NCBI RefSeq assembly: GCF_009882935.1
Contig: NZ_WTVA01000015.1
Location: 1 to 64,000, forward strand
DNA: 64,000 bases
DNA from: Sneathiella chungangensis
GTDB lineage: Bacteria; Pseudomonadota; Alphaproteobacteria; Sneathiellales; Sneathiellaceae
Direction of reading: 5' to 3'
Shown: piece by piece, positions 1 through 64,000 of the stretch
Layout of the letters: each line of letters starts with the position of its first letter
How positions within the stretch are numbered: position 1 is the first letter of the stretch
The notes under the pieces: generated by a model
Seen by the model: only the letters and a program-made list of their open reading frames with translations
Database searches by the model: none
Told to the model about the DNA's origin: nothing
Translations under genes and position numbers: made by a program

Positions 1-31
1 CATCCAGACCCGCCCCGTCAGCGTGACGCGG

Positions 32-60
32 TTTATAGGCACATCATCCAATCACGTCAA
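32..60 (-). promoter_or_regulatory. Strong sigma70-type promoter reading out of the left edge
   Basis: On the minus strand a -35 box TTGACG (plus 55-60) and a -10 box TATAAA (plus 32-37) are separated by exactly 17 bases. Just upstream (plus about 63-82) the minus strand is A-rich, like an UP element. This layout is typical of rRNA or other stable-RNA promoters in Alphaproteobacteria. The gene it drives lies beyond position 1, so its identity is inference. Confidence 0.55.
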
Positions 61-349
61 CGGAAATTTTTCAGTTTTTTTTGGCGGCCTTGTTTATGCC
101 GCAAACCTCCCGTACAAGCCGATTGTCCAAGCCTTCAAACCGGATTCTATCTCGCCCAAACGGGACAGATGCACCAATAAAGACGGGACCGGTGCCTTGG
201 GTTCGGAATCGATTGCCCGCCAGCCACGAGAACAGTCGGTTTGCATAACTTAAGGAAAAATTGAGGATTACTTGACAAAATTGCGATCTGACAGCATCTT
301 TTGTCGCGCAATTATGGTTAACGGGTTCTAAATCAACACATTAGATTAG
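61..349. other. Intergenic region without a supported gene
   Basis: I see no convincing coding sequence here. A 76-codon plus-strand reading frame at 23-253 runs through the promoter described at 32-60, resembles nothing I recognise and is most likely fortuitous. The region should contain the promoter of the peptidase gene that follows; no confident box was picked for it. Confidence 0.5.
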
Positions 350-1816
350 GTGGTTCAACGAGTGCTGAAGAAAATGAAATCAGGCGCCCTGGTGGGCCCA
401 TTTGGCAAGTCCTTGCTGATACCTGTCATGACATTAATTGCCGGCGGCGCCGTTGGAGCCCTGCTTGCGACAACTTTCCTGACAAGTTCAAGTGATATTC
501 CGAGTTCAAGCCTGAGCATGGAAGAAAGCCAAGAGGCGCCCGGCGCACCCCTTGAAGCCGCTGCCTCCAAGCCGGAGGAAAGCGATGAAATCGAAGCCTC
601 CGAAGTTCTGGAAAAGGAGGCTGAAGTAACTGTTGCCGCTTATGCGACGCCGAAAACCGAAAGCCTTCAGGAAATGACCAAGACGGTTTCCGTCAGCAAG
701 GGCGACACCCTGATGGAAGTCCTGACGAGGGCCGGTGCCGATCGCACGGAAAGCCATGAGGCAATTACCGCCCTTAACGAGATTTTTGACCCGCGCAGCC
801 TGCGGATTGGTCAGGACATCACGCTTTATTTCGGCAATGCGGACGATATCCAGCAGAGCGATGCCGCCACGCCAAGCCTAATTCGCGTCTCTCTGAATGA
901 AGATGTCGATCGCCAGCTGGCAGCAGTGCGCACACCTGGCTCCGGTTTTACTGCGCAGGAAACAATCCTAGAGCTGGACAAGAAAATGGTCCGGGCGGGC
1001 GGCGTCATTGATAGTTCGCTTTTCCTGTCGGCGGCACAGGCGGGCATTCCCACCAAGACAATCGTCGATCTTATCCGGATTTTCAGCTATGACGTCGACT
1101 TTCAGCGTGAGATCCAGCCCGGCGACAGCTTTGAAGTCTATTTCGAACGCTTTGCCGACGAGAATGGAAATATCCTGAAAGACGGATCGATCCTCTGGGC
1201 ATCGATGACCTTGAGTGGCAAGAAGCTATCCGTCTACCGGTTCAAAACCGAGGATGATGGTTTCACGGATTATTATGATGAGAAGGGCCAGAGCGTAAAG
1301 AAAACGCTTATGCGCACACCGATTGACGGCGCCCGCCTCACCTCCGGCTTTGGCAAGCGCAAACATCCGACACTCGGCTATACCAAAATGCATCGCGGTG
1401 TCGATTTTGGTGCCCGCAGCGGAACACCGATCATGGCGGCCGGTAACGGCACCGTCGAATTTGCGGCGCGGAACGGCGGCTACGGCAACTACGTCCGCAT
1501 ACGACATAACAGCGAATTCAAGACGGCCTATGCGCATATGAGCAAGTTCGCCAAGGGAATTCGCAAGGGCGCGCGGGTGCGGCAGGGCCAAATTATCGGC
1601 TATGTCGGATCAACAGGCCGCTCTACCGGTCCACATCTGCATTACGAAGTACATAAATCCGACCGACAGATAAATCCGCTTTCCGTTAAACTGCCGGCGG
1701 GCCGCAAACTTGGCGGCAAAATGCTTGCGGCATTTCAGTCCCGCTCGGAACAAATTCGTCAGGAAGTCGCCAGTGTCGAGCTGGAAACGCAATTGGCGAG
1801 CGTGAAGGCTGACTAG
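350..1816 (+). CDS. M23 (LytM-type) zinc metallopeptidase, membrane anchored
   Basis: A peptidoglycan endopeptidase or an activator of cell-wall hydrolases acting in the periplasm. One transmembrane segment lies at about residues 21-44, followed by an Ala/Glu-rich linker and a LysM/OapA-like region near residues 110-165. The C-terminal M23 domain (about 340-445) keeps the zinc and catalytic motifs: HRGVD near residue 348 and HLHYE near 428. Since the HxH pair is intact it should be an active enzyme rather than a degenerate EnvC/NlpD-type factor. The start is a GTG at 350; a second GTG four codons later is possible. It is convergent with clpB and shares the terminator region between them. Confidence 0.9.
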   Translation: MVQRVLKKMKSGALVGPFGKSLLIPVMTLIAGGAVGALLATTFLTSSSDIPSSSLSMEESQEAPGAPLEAAASKPEESDEIEASEVLEKEAEVTVAAYATPKTESLQEMTKTVSVSKGDTLMEVLTRAGADRTESHEAITALNEIFDPRSLRIGQDITLYFGNADDIQQSDAATPSLIRVSLNEDVDRQLAAVRTPGSGFTAQETILELDKKMVRAGGVIDSSLFLSAAQAGIPTKTIVDLIRIFSYDVDFQREIQPGDSFEVYFERFADENGNILKDGSILWASMTLSGKKLSVYRFKTEDDGFTDYYDEKGQSVKKTLMRTPIDGARLTSGFGKRKHPTLGYTKMHRGVDFGARSGTPIMAAGNGTVEFAARNGGYGNYVRIRHNSEFKTAYAHMSKFAKGIRKGARVRQGQIIGYVGSTGRSTGPHLHYEVHKSDRQINPLSVKLPAGRKLGGKMLAAFQSRSEQIRQEVASVELETQLASVKAD

Positions 1817-1852
1817 AGAAATCGCTTTCTTCGAAATGAGATAGCAAGAAAA

Positions 1853-1881
1853 AAACGGCTGCCATAAATTGGCAGCCGTTT
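1853..1881 (-). terminator. Rho-independent terminator, mainly for clpB
   Basis: A 12-bp perfect stem (AAACGGCTGCCA, 1853-1864, paired with 1870-1881) has a 5-base loop. The A-tract on its left becomes a U-tract on the minus strand, so it terminates clpB best. A weaker T-rich stretch on the right may also serve the convergent peptidase gene. Confidence 0.85.
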
Positions 1882-1903
1882 GTCTTGTCATCTGGGGACG
1901 CCG

Positions 1904-4492
1904 TTAAGCCGCATCCGCCAGTTCATTATTGATCATCAGACCATCTTCACTTGCCGTGATCCTGACCTTTGCACCATCCGCAATCGTGCCTTCGAGTATC
2001 TGAGAGGCCAGCGGATTTTGCAGATACCGCTGGATCACCCGCTTCAACGGCCGGGCACCATATACCGGATCGTATCCGCGATTGGCGATCCACTCATAGG
2101 CGGCGGGATCAAGATCAAGCTCTATCCGACGATCGGCAAGCAGCTTCTGCAAATGCTCAAGCTGGATGTCGACGATGGCGCTCATATTCTCGCGGCTCAG
2201 CCGGTGGAAGATGATCTGCTCATCCAACCGGTTCAGAAACTCCGGCCGGAACGCCGCGCGCACCGTTTCCATCACCTTGTGACGAACAAGCTCGTCATCG
2301 ACGTCATCACCGCCAGACATATGCTCGCTGCCGAGGTTGGACGTCAGAACGATAAGCGTATTTTTGAAATCCACCGTCCGGCCCTGTCCGTCCGTCAGGC
2401 GGCCATCATCAAGCACCTGTAGGAGCACATTAAATACATCCGGATGCGCCTTTTCGATCTCGTCGAACAGAATGACCTGATAGGGACGACGGCGCACCGC
2501 TTCGGTGATCACACCCCCCTGATCATACCCAACATAACCGGGAGGAGCGCCGATCAGACGGGCGACGCTATGTTTCTCCATATACTCCGACATATCGACA
2601 CGCAGCAGCGCATGTTCATCATCGAAAAGGAACGCGGCGAGCGTCTTCGTCAGTTCCGTCTTCCCGACGCCGGTCGGACCAAGGAACAAGAAAGAACCAA
2701 TTGGGCGGTTCGGGTCCTGCAATCCGGCCCGCGAACGGCGAACCGCGTTCGAAACAGCAACGAGCGCCTCTTCCTGACCGACCACGCGTTTGCGGAGCTC
2801 GGTTTCCATATTCAGCAGCTTCTCGCGCTCGCCCGAGAGCATCTTGTCAATCGGAATACCGGTCCAGCGTGAGACGACGCCGGCGATATCCTCTTCCTTG
2901 ACGCTATCCCGCACGATAGAGGAGCCTTCAGCTTCCTCGGCTTCGGCCAATTTCTTTTCAAGCTCGGGGATAACTCCGTAGGCGAGCTCTCCGGCGCGCT
3001 GCAGATTACCCTGCCGCTGAACCGTGGCAAGTTCATTGCGCGCCGTATCAAGCTGTTCCTTGACATGCTGGGCACGATTGAGTTTTTCCTTCTCCATTTG
3101 CCAGCTTTCGGTCAGATCGGCAGATTGCTTCTCAAGCTCGACCAGTTCCTTGCGGAGTTTTTCAAGCCGTTCCTTCGAGGCCTTATCCGTTTCTTTCTCA
3201 AGCGCCGAGGCTTCGATCTTCATCTGCAGGATCTTGCGGTCCAGCTCATCGACTTCTTCAGGCTTGCTGTCCACTTCCATGCGGCGGCGGCTGGCAGCCT
3301 CATCAACCAGGTCGATGGCCTTGTCCGGCAAAAACCGATCAGTGATATAGCGGTTCGACAAGGTTGCGGCAGCCACAAGCGCATTGTCCGAAATCTGGAC
3401 GCCATGATGCACTTCGTATTTTTCTTTCAGGCCACGCAGGATCGAGATCGTGTCCTCAACCGTCGGCTCGGAGACGAATACGGACTGGAACCGCCGTGCC
3501 AGAGCGGCATCCTTTTCAATATATTTGCGATATTCGTCGAGCGTCGTCGCCCCAACACAATGCAACTCACCGCGGGCCAAGGCCGGTTTCAGCAGATTCG
3601 AAGCATCCATCGAACCTTCCGCCGCTCCCGCGCCGACAAGGGTGTGCAATTCATCGATAAAGAGAATGATTTCGCCGCCCGTTGCCGAGATTTCGGAGAG
3701 AACCGCCTTGAGCCGTTCCTCAAACTCACCGCGGTATTTCGCACCGGCAATCAATTGGCCCAGGTCAAGGCTCATCAATTTCTTGTCTTTCAAGCTCTCC
3801 GGCACGTCGCCGTTGACAATGCGGAGCGCCAGCCCTTCGACAATAGCCGTTTTACCGACGCCGGGCTCGCCGATCAACACCGGATTATTTTTTGTCCGGC
3901 GCGACAGGACCTGAATGGTCCGGCGGATTTCTTCATCACGTCCGATGACGGGATCAAGCTTGCCCTTGCGGGCTGCTTCCGTCAAATCACGGGCATATTT
4001 ATTCAGCGCGTCGTAACCCGCCTCCGCCCCGCTGCTGTCGGCCGTCCGGCCTTTGCGCAGATCATTGATCGCTTCGTTGAGATTATTGGGCGTGACATTG
4101 GCGTTCGCCAGAATTTTCGCCGACTCCGTTCCTTTTTCAAGCGCGAGCGCCAGCAATAGACGCTCGGCCGTAACGAAGCTGTCACCGGCCTTGTCGGCAA
4201 GCTTTTCCGCGGAGGCAAAAACCCTTGCAAGCTCGGGCGTCAGGTTGACCTGCCCCGCGCCGCTTCCCGTAACCTGCGGAATTTTCGCGATGGCGCCTTC
4301 AACGCCCTGCCGCGCAGCGTTGGCATCGCCGCCCGCTTTTTCGATAAGGCCGCTGGCAAGACCTTCCTTGTCATCCAGCAAGACTTTCAGGAGATGTTCA
4401 GGCGTCAGCCGTTGATGATTTTCACGTAACGCCAAAGTCTGGGCCGATTGAATAAATCCCTTCGACCGATCTGTATATTTTTCGATATCCAT
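1904..4492 (-). CDS. clpB: ATP-dependent chaperone ClpB
   Basis: A hexameric AAA+ disaggregase that works with DnaK to rescue aggregated proteins in the cytoplasm. In order: Clp N-domain, first AAA+ domain with Walker A GEPGVGKT and Walker B FIDELHT, a long coiled-coil middle domain rich in Lys/Glu, and a second AAA+ domain with GPTGVGKT and LFDEIEKAH. The reading frame is open to 4555, but [10 protein letters not shown] at 4492 fits the family N-terminus, gives the usual length (862 aa) and has a good ribosome site (GAGGA) upstream. A sigma32-type promoter lies about 100 bases further upstream. Confidence 0.97.
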
Positions 4493-4595
4493 GCTCGTCC
4501 TCGACACATAGACCGCTGTTTCCTTGCGCGACTTCCCATGATCCCTTAGAGGCAACCAATTTGCAAGCCCGCCAGCGGCTTCTTCACTGGTTTAT

Positions 4596-4623
4596 ATGTG
4601 GGGCGAAATTGGTTGATTTCAAG
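4596..4623 (-). promoter_or_regulatory. Heat-shock (RpoH/sigma32) promoter of clpB
   Basis: On the minus strand CTTGAAA (plus 4617-4623) is followed after 13 bases by CCCCACAT (plus 4596-4603). This matches the sigma32 consensus CTTGAAA-(11-16)-CCCCATNT at all but one or two positions. The distance to the clpB start is about 100 bases. No CIRCE element was seen. Confidence 0.8.
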
Positions 4624-4669
4624 CGTAATTCCGGGACATTTTCTGAACCAATTCAAGATCATAATAAAA

Positions 4670-4695
4670 AAGGGAGGTCCGATATGACCTCCCTT
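4670..4695 (-). terminator. Rho-independent terminator after the DUF4167 gene
   Basis: A 10-bp stem AAGGGAGGTC (4670-4679) pairs with 4686-4695 around a 6-base loop. The A-run at 4664-4670 gives a U-tract on the minus strand. It isolates the DUF4167 gene from the clpB promoter just beyond. Confidence 0.85.
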
Positions 4696-4737
4696 CCGCA
4701 TCGCGTCTGTGGTACAGCATACGGCGTCCAATTGACG

Positions 4738-5373
4738 TTACTCCGTCGTATTGACCTCTTCCGTATCATTCTCGCTATTATTCCGGCTGGATGTGCGGCG
4801 ACGCAGTGTCCGCGTCCGGCTGACTTTGCGTTTCGGTTTCGCAGATCCCTCATCCTCTTCCGACGATTCAGTGTTGCTCTGTTCGGTGCCGCTTGCCGCG
4901 AGTTCGATTTCCGGCTGCTCGGCCGTACTCAAGTCAACAAAAGATGTCTGGTCCACACTTTCCTTGCTGTTATCATCTGAATTGGCGGCATTGTCATCGC
5001 CGCGACCTTTCGATTGCCGGGAAACCTGCGCCTCTTTTTCTTGGCCATCGTCCGCAGTGGCATTTTCAGTGTTATCCGCATTCTGCTTTTCGCGAACTGG
5101 CACAGAATTTGCGGCGATTATACGGAAATAATGCTCGGCATGTTGAAAGTAGTTTTCGGCTGCTACGCGGTCGCCGGAATTCTGGGCGTCCGTGCCAAGG
5201 GCGACATACTTGTCATAGACCTGGGAAGCCGTTCCCCGGATCTTTCCATCCGGGCCATTGCTGTCGTAATTTCGGTTATTGCCATTCGGCCGGCGATTGT
5301 TCCCGGAACCTGTCCGGTTGCCACCCGTGTTTGCCCGCCCGCCACGGGGACGCCTGTTACTACTTACTCTCAT
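4738..5373 (-). CDS. DUF4167 domain protein
   Basis: A 211-aa protein of unknown function, conserved in Alphaproteobacteria close to prmC/prfA and clpB. The first 45 residues are low-complexity Arg/Gly/Asn-rich, which suggests nucleic-acid binding. The conserved DUF4167 core at about residues 44-92 contains VYDKYVALGTDAQ and YFQHAEHYFRI. The rest is an acidic, disordered tail of Asp/Glu/Ser ending in a short Arg-rich patch (RTRTLRRR). The family assignment comes from the core motif; an RNA-related role is inference from composition and neighbours. Confidence 0.85.
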   Translation of the reverse strand: MRVSSNRRPRGGRANTGGNRTGSGNNRRPNGNNRNYDSNGPDGKIRGTASQVYDKYVALGTDAQNSGDRVAAENYFQHAEHYFRIIAANSVPVREKQNADNTENATADDGQEKEAQVSRQSKGRGDDNAANSDDNSKESVDQTSFVDLSTAEQPEIELAASGTEQSNTESSEEDEGSAKPKRKVSRTRTLRRRTSSRNNSENDTEEVNTTE

Positions 5374-5617
5374 TATCGCAATGATTCCGTCAATCTAGAG
5401 TTCTAATTTCGCTTTATTGTAAAGTTGATTCAATTCAGGCGTCTGTTGAAACCCCGCTCGCGCTCCCAAGATGACTTGTCGATCCCGGTAGCTCTAGCCT
5501 GATTTTGAATTAAATAAAGATCATGGACCTTAAGTGAGGTCTCGTTATTCACATATGATCTGCTAAAAGCCTACCTTCTGTTTGCGCAATAATCCAACCT
5601 TTTTTTCAAAAAGCGCC

Positions 5618-6476
5618 TTATTTACCGAGCCGCGCCATGACGCACCGCTCTATTCCCGCGATATCTTTGTGATATTCTGGCGCGACAAAGCCTGCATTCA
5701 CGACCAATTCCCCAACAAGGGGCGCCTGCTCTATACCCACTTCAAGGACAAGCAATCCGCCCGGCTGGAGCAGGATGTGTATCTGCGCAAGAATTTCCCG
5801 ATAGCAATCCAGGCCATCCTCCCCGCCAAATAAAGCCGAATGCGGTTCAAACTCGCTGACCTCGGGTTGCAACATGGATTTGTCAGCTGAAGGGATATAG
5901 GGCGGATTACTGATCACAAGATCGAACCGCTCCGTAACTCCTTCTCCCCAGTTTCCAAGGCGGAAGCCGGCCTGATTAGCAAGTTGTAACCGCTCCGCGT
6001 TCCGGCGGGCGACAGCAAGCGCCGGCTCGCTCGCATCAGTACCGATGCCGCTCGCGTCCGGAAATTCGCTCAACAGCGCCAGCAAAAGGCATCCGCTGCC
6101 TGTACCGAGATCGAGAATACGTTGGGGTTGAAAGCCCTGCGCCCGCATTTTCAATACCGCCTCGATCAAGGTTTCACTATCCGGGCGCGGGTCCAAAACA
6201 TCGGACGTTACCAGAAAATCGAGGCTCCAGAATTCCCGGTGTCCGGTGAGGTGGGAAAGCGGCTCCCTCGACGCTCGCCTTGCAACCAGTGCATCGAATT
6301 CCGCTTTTTCTGTGGCGCTGAGACAGCGATCGGGCTCGCGGTATAAAATCCCGATATCATCCTTAAAGACATGGGCAAGTATCAGTCCGGCGTCACGTTT
6401 GGCGTTTTCCACGCCGGCGCGGTCCAGGATTTCAGTCGCTGCGAGCACGGCCGGACGAAGCGCAAGGCAGGTCACG

Positions 6477-6487
<11 letters not shown>
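5618..6487 (-). CDS. prmC: Peptide chain release factor N5-glutamine methyltransferase
   Basis: Methylates the glutamine of the GGQ motif in release factors 1 and 2, using S-adenosylmethionine. The 289-aa protein has the family helical N-domain, the SAM-binding motif DLGTGSG (residues 126-132) and the catalytic NPPY (194-197) that positions the glutamine. The gene overlaps the end of prfA by about 11 bases, so it is translationally coupled to its own substrate, as is common. Confidence 0.96.
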
Positions 6488-7565
<1,078 letters not shown>

Positions 7566-7574
7566 GCTCGGACC

Positions 7575-8819
7575 TTATAGGAGACGGCGAAGCGCGGAAG
7601 ATAAGCTGGCGAGCGGGACTTCGCTCTGCTCACCCTGATCGAGATCACGAAGCGTGCAGACATCCCGCACAAGCTCATCTTCGCCGATCAGAATAGCGGC
7701 CCTCGCATTCAGCTTGTTCGCCCTTTTCATCCGTTTGCCGACATTGCCCTTGAAGGCCATCTCTATTGATATTCCGTCCTTGCGGAGTTGATGCGCCAAC
7801 TTCGCCGCGACGGCGTCCGCTTCTTCCCCTACGGGGATGAGGGCGACCGGGCGAACAGCCGCCGGTGCCTCATCGGCCAGCATCGCCAGCCGCTCGATAC
7901 CCCCGGCCCAGCCGATCCCCGGGGTCGGTTTGCCGCCCAATGTTTCGATCAATCCATCATACCGGCCCCCGGCAATCACTGCCCCTTGCGCGCCGAGCGC
8001 AGTCGTCACGAATTCAAATGCGGTGTGGGTATAGTAATCGAGCCCCCGCACGAGTCTGCGGTTCAGGTGATATTCGATACCAAGCAACGACAGCCCCTCC
8101 AGCACTTCATCGAAAAAATCACTGGAATAGCTGTTGAGATAATCGGTGAATATCGGCGCCTGCTCGACAATAACCCTGTCGCCCTTATCCTTGCTGTCGA
8201 GGATACGAAGCGGATTTCGCGTCAACCGGTCGAGACTGTCCTGCGACAGACTGGATTTATGATCGTTGAAATAGTCGACGAGCGCGGCCCGATACGCCTG
8301 ACGGCTTTCCGTATCCCCGAGCGTGTTGATCTCCAGCGTGCATTTCTCCATGACGCCAAGTGCATCCAGGATCGCCGCCCCCAAAGCGACAACCTCGATA
8401 TCGGCCTTGGCCTCGGCTGCCCCTATGCATTCCACGTCAATCTGATGAAACTGCCGCTGCCGACCCTTTTGCGGGCGCTCGTAGCGGAACATTGGGCCCG
8501 CCGCAAAGACCTTGAAGGGAACGTTCTGCTGCAGTCCGTTGCTGATAAAGGCGCGGCAGATTCCGGCGGTATATTCCGGACGCAGCGTCATGCTTTCGCC
8601 GCTCCGGCTCTCAAAGGAGTACATTTCCTTCGACACCACATCGGAGCTTTCGCCCATTGTCCGGGCAAAGACCTCTGTGAATTCAAAAATCGGCGTCGCC
8701 ATTTCCGCATAGCCAAAACGTGCCGCCATTTCCCGCGCCGTCCCCTGCACATGGGCGTGGCGCGCGAATTCCTCTGGCAACAGATCATGGGTGCCGCGGA
8801 CTGGCTGTGGTAAGGACAC
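7575..8819 (-). CDS. hisS: Histidyl-tRNA synthetase
   Basis: Charges tRNA-His with histidine. It is a class II synthetase of 414 aa. Visible signatures are RGTHDLLP at the N-terminus, FRYERPQKGR (motif 2), the histidine-specific loop RGLDYYTHTAFE, and the C-terminal anticodon-binding domain. The start is GTG at 8819, preceded by a GGAG seven bases upstream. It sits between ispG and prfA, all in the same direction with short gaps. Confidence 0.96.
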   Translation of the reverse strand: MSLPQPVRGTHDLLPEEFARHAHVQGTAREMAARFGYAEMATPIFEFTEVFARTMGESSDVVSKEMYSFESRSGESMTLRPEYTAGICRAFISNGLQQNVPFKVFAAGPMFRYERPQKGRQRQFHQIDVECIGAAEAKADIEVVALGAAILDALGVMEKCTLEINTLGDTESRQAYRAALVDYFNDHKSSLSQDSLDRLTRNPLRILDSKDKGDRVIVEQAPIFTDYLNSYSSDFFDEVLEGLSLLGIEYHLNRRLVRGLDYYTHTAFEFVTTALGAQGAVIAGGRYDGLIETLGGKPTPGIGWAGGIERLAMLADEAPAAVRPVALIPVGEEADAVAAKLAHQLRKDGISIEMAFKGNVGKRMKRANKLNARAAILIGEDELVRDVCTLRDLDQGEQSEVPLASLSSALRRLL

Positions 8820-8858
8820 GTCGTTTCTCCGTCTGTCTTTTCGCTTCTGTTTTGGGGG

Positions 8859-10004
8859 TCAAGCGATCCGTTTGGCCGCTTCGATAGCGGTCGTCTCACC
8901 GCTGGCATTCAAGGCTTCGATTTCGGCGGCCTTGGCCTCGACCAGCTCGACAATATGATCGACCATATCGCCCGTCGCCACTTTATGGTCGGTAAGGCCA
9001 CTTAAATAGACCATATGGTTATCCTTGCCACCTCCGGTCAGGCCGATGTCGGTTTCGCGCGCCTCCCCCGGACCATTAACCACACAGCCAATGATCGAGA
9101 GGGTGAGAGGCGTCTGGATATGGGCGAGACGTTGCTCCAGCGTTTCCACCGTTTTGATGACCGGAAAAGCCTGCCGCGCGCAGGACGGACAGGAGATGAT
9201 TGTCACTCCTCGCCGCCGGAGGCCCAGAGATTTCAGGATCTCATAGCCCACCTTGATCTCCTCGACCGGATCAGCCGAAAGCGAGACGCGAATGGTATCG
9301 CCGATACCCGACCAGAGCAGCATGCCAAGCCCGATTGAGGATTTTACCGTCCCCGTCGAGAGCCCCCCCGCCTCGGTTATCCCGAGATGCAATGGATAAT
9401 CGCATGCCTCCGCAAGGCCTTGGTAGGCGGCAACGGAGAGGAATACGTCGGATGCTTTGACGCTGATCTTGAAGTTGAAGAAGTCATTGTCTTCGAGGAT
9501 ACGCGCATGATTTAGCGCGGATTCGACCATGGCTTCCGGACAGGGCTCTCCGTATTTCTCAAGAAGCTCACGCTCCAGGCTGCCCGCATTCACACCGATG
9601 CGCATCGAGCAGTTATGGTCAACCGCCGCCTTGACCACATCACGAACGCGATCGGCCGAGCCGATATTGCCGGGATTGATCCGGAGGCACGCCGCGCCCG
9701 CTTCCGCCGCCTCAATACCGCGTTTGTAGTGAAAATGAATATCCGCGATGACGGGAACGCTCGTTTCCCGGATAATTTCCTTGAGCGCTCTCGTGCTCGC
9801 CTCGTCGGGACAGGAAACACGCACCATATCCGCACCGGCATCCTCAAGCGCATGAATCTGCTCAATCGTCGCCCTGGCATCGGAAGTCAGCGTATTGGTC
9901 ATCGATTGAACGGTAATCGGCGCGTCACCGCCAACGGGGACGTCGCCCACATAAATCTGGCGTGATTTCCGCCGGACAATTTCTCGGTAAGGTCTGATGC
10001 TCAT
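8859..10004 (-). CDS. ispG: 4-hydroxy-3-methylbut-2-en-1-yl diphosphate synthase
   Basis: A [4Fe-4S] enzyme of the MEP isoprenoid pathway that converts MEcPP to HMBPP. It is 381 aa, with the TIM-barrel start [16 protein letters not shown], and the C-terminal cluster ligands in SCPSC and [10 protein letters not shown]. It belongs to the rodZ-ispG-hisS series seen in many Proteobacteria. Its presence indicates de novo isoprenoid synthesis through the MEP route, which is independent of the terpene-degrading cluster further right. Confidence 0.96.
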
Positions 10005-10128
10005 GGGATCATGCTTTAATAAGTTGGCGTTAAAAAATGCCGTAGTCTCAATGCGCGCCTAAAATGGCCGCAAATGACGGAAATTACAAGTGATACCGTT
10101 CGCGCCTCGCAACGAATGCGGAGTTCGG

Positions 10129-11523
10129 CTATTGCAGTCCGCTGTTCTCTAGCAGGCTTTCCGCCGCCAGCGGGACTTCACGCAGGATCGTGCCGGCACC
10201 GCCCAACGATCTGATCTCCCGGCCATCGACACGAATTTCAAGTCCGCCCGCGTTTCCGGTTGTCAGCTTGATGTCCGGGGCGTTGGGCGCCATATAGACG
10301 TCGCCGGGCTTCAGAACCCGCGAGAGCACCGGCTTTTCATCAGCGGCCTTCACCTCGACCCAGCTTTCCTCGGTGGCACGAAGAACAACACGCGCGTCCG
10401 TATTCTCAACACCGAATGTTCTCGGCAGCGGGCTTTCCCGTGCTTCATCGGTCACCGGTTGGTTCGCCAGCGCTATTTTGAGCGTATCCTGCGGATAGGT
10501 TTTGATGTCTACCGCCTGATCCGCGGCGGCTGATGTTGCTGCCGCGTCACCCGATGGCGGATCGACCGACGTAATGGTATTTCCGGCTTCTACCACAGGT
10601 GCAGCTTCGGCGGAAACGAACGTCGCTGGTTTTTCTTCCGTTGCGGTATCCGGCGCGCTTGTCGCCGCATCTCCGGACGGCGCGTCTGACGGCTGCTCCG
10701 TATTTTCAGCGGTAGTTTCGGCGGCGGTATTTTCATCCGCCTGGGATGCTTCCTCTACCGGCTTCTTCTCTTCGAGTGCCGCCATTTCCGAAACCTCACC
10801 ATCCGATGACGAGACTGCAGTTTCGGTTGTTATTTCTGACGTCTCATCCTTTAGGGCTGGCGCTGTCGTAACCGGCGTAGCAGGTGCAATTTCGGCAATA
10901 TTTTTTGGCGGCTGCACGCCCGGTTCCTCGGAGCCATCTGAACTATTTGCATTTCCGGAAAGGTCGACATCGCGAATTTTGCTGGCCAGATGATCCGGAA
11001 GTTCGGCGACACGGTCAAAATCAAGACTCTCGCTTTCCTGATAGAGGAACCAACCGGCCAGGAGGATCAGCGCGAAGACCAGCGTGCCGAGCAGAATACC
11101 GGCTCCCGGAATCCGTCCGCCGGTCGTGGGTTCGGGAAACGCGAGCGACGGTACATGAAGACCGTTGCCTTCTTCATTCTTGTACAGCTCAACAATGGCG
11201 ACCGCATCAAGGTCCAGCAAATTTGCGTAGGAGCGCAAAAAGCCGGTCACAAATGTCTGGCCGGGGAGGCTCTTAAAGTCGCCTTCTTCAAGCGCATGCA
11301 CCTGGCTCGCCCGCAAGCGCAGGATATCCGCCACCTGATGAAGGGAGAGACCTTTCGCCTCGCGCGCCTCGCGAAGGCGAGCGCCAACGGTCAGAGGGGC
11401 CTCCTCAACCGCCTCTTCCGTCTCACTCGGGTTTTGGAATGACAGCCTGTTGCCCTTGGATGCATGTCTGCTGAACAGGTTAGGTTGTGTCACGACGTCT
11501 CGCCGCTTGCTGTCTTTCGCCAT
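10129..11523 (-). CDS. rodZ: RodZ-like HTH and DUF4115 membrane protein
   Basis: A bitopic inner-membrane protein that links MreB to the cell-wall elongation machinery in known relatives. The order is: cytoplasmic helix-turn-helix domain (about residues 45-112, with LREAREAKGLSLHQVADILR), one transmembrane helix (140-161), a long Ala/Glu/Thr-rich disordered periplasmic segment (about 180-380), and a C-terminal DUF4115 fold containing LRATEESWVEVKA. The linker is longer than in the E. coli protein. It lies upstream of ispG in the same direction. Confidence 0.9.
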   Translation of the reverse strand: MAKDSKRRDVVTQPNLFSRHASKGNRLSFQNPSETEEAVEEAPLTVGARLREAREAKGLSLHQVADILRLRASQVHALEEGDFKSLPGQTFVTGFLRSYANLLDLDAVAIVELYKNEEGNGLHVPSLAFPEPTTGGRIPGAGILLGTLVFALILLAGWFLYQESESLDFDRVAELPDHLASKIRDVDLSGNANSSDGSEEPGVQPPKNIAEIAPATPVTTAPALKDETSEITTETAVSSSDGEVSEMAALEEKKPVEEASQADENTAAETTAENTEQPSDAPSGDAATSAPDTATEEKPATFVSAEAAPVVEAGNTITSVDPPSGDAAATSAAADQAVDIKTYPQDTLKIALANQPVTDEARESPLPRTFGVENTDARVVLRATEESWVEVKAADEKPVLSRVLKPGDVYMAPNAPDIKLTTGNAGGLEIRVDGREIRSLGGAGTILREVPLAAESLLENSGLQ

Positions 11524-11607
11524 AATGGAACGCCAAATTTACCGTTATTTAAATCGTCTCAACAGCTTGCCCGCCATTATCGGCGAAAATAAGGAAACTG
11601 CAATAAT

Positions 11608-13872
11608 TTATATAATGATCGAGTGATCACGCGCGAAAGCGCGCAATTGATCCCGCACGGAATGATCGCGCGAATGACACAGGCCGCGGACGAAATTTTC
11701 CAGCCGGCCTATATCGGCGCTGAGCGCCATTTCCTTGACCCGCCCGAGGGTCTCCGCTGACATCGAGAAGTTGCGGTATCCCAATCCAAGCAGCGCCATT
11801 GCTTCCAACGGACGACCGGCGATATCGCCACATATCGAGAAGGGCTTGCCTGCCTTCTCACAATGTTCCGCAATATTTCTTAGCAGCGTCAGCAGGCTTG
11901 GACTCAACGTATCATAGCGGTCGCTGATCTTGGGATTGCCGCGATCGATGGCAAAAAAGAATTGCATCAGATCGTTCGAACCGACCGAGATAAAATCGAC
12001 TTCCGCCAGGAGATGCGGCAATTGCCAGACAATAGAGGGCACCTCGATCATCGTCCCGACATTCACGCTCTTCGGCGGGCCACTGTCGCGTTGCGCGGCC
12101 CGTTCGATTTCCTTGTTCAGGATCGCCTTGGCTTCCTGAAATTCCGACACTTCGGCGATCATCGGGAACATAAGCGAAAGGTCCCGACCCGCCGCAGCGC
12201 GCACGAGGGCCCGGAGCTGACTGCGCAGGAGAGCGGGACGATCAAGGCCAATGCGGATGGCGCGCCACCCAAGCGCGGGATTTTCCTCAGGCTTCGTTTT
12301 TAAATAGGGCAGCAGCTTGTCGCCGCCGATATCGAGGGTGCGAAAGACGACAGGTTTCCCGTCCATCTTGTCGAGCACCCGCGAGTATAGATCCGTCTGC
12401 TCGTCGACCTTCGGCATCTGGGAGCGCACCATGAACTGCAGTTCCGTCCGGAACAATCCGATGCCGTCTGCCCCGAGATCGGGAAAGTGATCGATGTCGA
12501 TCAACAAGCCAGCATTGACGTTCAACTGAAGGGGAATGCCGTCTCTCGAAATATTCGGCTTGTCGCGAAGCGCCGCATATTTCGCCTGACGCCGGGCGCG
12601 TTGCTGCTGGCTTTGGGCGAACGCCTGCTGCACATCTTCGCCCGGCCGCAGAAAAACCTGGCCATGCTCGCCATCGACCAGCACGAAATCACCCTGCTCG
12701 ACATTGTCGATTATCGTCTCGCACTGACCGACAACCGGGACGCCAAGCGCCCGCGCGACAATCGCCACATGGCTCGATCTTGTTCCTTCCGCCAGTATGA
12801 GCGCCTTCAGGTGCCGCCGGTCATAATCGAGCAATTCCGCAGCGCCCATATTCCGGGCGACTACGACGGTATCCTTTTCAAGATTACGGCGATCGATTTG
12901 CGTATGGCCATCGAGATGGAGGTAAAGCCGGTTCGCAAGGTCGTCAAGCTCTGACAGCCGCTCCCTCAGGTAGGGGTCGGTGATTTCCTTCATCCGTGCC
13001 CGCGTGTCATCCTGGACACGCTTGATTGCCGCTTCCGAAGTGAGACCCGTGTTGACCGCATCCTGCAGTTTTTTCAGCCAACCCTTGTCATGGGCGAACA
13101 TCTTGTAAGCTTCGAAGATATCCTTCGATTCATCGCTGAACAGTGTATTCGTCGCGTTGAGAAGCTTATCGACGGTGCTCTGCATGGCGCTGACCGCAGA
13201 GTTAAGCCGCGCCAGCTCCTTCGCCCGGTCTTCCGAAATGGTGCGCAGAACTTCGATCCGCGGCTCATGCAGCAAGGCATCGCCCGAGGCCAATCCTTCA
13301 GCCAATACCCGGCCGCTGATGTGATGGGGCAAAGTTGCGTTTCCGGCGGTATCGGAAAATTCTGTTGCCGAGACCATCTGCTCGGAACTGACAAGTTCCG
13401 CCACCACCATCGCGACCGTCTGCAACGCTTCGACTTCTTCATCGGTGTAGGTTCGACGCGTACGGTTCTGTACGACGAGAACGCCGATAACGCGCCCGCC
13501 GCGCAAAATTGGTGTACCGAGAAGCGAGTGATATTCCTCTTCCCCGGTTTCCGGCCGATACGCAAATTGCGGATGCGATTGCGCGTCTGATAAATTAAGT
13601 GGCCGGGCCCGCGCGGCGATATCGCCGACAAGCCCCTCGCCAAAGCGGAGGCGGGTCTGATGGACGGAATTCTTTTTCAGCCCTTCCGTCGCGTAGAGTT
13701 CGAGGACGTCTCCCGCCCGCCGGAGATAGCAGGAACAAACCTCGGCGATCATATTGCTCGCGATCAGGCGGACGATTTCGTTCAGGCGCTGTTCTGCGTC
13801 GCCATGCCCCGCCATAACCTGGTGAAGCCTGCGTAACAACAGTCTCGGTGCACTGATCCCCAGACCGCTCAT
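11608..13872 (-). CDS. ptsP: PTS enzyme I-Ntr (phosphoenolpyruvate-protein phosphotransferase PtsP)
   Basis: First enzyme of the nitrogen-related phosphotransferase system; it takes phosphate from PEP and passes it to NPr and then EIIA-Ntr, a regulatory rather than sugar-transport cascade. The 754-aa protein has an N-terminal GAF domain (about 15-165) and the PTS enzyme I core, with the phosphorylated histidine in GTRSSHVAIVARALG and the C-terminal PEP-binding barrel containing FRTLDIGGDK and GSNDLMQ. It abuts the preceding flavoprotein gene with no gap. NPr and EIIA-Ntr genes are not in the window. Confidence 0.96.
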   Translation of the reverse strand: MSGLGISAPRLLLRRLHQVMAGHGDAEQRLNEIVRLIASNMIAEVCSCYLRRAGDVLELYATEGLKKNSVHQTRLRFGEGLVGDIAARARPLNLSDAQSHPQFAYRPETGEEEYHSLLGTPILRGGRVIGVLVVQNRTRRTYTDEEVEALQTVAMVVAELVSSEQMVSATEFSDTAGNATLPHHISGRVLAEGLASGDALLHEPRIEVLRTISEDRAKELARLNSAVSAMQSTVDKLLNATNTLFSDESKDIFEAYKMFAHDKGWLKKLQDAVNTGLTSEAAIKRVQDDTRARMKEITDPYLRERLSELDDLANRLYLHLDGHTQIDRRNLEKDTVVVARNMGAAELLDYDRRHLKALILAEGTRSSHVAIVARALGVPVVGQCETIIDNVEQGDFVLVDGEHGQVFLRPGEDVQQAFAQSQQQRARRQAKYAALRDKPNISRDGIPLQLNVNAGLLIDIDHFPDLGADGIGLFRTELQFMVRSQMPKVDEQTDLYSRVLDKMDGKPVVFRTLDIGGDKLLPYLKTKPEENPALGWRAIRIGLDRPALLRSQLRALVRAAAGRDLSLMFPMIAEVSEFQEAKAILNKEIERAAQRDSGPPKSVNVGTMIEVPSIVWQLPHLLAEVDFISVGSNDLMQFFFAIDRGNPKISDRYDTLSPSLLTLLRNIAEHCEKAGKPFSICGDIAGRPLEAMALLGLGYRNFSMSAETLGRVKEMALSADIGRLENFVRGLCHSRDHSVRDQLRAFARDHSIII

Positions 13873-14901
13873 TTATGATCTGTTCCTTTGATCTCCATGA
13901 TTGTCGAAAGAGTCCCGCGCCTGTGCGACGAGTTCTTCCATGATCTCCTCGATTGACTGCTCCTTTTTGACCATACCGACGCTTTGTCCCGCCATCACGG
14001 AGCCGTATGCCACATCCCCTTCGATAACGGCACGGCGAAGGGCCCCGGCCCAGAAATGCTCTATCGCAAGCTGGGCGGCTTCAAGATCCATCTCGCCCGC
14101 CTTGTATTTCGCGATCACTTCATGCTGGGTCTCGATGAATTTCATGCCGCCGTCATTGTTGAGAGCGCGAACCGGAATAACCGGAAACATCGGGTCAACC
14201 TGAACCGTCGTGACGGCATCACGGGCATTCGCGCGAATGAACGCCTTCTTGAAGTCCGGATGCGCGATGGATTCGAAGGCACAGACGAACCGCGTCCCGA
14301 GCTGACATCCCGATGCGCCCATTCGAAGGTAGGTGGCGATCGCCTCCCCCCGGCCGATGCCGCCGGCCACGAAGACCGGTACATCGGTGATATTGGGCAG
14401 GATTTCCTGCGCAAGGACGCTGGTGGAGACCGGGCCGATATGACCACCGGCTTCCATTCCCTCGATGACCAGTGCGTCAGCGCCGCTACGGATCAGTTTT
14501 TTCCCGAGCGCCAAAGTGGGCGTAAAGCAGATCATCTTTGCCCCGCCCTCCTTCACCTTGAGAATGGTTTCCTTTGAGGGGACACCGCCCGCCAGAACCA
14601 CATGCCCGACCTTAAGTTTCAGGCATACATCCACGAGTTTGTCGAGGTCCGGATGCATTGTAATCAAATTGACGCCGAAGGGTTTATCGGTCAGCGTCTG
14701 CGTCGCCTTGATTTCCGTTTCGAGCAATTCCGGCGTCATCGCACCACAGGCAATCACGCCAAACCCGCCTGCGTTGGAAATCGCCGCCACGAGGTTGCGT
14801 TCGGACACCCAGGACATCGCACCGCCAAGTATGGCGTATTTGGTGCCGAGAAAATCGCATCCGCGCTTCCAGGCAGCTTCAAGGCACTTCGCGCCATTCA
14901 T
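13873..14901 (-). CDS. Nitronate monooxygenase / FabK-like flavin oxidoreductase
   Basis: An FMN-dependent TIM-barrel enzyme of the nitronate monooxygenase / enoyl-ACP reductase II family. Motifs include DFLGTKYAILGGAMSWVSE near the N-terminus, EGMEAGGHIG with the conserved His, and the phosphate-binding AGGIGRGEAIATYL followed by GCQLGTRF. The exact substrate cannot be read from sequence. I chose ATG 14901 because GGTGATC, a 7-base match to the anti-SD, lies five bases upstream; ATG 14916, right after the lysC stop, is the alternative. It is wedged between lysC and ptsP, so all three are probably co-transcribed. Confidence 0.85.
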   Translation of the reverse strand: MNGAKCLEAAWKRGCDFLGTKYAILGGAMSWVSERNLVAAISNAGGFGVIACGAMTPELLETEIKATQTLTDKPFGVNLITMHPDLDKLVDVCLKLKVGHVVLAGGVPSKETILKVKEGGAKMICFTPTLALGKKLIRSGADALVIEGMEAGGHIGPVSTSVLAQEILPNITDVPVFVAGGIGRGEAIATYLRMGASGCQLGTRFVCAFESIAHPDFKKAFIRANARDAVTTVQVDPMFPVIPVRALNNDGGMKFIETQHEVIAKYKAGEMDLEAAQLAIEHFWAGALRRAVIEGDVAYGSVMAGQSVGMVKKEQSIEEIMEELVAQARDSFDNHGDQRNRS

Positions 14902-14917
14902 CACAAGATCACCCATG

Positions 14918-16138
14918 TCACGCTGCATCCAGTCCAAAGGCCGTATGCAACGTTCGTACGGCAAGTTCGGTATATTCCTCAGCGAGCAAAACGCTTACTT
15001 TGATCTCTGACGTTGAGATGACCTGAATATTTATTCCCTTCTCCGCAAGGGCAGCAAACATCGTTTTTGCCACGCCGGCATGACTGCGCATGCCCATGCC
15101 GACAATGGATACCTTAACAACATTCGGGTCCGGGACGACGGCCTTGCAATCGACTTTTCCTTTAAGCTTTTCGAGAACCGCCAGCGCCTGGGTCACTTCC
15201 TTACGGCCGACCGTGAAGGTCAGATCCGTTGCCTTGCCATCTTCCGAGACGTTCTGAACGATCATATCCACATTGACGTTCGCATCTGCCAGTGCGCCAA
15301 ATACATTCGCGGCGACGCCGGGCCGGTCGGCGACCTGCTGCAACGTCACCTTGGCTTCATCACGGGTATAGGTTACGCCGCTTACAACCTGATGTTCCAC
15401 GATATCTTCCTCATCTACAACCAATGTTCCCGGTAAGTCTTCGAAGCTGGAAAGAACCTGCAGCTTCACGCGGTGCTTCATCGCCATCTCGACGGATCTT
15501 GTTTGCAGCACCTTGGCGCCGAGCGACGCCAGCTCCAGCATCTCTTCATAAGTGATTTTATCAAGTTTGGCGGCCTTTGTCGCGATCCGCGGATCCGCCG
15601 TGTAGATCCCGTCGACATCTGTATAGATATCGCAGCGATCCGCTTCCAGTGCCGCCGCAAGCGCCACGGCCGACGTATCTGAACCCCCACGGCCGAGGGT
15701 GGTAATGCGGTTGTCCGACCCTATCCCCTGAAAGCCCGCGCAGACCGCAACCTGCTTGTCATCGAAACGTTTGATGATCTCTGCACAGTCTATTCTCTCG
15801 ATCCGCGCGGCGCCATGGACCGCGTTCGTCTTGACGGGAACCTGCCAGCCCAGCCACGACCGCGCTGAAATCCCGAGATCCTGAAGTGCAAGGGAAAGAA
15901 GTCCGACGGTCACCTGCTCGCCGCTCGACACCACGACGTCATATTCGCGCGCATCATGCAAACTCGCGACATCAGACACAAGATCAACCAGTCGGTTTGT
16001 CTCGCCGGACATCGCGGAGACAACGACCGCGACCTCATGACCGGCATCGACTTCCCTTTTGACTTTTTGGGCGACATTCTTGATCCGCTCCACCGAACCG
16101 ACCGAAGTTCCCCCGAATTTCATCACCAGCCGCGCCAT
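14918..16138 (-). CDS. lysC: Aspartate kinase
   Basis: Phosphorylates aspartate, the first step to lysine, threonine and methionine. The amino-acid kinase domain starts MARLVMKFGGTSVG and contains GRGGSDTSAVALAAAL; two ACT domains follow at about 265-405 for feedback control. The frame is open to 16168, but MARLVMK at 16138 is the family start, gives 406 codons and has GGAGAGG upstream. Divergent from ubiG across about 180 bases. I saw no lysine riboswitch in that gap. Confidence 0.96.
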   Translation of the reverse strand: MARLVMKFGGTSVGSVERIKNVAQKVKREVDAGHEVAVVVSAMSGETNRLVDLVSDVASLHDAREYDVVVSSGEQVTVGLLSLALQDLGISARSWLGWQVPVKTNAVHGAARIERIDCAEIIKRFDDKQVAVCAGFQGIGSDNRITTLGRGGSDTSAVALAAALEADRCDIYTDVDGIYTADPRIATKAAKLDKITYEEMLELASLGAKVLQTRSVEMAMKHRVKLQVLSSFEDLPGTLVVDEEDIVEHQVVSGVTYTRDEAKVTLQQVADRPGVAANVFGALADANVNVDMIVQNVSEDGKATDLTFTVGRKEVTQALAVLEKLKGKVDCKAVVPDPNVVKVSIVGMGMRSHAGVAKTMFAALAEKGINIQVISTSEIKVSVLLAEEYTELAVRTLHTAFGLDAA

Positions 16139-16322
16139 GGCCGCATTACCTCTCCCTTCGCGCATCAAGCGAAGGTTCCAAAATATTATGCAAAAGTCAC
16201 AATTACCCTTTGGTTCAAAAGGAGCGTATACTTATACTTAACGAGGGGTGCGGGGCAAGCGCCGCAATTAATTTATTGCAATATAGCTGACTTTTTATAA
16301 CCCGTTCGGGAACGAGACGAAT

Positions 16323-17084
16323 ATGAGTGATGCAGCAAAGGCGAAATCAGTGGATCCCGGCGAAATTGCCAATTTCGCTGCAATGGCGGATGAATGGTGG
16401 GACGAAAACGGGAAATTCAAACCGCTTCACAAATTCAATCCGATTCGCATCGGCTACATCCGCGATACCGTCATTGACCATTTTGGCCTGCAGCTCGATA
16501 GCGCCGTCGTCAAACTTAAACCGTTCGATGGATTGCGAATTCTGGATATCGGATGCGGCGGCGGGTTGCTGTCGGAGCCCATGGCGCGTCTCGGTGCGAC
16601 TGTCGTGGCGGCGGACGCGTCAGAGAAAAATATCCAGATTGCCGCCCTTCATGCAGAAAAATCCGGCCTGAAGATCGATTATCGGCATAGCACGGCTGAG
16701 GAACTCGCCGCGGCCAGCGAGAAATTCGACGTTATCCTGAACATGGAAGTGATCGAGCATGTAGCCGATATCGCGGGGTTTGTTGAAGCCTGCAGCACCC
16801 TTCTCAAGCCGGGCGGCATTATGTTTATCGCGACTTTGAACAGAACGGCCAAAAGTTTCGCCTTCGCCATTGTCGGAGCAGAGTATATTTTACGCTGGCT
16901 GCCCAAAGGAACGCATAACTGGAAAAAATTCCTGAAACCTTCCGAGGTCGCGCGCCTCGTCCGGGCAAACGGTCTTGTCGTTCGCGATATCTCGGGGGCG
17001 ATTTATAACCCGTTTGAAGATCGCTGGCGCATCGGCAAGGATCTCAGCGTCAATTATATGCTGGCGGCTGTAAATCCTGAATGA
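16323..17084 (+). CDS. ubiG: Ubiquinone biosynthesis O-methyltransferase
   Basis: Carries out both O-methylations in ubiquinone synthesis at the inner membrane face. It is 253 aa, with the UbiG-specific N-terminal stretch FAAMADEWWDENGKFKPLH, the SAM motif LDIGCGGGLLSEPMARLGA (about 78-96), and the conserved LNRTAKSF and GTHNWKKF near the C-terminus. ATG 16323 fits the family N-terminus. A ubiquinone-based respiratory chain is implied. Confidence 0.96.
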   Translation: MSDAAKAKSVDPGEIANFAAMADEWWDENGKFKPLHKFNPIRIGYIRDTVIDHFGLQLDSAVVKLKPFDGLRILDIGCGGGLLSEPMARLGATVVAADASEKNIQIAALHAEKSGLKIDYRHSTAEELAAASEKFDVILNMEVIEHVADIAGFVEACSTLLKPGGIMFIATLNRTAKSFAFAIVGAEYILRWLPKGTHNWKKFLKPSEVARLVRANGLVVRDISGAIYNPFEDRWRIGKDLSVNYMLAAVNPE

Positions 17085-17157
17085 GCGATCGCAATTCGGA
17101 ATTGACCGAAGGCAGCCCTTTGCCGTAATTGGATAGCTTTCTATCGAGAGATCCGCC

Positions 17158-18390
17158 ATGCCGTTAAAAAAGTCACCGCTTGCGCCTGCCGCCTTCCCGT
17201 CATTTCCCGAAATCGCCGGTGTGCGATTTGCCTGTGGAAATTCGGGAATGCGCTACAAAAGCCGCGATGATGTCATGTTGGCGGAATTCGCGCCCGGAAC
17301 GACAGTTGCCGGAGTTTTTACGAAAAATTCGATGCCTGGCGCTCCGGTAGACTGGGACCGGAAAATCCTGTCCAACGGCACGGCGCGGGGTCTGGTCGTC
17401 AACGCCGGCATTGCCAATGTATTCACCGGCACCGCGGGCGTAAGGACTGTTGAAGAAACCGCGGCCGCGGCCGCGCGGCTTCTCTCCTCCACTCCCGAAC
17501 AGATCTATATCGCCTCGACCGGCGTGATTGGAGATCCGGTTCCCACAGAGAAAATTACCGGGCTTCTTCCGCGTCTTGCCGAGACTCTGTCGGCGGATGG
17601 CGGGGAAACCGCCGCGAACTGCATTCTGACAACGGATACCTTTGCGAAAGGGGCCGTGGGCACCGCCAGAATCGGGGAAACCGAGGTGACAATCGCCGGA
17701 TTTGCCAAGGGATCGGGCATGATCGCGCCGGATATGGCCACGATGCTCGCCTTCCTGTTTACCGACGCGGCAATCCCCGCCAACGCCCTGCAATCCCTCC
17801 TGAGCGAGACGAATGAAAAGACCTTCAACTGCGTGACCGTCGATTCCGATACGTCGACAAGCGATAGCGTTCTGCTATTTGCGACCGGGCAGGCCGACAA
17901 TGACCTGCCGGAATCATACGATGATGTCGTCCTTCACGATTTCAAACGTGCGCTGAAAGACGTGATGACGAACCTTGCCCAGCAGGTCGCACGCGATGGC
18001 GAAGGCGCGAGCAAGTTTATCACAGTAACAGTAACAGGCGCGGAAAGCGACGCCTCGGCCAAGACCATAGCCCTCGCGATCGCCAATTCGCCCCTGGTAA
18101 AAACCGCGATCGCCGGGGAGGATGCCAATTGGGGCCGGGTGATCATGGCGGTAGGCAAATCCGGCGAGAAGGCGGACCGCGACAGGATGAGCCTGAAGAT
18201 CGGGGGCGTGCTAATTGCCGAAAATGGCGGTCGCGCATCTTCCTATCGGGAAGAAGACGTTACGCCTTATATGAAAGGCCGGGAAATCGAGATTGAAGTG
18301 GATGTCGCCGTCGGGAGCGGCAGCGCGTTTGCCTGGACCTGCGACCTTACCCATGGCTATATTGATATCAACGCCGATTATCGAAGCTGA
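17158..18390 (+). CDS. argJ: Bifunctional glutamate N-acetyltransferase / amino-acid acetyltransferase
   Basis: Recycles the acetyl group between N-acetylornithine and glutamate in arginine biosynthesis, and may also use acetyl-CoA. The 410-aa precursor is expected to cleave itself before Thr195 in the motif MATMLAF, giving alpha and beta chains. Other landmarks are GVFTKNSMPGAP, NAGIANVFTG and the C-terminal TCDLTHGYI. The stop codon overlaps the start of the next gene by one base (TGATG), so the Nudix gene is coupled. Confidence 0.96.
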   Translation: MPLKKSPLAPAAFPSFPEIAGVRFACGNSGMRYKSRDDVMLAEFAPGTTVAGVFTKNSMPGAPVDWDRKILSNGTARGLVVNAGIANVFTGTAGVRTVEETAAAAARLLSSTPEQIYIASTGVIGDPVPTEKITGLLPRLAETLSADGGETAANCILTTDTFAKGAVGTARIGETEVTIAGFAKGSGMIAPDMATMLAFLFTDAAIPANALQSLLSETNEKTFNCVTVDSDTSTSDSVLLFATGQADNDLPESYDDVVLHDFKRALKDVMTNLAQQVARDGEGASKFITVTVTGAESDASAKTIALAIANSPLVKTAIAGEDANWGRVIMAVGKSGEKADRDRMSLKIGGVLIAENGGRASSYREEDVTPYMKGREIEIEVDVAVGSGSAFAWTCDLTHGYIDINADYRS

Positions 18391-18806
18391 TGACGTCAAT
18401 CACACCGCTTCCGACAATCCTCGTGGCCGCGGTCGCGCTTGTCGATGATGACAACCGGGTTCTTATCGCCCAGCGCCCGGAAGGCAAAAGCCTGGCGGGG
18501 CTTTGGGAATTTCCGGGCGGCAAGGTGGAAACGGGCGAAACACCCGAAGTGGCCCTCATTCGGGAACTCAAAGAAGAGTTGGCGATCGACGTAACCGAAG
18601 CCTGCCTCGCGCCATTCACCTTCGCGAGCCATTGCTATGAAAATTTTCACCTGTTGATGCCGCTATATGTCTGCCGTCGCTGGAACGGAATTCCGCGGCC
18701 AACAGAAGGGCAGACCTTAAAATGGGTTCGCGCGGCGCGCCTTGGCGATTACGATATGCCGCCGGCAGATGTGCCGCTAATCGCCATGCTTCGCGACTTG
18801 CTGTAG
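18390..18806 (+). CDS. mutT: MutT-type Nudix hydrolase (8-oxo-dGTP diphosphatase)
   Basis: Removes oxidised dGTP from the nucleotide pool, preventing A:T to C:G changes. The 138-aa protein has the Nudix box at about residues 44-66 (GGKVETGE, then REL-KEEL), with Ala in place of the usual Gly near its end. It also carries the MutT features QRPEGKSLAGLWEFPGG. It overlaps argJ by one base. Many alphaproteobacterial MutT proteins are longer or sit by secA; this one lies with argJ. Confidence 0.9.
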   Translation: MTSITPLPTILVAAVALVDDDNRVLIAQRPEGKSLAGLWEFPGGKVETGETPEVALIRELKEELAIDVTEACLAPFTFASHCYENFHLLMPLYVCRRWNGIPRPTEGQTLKWVRAARLGDYDMPPADVPLIAMLRDLL

Positions 18807-18836
18807 GGAAACAGCCTCAAAGCCGCCGGCGAAAAA

Positions 18837-18875
18837 GGCCGGCGTTTGGATTTTCTCCTCATCCAAAGGCCGGCC
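18837..18875 (-). terminator. Strong hairpin with minus-strand U-tract
   Basis: A 15-base arm (18837-18851) pairs with 18861-18875 with one mismatch around a 9-base loop. Five As at 18832-18836 give UUUUU on the minus strand, so it is a clear terminator for leftward transcription. It lies about 100 bases beyond another terminator-like hairpin at the end of the MarR gene. On the plus strand it may also help end argJ-mutT. Confidence 0.7.
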
Positions 18876-18973
18876 CAAGTAACCTCTTTACTCACATTTG
18901 CGAGTACGAATCAGGGACAGGCACCAAACGCCCCTTCTTCATTCAGGTTTACATTAGAAATTACAAACGAAAA

Positions 18974-19012
18974 GACCAAATATAGCAACTGTTTTTGTTG
19001 CTATTTGTGGTC
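18974..19012 (-). terminator. Terminator hairpin overlapping the end of the MarR gene
   Basis: Arms 18974-18989 and 18997-19012 pair at 14 of 16 positions around a 7-base loop. On the minus strand the hairpin is followed by TTTTCGTTTG. It overlaps the stop codon of the MarR-family gene. Confidence 0.65.
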
Positions 19013-19426
19013 ATTTTCTTCAGCGCCTTTTATAAGTCGTCTTGACGTTTGCTTTATGAGATCTCGCGTTTCCTCGTACATATCGAGGGAAAGGCTTGTA
19101 TATTGGGGTGTTGGACGGACTAAAGTCCGCCGCCGGTCGGCCGGATCTTTTTCAAGCCGGATCAGGTTATCCACCACCATTGATTTAAGGGTTTTATGAA
19201 GGCTGGACCGCCCGAGTCCCGTCAGGGAAGCCAGTGTTTCGAGATCGATTTCGCGTTGATGAATCCGTCGATGGGCCATTGCCGCCCCTATCAGGTAGCG
19301 ATTCTTGGTCACGCTTGAATCCCGCCGCTCCTGAATGGCCCGGATCTGGGTCCAAAAATGTTTGATGATCCTGTATTCTTCGGGCGTCATCCGACGTCCG
19401 CTCAGAACTTCAATGAGTGTACGCAT
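19001..19426 (-). CDS. MarR-family-like winged-helix regulator
   Basis: A DNA-binding regulator of about 141 aa. The winged-helix core reads IDLETLASLTGLGRSSLHKTLKSMVVDNLIRLEKDPADRRRTLVRPT, the helix-turn-helix plus wing with the DxRR signature of MarR proteins. The frame opens at 19480, but MRTLIEVLSG at 19426 is the more natural start; neither has a strong ribosome site. No divergent target gene is adjacent, so its regulon is unknown. It lies alone between a REP-like intergenic stretch and a methyltransferase gene. Confidence 0.75.
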   Translation of the reverse strand: MRTLIEVLSGRRMTPEEYRIIKHFWTQIRAIQERRDSSVTKNRYLIGAAMAHRRIHQREIDLETLASLTGLGRSSLHKTLKSMVVDNLIRLEKDPADRRRTLVRPTPQYTSLSLDMYEETRDLIKQTSRRLIKGAEENDHK

Positions 19427-19550
19427 TCGACAAACTAACCCGCGATCCGATATTAATAAATTTATAGTTAATAATATCAACTGAAACGACCATAGATGGC
19501 AACCGGCGATTACGAAAAGTTTTTATTTCGATGCCGACCGAAGCGACATT

Positions 19551-20447
19551 CTAGCTTTCGAGATAGTCGCTCAGGCTTGTCCGGCCGCTACCGGGCGCAA
19601 GTGGTTTCTGCTGGCTTTCATGGGGTGACCAACCGGTCATATAGATAATCTGGAATGTTGCCGGGATGCGGCCGTCGTTATCCGCATAGCGTTCGATATA
19701 TAATTCCGCTGTGCGCATCAAAACACGGCGGCTTGTAAACGTCTTTTGACGCGCCTGCAACGCATTGGCTTCGCCCATACCCCGAAGTTCCTGCATCAGT
19801 GCAAAAGGATGGGGGTATTTTAGCGTGATCACATCCATATCGGTAACGGGCAGCGCCAATCCGGCCCGCTGCAGGAGCGCGCCGGCATCGCGCACTTCCG
19901 TAAAGGGGGAAACCCGCGGGCTTGCGCCACCCATCACCTCCGATTCCGCGTCCAACAGGCAGGCTCTTAATTCCTTGAGGCTTTCGATACCGAACAGGGC
20001 ACCAAGAAAGAGCCCGTCGGGTTTCAGGATTTTGGCGATCTGGGAAAGCGCACCCGGGAGATCATTCGTCCAGTGCAGATTTAGCACGCTTCCAACAAGA
20101 TCGAAGGAGTTCGGTTTGAAGGGCAGAAACTCTTCATCCGCCACAACAAAAGGGGCCTTTGCCGTTCCCTGCATTGCGGCGGATAAATCCGTCCGGAGGA
20201 TCCACTCGGATTTTTTCATTGCGGTAAGGTGGCGCGCCAACAGACCGTCCCGTCCCCCAAGATCAAGAGCGATCTTAAAGGAATGATTTATGTCCAGCAG
20301 CCGCTCCGCCAGGCGCGACGCCACTTCATCGAACAGAAACCGGTGCCGCGGCCAGTTCAAAGCGGCGGCGCGACGGCGGTGAGCGGCAACCGCGCGCCGG
20401 TCAAAGAGAATATGTTCTGGCTGAATTAGGGAAATCGGCTTTTTCAT
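19551..20447 (-). CDS. BioC/NDUFAF5-like SAM-dependent methyltransferase-fold protein
   Basis: A class I methyltransferase-fold protein of about 298 aa. N-terminal LFDRRAVAAHRRRAAAL and LALDLGGRDGLLARHL-type SAM motif, then LVGSVLNLHWTNDLPGALSQI. These features match the alphaproteobacterial relatives of BioC and of mitochondrial NDUFAF5, which hydroxylates an arginine of complex I; the true reaction here cannot be decided. I chose MKKPISLIQPE (20447) over an upstream ATG at 20492. Divergent from comF with about 110 bases between them, an arrangement common in Alphaproteobacteria. Confidence 0.8.
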   Translation of the reverse strand: MKKPISLIQPEHILFDRRAVAAHRRRAAALNWPRHRFLFDEVASRLAERLLDINHSFKIALDLGGRDGLLARHLTAMKKSEWILRTDLSAAMQGTAKAPFVVADEEFLPFKPNSFDLVGSVLNLHWTNDLPGALSQIAKILKPDGLFLGALFGIESLKELRACLLDAESEVMGGASPRVSPFTEVRDAGALLQRAGLALPVTDMDVITLKYPHPFALMQELRGMGEANALQARQKTFTSRRVLMRTAELYIERYADNDGRIPATFQIIYMTGWSPHESQQKPLAPGSGRTSLSDYLES

Positions 20448-20560
20448 TCGTCTTTTATTACACTTCCCTCTCGCGGTTGCAATGAAACCCATGACGGTGA
20501 TGCCATTGCCGCTTTTTATAGATATTTTTTTATCATTTCCTCCGGTATAGTTTCCGCATC

Positions 20561-21322
20561 ATGTCGATTTCTGCCACCCGCCTTTTAAATCAACTTCAGA
20601 AGACCGCCCTTGATGCAGTCTTCCCCCCGGGTTGCATAAATTGCGCAGAGCCGATCGACACGGCCGGCAATCTATGCGCGCAATGCTGGCCCGACATGAC
20701 CTATATTTCCGCACCATTTTGCGAAACCTGCGGGTTTCCCTTCGAATATAATGCCGGAAATGGCCTGGTTTGCGGCGCCTGTCTGAAACAGCCGCCGGCT
20801 TATACGCGGGCACGGGCGGTTCTTAAATATGACACCGCGAGCCGCGACATGGTTCTGGGATACAAACATGCAGACCAGACGAACCGCGCGCCCGCATTTG
20901 CCAACTGGATGTACCGCGCGGGCGAAAAGCTGTTGCGCGATTGCGATATCATATGCCCTGTCCCGTTACATCATCGCCGGTTGATCCAACGCCGGTTCAA
21001 CCAGTCTGCCCTCCTTGCATGCGAGCTTTCCAAACTGTCGGGAAAGCCCGCCATCCCCGATCTTATCATCCGAAAGCGCCCAACAAGATCGCAGGGTGGA
21101 TTGAGTGCGAAGGCGCGCCTTCGTAACGTCCAGGGGGTGTTTGAAATCAATCCTGCCCGCCGGGAGTTACCCGAAAATGCGCGGATAGTGTTAGTGGACG
21201 ACGTGTTGACGACCGGCGCGACGGTCAATTCATGCAGCAAGACACTTCTTTCCGCCGGTGCGGCAAATGTTGATGTGCTGACGTTCAGCCGGGTTGTTCG
21301 CGCGACGAACACCGCTATATAA
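20561..21322 (+). CDS. comF: ComF family phosphoribosyltransferase-like protein
   Basis: Related to ComFC, a DNA-uptake/recombination factor in competent bacteria; in non-competent species its role is unclear. The N-terminus has a double CxxC zinc ribbon (CINC, CAQC, CETCG, CGAC). The C-terminal phosphoribosyltransferase domain carries VLVDDVLTTGAT, the PRPP-binding signature, near residues 211-222. The gene starts at ATG 20561 without a strong ribosome site. It is followed at 46 bases by grxC. Confidence 0.88.
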   Translation: MSISATRLLNQLQKTALDAVFPPGCINCAEPIDTAGNLCAQCWPDMTYISAPFCETCGFPFEYNAGNGLVCGACLKQPPAYTRARAVLKYDTASRDMVLGYKHADQTNRAPAFANWMYRAGEKLLRDCDIICPVPLHHRRLIQRRFNQSALLACELSKLSGKPAIPDLIIRKRPTRSQGGLSAKARLRNVQGVFEINPARRELPENARIVLVDDVLTTGATVNSCSKTLLSAGAANVDVLTFSRVVRATNTAI

Positions 21323-21367
21323 TGCGATTAAGGGTGCATCCACTTTTATTGAGTTAAGTAACCAGTC

Positions 21368-21628
21368 ATGAAAAACATAGAAATCTACACGACGATGTTT
21401 TGCCCTTTTTGCGCCCGCGCGAAAAAATTGCTTAACAGCAAAGGGATAAAGTACAAGGAAATTGATGTGACGATGGCAGGAGATCTGCGTGAAGAGATGA
21501 CGCAACGTTCGCATGGCGCCCGTACCGTCCCGCAAATTTTTGTCGATGGAGAGCATATCGGCGACAGCGACTATATCCATATGCTCGATGCCAACGGCAA
21601 GCTCGATCAAATATTAGGGATAGCCTGA
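21368..21628 (+). CDS. grxC: Glutaredoxin 3
   Basis: A small dithiol glutaredoxin that reduces disulfides and mixed disulfides with glutathione. At 86 aa it has the active site CPFC at residues 12-15 and the glutathione-binding TVPQIFVDGEHIGDSD. It precedes the nitrilase-family gene by 18 bases with a good ribosome site (GGAGG) for that gene, so comF-grxC-nit probably form an operon. Confidence 0.95.
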   Translation: MKNIEIYTTMFCPFCARAKKLLNSKGIKYKEIDVTMAGDLREEMTQRSHGARTVPQIFVDGEHIGDSDYIHMLDANGKLDQILGIA

Positions 21629-21646
21629 TCCCGGGAGGAAACAAGA

Positions 21647-22501
21647 ATGTCATCATTCACCGCGGCCTGCATTCAATTGACGAGCAAGGGCGACGTTCAG
21701 GAAAATCTCGACGTCGCGACAGCCCTGATCCGCGAGGCGGCCGCCGCCGGAGCCGACGTCATCGCGACGCCGGAAGTCACCAATATGCTCGAGCCAAACA
21801 AGGTGGAGGCACGCGCCAAGGCGCAGTTGCAGGACGATGACGTCACCCTCAAGGCCTTCCGCGTCCTTGCGGAGGAAACCGGCAAATGGATATTGGCAGG
21901 CTCGCTTGTTATAAAAAAGCCGGATGATGATCGGCTTGCCAATCGTTCCTTCCTGATCCGTCCCGATGGCAGCATCGCCGCGCAATATGACAAGGTCCAT
22001 ATGTTCGACGTTGAGCTCAGCAATGGCGAAACGCATAAGGAAAGCCGCGCCTATGCCCCCGGGAACTCCGCGCAGCTGGTGGAAACCCCATGGATCCCCT
22101 TTGGCCTTTCCGTCTGTTACGACGTTCGCTTTGCGCATCTCTATCAGCAACTCGCACTTGCGGGTGCCGGCGTCCTGACAGTGCCGGCCGCCTTTACGGC
22201 AACCACCGGGCGCGCCCACTGGCATGTCCTGCTTCGCGCCCGGGCGATCGAGAATGGCGCATTCGTCATCGCCCCGGCGCAATGCGGCCAGCATTCGGAG
22301 AAACGCCGGACATTCGGCCATTCCCTGATCATCGATCCCTGGGGTGAAATTCTCGCGGAAGCAGCGGAAGAACCCTGCTTCATCACCGCGAAAATCGATA
22401 CTGCGGAAGTGGGTAAAAGACGGCAGCAGATCCCGAATTTGAGGAATATCCGCGAGTTCACGCTGGATGCATCGGAAGCAGTGGCAAATGCCGCCGAATA
22501 A
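21647..22501 (+). CDS. Carbon-nitrogen hydrolase, Nit2-like amidase
   Basis: A nitrilase-superfamily amidase. The triad is visible: Glu43 (TPEVTNM), Lys116 (YDKVHMF) and Cys157 (LSVCYDVRF). Motifs are close to the Nit1/Nit2 branch, so omega-amidase or deaminated-glutathione amidase activity is likely. Being next to grxC supports a glutathione-repair role by inference. It converges with a small methyltransferase gene. Confidence 0.88.
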   Translation: MSSFTAACIQLTSKGDVQENLDVATALIREAAAAGADVIATPEVTNMLEPNKVEARAKAQLQDDDVTLKAFRVLAEETGKWILAGSLVIKKPDDDRLANRSFLIRPDGSIAAQYDKVHMFDVELSNGETHKESRAYAPGNSAQLVETPWIPFGLSVCYDVRFAHLYQQLALAGAGVLTVPAAFTATTGRAHWHVLLRARAIENGAFVIAPAQCGQHSEKRRTFGHSLIIDPWGEILAEAAEEPCFITAKIDTAEVGKRRQQIPNLRNIREFTLDASEAVANAAE

Positions 22502-22507
22502 AGGCAG

Positions 22508-23017
22508 CTAGGCAGGCCGTCTTGCCGCCACCATTTGTCGGCAGGCGGGAGACGGCGTTTCCACATAGCCGTCGAAGAAATCTATTATTTCAAGCGACTC
22601 ACGCAAGACCTCTTTAAGCTCGCCGGGCTTCAGAAGAAAGTCGGGATTACGCGGGCGACCGTATTTCTCATTTCCACGGGCGAAGGTGTCGTAAAGCAAG
22701 ACACCGCCCGGGGCCAGGGACCGGCAGATATCCGGAAACAATGGTCGCCAGAGATAATTGACCACGACAATCCCGGTAAATTGGTCGCGCGCAAACGGCC
22801 ATGGATTTTTCTCCAGATCCGCTTTCACAATGGAGAGGCCGGACGTTTTTGGGACGGATGCGATGGCCTCGATATCCAAATCGACAGCAACGACGCGATA
22901 CCCCTTTTCAAGCAAAAAGAGGCTGTGACGCCCGCTCCCGCAGGCGACATCGAGAACCGGTCCGGATTTCGGTATAAGAGGCGAAAATTTTTCTATCCAG
23001 GGCGACGGTGGGTGCAT
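22508..23017 (-). CDS. Class I SAM-dependent methyltransferase
   Basis: A short (about 169 aa) methyltransferase with the SAM motif VLDVACGSGRHSLFLLEKG and the later LAPGGVLLYDTFARGN. It resembles TehB/UbiE-like small methyltransferases; the substrate is unknown. I chose ATG 23017 (MHPPSPW) because GGGAG lies four bases upstream; an in-frame ATG at 23041 would encode that ribosome site inside the gene. It points towards the nitrilase gene and is divergent from the DUF1178 gene. Confidence 0.8.
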   Translation of the reverse strand: MHPPSPWIEKFSPLIPKSGPVLDVACGSGRHSLFLLEKGYRVVAVDLDIEAIASVPKTSGLSIVKADLEKNPWPFARDQFTGIVVVNYLWRPLFPDICRSLAPGGVLLYDTFARGNEKYGRPRNPDFLLKPGELKEVLRESLEIIDFFDGYVETPSPACRQMVAARRPA

Positions 23018-23112
23018 GAAACTCCCTTTTCCGAGAAGCAAGGTCTTGTGTTTAGCAGGGAATCGATTATTTCTTAACAGATGAGTGTCTTGTTGGCATG
23101 GAAATTGTGCGG

Positions 23113-23553
23113 ATGATCAAGTACGACCTTAAATGCGAAAATGTTCATGCGTTCGAAGCATGGTTTAAAAACAGCGCCTCTTTTGATGAACAGGCGGACG
23201 CGGGGGCTATTGTTTGTGCCGTTTGCGGATCGACGAAAATCAGCAAGGCGCCGATGGCGCCCGCGGTTCCGCGTAAAGGCGCCCTGACCGCGTCGCGACG
23301 GGAAGAAACCGCGCAAAAGGAAATCAATCAGGCCGCGATGGCCATGACGATGCTGCGTCAACTGCGTCAGTCCGTTGAAGAAAATTGTGATTACGTCGGA
23401 ACGCGTTTCGCCGAAGAAGCCCGCAAGATCCATTACGGGGAAGTCGAGCGGCACGGAATTTACGGAGAAGCGACGCCGGAGGAAAGCCAGGAACTTCGTG
23501 AAGAAGGTGTCGAGGTTGCAGAAATTCCCTGGATACCGACAACCGACGCCTGA
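23113..23553 (+). CDS. DUF1178 family protein
   Basis: A conserved proteobacterial protein of unknown function. MIKYDLKCENVHAFEAWF at the N-terminus and a CAVCGSTKISKAPMAP segment give a likely zinc-ribbon-like pair of cysteines; the tail has EARKIHYGEVERHGIYGEA. The family start MI(K/R)Y sits at 23113; an upstream ATG at 23098 adds five residues. DUF1178 genes often follow grxC/nit in Alphaproteobacteria, as here, with one small methyltransferase gene inserted on the opposite strand. Confidence 0.88.
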   Translation: MIKYDLKCENVHAFEAWFKNSASFDEQADAGAIVCAVCGSTKISKAPMAPAVPRKGALTASRREETAQKEINQAAMAMTMLRQLRQSVEENCDYVGTRFAEEARKIHYGEVERHGIYGEATPEESQELREEGVEVAEIPWIPTTDA

Positions 23554-23575
23554 ACGCAGTTTGGTGAAAGAAAAA

Positions 23576-23601
23576 GGCCCGGAAATCCGGGCCCTTTTTT
23601 T
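23576..23601. terminator. Bidirectional terminator between DUF1178 and parvulin genes
   Basis: GGCCCGG (23576-23582) pairs perfectly with CCGGGCC (23587-23593), flanked by AAAAA on the left and TTTTTTT on the right. It can stop transcription from both convergent genes. Confidence 0.92.
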
Positions 23602-23616
23602 AGCCGGCACAGAAGA

Positions 23617-24585
23617 CTATTCCTTCTTGGTTTCTTCCGTTTTAGCGCCCTCTTCAGCGGCGCCGTCCTTTGCGGCTTCCTCGGCCTTCTTTTCTTCCGC
23701 CGGCGTCATGAGGATAATCTCGGCATCGGCTTTCAGCTCTTCAATCAGCTTGTCGATTACCGAATTGCTGACCGCCGAATGCAGCTCCGCCCGTTTTTCT
23801 TCAAAGGTCGGCGGCGCGGTATTGCGGCGTTCTTCCGCCTTGATCACATGGTAGCCGAATTGTGTTTGAACGGGCGTCTTGCTGTACTCCCCGTCTTTCA
23901 GGTCAAACGCTGCATTGGCGAACTCGGGGACCATTCTTTCCTTTGAAAAGAAACCAAGGTCGCCGCCATTCGGACCGGAAGGCCCTGTTGAATATTCCTT
24001 CGCGAGTTCAGCGAAATCGCCCCCATCGTCAAGCAGTTTGATGATGTCGTTTGCTTCCTGTTCGGTCTTGAGAAGAATATGACGGGCGTGAAGCTCTTCC
24101 TGCGGCGTGAAATCGGCGACACTCTTGTCATACTCTTGCTGCAAGAGCTCATTGGTCACGAGTTCATCGATTTTCGCTTTAATAAAGAATTCCTGCATCA
24201 ATTGCGTGCGAACCGTGTCAAGGCGGTCCTTGAATTCTTCATGCGTATCTAGGTTTTCCTTGGCGGCAGCCTGTGAGATCACTTCCATGCTGATCAACTG
24301 TTGCAGCAACTGATCCTTGATGAATGCCATGGGTGCCTGGCGGTACTGGGGCGGTAAAGAGGCATATAGCTGTGCCACATTCGCCTCCGTAATGTTCTTT
24401 CCGTTGACGGTCGCCAGAATCTCGCCCTCTGCTTCCGCGGTCCGCTCGCCCTCTTCTTTCATCTCGCTGTCGGAAGCGACCAGATCCATGCCGGACATCG
24501 AGGCCCCTTGCGATCCGACATAATATCCGATAGCCAAGCACAGGACCGCAATCACGGCCAGAGAGAAATAGTGTAATGATTTCAT
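23617..24585 (-). CDS. Parvulin-type peptidylprolyl isomerase, membrane anchored
   Basis: A periplasmic folding factor similar to PrsA/SurA/PpiD. An N-terminal hydrophobic anchor or signal (residues 7-26) is followed by an acidic linker, a SurA-like chaperone region (about 60-165) and a PpiC rotamase domain (about 166-265: LHARHILLKTEQEA, GGDLGFFSKERMVPEFANAAF, FGYHVIKAEER). The C-terminus is a Lys/Glu/Ala-rich tail. Divergent from secA across 335 bases; both act in secretion, so shared control is plausible but not shown. Confidence 0.9.
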   Translation of the reverse strand: MKSLHYFSLAVIAVLCLAIGYYVGSQGASMSGMDLVASDSEMKEEGERTAEAEGEILATVNGKNITEANVAQLYASLPPQYRQAPMAFIKDQLLQQLISMEVISQAAAKENLDTHEEFKDRLDTVRTQLMQEFFIKAKIDELVTNELLQQEYDKSVADFTPQEELHARHILLKTEQEANDIIKLLDDGGDFAELAKEYSTGPSGPNGGDLGFFSKERMVPEFANAAFDLKDGEYSKTPVQTQFGYHVIKAEERRNTAPPTFEEKRAELHSAVSNSVIDKLIEELKADAEIILMTPAEEKKAEEAAKDGAAEEGAKTEETKKE

Positions 24586-24770
24586 AATACTAGAGCCCCA
24601 ATCAATGTTTGCGTGTCGGCAAGGTTCGAAAATGCCCTGCCGCGCGCCAGGAATTCCAGCGAATATAGTAATATTTCGCCCTATAACAACCTATTCATCG
24701 GTTGAGCCGAATATTTCCTTATTTTTGCCATCAATTTTACCCCTTATTGCGCGCCGCCATGCCGGATAGA

Positions 24771-24799
24771 TTGACATGACTGCCCTAGCCCCTTATCTG
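24771..24799 (+). promoter_or_regulatory. Candidate secA promoter
   Basis: TTGACA (24771-24776) is a perfect -35 box; 17 bases later TATCTG (24794-24799) is a partial -10 box. Transcription would begin about 24806, which coincides with the first base of the palindrome that follows. Confidence 0.5.
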
Positions 24800-24805
24800 T
24801 CTGCA

Positions 24806-24854
24806 TATTTGTAAAGATAGTTTTTCCACTGTGGTGGGGCTATTTTTACAAATA
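24806..24854 (+). repeat. Large imperfect palindrome in the secA leader
   Basis: The arms TATTTGTAAAGATAG (24806-24820) and CTATTTTTACAAATA (24840-24854) pair at 15 of 15 positions in RNA if one G-U is allowed. Inside, CCAC (24826-24829) pairs with GTGG (24834-24837) around a 4-base loop. It lies 66 bases upstream of the secA start with no U-run after it, so it looks like a leader structure or operator rather than a terminator. Confidence 0.65.
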
Positions 24855-24920
24855 CAATAACGCCTGCGTGAAAGCGCATATCCAGAATAAAGCAAACCCA
24901 TGACTGGAGTTTAGTCAGAT

Positions 24921-27602
24921 ATGTTCGGTTCCATTGCCAAGAAGTTGTTCGGGTCCCCGAATGACAGGGCTCTTAAGCTTGTTCGAACCAAGGTTGACGA
25001 AATCAACGCTTTTGAAGACAAGATCAAGCCGCTAAGCGACGCCGAACTGATGGCGAAAACCCAGGAATTCCGCGACCGTCTGGCGGGAGGGACAAAGCTG
25101 GACGATCTCCTTCCTGAAGCCTTTGCGTGCGTCCGGGAAGCCGCGTCGCGCGCCCTTGGGGAACGGCATTACGATGTCCAGCTTCTCGGCGGCATCGTGC
25201 TGCATCAGGGAAAGATCACGGAAATGAAGACCGGTGAAGGTAAGACGCTGGTCTCCACCCTTCCCGTCTATCTAAACGCGCTAACAGGAAAAGGCGTTCA
25301 TGTGGTGACCGTGAACGATTATCTCGCCAAGCGCGATTCCCAGTGGATGGGACAGGTTTATGCAAAGCTCGGCCTCAGTGTTGGCTGCGTAGTTCACGGT
25401 CTAGACGATCAGGAACGCCGCGCCGCCTATACCGCCGATATTACCTACGGCACCAATAATGAATTCGGCTTCGATTATCTCCGCGACAACATGAAGTACG
25501 AGAGATCCGCGATGGTCCAGCGCGGCTTTCATTACGCGATCGTCGACGAGGTCGACAGCATTCTGATCGACGAAGCACGGACACCCCTGATCATTTCCGG
25601 CCCCGCCGAGGATTCCTCCGAGCTTTACATGGCGATTGATGCGCTGATCCCGAATCTCAAGGCAGAAGATTACGAGGTCGACGAGAAAACGAAGACAGTC
25701 GGCTTTTCGGAAGACGGTGCGGAAGATATCGAGAAGGTTCTGGATGCTGCGGGCCTCCTCAAGGGCAGCAATCTCTATGACGTCGAGAATGTCTCGATCG
25801 TGCACCATCTGAACCAGGCACTTCGGGCCCACAAACTGTTCGAGAAGGACAAGGACTATATCGTCAAGAATGACAAAGTGATCATAATTGACGAGTTCAC
25901 CGGCCGCATGATGGACGGCCGCCGCTATTCGGAAGGGCTGCATCAGGCTCTCGAGGCGAAGGAAAAGGTGACCATCCAGCCGGAAAACCAGACCCTCGCC
26001 TCCATAACCTTCCAGAATTACTTCCGCCTCTATGACAAGCTTTCCGGCATGACCGGTACCGCCGCGACGGAAGCGGACGAGTTTCTTGAAATTTACGGCC
26101 TCGAGGTTATTGAGATACCGACGAACGTACCTGTCGCGCGGAAGGACATGGATGACGAGGTATACAGGACGGCGGAGGAGAAATACGGGGCGATTGTCGA
26201 AACCATCGATGATTGCCTGAAGCGAGGCCAGCCGGTTCTGGTCGGCACCGTATCCATCGAGAAATCCGAGATGCTGTCGGGGCTGCTGAAGCAGAAAAAG
26301 ATACCTCACAAGGTACTGAATGCCCGCTATCATGAACAGGAAGCCGAAATCATCAGTCAGGCGGGCCGTATCGGCGCGGTGACAATCGCCACCAACATGG
26401 CCGGTCGCGGTACCGATATCAAGCTTGGCGGCAACGAGGAAATGGCGATCGCCAGCAGGACAGCCGAAATTACGGACGAAGCGGAAATCAAAAGAATTGC
26501 GACCGAAGTCAAGGCGGAAATTGCCGAACAGCGCAAACAGGTTCTGGCGGCCGGCGGTCTTTTTGTGATCGGCACGGAACGCCATGAATCCCGCCGTATT
26601 GATAATCAGCTCCGGGGTCGTTCAGGTCGTCAAGGCGATCCGGGAACCTCGCGTTTCTTCCTCTCTCTTCAGGATGACCTGATGCGGATTTTCGGATCCG
26701 AGCGCATGGATGGCATGCTGCGGAAACTTGGTCTGGAGGAAGGGGAGGCCATCGTTCACCCCTGGATCAACAAGGCGCTTGAGAAGGCGCAGCAGAAGGT
26801 CGAGGCGCGAAACTATGAAATTCGCAAAAACCTGCTGAAATTTGACGATGTGATGAATGACCAGCGCAAGGTCATCTACGAACAACGCATCGAATTGATG
26901 GACACTCAGGATGTGTCCGAGACGGTTACAACGATGCGCGAAGAAGTCATCGAAGACATGGTGACGGAACATATTCCGCCAAAGGCCTATCCGGAACAAT
27001 GGGACGTTGAAGGGCTCAAACTCGCGGCCGCACGCGTCCTTGCACTCGATCTGCCGATTGAAGACTGGGCGAATGAAGAGGGTATTGCGGATGAAGAAAT
27101 CCGGGACCGCCTCAAGGACGCCGCCAATCGCATGATGGCGGAAAAGGCCGTAAGGTACGGCCCGGAAGTCATGCGAATGGTCGAGAAAAGCATCTTGCTG
27201 CAAATTCTCGATCAGGCATGGAAGGAACATCTCTTGCAGCTTGACCAGCTGCGCCAGGGCGTGTCGCTTCGTGCCTATGCGCAGAAAGATCCGCTCAACG
27301 AGTACAAGAGCGAAGCCTTCAACATGTTCGAGTTGATGCTCAATCAGCTGCGCGAAACGGTAACAACCTACCTCTCGCATGTCCAGCTTCAGAATCCGGC
27401 GGAACAGATTCGCCGACCGGAGCCCGAAGAAGAGGAAATGGTTGCCACCCATATCGATCCCGTGACGGGAGAAAATGAATTTGAGACGGCAGAATTGAGC
27501 GTTACCGACGACAATGCCGAAAACTGGGGCAAGGTTCGGCGCAACGCGCCCTGCCCTTGCGGGTCCGGTAAAAAATTCAAGCAATGTCACGGTCGTGTTT
27601 AA
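24921..27602 (+). CDS. secA: Protein translocase motor subunit SecA
   Basis: The ATPase that drives preproteins through SecYEG. At 893 aa it has the full set: Walker A MKTGEGKT near residue 103, the [17 protein letters not shown]-like motif, the preprotein cross-linking domain, [13 protein letters not shown], the helical scaffold, and a C-terminal zinc-binding tail [13 protein letters not shown] that contacts SecB. ATG 24921 fits the family N-terminus [16 protein letters not shown], with GGAG eleven bases upstream. The leader carries a promoter candidate and a large hairpin. Confidence 0.98.
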
Positions 27603-27633
27603 GGGCGGCGTGGAAACCCGGCACAGGTAAATA

Positions 27634-28092
27634 ATGATTTCGTTTCTAAAGTCCCTTTTATCCGACGGCGCGTCGGCAAACCCAACAACACAGGACGAGG
27701 CGCATATCGCCACCGCGGCTCTTCTGATTGAGGCCGCCCTCTCCGACGATGACTATCAGGACGTAGAGCGAAACGCGATTGTCAACGTCCTTGTCCGTCA
27801 CTATCGAATAAGTGACACGGAAGCCCGCGATCTGGTGCGCGTCGCAGAAAAAGCACAGGCAGAATCAGAGCAACTCTTTTACTTCACCCGCACGGTCAAA
27901 GACAGTTTTCCCATCGAGACACGGGTGCAGATGATCGAAATGCTCTGGGAGATTGCCTATGCCGACGGCAAACTCAGCAAGTTCGAAGCCAATCTCGTCC
28001 GCAGGATTGCGGGCTTGATATATGTCAGTGACCGAGATCGAGGAGACGCCCGGAAACGGGTTGTGGCGCGCCTCGGGATCGAAGACGATTGA
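27634..28092 (+). CDS. TerB-family tellurite resistance-like protein
   Basis: A 152-aa all-helical protein of the TerB family (about residues 24-145), with the acidic pairs that bind metal in relatives: EAALSDDDYQDVERNAI and WEIAYADGKLSKFEANLVRRIAGLI. The biochemical role is unknown; most alphaproteobacterial members lie outside ter operons. It begins 32 bases after secA in the same direction. Confidence 0.85.
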   Translation: MISFLKSLLSDGASANPTTQDEAHIATAALLIEAALSDDDYQDVERNAIVNVLVRHYRISDTEARDLVRVAEKAQAESEQLFYFTRTVKDSFPIETRVQMIEMLWEIAYADGKLSKFEANLVRRIAGLIYVSDRDRGDARKRVVARLGIEDD

Positions 28093-28206
28093 TTTTTCCG
28101 CCGTCCGCTGATTTTGGGGTTGTTTTTCCTCAATATTAGCGATAATCCGTAAGGAAAGACCCATATCATCGTATTATTGCTTTGACGAACAGGCTGGAGA
28201 AAATAA

Positions 28207-28545
28207 ATGACCTACGTTGTTACCGAAAATTGCATCCGCTGCAAATTCATGGACTGCGTGGAGGTCTGTCCGGTCGACTGCTTCTATGAAGGTGAAAATA
28301 TGCTTGTCATTCATCCGGACGAATGCATCGACTGCGGTGTATGTGAGCCGGAATGCCCCGCCGATGCCATCCTGCCCGATACCGAAGAGGCGGCCGAGGA
28401 GTTTCTGGAACTCAACCGCGAATATTCGGAAATCTGGCCGAACATCACGCAGAAGGGCGAGCCGCCTGCCGACTCCGAGGAATGGAACGGGAAACCAAAT
28501 AAATATCCCGAAGATTTCAGTCCAAAACCGGGTGGGGAAGGATAA
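28207..28545 (+). CDS. fdxA: Seven-iron ferredoxin FdxA
   Basis: A small soluble electron carrier with one [3Fe-4S] and one [4Fe-4S] cluster. The cysteines are in [17 protein letters not shown] and [14 protein letters not shown] within the first 60 residues; the rest is the acidic C-terminal extension typical of the Azotobacter FdI type (112 aa). GGAG lies eight bases before ATG 28207. In Alphaproteobacteria it is commonly found next to carD, as here. Confidence 0.95.
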
Positions 28546-28727
28546 CCCTCCTCCCCCCTTTGCACTTGAAAAACGCCAGGCAAGCACAATCTATATAACA
28601 ATATTAGCTATTGGCTCTAAATTGTGCTATTATCCTTTCATGCATTAGGTTTGTTATTGTAGGGGTGGCGTGCAAATGGCTGTGACGGCTATTTGCATTG
28701 AGTATGGCATGGCCTATTTTTTAATGT

Positions 28728-28757
28728 TTGACGCAAGAAATTCTGCAGCGCTGTAAA
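28728..28757 (+). promoter_or_regulatory. Candidate carD promoter
   Basis: TTGACG (28728-28733) is followed after 18 bases by TGTAAA (28752-28757). The 279-base gap before carD also contains a GCAGC/GCTGC hairpin ending in eight Ts (28744-28774), which overlaps this -10 box, so it is unclear whether the two work together. Confidence 0.35.
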
Positions 28758-28824
28758 TGCAGCTGCTTTTTTTTGCGTCGCTGCAAGGATTTGGGATTTC
28801 CCAAGGTTGACGAGAAGGACTTCA

Positions 28825-29322
28825 ATGACAAAAGAAATGGATTTTGCACCGCTGGATCATGTGGTCTATCCGACCCACGGTGTTGGACAGGTTATCAGTA
28901 TCGAAGAACAGGAAATTTCCGGCATGTCGCTGACACTTTATGTCGTTGATTTCGCGCACGAAAAAATGACGCTTCGCGTGCCCGTGAAACAGGCCAAGAA
29001 CGTCGGCATGCGTGCGCTTTCAACGCCAAAGAAAATGAAGTCCGCGCTGGATACATTGAAGGGACGCGCCCGGATCAAACGGACAATGTGGAGCCGCCGC
29101 GCCCAGGAATATGAAGCAAAGATCAATTCAGGCGATCCGGTTCAGATTGCGGAGGTTGTGCGTGATTTGCACCGCAGCGACGACCAGCCGGATCAGTCCT
29201 ACAGCGAACGCCAGATCTACGAGGCGGCTCTTGCGCGTCTTTCCCGTGAACTTGCCGTCGTCGAGCAGATCGAGGCGGATGCCGCGACGGAGAAGGTCCA
29301 GAAGGTTTTGAAAGTCGCCTGA
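28825..29322 (+). CDS. carD: CarD family transcriptional regulator
   Basis: Binds RNA polymerase beta and stabilises open promoter complexes, especially at stable-RNA promoters; it does not read a specific DNA sequence. The 165-aa protein has the RNAP-interaction Tudor-like domain at the N-terminus (DHVVYPTHGVGQVISIEEQEI) and a helical C-terminal DNA-binding domain with SRRAQEYEAKINSGDPVQIAEVVRDL. I chose ATG 28825 because GAAGGA is seven bases upstream; another in-frame ATG lies at 28807. Confidence 0.95.
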   Translation: MTKEMDFAPLDHVVYPTHGVGQVISIEEQEISGMSLTLYVVDFAHEKMTLRVPVKQAKNVGMRALSTPKKMKSALDTLKGRARIKRTMWSRRAQEYEAKINSGDPVQIAEVVRDLHRSDDQPDQSYSERQIYEAALARLSRELAVVEQIEADAATEKVQKVLKVA

Positions 29323-29346
29323 TTTTCGACCATGGCAATTGCAGAT

Positions 29347-29376
29347 AAAGCCCGGAAGCGATTCCGGGCTTTTTTT
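29347..29376 (+). terminator. Rho-independent terminator after carD
   Basis: AAAGCCCGGAA (to 29357) pairs with TTCCGGGCTTT (29362-29372) around a 4-base loop, followed by further Ts. It ends the carD transcript before the next gene. Confidence 0.92.
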
Positions 29377-29444
29377 GTTTAAATTTTCCGAAAAATGACC
29401 ATGGGACTTGCCAAGCTTCCCGCTTGGTTTCATTGTGAGCAACC

Positions 29445-30260
29445 ATGAAGTCGAGAAAATATAAAGAAAAATTCGGATGTTTGAGCGCCGCGAAGCGGGT
29501 TTGGGCAATCTCCTCGATCAACGGCGAAGCGGGAGCGTTGATCGCGCTACATGACGAAATCTCCCAACGCTGGGAACATGGCGACAGACTTGTATACCTT
29601 GGAAATTATCTGGGCCGCGGCGGAGCGATAAAGGAAGTTCTCGACGAACTCCTCGCCTTTCGCATCAACCGCCTTTGCCTGCCAGGCATGATCCCGGAGG
29701 ATATCGTTTTTCTGCGAGGCGCCCAGGAGGAGATTTGGCGCAGTCTCCTGCAAATTCAGCTCGCGCCGCAACCCGCAAGCGTCCTCGACTGGATGATAGC
29801 AAATGATATCGGAGCGACGCTCAAAGCCTATGGTGATTCGGCAGAAGAGGCGAAAAAGTATATTCGCGAGGGCATTCTGGCCACAACCAAATGGACGAAC
29901 CGTCTTCGCGAAAAGGTCCGCTCGCATCCGGGGCATAGTGAAATTTTCGTCGCGCTCCGCCGCGCCGCCTATACTCAGGGCGGAGAATTATTGTTCGTTC
30001 ATGCCGGTCTTGATCCAAACCTCCCGGTTATCGAACAGAATGACAGCTTCTGGTGGGGAAACCGTCACTTCAAGGAGATTTCCTCGCCCTATTGCGGGTT
30101 CAGAAAGGTCATCCGCGGATATGAGAAATTGCATCGCGGCGTTACGGTGGGGCCCTATACAGCCACTATTGATGGCGGTTGCGGCTTTGACGGCTCGCTT
30201 GAGGCGGTCTGCTTTACCCTCGATGGTGAGATCGCGGATCAGGTCAGTATCGATCCCTGA
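29445..30260 (+). CDS. Phosphatase-fold (PPP/metallophosphoesterase) protein with lost metal ligands
   Basis: A 271-aa protein that follows the layout of bacterial serine/threonine phosphatases but lacks the residues that hold the two metals. GDxHG is SSING (23-27), GDxxDRG is GNYLGRG (53-59), GNHE is GAQE (92-95), and the late GH motif is GYE (225-227). Only LLFVHAGLDP (His186) is kept. Fold features and spacing remain, and the reading frame is intact, so it is a probable pseudo-enzyme with a binding or scaffolding role, not a decaying gene. I recall similar GNYLGRG proteins in other Alphaproteobacteria but could not check. It sits after carD, separated by a terminator. Confidence 0.7.
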   Translation: MKSRKYKEKFGCLSAAKRVWAISSINGEAGALIALHDEISQRWEHGDRLVYLGNYLGRGGAIKEVLDELLAFRINRLCLPGMIPEDIVFLRGAQEEIWRSLLQIQLAPQPASVLDWMIANDIGATLKAYGDSAEEAKKYIREGILATTKWTNRLREKVRSHPGHSEIFVALRRAAYTQGGELLFVHAGLDPNLPVIEQNDSFWWGNRHFKEISSPYCGFRKVIRGYEKLHRGVTVGPYTATIDGGCGFDGSLEAVCFTLDGEIADQVSIDP

Positions 30261-30281
30261 AGGCCGGCCTGCTGCCGGCCG

Positions 30282-31778
30282 TTATTTCAGATCCTTATAA
30301 AGCGCTCCCGCCGGCGGGACGCCATCTTCAAATGCCGGATTGAGGAGCAGGAATAACTCCTTTTTGTCCTTTACGATATCCGCCATACCGGCAAGGATCG
30401 TCTCAAGGCTGTCGTTCTCCCGTACCGTCCCGATGGCGATTACTACCGGCTTGATAGCGGCCGCCTCCGCCGCATCCATGGGCCGGAAACTCTTATAGCT
30501 TTGGGTGAACCGGGATTGAAGATCCGTATTCGCGGATGTCGTCTGGTAGATAAAGCGAGCAACTTTGCCGCCCCCGAAGTCGATCGCAACGACCGTCAGA
30601 TAATACCTCGTGCCGTTCCGATCCAAAGCGAACCGCGATACTGCTGCCGGCGCGCCGCCGACGTCGGTCATCGCGACGGAGGGCACATCGATCTTGGCCA
30701 GCCATTCCCGGCTCAGGTAATCCGCCAAACTTTGGTTTTCGCTTTTCCACATGGCGATATCGAAAACCATCTGGCTACCCTTGCCGTCAACGGCATATAC
30801 GGCGCGGGAGGAATTAATCAGCTGGAATCCTTCAGGGGCCGTAAACTTGAAACGCAGGTCGGGATGCAGAAATTCGCGGCCACGGATAATTCCCTCTTTC
30901 GGATCATCGCCATAGAGCATTCCGTCAATCTCAGTCAGATAGCGGCTTTTCTCATATTCGCGTTCAAGATTGTCTGCATTCGCCGCGGCCGAGGCTTCTG
31001 CGCGATCAATACGGTCTTCGGTCTGGGGATGCGATGCGAAGAAATCAAAGCTCCCACCTCCGGAATTTCCGGTCACGGCCGCCATATATTTCGTTTGCGC
31101 TTCCATCCGCTTTAAAAAATCAGCCATGGCGTCCCGCGGATAACCGGCGAGCCCCAGATACTTGACGCCGAGCTGGTCGGCTTCGTATTCCTGTTCGCGG
31201 GAATAGTTCGCAACATAAAGTCCGCCCAGCTGCTGCCCCAGTTCATGGACGACGGAGCTGCCCGTAAGGATGCCGGCAAGCGCCCCCAGAAGACCGATGC
31301 CCGTCGCCCTGGATTGACGTGCGGCGCCGTGACGCGCGGTTACATGGCCGATTTCATGGGCCAGCACGCCTGCGACCTCCGCTTCATTATTGGCAAGCGC
31401 GAGCAGACCGCGGGTGATATAGACATATCCGCCGGGAATCGCGAAGGCATTGACGACAGGGGAATTCAGGATCGTAAACCGCCAGGGCAGGTCCCGCATT
31501 TCAGAAACGAAGGCGAGCCGCAAGCCAATATCCAGAATATAGTCGTTAAGGCCCTCCTTGATATATTCTCCGCCGAACTGCGCGACGATCTGGGGATGCT
31601 GTTTCGCCCCGATACTGCGATCGTCCCCCGGCTCGAAAATAGAGAAAAAGTTGTCGATCAGGTCGGCATTGGCCGGTTTGCTTGTTGGCAGTAGGCTGAA
31701 TGCGATCAGGGCAATCGCAAACAGACGCAGCGGACGACCGCGCGTTTTGCGAACTTTCGATGCCTTGCTATCCCTCAC
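30282..31778 (-). CDS. M48 family zinc metalloprotease, exported
   Basis: A periplasmic protease of the BepA/LoiP type, which in E. coli degrades misassembled outer-membrane proteins. A signal peptide (about residues 17-38) precedes the M48 domain; the zinc site is HEIGH (141-145) and the third ligand lies in EQEYEADQLGVKYL. The C-terminal part (about 290-498) is not a TPR array like that of BepA but a family-specific domain without a known function. The start overlaps the end of the nuclease-like gene by 11 bases. Confidence 0.9.
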   Translation of the reverse strand: MRDSKASKVRKTRGRPLRLFAIALIAFSLLPTSKPANADLIDNFFSIFEPGDDRSIGAKQHPQIVAQFGGEYIKEGLNDYILDIGLRLAFVSEMRDLPWRFTILNSPVVNAFAIPGGYVYITRGLLALANNEAEVAGVLAHEIGHVTARHGAARQSRATGIGLLGALAGILTGSSVVHELGQQLGGLYVANYSREQEYEADQLGVKYLGLAGYPRDAMADFLKRMEAQTKYMAAVTGNSGGGSFDFFASHPQTEDRIDRAEASAAANADNLEREYEKSRYLTEIDGMLYGDDPKEGIIRGREFLHPDLRFKFTAPEGFQLINSSRAVYAVDGKGSQMVFDIAMWKSENQSLADYLSREWLAKIDVPSVAMTDVGGAPAAVSRFALDRNGTRYYLTVVAIDFGGGKVARFIYQTTSANTDLQSRFTQSYKSFRPMDAAEAAAIKPVVIAIGTVRENDSLETILAGMADIVKDKKELFLLLNPAFEDGVPPAGALYKDLK

Positions 31779-32541
31779 CAGCCACCTCTTCTCTTTCCAA
31801 CTGCTCCGGAAAATCGAGCTCCATGTAAGGTCCGTTATAAAACCGCACCCTGCCCCGTATAGTAACTGATCTATTCTTTAAGTCGGCCAACTTCCAGCCT
31901 CCGGCTTCAAATTTTTTTCGCGCCCGCGCCGGAATCGCTGCCGTGAAGTCCGTCCGCCAGTCATCCCCAAAGTTCAGATAGGTCACTGACGGGCTTCTGT
32001 AGACATCGCGAATGGTTCCCTCCGCGATGATAAACTCCCCCTTCCAGTAAGCTTTGGGCGGCCTGTTGGCATCGATAATGGAAAACCGACGCCAGATCCC
32101 CGACTTTTCGATCATCGCCGCATTTTCGGCCCTGATAAGTCGTTCCCGCAACGGCAGTGGATAACCCGCGGCGCCGTTCCACAGGCCGAAACCGCGCAGA
32201 ACAAGTTCCTCTTGCAGCCAGCGGCCATCAGCAAGAAGGATCATGCCCTGGCGATCCCCATAGCGATTGACCCCGATGCCTGATTCGCGAAATACCGCGT
32301 CGTCCAGCCGAAACGGCAGTGTGTCGAAGGCCTCCGTAAGGAACCTGACCGCGCGTTGATGGAGCGCGGGATCGGTTTCTTTCCCGACCATGCGGACACC
32401 ATAAAAGGAAACGCGGACATCTTCGCGGGTAATGACACGATCCCCGTCGATCCGGTCGGCATGAAAGACCCCTACGGCCGGATCCGCGAGTCCGCTAGAG
32501 CCCAGCGCCAATAATGCCAGAATTATCCAAACTGCCCGCAT
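31768..32541 (-). CDS. Exported SNase-like (thermonuclease-fold) protein
   Basis: A signal peptide (residues 1-19) is followed by an OB-fold nuclease-like domain (about 22-150) with ADRIDGDRVITREDVRVSFYG, RYGDRQGMILLADGRWLQEELVLRGFGLW and EKSGIWRR, aligning with staphylococcal nuclease. The arginine after the DRYG motif seems displaced (RYGDRQ), so activity is doubtful. A second OB-fold-like domain (about 165-250) follows. The gene overlaps and probably co-transcribes with the M48 protease. I am sure of the fold, not of catalysis. Confidence 0.7.
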   Translation of the reverse strand: MRAVWIILALLALGSSGLADPAVGVFHADRIDGDRVITREDVRVSFYGVRMVGKETDPALHQRAVRFLTEAFDTLPFRLDDAVFRESGIGVNRYGDRQGMILLADGRWLQEELVLRGFGLWNGAAGYPLPLRERLIRAENAAMIEKSGIWRRFSIIDANRPPKAYWKGEFIIAEGTIRDVYRSPSVTYLNFGDDWRTDFTAAIPARARKKFEAGGWKLADLKNRSVTIRGRVRFYNGPYMELDFPEQLEREEVAGEG

Positions 32542-32661
32542 CCTTCCTCCGCTGGTAGTCTGGGAAAAATACGATGTTCAATCAATAGTATTACGCGACC
32601 TGACTGCGAAAATTATTATACACTATTTTTTTGTATAAATATTTTTTTACATTTTAAGTTG

Positions 32662-32675
32662 ATATTTTAAAATAT
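32662..32675. promoter_or_regulatory. AT palindrome upstream of cysH (candidate operator)
   Basis: ATATTTTAAAATAT is a perfect 14-bp palindrome about 40 bases before the cysH start. The same 12-bp core, TATTTTAAAATA, occurs again before the DUF2849-cysI operon (33488-33499). Shared position in two promoter regions of one pathway suggests a common regulator, but such AT-rich words also arise by chance. Confidence 0.45.
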
Positions 32676-32714
32676 ACTCCATAAATATGGTCAAGGATTA
32701 TTCACGACGGAAAT

Positions 32715-33467
32715 ATGATGAGCAATATCGCGCAACAATTCTGCCCCGAATCGGAAGCCGCCCGCCTTCGCGGTCTCTATGGTCATCTCTCCGGTCTTGC
32801 GCTACTCGATGCGCTGGTCTCGAAGGAACTCAACGGGCAGATTATGCTCTCCTCATCCTTCGGTGCGGAATCTGCGGTTCTTCTGGATATGGTGGCAAAG
32901 GTCGATCCAACCATTCCGGTCATCTTTCTTGATACACGGCGCCTTTTCGGTGAAACCCTTCGCTATCAGAAAACCCTGACAGACTATTTCGGCCTTGAGG
33001 ATGTACGCATTATCCGCCCGGATGATGGTACCCTCATGCAGTTCGATCCGGATGATATGCTGTTCAATGAAAACCCGGACAAATGCTGCCATATCCGGAA
33101 AGTCGAACCGCTGGATAAAGTCATGAAAAAAATGGGTAATCTGGGGTATAAAGCCTGGATTACCGGCCGCAAGCATTTTCAGGCGTCAACCCGCTCCACT
33201 CTTTCTGTGATTGAGGCGGATACGGATTTTGTCAAGATCAACCCGCTCGCCGACTGGACGGGGGAGGACATCAAGCAAGCATTCCTGGCCAAGAACCTGC
33301 CGCCGCATCCGCTGGTCGCTGACGGGTTCAAGTCCATCGGCTGCATGCCCTGCACCTCCCGGGTCGCGGAGGGGGCGGATCCCCGCTCCGGTCGCTGGGC
33401 CGGGCGCGACAAAACGGAATGCGGAATCCATCTCGCCCGTCGGTCCGGATTGTCGGCGGCGATATAA
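32715..33467 (+). CDS. cysH: Adenylyl-sulfate (APS) reductase, CysH family
   Basis: Reduces activated sulfate to sulfite with thioredoxin electrons. Of 250 aa, it carries the [4Fe-4S] ligands Cys124-Cys125 and Cys210/Cys213 (CMPC) and the catalytic Cys236 in ECGIH. The cluster ligands mark it as using APS rather than PAPS. Substrate-binding FLDTRRLFGET is present. Starts at ATG 32715. Unlike many relatives it is transcribed upstream of, not after, cysI, and is separated from it by an AT-rich gap of about 130 bases carrying a repeated palindrome. Confidence 0.94.
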   Translation: MMSNIAQQFCPESEAARLRGLYGHLSGLALLDALVSKELNGQIMLSSSFGAESAVLLDMVAKVDPTIPVIFLDTRRLFGETLRYQKTLTDYFGLEDVRIIRPDDGTLMQFDPDDMLFNENPDKCCHIRKVEPLDKVMKKMGNLGYKAWITGRKHFQASTRSTLSVIEADTDFVKINPLADWTGEDIKQAFLAKNLPPHPLVADGFKSIGCMPCTSRVAEGADPRSGRWAGRDKTECGIHLARRSGLSAAI

Positions 33468-33487
33468 TACATTTTTTTTATGGTATT

Positions 33488-33499
33488 TATTTTAAAATA
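33488..33499. promoter_or_regulatory. AT palindrome before the DUF2849-cysI operon (candidate operator)
   Basis: TATTTTAAAATA is a perfect 12-bp palindrome identical to the core found before cysH. A related half-like stretch, AATTTAAAATAAAT, follows about 20 bases later. The gap is markedly richer in AT than the neighbouring genes. Confidence 0.45.
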
Positions 33500-33598
33500 C
33501 ATTTTTCTTGCTAATTTAAAATAAATATCTACATTTACCGATAACGAAGATCGGTCCGGTGATTACCAGATCCGGCCCTGTGATTAAGGAGAGCAACA

Positions 33599-33913
33599 AT
33601 GGCATTGCAAGTTTACACCGCGTCCCTGTTGAAAGAAGGCCTGGTCGCATATCTGTGTCTTGAGAATGGCCGTCCCTCCTGGACATTCGATATCAGTCAG
33701 GCAACAGCCGGTCATGACGAAGAGCTCGATGCGTTGAAACTAGCCGCCGAAAGGTCGGAACAGGACAATATCGTGGTCGCCCCCTATGCCATCGAGGTAT
33801 TGGAGACGGACAGCGGTATCATGGCCACCACGAAACGCGAACAGATTCGCGCATCCGGCCCGACCATTACGCTGCCGCAGGATAAAATTCGCGAGAGCCG
33901 CAGGGCCGCATAA
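33599..33913 (+). CDS. DUF2849 domain protein
   Basis: A 104-aa protein of unknown biochemical role that is a constant partner of cysI in Alphaproteobacteria. MALQVYTASLLKEGLVAYL and the middle FDISQA segment match the family. The name reflects a conserved domain only; a role in siroheme or sulfite-reductase assembly is guessed from its position. A good ribosome site (AAGGAGA) precedes ATG 33599, and cysI follows after 14 bases. Confidence 0.85.
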   Translation: MALQVYTASLLKEGLVAYLCLENGRPSWTFDISQATAGHDEELDALKLAAERSEQDNIVVAPYAIEVLETDSGIMATTKREQIRASGPTITLPQDKIRESRRAA

Positions 33914-33927
33914 ATTCAAGGGTTACC

Positions 33928-35580
33928 ATGTATCAATATTCAGAGCAGGATCACCAGCTCCTGCTGGAGCGGGTCGCGCAATTCCGCGGGCAGGTCGAAC
34001 GCCGCGTAAAGGGCGAGCTTTCGGAAGAGGAATTCAAGCACCAGCGCCTGCGCAACGGCTTGTATCTCCAGCTTCACGCCTACATGCTGCGTGTCGCAAT
34101 CCCTTATGGTCTGCTGTCGTCTGACCAGATGCGAACGCTTGCCCACATCGCGCGGAAATACGACAAGGGGTATGGCCATTTCAGTACGCGCCAGAATATC
34201 CAGTACAATTGGCCGAAACTGGAGGACGTCCCGGATATCCTTGATGATCTCGCGAAAGTCGAGATGCATGCCATTCAGACGAGCGGCAACTGCATCCGCA
34301 ACACGACGTCCGATCCGCTCGCCGGTGTGGCGCGGGACGAGATCGAGGATCCGCGCCCCTATTGTGAACTGATCCGCCAATGGTCCACCTTCCATCCGGA
34401 GTTTAACTTCCTGCCCCGCAAGTTCAAAATCGCAGTGAGCGGCGCAACCCAGGATCGAGCAGCAGTTGCCGTCCATGATATCGGCCTTCGCCTTGTCAGG
34501 AATGACACGGGGGAAACCGGCTTTGAAGTTCATGTCGGCGGCGGACTCGGGCGTACCCCGATGATCGGGAAAGTGATCCGCCCGTTCCTGCCCAAGCAGC
34601 ATATGCTGACCTACCTCGAAGCGATTCTGCGGGTCTATAACATGCTGGGCCGGCGCGACAATATTTACAAGGCGCGCATTAAAATCCTGGTCCATGAAAC
34701 CGGCGAGGATAATTTCCGCGAGATGGTCGAAGCCGAATGGGAAAAGATCAAGAAGGGCGGTCTCCATCTTCGGGACGAGGATTTCGAATGGATCAAAAAG
34801 TTCTTTCTCGACCCGGAATACGAGGAGCTATCGGACCGTGACGGCGAATTCGAGAATCTTTTGCTCACGAACGCCGAGTTCGCTCGCTGGGTAGACAAGA
34901 ATATCGAACTTCACAAGCAACCCGGATATCGCATCGTCTATCTGTCGCTCAAGACCGCGCACCAACCGCCAGGCGACGTGACCGCCGATCAGATGGACGC
35001 GATTGCCGATCTTGCCGATAAATATTCCCTTGGTCAGATTCGCTCGACACATCGGCAGAATCTGGTGCTGAGCGATGTCCGGCTCAAGGACCTTCCCGCC
35101 CTCTGGGGAGAGCTGAAGGCGCTCGATCTCGCAACGCCGAACTATAACCATGTGACGGACATCATCTCCTGCCCCGGGCTGGACTATTGTGCCCTCGCAA
35201 CCGCGCGCTCGATCCCGATTTCTCAGGCGATCACGCAGCGGTTCGACGATTATGACTTCGTGAACGACCTTGGCGACGTTAGTATCAATATTTCGGGATG
35301 CATCAATGCCTGCGGACATCACCATGTCGCGAACATCGGTATTCTCGGCGTCAACAAGAAGGGTGTGGAGGTGTACCAAATGACACTCGGCGGCAGCGCA
35401 CGCGAGGATGCGGCCATCGGCAAGATTATCGGTCCGGCCTTTGAAGCCGACGAAATCGTGGATGCTGTCAGCGATGTCCTCTCGGTCTATCTCGAGAACC
35501 GGGAGGATCCGGAGGAAACCTTCTTGATGACCTACCGGCGGCTCGGCGACGCTCCCTTCAAGGAGCGGCTCTATGGATAA
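33928..35580 (+). CDS. cysI: Sulfite reductase hemoprotein (nitrite/sulfite reductase family)
   Basis: Six-electron reduction of sulfite to sulfide at a siroheme-[4Fe-4S] centre. The 550-aa protein has the family N-domain, the substrate-binding GHFSTRQNIQYNW and IRSTHRQNLVL repeats, and cluster ligands in CPGLDYC (about 415-421) and CINACGHHH (about 456-464). No flavoprotein subunit (CysJ) is in the window, so electrons probably come from ferredoxin or another donor. DUF934 overlaps its end. Confidence 0.95.
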   Translation: MYQYSEQDHQLLLERVAQFRGQVERRVKGELSEEEFKHQRLRNGLYLQLHAYMLRVAIPYGLLSSDQMRTLAHIARKYDKGYGHFSTRQNIQYNWPKLEDVPDILDDLAKVEMHAIQTSGNCIRNTTSDPLAGVARDEIEDPRPYCELIRQWSTFHPEFNFLPRKFKIAVSGATQDRAAVAVHDIGLRLVRNDTGETGFEVHVGGGLGRTPMIGKVIRPFLPKQHMLTYLEAILRVYNMLGRRDNIYKARIKILVHETGEDNFREMVEAEWEKIKKGGLHLRDEDFEWIKKFFLDPEYEELSDRDGEFENLLLTNAEFARWVDKNIELHKQPGYRIVYLSLKTAHQPPGDVTADQMDAIADLADKYSLGQIRSTHRQNLVLSDVRLKDLPALWGELKALDLATPNYNHVTDIISCPGLDYCALATARSIPISQAITQRFDDYDFVNDLGDVSINISGCINACGHHHVANIGILGVNKKGVEVYQMTLGGSAREDAAIGKIIGPAFEADEIVDAVSDVLSVYLENREDPEETFLMTYRRLGDAPFKERLYG

Positions 35581-36076
35581 CTACATCAAGGACCGAAAGA
35601 TCGAGGCGGACGAATGGATGCCCTTTACCGGCCTTGAGGACGGGAGCTCCCTCCCCTCCGGCGATATCTATGTCCCGCTCGAAGAATGGATGCAGGCGCG
35701 CGAAATGCTGCTTGCGCGGAACGGACGGCTTGGCGTCGCGCTTCGTAATACGGACGACCCGGGAATTATCAAGGACGATCTCGAGCGACTGGACCTGATC
35801 GTTCTGGAGTTTCCGAAAATGGCCGACGGTCGGGCCTTCAGCCAGGCGCGAATCCTCCGGGAGCGTTATGGCTTTCAGGGAGAAATCCGGGCGACCGGCG
35901 ATGTTCTACATGACCAGTTGTTCTACATGCAGCGATGCGGCATAAATGGATATGAATTGCGGGCGGATCAGAATCCCGCAAATTCACTCAAGGCGTTCGA
36001 TGAAATGACGGTCACCTATCAACCGGCCGCAGATGAGGAATTCCCGATCTGGCGTCGTGAGCCGAAGTCGATATGA
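35573..36076 (+). CDS. DUF934 family protein
   Basis: A 167-aa conserved partner of the cysI operon in Alphaproteobacteria. LEEWMQAREMLLARNGRLGVAL and FPKMADGRAFSQARILRERYGFQGEIRATGDVLHDQ match the family. The function is not known; association with sulfite reductase is inferred from gene order. It overlaps cysI by eight bases and is followed at once by a terminator, ending the operon. Confidence 0.88.
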   Translation: MDNYIKDRKIEADEWMPFTGLEDGSSLPSGDIYVPLEEWMQAREMLLARNGRLGVALRNTDDPGIIKDDLERLDLIVLEFPKMADGRAFSQARILRERYGFQGEIRATGDVLHDQLFYMQRCGINGYELRADQNPANSLKAFDEMTVTYQPAADEEFPIWRREPKSI

Positions 36077-36079
36077 AAT

Positions 36080-36107
36080 AAGAAGACCGCGCAATGCGGC
36101 TTCTTTT
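36080..36107 (+). terminator. Terminator of the DUF2849-cysI-DUF934 operon
   Basis: AAGAAG-A-CCGC pairs with GCGG-CTTCTT around the loop GCAAT (36091-36095), with one bulged A, followed by TTG. It directly follows the DUF934 stop. Confidence 0.75.
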
Positions 36108-36108
36108 G

Positions 36109-36147
36109 AAAGCACCTGGTTCTCGCTCCCCCGCAGCCAGGTGCTTT
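36109..36147. terminator. Bidirectional hairpin between DUF934 and the YHS gene
   Basis: AAAGCACCTGG (36109-36119) pairs with CCAGGTGCTTT (36137-36147), flanked by As on the left and Ts on the right. It lies just past the stop of the minus-strand YHS gene. Confidence 0.8.
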
Positions 36148-36148
36148 T

Positions 36149-36625
36149 TCATTCAAGGTCCTTTGCGATACCGGGCCAGTTTCCATCTGCCTTTTGTATA
36201 TTGCCGGGAACATCTTCTTCCCATGTGGCTTGCACGCCCTTGGAATAGTTGAGATAGAGCTTGTCGTCGACAATTTTCCAGGCTTCAGGAACGGTTGACG
36301 CGGTATATCCCTGACTGACCGCCCAGGCGCAATATCCGCCGTATTGCGGAGCGTATTTTTCCGGCTCGGCTTCGAACATTTTTTTATGTTCATCGCTTGC
36401 AAAATACCAGTCGACACCCTTCCACTCGACACTATGCTCCTTGCTACCCTCGACAGGCTTTCCGTCGGTGAAGTAGGCAACGACATCGTATCCTTCGACA
36501 GCCGTTCCGAAGAGTGTACTGTAGTAAAGCTTCTCCGCAGCGGCTGTCTGGACGGTCGCAAAGGACAAGAGGGCGGCAATCAAGGCGATCGCCGATATGC
36601 GAAGGTTAGTCCATTGGGTCAGCAT
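36149..36625 (-). CDS. Exported YHS-domain protein
   Basis: A signal peptide (residues 1-30, ending TAAA) precedes a YHS domain (AVEGYDVVAYFTDGKPVEG and FASDEHKKMFEAEPEKYAPQYGGYCAWAVSQGYT), a small fold seen in metal-transport and redox proteins. The protein is predicted to be periplasmic; its ligand is unknown. I chose ATG 36625 (158 aa) because GGGAGG precedes it; the frame remains open further upstream but that stretch lacks protein character. Confidence 0.82.
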   Translation of the reverse strand: MLTQWTNLRISAIALIAALLSFATVQTAAAEKLYYSTLFGTAVEGYDVVAYFTDGKPVEGSKEHSVEWKGVDWYFASDEHKKMFEAEPEKYAPQYGGYCAWAVSQGYTASTVPEAWKIVDDKLYLNYSKGVQATWEEDVPGNIQKADGNWPGIAKDLE

Positions 36626-36728
36626 TTCGAATATCCTCCCTAATATGAAAGAACAGAATTCCTTATGCGGAGAAGATAGGGAAAATGCGGATAACCGCCA
36701 GCCACTTTCAATAACAAAAGCGTGAGCG

Positions 36729-37391
36729 TTATTGCCGCGGCGCGCGTGGACTTGAGTAGAGAAGGGCGATCGCAAGCCCGGCAACAAATCCGGCAATATG
36801 CGCAACCCATGCAATTTCCGCTCCCGGTCCGACGAGCAGGGCTCCGAGAGGCGTCGCCCCAATCACGAAATTTATCCCGAGCAGCACGGCGACCATGGTC
36901 ACAACACCGCGCAATCGATACCGTGGCAGGAGAACAATCATCGTCGCCCCCATCGCGCCGAAGACGGCACCCGAAGCGCCATAAAGCGTGACATCCACAT
37001 TGGCGGGCGCGATCAGATATTCAACAACAGCGCTGAACCATCCGGACAGAAAATACAGCAAGAGAAACCGCGTCGCTCCAAATCGTCGTTCCGTCATCGA
37101 CCCGAAGGCGAGCAGCATTCCCGCGTTCAGGGCCATGTGGCTCCAGTCATGATGGAGGAATAAATGGCTGTTGAGCGTCAGGAATATGTGAAAAAGACCA
37201 CCCAGAGTCGGCTGCTCCAGAATCGCCCCGATGACGGCCGGACGGAAGGAGAAATTGCTGTACACCCAATTCAGCGTTTCCGGCGACGTCACCGTCATCA
37301 AAAGATGAACGCCAATAATGGCAGCGACCAGATATAGGGTCGCGGGCGGCACGTTGAAGACCGGCTCCCGGTTTTGATTATCCGCTGTCAC
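36729..37391 (-). CDS. Rhomboid family intramembrane serine protease
   Basis: An inner-membrane protease that cuts transmembrane helices. The 220-aa protein has about six membrane segments, the catalytic Ser140 in GASG, His199 in AHIAGF, and the HxxxN motif SHMALNAG near residue 85. No substrate is indicated. It lies between the YHS and glutathione transferase genes, transcribed the same way. Confidence 0.9.
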   Translation of the reverse strand: MTADNQNREPVFNVPPATLYLVAAIIGVHLLMTVTSPETLNWVYSNFSFRPAVIGAILEQPTLGGLFHIFLTLNSHLFLHHDWSHMALNAGMLLAFGSMTERRFGATRFLLLYFLSGWFSAVVEYLIAPANVDVTLYGASGAVFGAMGATMIVLLPRYRLRGVVTMVAVLLGINFVIGATPLGALLVGPGAEIAWVAHIAGFVAGLAIALLYSSPRAPRQ

Positions 37392-37412
37392 ACTGGACCA
37401 GTTCTATTGGCA

Positions 37413-38048
37413 TCAGGAAGTCACCGGACCATAGGAGTAATGCCCGCCTTTTTCAAGAGCCCTGAGATACGCCGGGCGCGCCTGCATACGATCGACGAAG
37501 GCGGACAGCACCGGATAAATCTTGAGAATGCCGCGCGCCCTTGCCGCCTCGAGCGGGAAGGACATCATGATATCGGCGCCGGTCAACTCATTGCCGACAA
37601 AAAAATCGCGCGCCTCCATTTCACCGTCCACGAAGGAGAAGTGATTTTCCGTTTCGCTATCTATCCGCGGCATCAGCGGCGCGGCGGCCTCGCCAAGGCG
37701 GCTGGTATATAAGCGGAGCAACAACGGCAGCATCGCCGATCCTTCCGCATAGTGCAGCCATTCCACATATTTGATGTAATCAGGCGAACCAACGTCTGGC
37801 GCCAATCTTCCCTCGCCATACTTCCGGATCAGATGGTCCGTAATTGCGCCCGATTCATGGATCACCATATCGTCATCCGTGATCACCGGCGATTTTCCGA
37901 GGGGATGAATTTTCTTGAGCTCGGGCGGCGCCAGACGCGTCGTTGCATCGCGGGCATACGAGACAATGTCATAATCGACCCCGAGTTCTTCAAGCAGCCA
38001 TAAAATTCGCTGCGAGCGAGAGTCATTAAGATGATGGACCGTTATCAT
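37413..38048 (-). CDS. Glutathione S-transferase family protein
   Basis: A 211-aa protein with an N-terminal thioredoxin-like domain (NDSRSQRILWLLEELG, the serine near residue 11-13 being the likely activator, and GKSPVITDDDMVIHESGAI) and a helical C-domain. It could conjugate or isomerise electrophiles. It sits directly downstream of the acyl-CoA transferase gene and may belong to the catabolic island, but this is only position-based. Confidence 0.88.
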   Translation of the reverse strand: MITVHHLNDSRSQRILWLLEELGVDYDIVSYARDATTRLAPPELKKIHPLGKSPVITDDDMVIHESGAITDHLIRKYGEGRLAPDVGSPDYIKYVEWLHYAEGSAMLPLLLRLYTSRLGEAAAPLMPRIDSETENHFSFVDGEMEARDFFVGNELTGADIMMSFPLEAARARGILKIYPVLSAFVDRMQARPAYLRALEKGGHYSYGPVTS

Positions 38049-38095
38049 TTAGCAGATCCCTTTCGGACAAAAAATTTGTGGGGACGAACCTGTCG

Positions 38096-39301
38096 TCACC
38101 CCTTATTCAGGGAGAGAATCTTGTCGATTTCATTTTCCGGATATCCAAGCTCGCGCAGTATCTCCTCCGTATGCTGGCCAACCTTGCCGGGCGGCGACGC
38201 TTCCCGGATCGGGCTGTCTTCGTTGGCGATGAACGGAGCACCGACCAGCCGCAATGCCTCGTCGAACCCCTGGATATTTTCCGCCTGGACAATGATACCG
38301 CGATGCTCAAGCTGTGGATCGGTTGTCGCTTCCGCCAGCGTCCGGACAGCCTGAACAGCGACGCCGGCCTTGTTCATGATGTCCAGCCATTCCGCGGTTG
38401 TCTTCGTCTTCATTGCCTCGCCGACCAGTTCAAGCCCTTCATTCAGGTTCGCCTGACGGGCTTCGAAGGTGGCAAACCGGGGATCGTCGAGCATATGCAT
38501 AAGGCCCGCTGCCTTCAGCACCGCAATATTCTGGTCTGGCGTGATCGTCGCCAGCAACACCGTTCCGTCCTTCGTCTCGAACACACCGGCAGTGGGCTGG
38601 CGGGTCGGGGATTGATTGCCAATAAGCGGCGGAACATTGCCGCGGACCATAAAGTCCGCCATCTGCGCCGCAGCGATCAGGAGTGCGCTGTCATACATCG
38701 CCACATCAACATACTGCCCCTCGCCCGTCTTCTCCCGCCGATACAATGCGGATGAAATCGCAAAAGCCGCGTTGGCGCCGGTGAACATATCGATCACCAT
38801 GATGCCGATGCGCGTCGGTCCGGTTTCCTCATGGCCATTCAGGGTGAAAAGACCAGAGGCCGCCTGAATGGCGGAATCATAAGCTTTATCACCACTGCGC
38901 GGCCCTTCCTGGCCGTACCCGCTGATGGAGCAATAAACGAGATTGGGATTGCGCTTTTTAAGGGTTTCATAGTCAATCCCGAGCCTTTTCGCGACGCCGG
39001 GACTGAAATTTTCAACAACCACGTCCGCATCGTCAATCAGGCGATAAGCGATTGCTCGCCCCTCTTCCGATTTCAGGTCGATGGCGAGGCTTCGTTTGCC
39101 AAGATTGACCGTCAGGAAGGCAGGAGACAGGCGCTTTGCGACCATCTCCGCGTCTGACAGGGTGGTGCGCAGCTGATCCCCCTTGACCGGTGCCTCAATC
39201 TTGATCACATCGGCGCCGAGCAGGGAGAACATCTGGGTGCTGATCGGTCCGGCCAATACTTGCGTAAAGTCGACGACCTTTAATCCTTCATAGGCTCTCA
39301 T
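38096..39301 (-). CDS. CaiB/BaiF family (class III) CoA-transferase
   Basis: Moves CoA between carboxylic acids without ATP. The 401-aa protein shows LKVVDFTQVLAGPISTQMFSLLGADVIKIEAP and the catalytic aspartate region VDVAMYDSALL. Its stop/start overlaps the ADP-forming synthetase gene by four bases, so both are co-translated. With that enzyme and an AMP-forming ligase it gives three ways to activate acids in this cluster. The particular acid is not visible from sequence. Confidence 0.88.
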   Translation of the reverse strand: MRAYEGLKVVDFTQVLAGPISTQMFSLLGADVIKIEAPVKGDQLRTTLSDAEMVAKRLSPAFLTVNLGKRSLAIDLKSEEGRAIAYRLIDDADVVVENFSPGVAKRLGIDYETLKKRNPNLVYCSISGYGQEGPRSGDKAYDSAIQAASGLFTLNGHEETGPTRIGIMVIDMFTGANAAFAISSALYRREKTGEGQYVDVAMYDSALLIAAAQMADFMVRGNVPPLIGNQSPTRQPTAGVFETKDGTVLLATITPDQNIAVLKAAGLMHMLDDPRFATFEARQANLNEGLELVGEAMKTKTTAEWLDIMNKAGVAVQAVRTLAEATTDPQLEHRGIIVQAENIQGFDEALRLVGAPFIANEDSPIREASPPGKVGQHTEEILRELGYPENEIDKILSLNKG

Positions 39302-41397
39302 ACTGCGCTTCCTTTCGGGACGATCAATGCATCGACCGCAACCGCGCCTTTGGGCAGTACGATAAAGGGATTAACGTCGATTGTTTCTATCTTGTCGGCA
39401 TTCTCAGCGGCGAAAACCGAAAGCCGGGAAAGCGCCTCGGCCAGCGCATCTATGTCCGAGGGTGGCGCACCCCGCACACCGTCCAGCATTGCCCGGCCCT
39501 GAATTTCGTCGATCATGCGGTGGGCTTCATCGACGCCGAAGGGCGCAAGGCGGAACGTGACGTCCTTCAATACCTCGACGAAGACACCGCCAAGGCCAAA
39601 CATGACCGCCGGCCCGAACACCGGATCGCAAACGACACCCATGACCGTCTCAACGCCACCCGAAACCATTTCGGCAACGATGACGCCGTCGATTTTGGCA
39701 TTTGGCTTCGCCTTTTTGGCGCGCTCGATCAGCGTATCGAACCCTTCCGCGACTTCCGTCTCGGAATTTAGTTTCAAGAGCACGCCGCCAATTTCCGTCT
39801 TATGGAGGATATCCGGCGACGCGATTTTCATGACCACGGCACCCCCGATATCCCGCCAGACTTTGACGGCATCGGCCGATGTTTGCACAAGTTCTTCCTT
39901 CGTGACCGGCACTCCGATACTCGCAAGTACTTTTTTTGCTTCATGCTCGGCGATGGGCTTCGTCGGCGCAGGCAGGGCGCTATCAGGGAGTTTCGCCGGG
40001 GCTTCCGGCCGGCCGCGCCGAAATACCTCGCCGAAGTACGTGAGCGCCGCCATCGCCCGGACGGTGAGCGACGGATCCTCATAGCAGGGCATTTTAAGTT
40101 TTTCATAGATCGAGACGACGTCCTCCGGGCCGATCAGACTCATCATCATCACCTCATCGGGATATTTCGCCCGGATATTCTCGAAGATCTGCGCGCAGGC
40201 ATCCTTGGTGAAGGGGGATGCGGGAACACCGGCGAGATAAACGATATGACTGTCGAAGTCCGCCTCCTCGATCGTCATCTCGATGTTGGCTTCCATCAGC
40301 TTGGGATCATTCAACGCTTGGGCGGTGAAATCCACCGGATTAGCGACACCGGCGAAGGGAATAAGGTCCTTCATCTTCTTTTGCGTTGCGGCAGGAATCG
40401 GCGCGACATCAAGGCCGTATTTCACCGAGGCGTCCGCCATCTGCACACCAACTCCGCCGGAGATCGTCTGAAGGTCGATCTTGCGGCCTTTCGGATATTT
40501 CCCGAATTGGCAGGCATAGGCGATATCGATGAACTCCTCCGTCGTTTCGGCGCGATAGACGCCATACTGCTTGAATAGCGCATCGTAAATCGCGTCGGCC
40601 CCGGCAAGCGACGCTGTATGGGACGCCGCGGCGGCCGCCCCCGCGTCGGTCTTCCCAACCTTCATGAAGATGACCGGCTTTTCCGCGTCCCGCGCCATTT
40701 CAAGCGCGCGGCAGATCCGGTCCGCATTTTTCATACCCTCCGCATAGGCGAGAACGACCTTTACTTCCGGATTCTGGGCGTAATACTCGATCACCTCAGC
40801 GACATCGACATCGGATTCATTCCCCGTCGTCACCCAGTAATTCGATCCGACACCGCGAAGCTGGGATACCGTGAAGACATGCGCGCCGTAGGCGCCGCTC
40901 TGGCTGACAATCCCGATGGGACCGGGTGGATGGCGAAGGGCGCCCGGCGCATTGCTGAAAGTCCCGTACCAGCCCGCGCTTATGTTGAAGACCCCAAGAC
41001 AGTTGGGGCCGACTATCCGCATCCCGCTTGTCCGCGCAATTTCGGAAATCTCGCGCTGCGCCTTCGCACCGTCCTCGCTCTGTTCGGCAAAGCCCGATGT
41101 AAACATGACGGCGCTTTTTACGCCTTGATCCGCGCAATCCCTGAGGGTCTGTACGGCGACCTTCGCGGCAACCGCGATCACCGCGCAGTCGACACCCGTC
41201 GGCACATCCTTGATAGAGGCATAGGCAGGCAATCCCTGGATCGTCTCGTAATTCGGATTGACCGGATAGATATTGCCTTTGTAACCGGCCGCTTTCATGG
41301 CGTGGATGGGCCGGCCGCCGATCCGCGACGCCGTGTCCGACGCGCCGATGATGGCAACAGATTTCGGTCGCAGCATGGGCTCAAGTGGATGGGTCAT
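39298..41397 (-). CDS. ADP-forming acetate/acyl-CoA ligase, fused subunits
   Basis: Makes acyl-CoA from acid, ATP and CoA, producing ADP and phosphate. The order is CoA-binding Rossmann domain (about 5-130, AIIGASDTASRIGGRPI), ligase-CoA domain with the phospho-histidine region SHTASLAG, and an ATP-grasp domain (about 480-690, EAKKVLASIGVPVTKEEL, GVLLKLN). It overlaps the CoA-transferase gene downstream. In a terpene or branched-chain pathway it could reclaim acetate or a released acid; that is inference. Confidence 0.88.
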   Translation of the reverse strand: MTHPLEPMLRPKSVAIIGASDTASRIGGRPIHAMKAAGYKGNIYPVNPNYETIQGLPAYASIKDVPTGVDCAVIAVAAKVAVQTLRDCADQGVKSAVMFTSGFAEQSEDGAKAQREISEIARTSGMRIVGPNCLGVFNISAGWYGTFSNAPGALRHPPGPIGIVSQSGAYGAHVFTVSQLRGVGSNYWVTTGNESDVDVAEVIEYYAQNPEVKVVLAYAEGMKNADRICRALEMARDAEKPVIFMKVGKTDAGAAAAASHTASLAGADAIYDALFKQYGVYRAETTEEFIDIAYACQFGKYPKGRKIDLQTISGGVGVQMADASVKYGLDVAPIPAATQKKMKDLIPFAGVANPVDFTAQALNDPKLMEANIEMTIEEADFDSHIVYLAGVPASPFTKDACAQIFENIRAKYPDEVMMMSLIGPEDVVSIYEKLKMPCYEDPSLTVRAMAALTYFGEVFRRGRPEAPAKLPDSALPAPTKPIAEHEAKKVLASIGVPVTKEELVQTSADAVKVWRDIGGAVVMKIASPDILHKTEIGGVLLKLNSETEVAEGFDTLIERAKKAKPNAKIDGVIVAEMVSGGVETVMGVVCDPVFGPAVMFGLGGVFVEVLKDVTFRLAPFGVDEAHRMIDEIQGRAMLDGVRGAPPSDIDALAEALSRLSVFAAENADKIETIDVNPFIVLPKGAVAVDALIVPKGSAV

Positions 41398-41431
41398 TCT
41401 TTTTTCCTTCTTTATCCCTGTTCGTTTATTG

Positions 41432-43252
41432 TTATCCTAGGCTCTCCGCCAGATCTCCGGGAATTTTTACCGGAAGGGCAAGCAATTGCTGGGCGTAGGT
41501 CTTCGCCAGATTATCCAGATGCAATGTCGAGGTTCCCCCGCCGCCAAGGCAATCCGTCAGCAAGAAATTCACCGCATCCATGCCCGGAAGGTCAAATCGC
41601 ATCACCTCTCCTTCGACGACATGGCCGAAATATTTCTTCACCGCCTCTTCCGTCGCGCTTTGCTTTATCCAGGGCATATATTCCGGTTTCCGGGCAAGGA
41701 CACCGACATTGGCGTTATTGCCTTTATCGCCGCTTCGCGCCGCCGCAAGCTTGATCAGCGGCACTTCCGTCATCACGTCAGAGGTTGCGCTCGGTCGCGT
41801 GTCCGCGACCGCATGTCGCGGTTTCGGAAATTCTGAATAGCTCGCCGGAACCGGAATTTTAAATTTAACCGGTTTATTGTTTATATATATCTTTGGCTTA
41901 ATGCGCGCCTTATCGATCTGAAAGGCGAACTGCGCAACGACGGGCGTAATCTTCGGGCGGCCGGCGGCACCGGCGGAACAACGGCCGGTCGTCATGGAAA
42001 GACCGACGCCCGTTGTCTCTTTGGAGAAAAGCTCGAGCGCCGCCTTCTCGTCATGGCGGACGTCGATCTGCGTCACGATTTCACGTGACAGGGCCGCGTG
42101 TTCGTCCGCATTGTCACCCCAAAGCGTCTGCGCGCCGATGATATGCACGGCGGTATCGCGGTAATCGCCGAGGTTTCGCTCAGTGAATAGACGCCGCGTC
42201 CGTTTCAAAAGCGCATCCGCGAAGGCCTTGCCCTTGGCGACGGCATCGAAACCGGTAATCACGGTCGTTGCGGTCGCTCGAAATCCATCCTTGTAGGTAC
42301 CTGACACCTTGTAGGTGGCGGTCGGGGCGCGGCCTTTCACATTCGCAACCTCCAGCCAGTCCTTTTTCGTTTCCGTCAGGGTCACGTGCGAAAAATCGCA
42401 GATCACATCCGGCATGATATAGGCCGCCGGGTCACCGATCTCATAGAGTATTTGCTCACCAACCGAGAGGCGGGAGACAACGCCGCCGGTCCCCTGCGGT
42501 TTCGTGACGGCGAAAGTGCCATCGCTCCTGCAGACCGCAATCGGATAGCCCATATCATCCCAGCCACCGACGACGTCCTGCCAGTCCGTGAAATTTCCCC
42601 CGGTCGCCTGCGCGCCACATTCGAGAATATGACCGGCGAGCGAGCCGGCGGCTAGTTTGTCATAATCATCCACGGTCCAGCCAAATTCGTGGATCAGCGG
42701 CCCCAGGGTGACGGCACTGTCAACGCAGCGACCGGTGATTACCACATCAGCGCCATTATCGAGCGCTGCCGCTATGGGAAAGGCGCCGAGATAGGCATTG
42801 GCGCTAATCATCCCCTCCGGCATGGGCGCGCCCGAAAACATTTCCACCGTGCCGTCTTTGCGGAGATCTTCAATTTTATCCGCGAGATTATCGCCGTCCA
42901 CCGTGCCGATCTTGAGATCGATGCCCGCATCTTCCGCCACCCTGGCAAGTGCCGCCGCGCAGGCCGCCACATTGACACCGCCGGCATTGGCCACCACCTT
43001 GATGCCCCGCGACTTGATTTCATGCAAAAGCGGCTTCATCGCCAGATCGACGAAATCACGCGCATACCCCTGATCCGGAGATTTTTCCTTCGCCCTAACA
43101 AGGATCGACATGGTGACTTCGGCAAGATAGTCGAACACCAGATAGTCAAGATCACCTTTCATTACGAGCTGGCGCGGCGCTTCCTGCGAATCGCCCCAAT
43201 AACCTGATGCGCCACCGATACGGATTGCTTTTGAACCGGTCATGGCACTCAT
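41432..43252 (-). CDS. atuA: Acyclic terpene utilisation AtuA family protein (DUF1446)
   Basis: Member of the AtuA/DUF1446 family, needed for growth on citronellol or geraniol in pseudomonads; its reaction is unresolved. The 606-aa protein starts RIGGASGYWGDSQEAP, has VANAGGVNVAACAAAL and GRCVDSAVTLGPL, and a C-terminal domain with LARSGDKGNNANVGVLARKPEYM-like residues (ARSGDKGNNANVG). It is the marker gene of the cluster and overlaps the AtuE-like gene by four bases, which couples the two. Confidence 0.85.
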   Translation of the reverse strand: MSAMTGSKAIRIGGASGYWGDSQEAPRQLVMKGDLDYLVFDYLAEVTMSILVRAKEKSPDQGYARDFVDLAMKPLLHEIKSRGIKVVANAGGVNVAACAAALARVAEDAGIDLKIGTVDGDNLADKIEDLRKDGTVEMFSGAPMPEGMISANAYLGAFPIAAALDNGADVVITGRCVDSAVTLGPLIHEFGWTVDDYDKLAAGSLAGHILECGAQATGGNFTDWQDVVGGWDDMGYPIAVCRSDGTFAVTKPQGTGGVVSRLSVGEQILYEIGDPAAYIMPDVICDFSHVTLTETKKDWLEVANVKGRAPTATYKVSGTYKDGFRATATTVITGFDAVAKGKAFADALLKRTRRLFTERNLGDYRDTAVHIIGAQTLWGDNADEHAALSREIVTQIDVRHDEKAALELFSKETTGVGLSMTTGRCSAGAAGRPKITPVVAQFAFQIDKARIKPKIYINNKPVKFKIPVPASYSEFPKPRHAVADTRPSATSDVMTEVPLIKLAAARSGDKGNNANVGVLARKPEYMPWIKQSATEEAVKKYFGHVVEGEVMRFDLPGMDAVNFLLTDCLGGGGTSTLHLDNLAKTYAQQLLALPVKIPGDLAESLG

Positions 43253-44076
43253 CCCTTTGCTTCGCTGCCGGTCAGTTGCCAGGCAGGTTTGCGCTTTTCC
43301 GCAAAGGCGGACTGCCCTTCCTTGCCTTCATCACTCCGGTTGAGCTCCGAAAATTTTGCCGCGGAAAAACGGACCATTTCCTCTTCGGGAAGCGAGCCGA
43401 CTTTCAGCATGATGGCCTTGGTCGCCGCGTTCGCCTTGGGCCCGCACCGAAGCACCCGCGCCACCACATCTTCAAGTGTCGTATCGATATCCTCATCCGC
43501 GCATAAATACTGTGCGATCCCGTACTCAAAAGCTTTCGCGCCGTCGAACCGCTCACCGGTAAGCGCAAGCTGACGCGCGCGGGTCAGGCCAATGCGCTTT
43601 ACCACATAAGGTGCTATTTGCGCCGGGGCCACACCCAACGTTGTCTCCGGCATGCCCATGCGCGCGCCTTCCGCCACAATCGTGATATCTGCAAGGCAGG
43701 CATACCCCATGCCGCCACCAAATGCAGATCCTTCGACGACCGCAATCGTCGTTTGCGGCAGATGCTCGAATTTGAGAAAGGCCATACCGGCGGCCGCATT
43801 CCGTTCCATTATCGGATCACTATCTACCGTCACGATATCGTCGGCCATGTTGCGGCGTTCCTTGATATCCCCGCCGGCGCAGAAATGTCCGCCTGCGCCG
43901 CGAAGCACGACCACCCTCACCTCCGGCGTTGCCTCCAGCCAGTCGACGACCGCCGCGAACTCCGCCCCCATCTGGCTGTTGATGGCATTGCGCTGATCCG
44001 GCCGGTTGAAAATCAGGTTGAGGCGCGGTCCCGCCACCTCAAGCTTGAGAAATTCACATACAGGTAGTTCATGCAT
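43249..44076 (-). CDS. atuE: AtuE-like isohexenylglutaconyl-CoA hydratase
   Basis: An enoyl-CoA hydratase-fold protein. It has FNRPDQRNAIN, oxyanion-hole CAGGDIKERRN and GGGMGYACLAD, and the acid/base Glu144 in MPETTLGVAPAQIAPYVVKR; the other crotonase glutamate is a Gly here. The APAQIAP run and the region ANAATKAIM resemble Pseudomonas AtuE more than MCC-pathway hydratases, as I remember them. It would hydrate isohexenyl-glutaconyl-CoA. I chose MHELPV (44076); an upstream ATG at 44100 adds eight basic residues. Confidence 0.8.
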   Translation of the reverse strand: MHELPVCEFLKLEVAGPRLNLIFNRPDQRNAINSQMGAEFAAVVDWLEATPEVRVVVLRGAGGHFCAGGDIKERRNMADDIVTVDSDPIMERNAAAGMAFLKFEHLPQTTIAVVEGSAFGGGMGYACLADITIVAEGARMGMPETTLGVAPAQIAPYVVKRIGLTRARQLALTGERFDGAKAFEYGIAQYLCADEDIDTTLEDVVARVLRCGPKANAATKAIMLKVGSLPEEEMVRFSAAKFSELNRSDEGKEGQSAFAEKRKPAWQLTGSEAKG

Positions 44077-44110
44077 TTTCTTATTCTTTCTTTTTCGCAT
44101 TACCCGCCTT

Positions 44111-44728
44111 TTATAAGTCGGTCAGGTATCTTTTAAACATAGCCTTAAACTGATCGATTTGCAGCGAAACTTTTTCCTCACTCCCGGCAATCATATTTGT
44201 CAGTGCGAGACCCCGCAGCGCGATAAGCAGCATCCGCCGCCAGGACTGTATTTCTTCCCGGCTTCGTCCACTATCGGCAAAAACGGTCTGCCAGACAATA
44301 TCTCTTTGCCGCTCCAAATCCGCCAGGGTCGATGAAATCGCGTCTTCGAATTCGGGATCCTGTCGCCCCCGGACGGCAATCTCTATGAACGCAGTATAGT
44401 TTCCCCCACGAAATCCGCGCCAATAATCTTCCACAACCCGGTCTATCCGCTCTTTAAGGGGCAGCCGCGCCAGTTCCACCGCATCAAGATGCTTACTGAG
44501 ACGGTCGGCAATTTCAACGATGCTCGCGATGAGAAGGGATTTCGGGCAGTCAAAATGATACTGGATCGCCCCGCGAGTCAGGCCAGCCTCGCGCGCCACT
44601 TCCTCCATGGTGAGAAGCCCTGCCCCCTTTTCATGAAGCAGTTTGATCGTCGCATCGACCAGGCGCCGCCGGGTTTCAACGCGCCGTTCTTTCTGGCTTC
44701 GCCGCCGCCTGTTATCCATGCGTGCCAT
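44111..44728 (-). CDS. TetR family transcriptional repressor of the catabolic cluster
   Basis: N-terminal TetR helix-turn-helix (about residues 15-65: RRRLVDATIKLLHEKG, LTMEEVAREAGLTRGAIQYHF), followed by an all-helical ligand domain. It is divergent from the AtuD-like gene, and a 22-bp perfect palindrome lies between the two starts, so autorepression and control of the cluster by an acyl-CoA ligand are likely by analogy to AtuR. The protein starts MARMDNRRRR at 44728. Confidence 0.88.
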   Translation of the reverse strand: MARMDNRRRRSQKERRVETRRRLVDATIKLLHEKGAGLLTMEEVAREAGLTRGAIQYHFDCPKSLLIASIVEIADRLSKHLDAVELARLPLKERIDRVVEDYWRGFRGGNYTAFIEIAVRGRQDPEFEDAISSTLADLERQRDIVWQTVFADSGRSREEIQSWRRMLLIALRGLALTNMIAGSEEKVSLQIDQFKAMFKRYLTDL

Positions 44729-44799
44729 GCCATGCAAAATCTCTGTGGTAGGCAAAGGAGAATTTCATGCCCGACGTCCGTTATCACATTTATCATTTG

Positions 44800-44821
44800 T
44801 AACATTCATGCATGAATGTTA
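44800..44821. promoter_or_regulatory. Perfect 22-bp palindrome: likely TetR operator
   Basis: The 20-bp core AACATTCATGCATGAATGTT (44801-44820) is flanked by T and A, giving a perfect 22-bp palindrome. It fills the 17-base spacer between TTGTAA (44797-44802) and TAGTAT (44820-44825), a candidate promoter of the plus-strand dehydrogenase gene. A repressor bound here would block RNA polymerase directly. Confidence 0.8.
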
Positions 44822-44899
44822 GTATCATTGAACCAAAAAAACAATCCCATTCGGGACCGGGGTTAGAAAATATTCCTCGGAATAATAAAGCCGGACGCC

Positions 44900-46045
44900 A
44901 TGCAGTTCACCCAAGAACATCGAGAACTTACCGAAAGTCTGAAAAAATTCATCGAGGCGGAAATAAATCCCCATGTCGACGAGTGGGAGGAGGCCGAGCA
45001 GTTCCCGGCCCATGAGCTTTTCAAGAAAATGGGCGACATGGGTTTTCTCGGGATCAGCAAACCCTCCGAATATGGGGGCAGCGGGCTCGACTATTCCTAT
45101 GAAGCCGTCGCTTCCGAAGCCCTCGGCTATATCGCTTGCGGCGGCGTCGCCATGGCGATCGGCGTGCAAACGAATATGTCGACACCGGCGCTTGCCCGCC
45201 ATGGGTCGGATGAACTTCGCCGGAATTTCCTCGCGCCTGCGATCAAGGGGGAGATGGTCGGCTGTATCGGCGTGACCGAGGCGGCGGCCGGATCAGACGT
45301 CGCCAGCCTGAAAACGACAGCCCGCAAGGACGGCGATGACTATGTGATCAATGGCTCGAAGATGTATATCACCAACGGGCTACAGGCGGACTGGATATGC
45401 CTCCTTGCCAATACCGGCGACGGGCCCGTTCACAAGAATAAATCGCTGATCATTATTCCGATGGATAGTCCGGGCATCACGAAGCACAAAATCCGCAAGA
45501 TCGGCATGATGTCCTCCGATACCGCGCAGCTTTTCTTCGATGATGTGCGTGTCCCGCAGCGGAACCTTATCGGCGAGGAGGGTCGTGGCTTTATCTATCA
45601 GATGCAGCAGTTCCAGGAAGAGCGGTTGTTCGCCGCCGCCCGAGGTCCCCGCGTTATGGAAGAGGCGATCAATGAGACAATCAACTATACCCGGGAGCGA
45701 CAGGCGTTCGGTAGGTCAATCCTCGACAACCAGGTGGTGAATTACCGCCTTGCGGAACTGCAAACGGAAGTCGAGGCGCTCAGAGCCCTTACCTATCACG
45801 CCGTTGACCTTTATGTTTCGGGTGAGGATGTCAACAAGCTCGCCTCCATGGCGAAGCTGAAAGTCGGGCGATTGCAGCGCGAGGTGATGGATAGTTGCCT
45901 GCAATATTGGGGCGGACAGGGATATATGTGGGAATCCTCCATCTCCCGGAAATTCCGCGATTTCCGCCTCACCTCGATCGGCGGCGGCGCGGACGAAGTC
46001 ATGCTGAAGGTAATAACCAAGCTGATGGGAATTTCACCGGATTGA
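44900..46045 (+). CDS. atuD: AtuD-like citronellyl-CoA dehydrogenase
   Basis: An FAD-dependent acyl-CoA dehydrogenase of 381 aa. It has GCIGVTEAAAGSDVASLKTTARKDGDDYVINGSKMYITNG, DTAQLFFDDVRVPQRNLIG and QYWGGQGYMWESS in the standard order (read here as separate short motifs). Sequence and length resemble AtuD, which introduces the double bond into citronellyl-CoA. It is transcribed away from the TetR gene and is preceded by the operator palindrome. The substrate is inferred from the neighbours. Confidence 0.85.
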   Translation: MQFTQEHRELTESLKKFIEAEINPHVDEWEEAEQFPAHELFKKMGDMGFLGISKPSEYGGSGLDYSYEAVASEALGYIACGGVAMAIGVQTNMSTPALARHGSDELRRNFLAPAIKGEMVGCIGVTEAAAGSDVASLKTTARKDGDDYVINGSKMYITNGLQADWICLLANTGDGPVHKNKSLIIIPMDSPGITKHKIRKIGMMSSDTAQLFFDDVRVPQRNLIGEEGRGFIYQMQQFQEERLFAAARGPRVMEEAINETINYTRERQAFGRSILDNQVVNYRLAELQTEVEALRALTYHAVDLYVSGEDVNKLASMAKLKVGRLQREVMDSCLQYWGGQGYMWESSISRKFRDFRLTSIGGGADEVMLKVITKLMGISPD

Positions 46046-46094
46046 GGGATCGGAAAATTGACCTTCCGATTCAAACCCGCAGAATCTAAGCGTG

Positions 46095-46135
46095 GGCGTC
46101 TTGGCGGCGCTCGTTTGCTTCCGACCGAAGACGCC
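46095..46135. terminator. Possible convergent terminator hairpin
   Basis: GGCGTCTT (46095-46102) pairs with AAGACGCC (46128-46135), with more G-C pairing possible inside. There is no U-tract, so this is a weak call; it lies between two convergent gene ends. Confidence 0.35.
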
Positions 46136-46145
46136 AGACTTCAGA

Positions 46146-48997
<2,852 letters not shown>

Positions 48998-49022
48998 CGG
49001 CTCGGTTTCCTTCCCTTTTCAT

Positions 49023-51026
49023 TTATTTTCCGTCGTCGTCCGCCGCTTCGATCTCAAAGAGAAGATCACCGACGGATACCTGGCTCGCCGCCGACGCAAT
49101 CACTTCCTGAACGACGCCCGCCACCTCGGCTAGGATATCATGCTGCATCTTCATCGCCTCCAGTACCGCCAGCCGCGTGCCTACCTCAACCGTGTCACCG
49201 ATTTTTACGAATACCTCCAGCAACGTGCCATGCATCGGCGCACTCACCTGCCCGCTTCCGGCCGCCGTTACCGCGGTCAGAGGAAAGGCAATTTCATTGA
49301 CGAACCGCAGCGTTTTGCCATCGTCCGTAATGTCCAGCACGCCGTCGGACGGGGCTTCGCAATGCAGGCGCTTGCGAGTGCCGTCGACGGTCAGTTGTGC
49401 GCGTGACTTGCTCCGTCCCATAACCTCGACAAAATGCGGTGTTTCCCCGACAACGACATCGTAGCCGCCTGTGCGCTTGGGCGACACCGTCACGTCCGTC
49501 CTGTTCTCATCGGCGCCGAAAACATAGCGTGTCAGCAAAGCCCCGCCGCTCGACCAATCCATCAGCTGATCGCTCGCGAATAGTGCTTCCGCCTTCGCAC
49601 GGTCCCGCTCTATCTGGTAAAATAATACGGCTGCCATCGCCATTTCGGCCTCCGTCGGTGTCTTCGCGGCAAGACGGTCCGCGTCGAAGAGATCGCCGAT
49701 GAAGGCTGTCGTCGCCTGCCCTTTCGCAAAGGTTTCCTCATTCAATATATCGATGAGGAACCCGCGATTTGTCGTCAGGCCGAAAAGAACCGTATTCTTA
49801 AGTGCCTCGATAAGGCGATGCCGGGCGACTTCCCTGTTCTCGCCGTATGCGATTACCTTGGCGATCATCGGGTCGTAAAAGGGAGAAATCTCCTGGCCCT
49901 CGTCAATGCCCGCGTCAAAGCGGATGCCGTCCCCTTCTTCGGGCTGCCAGATCGAAATTCTACCGGTGCAGGGAAGGAAATCCTGCGTCGTGTCTTCGGC
50001 ATAAAGACGGACTTCTATCGCATGTCCCTGAAGTTTCACTTCGGATTGCTCAAGATCGAGAGGCTCCCCTTGCGCAACCTGAATTTGCAGGGACACGAGA
50101 TCAAGCCCGGTGACGAGCTCTGTCACAGGATGCTCGACCTGAAGGCGGGTGTTCATCTCGAGAAAGTAGAAGTTGTTTTCCGCATCAAGCAGGAACTCGA
50201 CAGTACCCGCACCACGGTAATCAATGCTCCGCGCCGCTTCCACCGCGGCCGCGCCCATCTTTACGCGAAGTTCCGGCGTCATGACCGGACAGGGTGCTTC
50301 CTCGACCACTTTCTGGTGCCGTCTCTGGACGGAGCAATCACGCTCGCCCAAATGAATGACGTTGCCATGACTGTCAGCGAAAATCTGGATCTCAACGTGA
50401 CGTGGCTCGACAATCGCCTTTTCGAGAATAAGTTCGTCAGAGCCAAACGCGTTGAGGGCTTCCGACCGCGCGGAACCCAACGCACCGGCAAGTTTCTTTT
50501 CCTCATGAACGAGTCGCATGCCACGTCCGCCGCCGCCCGCAGCCGCCTTCACCATGATCGGAAATCCGATCTTCTTTGCGGCGGCTATCAAGGTCGCATC
50601 GGACTGATCCTTATCTTCATAGCCCGGGACGCAGGGCACGCCCGCCGCAATCATTCGCCGTTTTGCCGCCGCCTTGTTCCCCATCAGATCGATCGCCTCG
50701 GCGGTCGGGCCGATAAACACGATCCCGGCCGCTTCGCAGGCGCGCGCAAAGTCAGCGATTTCGGAGAGGAAGCCATAGCCCGGATGGATCGCCTCGGCAC
50801 CCGCTTCCCTGGCGGCGGCCAATATTTTCGCGCTGTCCAAATAGGATTGTTGCACCGGCGCAGGCCCGATCAGCACCGCCTCATCCGCCATCCGTACATG
50901 CAGCGCGGCGGCATCCGCCTCTGAATAAACGGCGATGGTCCGATAGCCGAGGCTTTTGGCCGTCTTCATCACCCTGACCGCTATTTCGCCCCTGTTGGCA
51001 ACCAGTATGCTGTTAAATTTTCTCAT
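49023..51026 (-). CDS. atuF: Biotin carboxylase/BCCP subunit of a geranyl-CoA-type carboxylase
   Basis: The alpha subunit of an acyl-CoA carboxylase; it charges biotin with bicarbonate using ATP. Biotin carboxylase domain first (FNSILVANRGEIAVRVMKTA, GGGGRGMRLV, FLEMNTRLQVEHPVTE), a middle domain, then a biotinyl domain with Lys626 in EAMKMQHD. Sequence alone does not separate geranyl-CoA from 3-methylcrotonyl-CoA carboxylase; AtuA, AtuD-like and AtuE-like neighbours favour the former. The beta subunit lies upstream in the same direction with 53 bases between. Confidence 0.88.
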   Translation of the reverse strand: MRKFNSILVANRGEIAVRVMKTAKSLGYRTIAVYSEADAAALHVRMADEAVLIGPAPVQQSYLDSAKILAAAREAGAEAIHPGYGFLSEIADFARACEAAGIVFIGPTAEAIDLMGNKAAAKRRMIAAGVPCVPGYEDKDQSDATLIAAAKKIGFPIMVKAAAGGGGRGMRLVHEEKKLAGALGSARSEALNAFGSDELILEKAIVEPRHVEIQIFADSHGNVIHLGERDCSVQRRHQKVVEEAPCPVMTPELRVKMGAAAVEAARSIDYRGAGTVEFLLDAENNFYFLEMNTRLQVEHPVTELVTGLDLVSLQIQVAQGEPLDLEQSEVKLQGHAIEVRLYAEDTTQDFLPCTGRISIWQPEEGDGIRFDAGIDEGQEISPFYDPMIAKVIAYGENREVARHRLIEALKNTVLFGLTTNRGFLIDILNEETFAKGQATTAFIGDLFDADRLAAKTPTEAEMAMAAVLFYQIERDRAKAEALFASDQLMDWSSGGALLTRYVFGADENRTDVTVSPKRTGGYDVVVGETPHFVEVMGRSKSRAQLTVDGTRKRLHCEAPSDGVLDITDDGKTLRFVNEIAFPLTAVTAAGSGQVSAPMHGTLLEVFVKIGDTVEVGTRLAVLEAMKMQHDILAEVAGVVQEVIASAASQVSVGDLLFEIEAADDDGK

Positions 51027-51079
51027 TTTTCCGGGCCTACCTGTTCTTTTTCATGGTTCTTTACGGAGTCTGCCCGAGA

Positions 51080-52702
51080 TTAAAGCCGGCCAACACCGAA
51101 GCTGTTGGGCTGCAGGGTTCTGTTGCGCGCCTCCCAGCAGGTCTGCAACGCAAAACCGATGACCTTCCGGCTGTCACGCGGATCGATGACACCTTGATCC
51201 AGAAGACGGCCCGATGTGTAGAAAGCGTCCGCCTGATTGTCGAAATGTTCGATTAGACGCTTTTTCTGCGCGGCCAACGCCTCTTCATCAACCGGAACAC
51301 CCTTTCGCTCCGCGCCGCTTCTGGCGACCTGATCCATGGTGAGCGCCGCTTGCTCGCCGCCCATCACGCCGGTCTTGGCATTTGGCCACGCGAACAGGAA
51401 GTCCGGCTCATACGCAAGGCCGGCCATACCGTAATTCCCGGCGCCGAAGCTCGCCCCAATATAAAGCGTTATTTTTGGCACGCGGACGTTGGAGACCGCC
51501 TGGATCATTTTCGATCCATGCTTGATCATTCCCTTATGCTCATATTCCTTGCCGACCATGTAGCCGGTGATGTTGTTGAGGAAGACAAGCGGTATATTCG
51601 CCTGATCGCAAAGCTGGAAAAACTGCCCGCCCTTGGCCGCGCCGTCGGGATCGATCGGGCCGTTATTGCCGACGATACCACAAGCCTGCCCGAAGATACT
51701 CGCCTGCAGGCAGACAAGGGTGGAGCCATAGCGCGGCTTGAATTCCTCGAAGTCCGATCCGTCGACAAGCCGGGCAACAACCTCGCGGACATCATAGGGT
51801 TTGCGGTAATCTACCGGAACGACGCCGGCTATTTCATCGGGATCATATAACGGCTCCGCGAAATTTTTAATCTCCGGCTTTGGGCATTTGTCATTCCAGC
51901 CGAGGCGGCCGATGATATCGCGGGCAATAAGTAGGCCATTTGCATCATCCTCGGCAAGATACTCGACAAGACCTGTCGTGGTCGCATGCATCTCCGAGCC
52001 TGCAAGTTCCTCATCATCGGAAATTTCCCCCGTCGCCGCCCGCACAAGCGCCGCGCCGCCAAGGGACGCCCGGCCACGCCCCTTGATACCGATCACATAA
52101 TCACTCATGCCCGGCAAGTACGCGCCGCCGGCCGTCGACGGACCATGCAAAACGACGAAGGTCGGGATACCGGCCGCGCTCAGCTTCGCGAGCCGCTGAA
52201 ATCCCCCGCCACCATGGGCCCAGGATTCCACCTGGTACTTCAGAAGGTTGGCGCCCGCGCTCTCCACCAGATGAACAAAGGGGAGTTTCTTGTCGATCGC
52301 GATATCCTGGCAGTTTCGAAGCTTCTCGCCCGATTTCTGGGTCATGGCACCGGCATTGATGCCGCTGTCGCTGACGCAGATCATACAGCGGACACCTTTG
52401 ATAAAACCGATTCCGGCAAGCGAACTCGCGCCGGGTATGCTTTTCTCGCGGTCATTTGTATCAACGCAGTAATTGGCAAGGCCGAACAGTTCCAGAAACG
52501 GCATCCCCGGATCGAGCAGCCGCACCAATCTCTCGCGCGGCGTGAGTTGTCCGCGCTCCTCAAACCGGTCGCGCCGGCGCTCGGACAATTGCTTTGCCCG
52601 GTCCTTTAACGCATGAAGCTCGTCAACAAGCGCCAGCATTTCCTGGCGGTTGGTTGCAAAACTGTCGGAGGAGGTGACGATTTTGGAAGTGAAAACGGCC
52701 AT
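51080..52702 (-). CDS. atuC: Carboxyltransferase (beta) subunit of a geranyl-CoA-type carboxylase
   Basis: Transfers CO2 from carboxybiotin to the gamma-carbon of an unsaturated acyl-CoA. The 540-aa protein contains the carboxyltransferase motifs SGARLL-like VESAGANLLKYQV, GPSTAGGAYLPGMSDY, NNITGYMVG and GASFGAGNYGMAG. It starts MAVFTSKIV at 52702 and is divergent from the synthase-like fusion gene. It pairs with the biotin subunit downstream. As for that subunit, substrate is inferred from context. Confidence 0.88.
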   Translation of the reverse strand: MAVFTSKIVTSSDSFATNRQEMLALVDELHALKDRAKQLSERRRDRFEERGQLTPRERLVRLLDPGMPFLELFGLANYCVDTNDREKSIPGASSLAGIGFIKGVRCMICVSDSGINAGAMTQKSGEKLRNCQDIAIDKKLPFVHLVESAGANLLKYQVESWAHGGGGFQRLAKLSAAGIPTFVVLHGPSTAGGAYLPGMSDYVIGIKGRGRASLGGAALVRAATGEISDDEELAGSEMHATTTGLVEYLAEDDANGLLIARDIIGRLGWNDKCPKPEIKNFAEPLYDPDEIAGVVPVDYRKPYDVREVVARLVDGSDFEEFKPRYGSTLVCLQASIFGQACGIVGNNGPIDPDGAAKGGQFFQLCDQANIPLVFLNNITGYMVGKEYEHKGMIKHGSKMIQAVSNVRVPKITLYIGASFGAGNYGMAGLAYEPDFLFAWPNAKTGVMGGEQAALTMDQVARSGAERKGVPVDEEALAAQKKRLIEHFDNQADAFYTSGRLLDQGVIDPRDSRKVIGFALQTCWEARNRTLQPNSFGVGRL

Positions 52703-52927
52703 TCAGAACTCCCGATTTTTATTTTTTTCTTTCTTGAATAGCATAGGAAAGTCTGGACCGTTAAGCAAAAAATCCGAATTGCCGGCGGCGCGCTGAATTT
52801 TCTGGCGTTAGGCGGACAGTCGTTTTACACTAAGGCCGGTCCGGTTGGACAGCGCGGGAAAAACCAAAGAAAAACCCTGCGACAAAAAATGTGGCACTAA
52901 GAAAAAATAAAAAAGGAGCCTCTCCAA

Positions 52928-54397
52928 ATGGAAGTAGGAATATTGGCCTACGGGGGATATATCCCGCAAAGCCGATTGCAACGCAGCGAAATCGCCAAAG
53001 CACATGCATGGTTCAACCCCGGATTGAAGGGGCTGGCCAAAGGCGAGCGCGCGATGGCGAACTGGGATGAAGACAGCGTAACCATGGCAGTGGAGGCCGC
53101 GCGGGACTGTCTTGCCGACTCTGATCGTGATCAGGTTTCCGCCGTCTATATGGCGTCAACAACCTTTCCGTTCACGGACCGTCAGAATGCAGGGATCGTC
53201 GCCGATGCCCTCAATCTGAAAAGCAGTCTTCAGACGCTCGATTTCGCATCGTCGCAGCGGGCCGGGACCGCGTCTCTTTCCGTCGCCCTGCAGGTTGCCA
53301 AGGGAGGCAGTGGACCCATCCTCTTCACGGCGGCAGAAAAACGCAAAACCCGTGCAGCAAGCCCGCTTGAAATGACATCAGGCGATGGCGCCGCGGCCTT
53401 TCTGGTCGGACAGGGCAAAGTCATCGCCCGTCTTCTCGGATCGCATACAGAAGCCGTCGATTTCGTCGATCATTTCCGCGGCGAAAACGAAGACTTCGAT
53501 TACAGTTGGGAAGAACGCTGGATCCGTGATGAAGGCTATCTCAAGATCGTTCCGGCGGCCATTTCCGCGCTTCTTAATGAAACAGGCGTGAAGCCGGAAG
53601 ACATTACGACTTTCTGCTTTCCGGTCGCGGCCCGCGGGGTCGCGGGGGCGATTGCCAAGAAAATCGGTCTTCCTGAAAGTGCGGTCGCGGACAATCTTCA
53701 GGAAAATTGCGGCGAAACGGGGACCGCGCATTCAGTGGTCATGCTGGCGCTGGCGCTTCAGAACAGCAAGCCAGGCGACAAAATTCTCGTCGCGAGCTTT
53801 GGTCAGGGCAGCGATGCGCTCCTGTTCGAAGTGACAGAGGAGATAAAAACTCTCTCGCCGCGCAGAGGCGTTTCCGGCTATCTCGCCCGTCGTTATCCGG
53901 AAACCAACTACAGCAAGTTTCTTGCCTTCCACGACCTCGTCAATCTGGAGCGGGGCATTCGGGCGGAAACGGACAAGAAAACCGGCCTGACGACGCTCTA
54001 TCGGAACAAGGGGATGGCGCAGGCAATGGTGGGCGGCAAATGCTCCCAATGCGGGACCGCTCAGTTTCCGAAATCCAATATGTGCGTCAATGAAAACTGC
54101 GGCGCGATCGGCACACAGGAAGATTATCCCTTCGCGGAGCGTATTTCCAAGGTGAATTCCTTTACCGCCGACCGGCTGACCTACTCTCCGGACCCACCCG
54201 CCTATTACGGCATGATTCAGTTCGAGGAGGGCGGCCGCCTGATGAGCGATTTCACGGACATTTCACCGGAAACCGACATCAAGGTGGGAATGCCCATGCG
54301 GATGATGTTCCGGATCAAGGATTATGACAACAAGCGCGGGTTCAGGCGCTATTTCTGGAAAGCGGCCCCGGCAGGCGCTTCAAACAAAGGAGAATAA
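52928..54397 (+). CDS. HMG-CoA synthase-like protein fused to DUF35, lacking the catalytic triad
   Basis: Residues 1-345 follow the thiolase fold of archaeal-type HMG-CoA synthase, but the usual triad is changed: Glu becomes Thr (about 78-79, MASTTFP), Cys becomes Gln110 (SSQRAGTA) and His becomes Cys230 (TFCFPVAA). The C-terminal part (about 365-480) is a DUF35 domain: a zinc ribbon (Cys372, 375, 386, 391) and an OB-fold. Archaea keep synthase, DUF35 and thiolase as a complex; here two are fused and the thiolase gene follows after two bases. It cannot be assumed to make HMG-CoA. Ribosome site AGGAG precedes ATG 52928. Confidence 0.75.
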   Translation: MEVGILAYGGYIPQSRLQRSEIAKAHAWFNPGLKGLAKGERAMANWDEDSVTMAVEAARDCLADSDRDQVSAVYMASTTFPFTDRQNAGIVADALNLKSSLQTLDFASSQRAGTASLSVALQVAKGGSGPILFTAAEKRKTRAASPLEMTSGDGAAAFLVGQGKVIARLLGSHTEAVDFVDHFRGENEDFDYSWEERWIRDEGYLKIVPAAISALLNETGVKPEDITTFCFPVAARGVAGAIAKKIGLPESAVADNLQENCGETGTAHSVVMLALALQNSKPGDKILVASFGQGSDALLFEVTEEIKTLSPRRGVSGYLARRYPETNYSKFLAFHDLVNLERGIRAETDKKTGLTTLYRNKGMAQAMVGGKCSQCGTAQFPKSNMCVNENCGAIGTQEDYPFAERISKVNSFTADRLTYSPDPPAYYGMIQFEEGGRLMSDFTDISPETDIKVGMPMRMMFRIKDYDNKRGFRRYFWKAAPAGASNKGE

Positions 54398-54399
54398 CG

Positions 54400-55605
54400 A
54401 TGGCCTCAGGAATTAAAGACAAGGTTGCCATACTGGGCATGGGCTGCTCGCGTTTTGGCGAACGCTGGAACGACAATGCCGAAGATCTGATGATCGAGGC
54501 CTATGTCGAAGCCCTCGCGGATGCCGGTATCGAGAAAAGCCAGATCGAAGCCGCCTGGCTCGCGACGGCCATTGAAGAAGAACATGTGGGGAAATCCGCG
54601 GTTCCGCTTTCGATGGCCCTGCGCCTTCCCAATATACCGGTCACACGCGTGGAAAACTACTGCGCCAGCGGGTCGGAAGCCTTCCGCGGCGCCGTCTATG
54701 CCGTCGCGTCGGGTGCCTGCGATATTGCCCTGGCTCTCGGCGTCGAAAAGCTGAAAGACACAGGATATGGCGGCCTGCCGCAGCGCAACCGCGGCTCCGT
54801 CAATGATCTTTTCTGGGCAAATGCCTCTGCCCCGGGTTCCTTTGCGCAGCTCGCCTCCGCCTATTCGGCGAAGCACGGGGTCAGCAAGGAAGATATGAAA
54901 CGGGCGATGGCCCATATCTCCGTCAAGAGCCATGACAACGGATCGAGAAACCCGAAGGCGCATCTTCGCAACAAGATCAACGAAGACAGGGTCATGAACG
55001 CGCCGATGATTGCGGAACCGCTCGGGCTGTTTGACTGCTGCGGAGTGAGCGACGGGTCTGCCTGTGCGATTGTCACGACGCCGGAGATCGCCCGGTCCCT
55101 CGGCAAGACGGACCTTATTACCGTGAAGGCGTTGCAGCTTTCCGCCTCAAACGGCACGGAATCGCAGCACAATTCCTGGGACGGCAGCTATTTCGTCACC
55201 ACGCGGGCAGCCGCCAACCGCGCCTATAAGGAAGCGGGCATCACCAAGCCGCGCGACCAGATCAGCATGTTCGAGGTTCATGACTGCTTCTCCATCACCG
55301 AACTCGTGACTATGGAGGATCTGTACATTTCCGATGAAGGCAAGGCGGTAAAGGATGTCATGGACGGTTTCTATGACGCGGACGGCAAGGTGCCGTGCCA
55401 GATTGACGGCGGCCTCAAATGCTTCGGCCATCCGATCGGCGCATCGGGTCTTCGCATGATCTATGAAATGTATCTGCAGATGCAGGGCCGCGCGGGCGAG
55501 CGTCAGCGCAGTGAGGAGCCGGTTTTCGGGATGACCCACAATCTCGGCGGCTTCCCGCACCAGAACGTCTGTTCGATCACTATTGTTGGAAAAGAAGGCG
55601 CATAA
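54400..55605 (+). CDS. Thiolase (acetyl-CoA acetyltransferase / SCP2-type)
   Basis: A 401-aa thiolase-superfamily enzyme with the nucleophile Cys88 (NYCASGSEAF), the His of FEVHDCFSITEL and the C-terminal CFGHPIGASG. Thus, unlike its partner, its active site is complete. It most resembles the SCP2/archaeal-type thiolases that need a DUF35 protein. It starts two bases after the fusion gene, so the pair is translated together. Likely cleaves a beta-ketoacyl-CoA or works with its partner on a branched one. Confidence 0.88.
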   Translation: MASGIKDKVAILGMGCSRFGERWNDNAEDLMIEAYVEALADAGIEKSQIEAAWLATAIEEEHVGKSAVPLSMALRLPNIPVTRVENYCASGSEAFRGAVYAVASGACDIALALGVEKLKDTGYGGLPQRNRGSVNDLFWANASAPGSFAQLASAYSAKHGVSKEDMKRAMAHISVKSHDNGSRNPKAHLRNKINEDRVMNAPMIAEPLGLFDCCGVSDGSACAIVTTPEIARSLGKTDLITVKALQLSASNGTESQHNSWDGSYFVTTRAAANRAYKEAGITKPRDQISMFEVHDCFSITELVTMEDLYISDEGKAVKDVMDGFYDADGKVPCQIDGGLKCFGHPIGASGLRMIYEMYLQMQGRAGERQRSEEPVFGMTHNLGGFPHQNVCSITIVGKEGA

Positions 55606-55620
55606 TTCTTTTCCTTGACC

Positions 55621-55656
55621 TCTTCAGGCTGCCTCCACTCCCGGGCAGCCTGAAGA
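55621..55656. terminator. Convergent terminator between thiolase and acyl-CoA ligase
   Basis: A perfect 13-bp stem, TCTTCAGGCTGCC (55621-55633) with 55644-55656, around a 10-base loop. AT-rich flanks on both sides allow it to work in either direction. Confidence 0.85.
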
Positions 55657-55671
55657 ATATTTAAAGAGTGC

Positions 55672-57213
55672 TCAAGCGGATTTGCGAAGATCCCCGATCT
55701 CTTCTTTCAGAACCCTCTTCAAAACCTTCCCCGTCGCGTTCCGCGGCAGTTCCGTTTTAAACACCACATGTTTCGGGATCTTGTAACGCGCAAGCTTGTC
55801 CTGACAGAAGAGGATTACGTCGTCTGCGGCCAGCGTCTGATCCGGCGCCACGACAACCACGGCGCAACCGACTTCGTCCCATCGATCATCCGGCACACCG
55901 ATAATGGCAACATCGGCGATCTCCGGCATCTTGAACAGCACGCTTTCAATTTCCGCGGGATAGACGTTTTCTCCGCCGGAGATATACATGTCCTTCCAGC
56001 GATCGACGACATAGTAATTCCCCTCCTCGTCGACCCGGCAGGCATCGCCGGTATGCAGCCAGCCATCAGTTATCGTCGTGGCGTTCGCGTCCGGCCGGTT
56101 CCAGTAGCCGGGAGTAATGTTCGGTCCCTTTACCCAGAGTTCTCCGGTTTTTCCTTGCGGGACGTCATTGCCGTTTTCATCGACAATGCGCGCTTCAGCA
56201 TTCATGGCGAGTTTGCCGGCGGAGCCAGGCTTGCCGAACGCCATCGCCGCATCCTGAACCGTCACCGTCGGGCTCGTCTCCGTCATGCCGTAGCCTTGCT
56301 GCAACGCCAGGCCGCGCGACTTGTAGATTTCCAGAAGCGGCACCGGCGTCGGGGCCCCGCCAACACCGGCGCAGACAAGACGCGATAACTCCGTTGTCTT
56401 GAAATCGGGATGCTGGCTCATGAAGAGATAGTTTGCCGGCACGCCGAAGAAATGGGTCAGGCCGACCTCCGGGTCATTGATCAGCCGAAGGCATTCGCCG
56501 GGATCGAAAGCACGCATGACCAGTGTCGTTCCGCCAAAATAAAGTGCAACCGAGCTGTAGCAGTTGAGCCCGCCCGTATGGAACAGCGGCAGAATGGTGA
56601 GCGTCTTGGCATTCGGGGTAAAATAGGTCGGCACGCCCAGATTAACGGCGTTGTAAAACGCCATGCCATAGGTGTTCATCGCACCCTTGGGCAGGCCCGT
56701 CGTTCCCGAGGTATACATGATGGTCCAGACATCGTCATGGGTGACGGTGGCGAGAACGGGAGACGGGCTCGCGGCGGCAATCGCCGCTTCATAGGGCGTA
56801 TTTCCGCCGCCGCCCGTGGTCTCCAACGTATAAGGTACACCGGTCTTTTCTTTTAGCTCTTTTATTTCGGTCGCAAATTGCCTGTCATGGATCAGAACGT
56901 CCGGCGCCGCGTCCCGGATGATGAAATCGAGCTCACTGACCGTCAGACGCCAGTTGAGAGGAAGGAATATCGCGCCTATCTTGGCACAAGCCGCCTGGAT
57001 TTCCAGCATATCCGTGGAATTCATGGCAAGGACACCGATCCGGTCGCCCTTCTCTACCCCGCAATTCCTCTGGAAATGTACCGCGAGGCGCAGGGCCCGG
57101 TCATTCGCCTCCCGGTAGGTGAAATGCCGGTTCGAATGCAGGTCTACCCAGACGTCCTTATCCGGTATTCTTTCGGCATGATGGGCCAGCCAGTCATAAT
57201 GCGTTACGCTCAT
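55672..57213 (-). CDS. AMP-forming acyl-CoA synthetase
   Basis: Activates a carboxylic acid to its CoA thioester. The ANL signature is TIMYTSGTTGLPKGAMNT near residue 165-182, with the later GYGMTETSPTV, GELWVKGPNITPGYW and the C-terminal Lys motif PRNATGKVLKRVL. It may play the role AtuH plays in pseudomonads. It converges with the thiolase gene and is followed upstream on the same strand by a second dehydrogenase, separated by about 40 bases in a likely operon. Confidence 0.88.
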   Translation of the reverse strand: MSVTHYDWLAHHAERIPDKDVWVDLHSNRHFTYREANDRALRLAVHFQRNCGVEKGDRIGVLAMNSTDMLEIQAACAKIGAIFLPLNWRLTVSELDFIIRDAAPDVLIHDRQFATEIKELKEKTGVPYTLETTGGGGNTPYEAAIAAASPSPVLATVTHDDVWTIMYTSGTTGLPKGAMNTYGMAFYNAVNLGVPTYFTPNAKTLTILPLFHTGGLNCYSSVALYFGGTTLVMRAFDPGECLRLINDPEVGLTHFFGVPANYLFMSQHPDFKTTELSRLVCAGVGGAPTPVPLLEIYKSRGLALQQGYGMTETSPTVTVQDAAMAFGKPGSAGKLAMNAEARIVDENGNDVPQGKTGELWVKGPNITPGYWNRPDANATTITDGWLHTGDACRVDEEGNYYVVDRWKDMYISGGENVYPAEIESVLFKMPEIADVAIIGVPDDRWDEVGCAVVVVAPDQTLAADDVILFCQDKLARYKIPKHVVFKTELPRNATGKVLKRVLKEEIGDLRKSA

Positions 57214-57252
57214 ATTTCCCTCCCGATCGCATTTTTGTTCGATTTTTTGTCT

Positions 57253-58440
57253 TTATATCTGCATCTGACGCGCAACAAGGTCACGCATGATCTCCTCCGA
57301 TCCGCCGCCGATCGCCATCACCCGAACTTCCCGGTAAATCCGCTCCACCCGGCAACCCCGCATGTACCCCGCGCCCCCCAGGATCTGCATGGCTTCACGC
57401 GCGCAGAATTCCATGGTCTGGCTGGCCTGAACTTTCAACAGGGAAAGGTCGGCGACCGGCCGTTCACCAGCCTGCACACGAAGGGCGCATTGTTCCAGAT
57501 AGGCTTGCGTCGCATTGATCTTGCGGGCCATCTCGGCGAACTTGTGGCGGATCACCTGATGATCGGCGAGCCTTTTGCCAAAGGTCATGCGCTCGCGGGC
57601 CCAGGTCAGCGCGTCTTCAAGGCATACCCGCGCGGCGGCATTGGCCCCCGCCGCCATCCCCAGCCTCTCGCTGTTGAAATTGGTCATGATGCCGATGAAA
57701 CCCCGGTTTTCCTTTCCGATCAGGTTACTTTTCGGAACCCGGACATCATCGAAATAAAGCGCCGCCGTATCGGACGCCCACCACCCCTGCTTTTTGAGCG
57801 GTGTGCGGGTGAATCCCGGCCGATCGCGCTCTATCAGAAGCAGGGAGACACCGTCCTTCCCTTCGCTGCCGGTGCGGACTGCCACGGTGTAATAGTCGGC
57901 GCGCATACCGCCTGTTATGAACATCTTCGATCCGTTGACGATATAGTCATCGCCATCGGCGACAGCGCGTGTCTTGAGGTTGGCGACATCGGAGCCACCT
58001 GACGGCTCGGTGATCGCGAGCGCATGGATTTTTTCGCCCGCGAGCACTGCCGGCGCAATCCTGCGTTTCATCTCATCCGAACCGGTCGCGAAAATCGGCG
58101 GCAGGCCGATGCTGTGGACCATCAGGCTTGCGTTGATACCGCCGGCGCCGATACGGGCCAATTCTTCAGAGGTGATAATATTGAAAAACGCGTCAACGGG
58201 CGTACCGCCATATTCCGCCGGATAGCCGAGCCCCAAAAGCCCAACGGCTGCCGCCTTTTTGTAAAGGTCCCGCGGAAACTCTCCCGCCTCATCCCAGTCG
58301 TCCACATGGGGGATGATCTCCTGATCGACAAAGGCACGAAGCGCCGCGCGCCAGGCATGATGATCTTCGGTATAATGGGGACCATGATAGCGATGGTCGA
58401 AGTCAAACGGGTTTTCTCCGTTTTCATAGGAGGGGGCCAT
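57253..58440 (-). CDS. Acyl-CoA dehydrogenase
   Basis: A second acyl-CoA dehydrogenase of the cluster, 395 aa from ATG 58440 (MAPSYENGENPFDFD), chosen for GAAGGA upstream; the frame is open to 58563. Motifs HALAITEPSGGSDVANLKTRA, YIVNGSKMFITGGMRAD and EIMRDLVARQM are standard. It is distinct from the AtuD-like enzyme, so the cluster can desaturate at least two different intermediates. Confidence 0.87.
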   Translation of the reverse strand: MAPSYENGENPFDFDHRYHGPHYTEDHHAWRAALRAFVDQEIIPHVDDWDEAGEFPRDLYKKAAAVGLLGLGYPAEYGGTPVDAFFNIITSEELARIGAGGINASLMVHSIGLPPIFATGSDEMKRRIAPAVLAGEKIHALAITEPSGGSDVANLKTRAVADGDDYIVNGSKMFITGGMRADYYTVAVRTGSEGKDGVSLLLIERDRPGFTRTPLKKQGWWASDTAALYFDDVRVPKSNLIGKENRGFIGIMTNFNSERLGMAAGANAAARVCLEDALTWARERMTFGKRLADHQVIRHKFAEMARKINATQAYLEQCALRVQAGERPVADLSLLKVQASQTMEFCAREAMQILGGAGYMRGCRVERIYREVRVMAIGGGSEEIMRDLVARQMQI

Positions 58441-58637
58441 TCGCTTGTTCCTTCTTCTTCTTTTAGCCTGTCCGTCTTGGCGCGGAAATCGCTTTATGCG
58501 CACATCATGCCCGTTTTCTCGGATTTGTAAAAGGCCTTCGCATAGCGGCATAACGCAAGGCATTTGAAACCCGGCCGATATCGCCGTAAGATGACCGGAA
58601 ACAATAATAATCCTCTTATTGGAAAGGGACTTTCATC

Positions 58638-59486
58638 GTGACCCATAGCTGCTTCGACGTTCAGATCGCCAATGACATCGCCCATATCATCTTGAACCGG
58701 CCGGACAAACGGAACAGCATGGTGCCGGCATTCTGGACGGAATTGCCCGCAATTATCCGGGATATCGACGATAATGCGAAAGCGAGGGTGATTGTCATCT
58801 CCTCGACCGGTCCGCACTTTACGTCCGGTCTTGACGTCAGTTCCTTTCAGCAGGCCGAGATCACCGATCCGTCGGAGAAAAGAGCCGCGCGCATTCGCTC
58901 AGGCGCCGACTTTTACGGGACCGTCAAGAATATGCAGCAGTCCTTCACGGCGCTTGAAGACTGCCGCGTGCCGGTCCTCGTTGCCATCCAAGGCGGCTGT
59001 ATCGGCGGCGGCGTCGACCTAATCACGGCATGCGATATGCGATATGCGACGGAGGATGCCTTCATAACGATTTTCGAGACGAATATCGGTATGACCGCTG
59101 ACGTGGGCACATTTCCGCGCATTTCGAAACTCATTGCGGATGGCGTGGCGCGGGAACTCGCCTACACGGGGCGGCGCATGACGGCGGGCGAAGCGAAGGA
59201 AGTCGGCCTCGTCAACCGTGTTTTCAAAGATCACACGGCCATGATGAAAGGCGTGATGGAGATTGCGGCAGAAATCGCCAGCAAAGCGCCGCTCGCGATT
59301 ATGGGATGCAAGCGGCTGATGAATTATTCTCGCGATCATACGGTCCAGGACGGTCTGGATTACATCGCGATCTGGAACGCCAGCATGTTGCAGCGGGAGG
59401 AAATTTTCGAGGCGATGAAAGCCAATGCCGAGAAACGGCCCGGGAAATTCGTCGATCTGCCGCCCGTCAAAAAACATATTGGCTAG
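58638..59486 (+). CDS. ECH1-like delta3,5-delta2,4-dienoyl-CoA isomerase
   Basis: A crotonase-fold protein of 282 aa. The three acidic residues of mammalian dienoyl-CoA isomerase are present with identical spacing: Asp127 (GVDL), Glu147 (FETN) and Asp155 (TADVGT), spacing 20 and 8. It also has FTSGLDVSSF as oxyanion-hole loop. It would shift double bonds to 2,4-dienes for the FadH-like reductase. The start is GTG 58638, after AAAGGGAC. Divergent from the dehydrogenase gene. Confidence 0.85.
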   Translation: MTHSCFDVQIANDIAHIILNRPDKRNSMVPAFWTELPAIIRDIDDNAKARVIVISSTGPHFTSGLDVSSFQQAEITDPSEKRAARIRSGADFYGTVKNMQQSFTALEDCRVPVLVAIQGGCIGGGVDLITACDMRYATEDAFITIFETNIGMTADVGTFPRISKLIADGVARELAYTGRRMTAGEAKEVGLVNRVFKDHTAMMKGVMEIAAEIASKAPLAIMGCKRLMNYSRDHTVQDGLDYIAIWNASMLQREEIFEAMKANAEKRPGKFVDLPPVKKHIG

Positions 59487-59526
59487 ACGTCGCGGCCGGA
59501 TTATACCCGTTTCCCTTCGGGCTGGA

Positions 59527-59603
59527 TGGCGATCCCGACAGGACTCGAACCTGTTACCTCAAGATTAGGAATCTTGCGCTCTATCCTGATGAGCTACGGG
59601 ACC
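59527..59603 (-). tRNA. tRNA-Arg (anticodon CCT)
   Basis: The minus-strand sequence folds as a tRNA: acceptor GGTCCCG / CGGGATC with one G-U pair, D-arm AGCTC...GAGC, anticodon arm CAAGA-TTCCTAA-TCTTG, T-arm with GGTTCGAGTCC. The loop places CCT as anticodon, decoding AGG. The discriminator G is followed by an encoded CCA (59529-59527). No integrated element is seen next to it. Confidence 0.95.
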
Positions 59604-59653
59604 GTTTCCCGGGTTTAGCAGAGAGCTTTTTTTCGCGCCAGAGAAAAATAAGC

Positions 59654-59680
59654 CCCCGTCACCGTCCGGCGGCGACGGGG
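59654..59680 (-). terminator. Terminator after the DUF3012 gene
   Basis: CCCCGTC (59654-59660) pairs with GACGGGG (59674-59680), with a further CCG/CGG inside. The minus strand continues with TTATTTTTCTC, a usable U-tract. Confidence 0.75.
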
Positions 59681-59691
59681 ATTTAGCGATA

Positions 59692-59871
59692 TCAATCTGA
59701 CGTCAACACGCAATTCTTGGCAAAGTCGGCCGCTTCATTGGCGGACCAGTCACCTTTCGGCTTTTCCTTCATGGCTTCACACCATTCCTTGCTTCCGACT
59801 TCCGGATCGCAGGCGGCAAGCCCGAGCGCGAACAGGGACAATAGAGCAATGCTTAAGATTTTTTTGGCCAT
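59692..59871 (-). CDS. Small DUF3012 lipoprotein
   Basis: A 59-aa lipoprotein precursor. Signal peptide with lipobox LAAC (Cys21) is followed by the DUF3012 pattern VGSKEWCEAMKEKPKGDW and DFAKNC, with two further cysteines that may bond. Predicted mature chain is under 40 residues, anchored in a membrane. I chose MAKKILS (59871); an upstream in-frame ATG at 59910 would place the hairpin of the OmpA-like gene within it. Function unknown. Confidence 0.8.
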   Translation of the reverse strand: MAKKILSIALLSLFALGLAACDPEVGSKEWCEAMKEKPKGDWSANEAADFAKNCVLTSD

Positions 59872-59891
59872 GAGTTCCCCCGAATAGGCAT

Positions 59892-59924
59892 AAAAAAAGG
59901 CGGGGTGCAACTATGCACCCCGCC
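59892..59924 (-). terminator. Terminator after the OmpA-like gene
   Basis: GGCGGGGTGCA (59899-59909) pairs perfectly with TGCACCCCGCC (59914-59924) around ACTA. Seven As at 59892-59898 give a U-tract on the minus strand. Confidence 0.92.
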
Positions 59925-59941
59925 CCGTCAGTTCGTCAAGA

Positions 59942-60820
59942 TTACTTGCCTTCGACGGTGATTACCACACGACGGTTAGCCGCGTTCTTGACACCATCTG
60001 CGGTCTGGACTTTCAGGTCCTTCTTACCGTAGGAGCGCATGATAATACGCTTCGGCTCCATGCCCATATCCATGCCCATGAAGGCAACAGCTTCGGCACG
60101 GCGTTCACCGAGCTTGTCGTTATATTCAACGCTACCGACCGTATCGGTGTAACCGGCGATCGTAATCTGCGGATCCTTGAATTCCTTCATATATTCCGCA
60201 GCAGCCTTGATTTCTGCATCAGAGCCAGGCAGCGGCGTGGCCGAATCGAAGTCGAAATTCACTTCAAAGGATTTCGGCGCCATCATCATGGGCTTCTTTT
60301 TCTCGATGACGACAACTTTTTCCTCAACAACAACCACAGGCGCCATGGCTTTTTCGATTTCTTCTATCGCAAGAACAAAAGCGTCACGGCACGCGGCAAT
60401 GTCTTTCGGCTGGAAGTTTTCTTCCTGCTCCTGCACCCAGCAATCAAAGCTGGTTTGCGCTTTGGCCGCCTGCAACGGCAGCTTTTCAGCAGCACCTGCA
60501 CCGAGAGCCGCCATCAAACGCTCACGAGCGCCAGCAAGAACCGGTTCACGGTCCTTCGGAAGCTTCCACTCTTCAGGATGATAGGGATCAACCTGTTCCC
60601 CGCGCGTCGCGGCCATTGCCTTTTCAGCAAAGCGATCAGAATCGATATAGTCACCTTCCTGATATTCGGATTTAGCAAGCTCGATATAGCCGGCATAAAG
60701 CGCCTGCTGGAACTCGGTGCCGCTGGGGCTCAGCCGCTCGGCCTGCTCCAGTTTTCCGCCACATGCAGCGAGCACGAGCGAGGCGGCGCCAATCATTGCG
60801 AATTTAATCGTGTGTTTCAT
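59942..60820 (-). CDS. OmpA-family lipoprotein
   Basis: An outer-membrane lipoprotein that tethers to peptidoglycan. Lipobox LAAC (Cys20), a helical middle region (about 25-150), a short Val/Lys-rich stretch (about 160-180) and a C-terminal OmpA-like domain (about 185-290) with VNFDFDSATPL, AGYTDTVGSVEYNDKLGERRAEAV and NRRVVITVEG. The Asp and Arg residues that bind diaminopimelate in relatives are present. No beta-barrel precedes the domain. Ribosome site GAGGGGAAG precedes ATG 60820. Confidence 0.9.
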   Translation of the reverse strand: MKHTIKFAMIGAASLVLAACGGKLEQAERLSPSGTEFQQALYAGYIELAKSEYQEGDYIDSDRFAEKAMAATRGEQVDPYHPEEWKLPKDREPVLAGARERLMAALGAGAAEKLPLQAAKAQTSFDCWVQEQEENFQPKDIAACRDAFVLAIEEIEKAMAPVVVVEEKVVVIEKKKPMMMAPKSFEVNFDFDSATPLPGSDAEIKAAAEYMKEFKDPQITIAGYTDTVGSVEYNDKLGERRAEAVAFMGMDMGMEPKRIIMRSYGKKDLKVQTADGVKNAANRRVVITVEGK

Positions 60821-61049
60821 TATCTTCCCCTCAACCCTTGTTAATGGCGCAACTCAATTTGCCCCAACTATGGTTAATACTAGTACGTCGCAGAACTGCA
60901 AACAATAGGAATTGCCATTCGTTACCCTGAAATAGGGGGTTTACTAAAGTTTTCAACTCCTAAAATATAAATATTTGAAGGAAGTTAGGTATAAAAATTG
61001 ACTGAAATGCGGCAACTATTGTCCATTATTATGGTTTCAACACTTAAAA

Positions 61050-62303
61050 TTATGAAACCTTCGCAATTGTCTCTTTGCGTCCGATATCCCGGACAAAAAC
61101 CGCAGAGGCGGCAATCATCACCGCAGATCCGGCAAGACAGGCTTCGACGCCGCCTGCCTGGTACAGCAGACCGGAAAAAAGTGTGCCCATCAGGCGCCCG
61201 CCGGCATTCGCCATATAGTAAAACCCGACATTAAGCGTGGTGTTCTCCACCTCGGAGATCGCCAGGATAAGATAGGAATGGAGCGATGAATTGATGGCGA
61301 AACATATTCCGAAAACGGCAAGCCCGCCGATGATCGCCGCGGCAAATATGAGAAATCTGTCGGCGGGACTTGCATAGAGGCTGCCAAAATAGATAATCCC
61401 GGCAATCAGCAAAGGGACAACGGCAAGGGCGGCCGCCCAGCGTGAAGCGGCCCGAATCTCCGACGTCAACCCATCGGCCGATTTCCGGATAAAGCGCGGC
61501 GTGATCGCCTGAACAAACCCGTAGGCGATAACCCAGGCCGCCATAAAGGTTCCAATCTCTGTAAACCCCCAGCCGAGCACTTCCTGAAGGAAAAGTGGCA
61601 CACCGACGACAAACCAGATATCCCGTCCGCCGAACAGGAAAAAACGGGCCAGCGCTATAAAATTGATATCCCGGGTTTTCGAGAAGATCCGCGAAAAGGG
61701 TGGTTTTGATTTCACCTCACCTTCGAGCCGACGCAGCAACAAATAGGAGAGGACCAAGATCACGATCAGCCCCGCCCCCATGAGTACCAGCGCATCTTCA
61801 AATCCGACACTTGAGAGCAAAACGCCGCCCAGGAAAAAACCTAATCCTTTCAGGGCATTCTTGGAGCCCGTCAGCGCCGCTACCCATCTGAACAGGAGGG
61901 AATTACTGTTATCGGGAACGAGTATTCTGATCGAGGATTTCGCGCTCATTTTCGTGAGATCCTTGGCGATCCCCGAAAGGCCTTGCGAGAGAAACACGTA
62001 TAGTACGGAGAATTCCTTCGACCAGCCGGCATCCAGTTGCGACAGCATGAACAGCGCGGCGATCTGCAGCCATAGTCCGGCGTAGAGCGTGAAGCGCAGG
62101 CCAAGCCTTACGGCAATCCAGCCGCCCATAAGATTGGTGACGACCCCGAAGAATTCATAGAGAACGAAAAGCGCCGCAAGCTCGATCGGGGTATACCCAA
62201 GCGTATGAAAATGCAGGAGGACGAGCATCCGAAGGGCACCGTCGGTCAGCGTCAAGCCCCAATAGGCGCTTGTTACAACCGCATAGTCACGCAGTGCCCT
62301 CAT
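61050..62303 (-). CDS. arsJ: ArsJ, organoarsenical efflux MFS transporter
   Basis: Exports 1-arseno-3-phosphoglycerate. The 417-aa protein has about 12 membrane segments and begins [34 protein letters not shown], the ArsJ-characteristic start. It overlaps the GAPDH gene stop by four bases (ATGA), as in known arsenate-resistance operons, where GAPDH makes the unstable arseno ester and ArsJ expels it. No arsR is present nearby. Confidence 0.92.
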
Positions 62304-63331
62304 CGCAAGCTTCCCGCGACTTTCTCGGCCAACTCCCGTAGCCGCCAGACATATCCCATTTCATTGTCATACCAGGCCAGCAGCTTGACCTGCGTCTCGT
62401 TCACCACCATCGTCGAAGGAGCGTCCAGTATGGCCGAACGCCTGTCATTCAGAAAATCCGCTGAGACCAGCGGACGCGTCTCAAAGCCGAGAATATTTTC
62501 GAGAGTGGTGCGGCTTGCAACTTCGAAATAGCCGTTCACTTCCTCGACCGTCGTCGGCCTTTCAACCTCCAGCACGCAATCCGTAATCGACGCATTCAAC
62601 AGAGGCACGCGAACAGCTATGCCGTTCAGTTTTCCGGAAAGCTCCGGATAGATCATCGAGATCGCCTTGGCCGAGCCCGTGGATGTCGGAATCAGGGAAT
62701 TCAACGCGGAACGTGCGCGGCGGAGATCCTTATGCGGCGCATCGACGATCACCTGCGTGTTGGTCACGTCATGTATCGTCGTGATCATGCCGTGCCGGAT
62801 ACCGATATTCTCCTGCATTACCTTGATCAACGGCGCAAGACAATTTGTCGTGCAGGAGGCGTTCGTCAGAATATGATGCGACGCGGCGTCATACAAATGG
62901 TCATTAACGCCCATCACGATATTCAGATCAGCATCCTTCACGGGCGCCGCGACAATCACTTTCTGAACAGAACCGGAGAGATAGTCCGCAAGGACCTTGC
63001 GCGATTTGAATTTGCCGGTGCATTCAATGACGACATCGACGCCCCGCTCATTCCAGGGGATTTCCGCGGGATCGGCAAACTCTGAATATGTCATGGTAAA
63101 GGCGCCTGCCCTCAGCCGGTCGCCGTCGCAATCAACGGGGATACCGAAACGCCCATGAACGCTGTCGAATTCCAAGAGATGGGCCGCCGTGGCAAGCCCG
63201 CCCTTAACTTCATTGATATGGACCACCTCGAAAGCCGGTGCCCCGTCCTTCACCATCGCCTGTTCAAGCGCCGCGCGTAGAAACAGGCGGCCCATGCGGC
63301 CGAAGCCATTTATACCGATCCGAACCGTCAT
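62300..63331 (-). CDS. ArsJ-associated glyceraldehyde-3-phosphate dehydrogenase
   Basis: In this operon type the enzyme uses arsenate in place of phosphate and forms 1-arseno-3-phosphoglycerate, which ArsJ exports. The 343-aa protein has the NAD Rossmann start [18 protein letters not shown], catalytic Cys160 in [11 protein letters not shown], and [10 protein letters not shown] near the C-terminus. Its tie to arsJ by overlapping codons shows the role; a glycolytic copy is probably elsewhere. Divergent from the CDF transporter gene with about 170 bases between. Confidence 0.92.
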
Positions 63332-63505
63332 TTAATCACCATTCTCACAGCCTAATACATCCGCGTCGCATCCTTGTGCGACCGGGCTTTAATTTGGACA
63401 ATAATCGCGGCATGTTACAACTTTATGTCAAGTTTTCTATGGACAATACCGGAGTGAAACTTGTCTACTCCTTAAATAACGCTTCTTTGAAAAACAACGA
63501 AATTT

Positions 63506-64000
63506 ATGGCGCATTCTCATTCTCACGCCGACGGTGACAATTCGGCACATGATCATACTCACGACCACACACCGAAGGTGACGGCGGATAGCGAACGGCG
63601 AATTTTCTGGGTGATGTGCCTGACCGGCGGTTACATGATCCTGCAGGCCCTTGGCGGACTGCTCGCAGGGTCTCTCGCCCTGATCGCCGATTCCGGGCAT
63701 ATGCTGTCCGACACTGCGGCCCTCGGTCTCGCCTGGTTCGCCTTTCGACTCGCCTCCAAGCCCGCGGACAGCAAGCGATCCTACGGTTATCACCGCTTTC
63801 AGATACTTGCGGCCTTCACGAACGGGCTGACATTGTTTTTTATCGCCGGCTGGATCGTGATAGAGGCGATTGACCGCCTGATATATCCGGGTAATGTGCT
63901 GGGCGGGCCGATGCTGGTGGTGGCCTGCGGCGGACTCGTAATCAATATCGCTGGCTTTTACCTACTTCACAGGGGAGACCGCGAGAACGTCAATATGCAG
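63506..64000 (+). CDS. Cation diffusion facilitator transporter (partial, cut by window end)
   Basis: The first 165 codons of a CDF/CzcD-type metal exporter read without interruption to the window edge. A His-rich cytoplasmic N-terminus (HSHSHADGDNSAHDHTHDH) is followed by membrane helices; the metal site ADSGHMLSD includes HxxxD (His65, Asp69). Likely exports zinc or a similar divalent ion. It lies divergent from the arsenate genes. The start at 63506 has no clear ribosome site; the C-terminal domain is outside the window. Confidence 0.88.
   Translation, partial: MAHSHSHADGDNSAHDHTHDHTPKVTADSERRIFWVMCLTGGYMILQALGGLLAGSLALIADSGHMLSDTAALGLAWFAFRLASKPADSKRSYGYHRFQILAAFTNGLTLFFIAGWIVIEAIDRLIYPGNVLGGPMLVVACGGLVINIAGFYLLHRGDRENVNMQ

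Follow-up and report, generated by a model that had tools for sequence, protein, structure and literature searches.

The window analysed here is a 64,000-nucleotide stretch of the Sneathiella chungangensis genome (contig NZ_WTVA01000015.1). Its forward strand carries a complete gene for a 489-amino-acid fusion protein (positions 52928 to 54397, stop codon included), as judged by the ORF call and an AlphaFold2 model. Two bases after the stop codon comes the ATG of a forward-strand gene for a 401-amino-acid thiolase (54400 to 55605). The resulting pair of proteins is widespread and strongly conserved, and its members are annotated as an ‘OB-fold domain-containing protein’ and an ‘acetyl-CoA acetyltransferase’. 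We found no reaction assigned to the pair in the literature, nor any functional test of the PRK06157 family, to which the thiolase belongs and which bears the second of these annotations.

The following surrounding genes lie on the reverse strand. A neighbouring terpenoid-type cluster includes a gene for an AtuA family protein (41432 to 43252; PF07287 and AtuA_ferredoxin), about 10 kb from the pair, and an enoyl-CoA hydratase gene in an AtuE-like position (43249 to 44100), whose product matches the gamma-carboxygeranoyl-CoA hydratase model PRK05674 below its cut-off. These are followed by a gene for a flavoprotein resembling old yellow enzyme and 2,4-dienoyl-CoA reductase (46146 to 48275) and by AtuF/AtuC-like genes for a biotin-dependent acyl-CoA carboxylase (49023 to 52702; alpha subunit 49023 to 51026, beta subunit 51080 to 52702), which are divergent from the fusion gene. 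Downstream of the thiolase gene, on the opposite strand, is a gene for an AMP-forming acyl-CoA ligase (55672 to 57213). These Atu-like surroundings (AtuA, carboxylase and AtuE-like hydratase) are common to approximately ten Sneathiella genomes. An inverted repeat seen by eye after the thiolase gene, at about 55624 to 55656, is unlisted by the repeat scan and is not claimed as a terminator. The region upstream of the fusion gene is poorly conserved, apart from short runs near the start. A shared TetR operator linking the pair to the Atu cluster was considered and rejected, because the only perfect 20-bp palindrome (44801 to 44820) lies between the genes for TetR and an acyl-CoA dehydrogenase and none is present at the fusion promoter.

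The N-terminal part of the fusion (amino acids 1 to 340; 52928 to 53947, forward strand) is an HMG-CoA synthase (HMGCS)-like domain of the KAS III fold, as defined by its match to the archaeal HMGCS 6esq_I, by VIA-align and by a residue table of 102 homologues. In phmmer searches, amino acids 2 to 332 match 6esq_I with an E-value of 1.3e-28, and further matches of roughly 310 to 335 residues are to PhlA (5m3k_A and 9skh_A) and the MucABC subunit 9vbo_A. The fusion exceeds the Pfam cut-offs for ACP_syn_III_C, zf-ChsH2 and OB_ChsH2_C. It falls below all NCBIfam cut-offs for HMGCS (TIGR00748, 150.5 bits against 353; NF003274, 201.7 bits against 244), and there is no curated full-length family whose cut-off it passes. 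The AlphaFold2 model, built with 51 homologues, has a pLDDT of 90.8 and a pTM of 0.92, and adopts the KAS III/HMGCS fold. Its best structural match is again 6esq_I (Z 46.4, 1.8 Å over 334 residues, VIA-align), followed by PhlA of CsATase (9skh_A, Z 45.2), Pseudomonas protegens PhlA (Z 44) and 9vbo_A (Z 42).

A linker modelled with low confidence (amino acids 345 to 351) precedes a C-terminal DUF35 domain composed of a zinc ribbon and an OB fold (amino acids 354 to 481; 53987 to 54370, forward strand), with zinc-ribbon cysteines at residues 372, 375, 386 and 391 (54041 to 54100, forward strand). The DUF35 assignment rests on sequence matches, since the Foldseek and VIA match lists are filled by the larger HMGCS-like domain; PF12172 and PF01796 exceed their cut-offs, and phmmer aligns this region with the DUF35 chains 6esq_E (amino acids 365 to 481) and 5m3k_B (amino acids 357 to 464).

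In the HMGCS-like domain, the positions of the former catalytic triad are occupied by Thr78 (codon 53159 to 53161), Gln110 (53255 to 53257) and Cys230 (53615 to 53617), all on the forward strand. These residues align with Glu82, Cys114 and the His of the FHQP motif in 6esq_I (archaeal numbering of Glu82 and Cys114 from PMC6392133), and superposition of the model over 334 residues leaves little room for an alignment that recovers the triad at shifted positions. The architecture described in the initial annotation, with a synthase-like part that has lost its triad, a DUF35 domain fused at the C-terminus and a thiolase with a complete active site starting two bases later, is borne out, as is its kinship with the archaeal thiolase-DUF35-HMGCS complex. 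The same annotation left to an alignment of homologues the matter of whether Gln110 and Cys230 are conserved, and both prove to vary. The triad is intact in none of the 102 homologues, and its His is present in none. Thr78 is invariant, whereas position 110 is Gln in 80, Leu in 15, Met in six and Arg in one, and position 230 is Cys in 55, Ile in 28, Val in 15, Ala in two and Leu in two. In a wider set of 51 sequences the picture at the triad positions is unchanged, and the zinc-ribbon cysteines are also lost in some members; three of the most divergent members carry Arg at position 110 and yet retain their pairing with a thiolase. Because positions 110 and 230 vary, no conserved alternative has been swapped in there, and the HMGCS site of the fusion is almost certainly dead.

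Loss of this site does not reflect recent decay of the fusion to a pseudogene, an explanation that is ruled out by dN/dS values of 0.016 to 0.12 in all three parts, calculated between Sneathiella genomes for pairs with computable dS (several were saturated). The HMGCS-like domain evolves somewhat faster than the thiolase, and the values indicate purifying selection on all domains.

The thiolase (forward strand) scores 702.4 bits against NF004810 (PRK06157; cut-off 403). It carries Cys88 (codon 54661 to 54663), a His294-Asp-Cys296-Phe loop (H294-D-C296 at 55279 to 55287), a Gly-His344-Pro loop (H344 at 55429 to 55431) and an NLGG motif, which are invariant or nearly so among 68 homologues. The C, HDCF, GH and GG loops are shared with the archaeal thiolase 6esq_A in the alignment. 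Scores are 204 bits to 7yvy and 194.5 bits to 6esq_A, compared with 66 bits to PhlC, a more distant homologue, and 52 bits to the thiolase-type subunit of MucABC. We consider it very likely that the protein is an active thiolase working in a complex with the fusion.

Several known systems offer parallels. The archaeal thiolase/DUF35/HMGCS complex (6esq and 6et9) is built from the same three modules, and its HMGCS is the structure nearest to the HMGCS-like domain. In that complex, a physical assembly with a shared CoA site, HMGCS and thiolase are both competent and serve the mevalonate pathway, whereas in the pair the HMGCS triad is lost, DUF35 is joined to the HMGCS-like part and the genes reside in catabolic clusters. 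The PhlABC and MucABC acyltransferases (5m3k, 9skh and 9vbo) resemble the pair in having an HMGCS-like subunit without the catalytic Cys and Glu, and thus a dead HMGCS partner has precedent. The key Cys and Glu are missing from PhlA; structural and mutational data assign catalysis solely to PhlC, with PhlA and PhlB presumably required for PhlABC to assemble (PMC6392133); in CsATase, activity is abolished by a C88S change in PhlC (PMC12955522). These biosynthetic systems use three separate genes and PhlABC works independently of CoA, whereas the pair includes a fusion and a thiolase much nearer to CoA thiolases. Finally, the benzoylsuccinyl-CoA thiolase BbsAB and the Ltp2/Sal-DUF35 aldolases likewise use a thiolase fold held by DUF35 to act on bulky acyl-CoAs. 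Unlike the pair, they have no HMGCS-like part, and the aldolases repurpose or alter the thiolase catalytic residues that the pair keeps.

A scan of named genomes revealed at least 561 relatives, of which 80 loci were retained. Most of these 80 are from Alpha-, Beta- and Gammaproteobacteria, and other phyla contribute single MAGs. The partner thiolase is present in 73 of these loci, nearly always adjacent and usually directly downstream, and in six of the seven others the contig stops right after the fusion gene. All three modules are encoded together in nearly all loci. The fusion occurs in 51 of 289 alphaproteobacterial genomes (E < 1e-100), including genomes of 1.4 Mb. An intact archaeal-type HMGCS within the same phylum was considered as the parent of the fusion and rejected, as none of the 299 Pseudomonadota genomes sampled encodes one over the TIGR00748 cut-off.

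For the survey of neighbourhoods, genes were called with codon-position GC, because longest-ORF calls in GC-rich loci produce antisense artefacts. Genes for the metabolism of cyclohexanecarboxyl-CoA or monoterpene rings (badH, badI and aliB, or mrcDEFGH-like genes) are found beside the pair in four alphaproteobacterial families and on the Azoarcus plasmid pAZKH. In other Sneathiella species the pair adjoins MarR, aliB, badH and badI, and BadI of Sneathiella L138 exceeds the TIGR03210 cut-off; in S. chungangensis itself badI resides on a contig other than that of the pair. The fusion and badI are 1.5 to 4 kb apart in seven of the 19 sampled genomes with both genes, again in four alphaproteobacterial families. 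Neighbours elsewhere encode MaoC-type hydratases, SDR dehydrogenases, CitE-like lyases and acyl-CoA dehydrogenases, and a few small genomes have a putative Rieske oxygenase near the pair. The catabolic setting proposed initially is supported. AtuA is encoded in 36 of the 51 pair-carrying genomes and absent from 15. Genome size and relatedness confound the statistics on co-occurrence of AtuA and BadI, which serve as leads only.

On pAZKH, a plasmid of Azoarcus sp. KH32C, the arrangement may connect the pair with published experiments. There the gene order is MarR, fusion, thiolase and acetyl-CoA hydrolase/transferase, and the fusion and thiolase are 47% and 69% identical, respectively, to their S. 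chungangensis counterparts. Genes of the mrcDEFGH type lie about 6 kb away, and a set encoding MaoC, a CoA-ester lyase and an acyl-CoA dehydrogenase is close by. The monoterpene island of Castellaniella defragrans 65Phen contains MarR (CDM25296), CDM25297, CDM25298, CDM25299, CDM25300 and two ETF genes (PMC4109377). CDM25298 was named a ‘hypothetical protein’, CDM25299 an ‘acetyl-CoA acetyltransferase’ and CDM25300 a CoA transferase, and peptides of CDM25298 and CDM25299 were detected only in cells grown on alpha-phellandrene; insertion mutants in mrcF and mrcC did not grow on limonene (PMC4109377). The two loci, compared by gene order only, share the series MarR, hypothetical protein, thiolase and CoA transferase, with one additional gene (CDM25297) after MarR in C. 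defragrans. From this order, CDM25298 would correspond to the fusion.

We propose that the pair works as a beta-ketothiolase on acyl-CoAs that are alicyclic, terpenoid or branched, with catalysis by the thiolase alone and the pseudo-HMGCS/DUF35 protein as a scaffold and pocket wall. This reading is probable as a whole. A role in beta-oxidation is more secure and can be considered likely, whereas for a specialization in alicyclic and terpenoid substrates, to which the gene neighbourhoods and the Castellaniella proteome point, the chances are about even. The two proteins would form a thiolase complex of archaeal build, one chain combining the HMGCS-like and DUF35 subunits. Catalysis would be confined to the thiolase subunit, with Cys88 attacking a 3-oxoacyl-CoA and His344 and the His-Asp-Cys loop assisting its chemistry, such that acetyl-CoA (or a branched equivalent) departs and the shortened acyl group is transferred to CoA. 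The HMGCS-like domain, as a pseudo-enzyme, might keep the assembly intact and give the pocket for CoA and the acyl chain its shape, and the DUF35 domain could clamp it to the thiolase. The physical complex, the direction of the reaction and its substrates are all part of what we infer. Usual substrates would be the 3-oxoacyl-CoAs that arise when alicyclic and terpenoid acids, branched and often dicarboxylic, undergo beta-oxidation, and in this window one candidate is the 3-oxoacyl-CoA that might remain after carboxylase, hydratase and lyase steps of the Atu type. Pairs in 1.4-Mb genomes and beside Rieske-type oxygenases, with neither badI nor AtuA, imply that this substrate range is wide or wrongly drawn.

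If the beta-ketothiolase reading is correct, a thiolase for the degradation of alicyclic and terpenoid acids can be named, and the ‘hypothetical protein’ found only in phellandrene-grown Castellaniella is explained. In addition, inactivation of the HMGCS partner would be common in thiolase complexes and not peculiar to antibiotic acyltransferases.

The alternative that survives best assigns a second functional site to the HMGCS-like domain, whose pocket might have been rebuilt to bind or convert carboxylated or branched acyl-CoAs as part of a bifunctional complex. Residues R139, D191, Y192, W194, E195, E196, W198, R200 and H268 of this domain are near-invariant in the family, and in printed alignments most of them differ in archaeal HMGCS and PhlA; conservation of Y192, E195, E196 and R200 could reflect more than scaffolding. 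Judging from these residues, the rebuilt pocket (R139, D191-Y192-x-W194-E195-E196-R197-W198-x-R200 and H268) might act together with the thiolase, for instance by binding the distal carboxylate or the branched chain of acyl-CoAs derived from rings. Such a two-site enzyme would represent a chemistry or channel not previously described. However, neither a nucleophile nor a general base is conserved at the old triad positions, PhlA sets a precedent for a role in structure only (PMC6392133), and the conserved residues may be required for interfaces or folding. We regard both the second site and the cooperation with the thiolase as unlikely.

Considerably less probable is a CoA-independent acyltransferase, catalysing C- or N-acylation in the manner of PhlABC or MucABC. 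The three modules and the dead HMGCS-like subunit are the same, and structural scores to PhlA and the MucABC subunit are high (Z 42 to 45), but the bit scores place the thiolase close to CoA thiolases and far from PhlC and MucABC, which argues against this activity, and the genomic contexts are beta-oxidation clusters and not those of antibiotic biosynthesis.

A similarly improbable role, and a shade more so, is the one that the initial annotation had put forward: cleavage or channelling of a 3-hydroxy-3-alkylglutaryl-CoA, taken here as 3-hydroxy-3-isohexenylglutaryl-CoA (HIHG-CoA), in place of a missing lyase. The pair does sit in an Atu-like cluster with syntenic counterparts in other Sneathiella genomes, and AtuA shows the confounded co-occurrence given above. 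However, the genome does have such a lyase: another contig encodes a LiuE-type HMG-CoA lyase (443 bits to PRK05692, cut-off 246), beside a gene for a biotin-dependent carboxylase subunit. The HIHG-CoA lyase of Pseudomonas has been reported to be LiuE (PMC4097962), and a different paper assigns this step to AtuA (PMC4847356). With both proteins encoded, the pair need not fill any gap. Moreover, most homologous pairs sit outside Atu clusters, and 15 of the 51 genomes with the pair lack AtuA, so a specific tie to HIHG-CoA is not supported. Splitting a 3-hydroxy-3-alkylglutaryl-CoA belongs to the chemistry of lyases, whereas the HMGCS site is dead and the active-site set is a thiolase's. The other half of the same proposal, a beta-keto intermediate, is favoured and coincides with the substrate class of the beta-ketothiolase.

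The suggested resemblance to KSQ domains, by which Gln110 would turn the HMGCS-like domain into a malonyl-type decarboxylase that feeds a carbanion to the thiolase, is highly improbable: Gln at the Cys position in most homologues fits, but Leu, Met or Arg replaces it in 22 of 102, Arg recurs in divergent thiolase-paired members and the His is never present, so the analogy fails.

Relatives of the fusion gene and its thiolase partner also occur as an unfused set in other Alphaproteobacteria, where a DUF35 protein, an HMGCS-like protein and a thiolase (34% identical) are encoded separately (loci L125:3587-6186 and L126:3702-6306). This set resides within a conserved beta-oxidation-like operon, and the HMGCS-like protein of L125, as judged by eye, likewise lacks Cys at the catalytic position. 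Among homologues that are fused, several have partly or wholly lost the zinc-ribbon cysteines of the DUF35 domain (loci L122, L123, L124, L127, L129 and L130), but these representatives still have both the OB part and a partner thiolase. One of them, L127, belongs to a streamlined genome of 1.4 Mb that has kept the fusion-thiolase pair (L127:7942-11649). By eye, a gene near this pair resembles a Rieske-type oxygenase.

The genome of S. chungangensis carries three more DUF35 genes (loci L001, L002 and L003), each of which adjoins a distant thiolase-type gene whose product is 26-29% identical to the window thiolase. In another Sneathiella genome, G008, the fusion gene is broken by a frame change or stop (L030/L032). 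This break may come from an error in sequencing, or the gene may be a pseudogene there.

Within the window, a perfect 20-bp palindrome, AACATTCATGCATGAATGTT, is located at 44801-44820 between the TetR gene and a divergent acyl-CoA dehydrogenase gene, and is likely to be a TetR operator. A scan of the whole window allowing up to three mismatches (<=3) yielded no second copy. A gene for tRNA-Arg (anticodon CCT) is present on the minus strand at 59527-59603, directly downstream of the enoyl-CoA hydratase gene.
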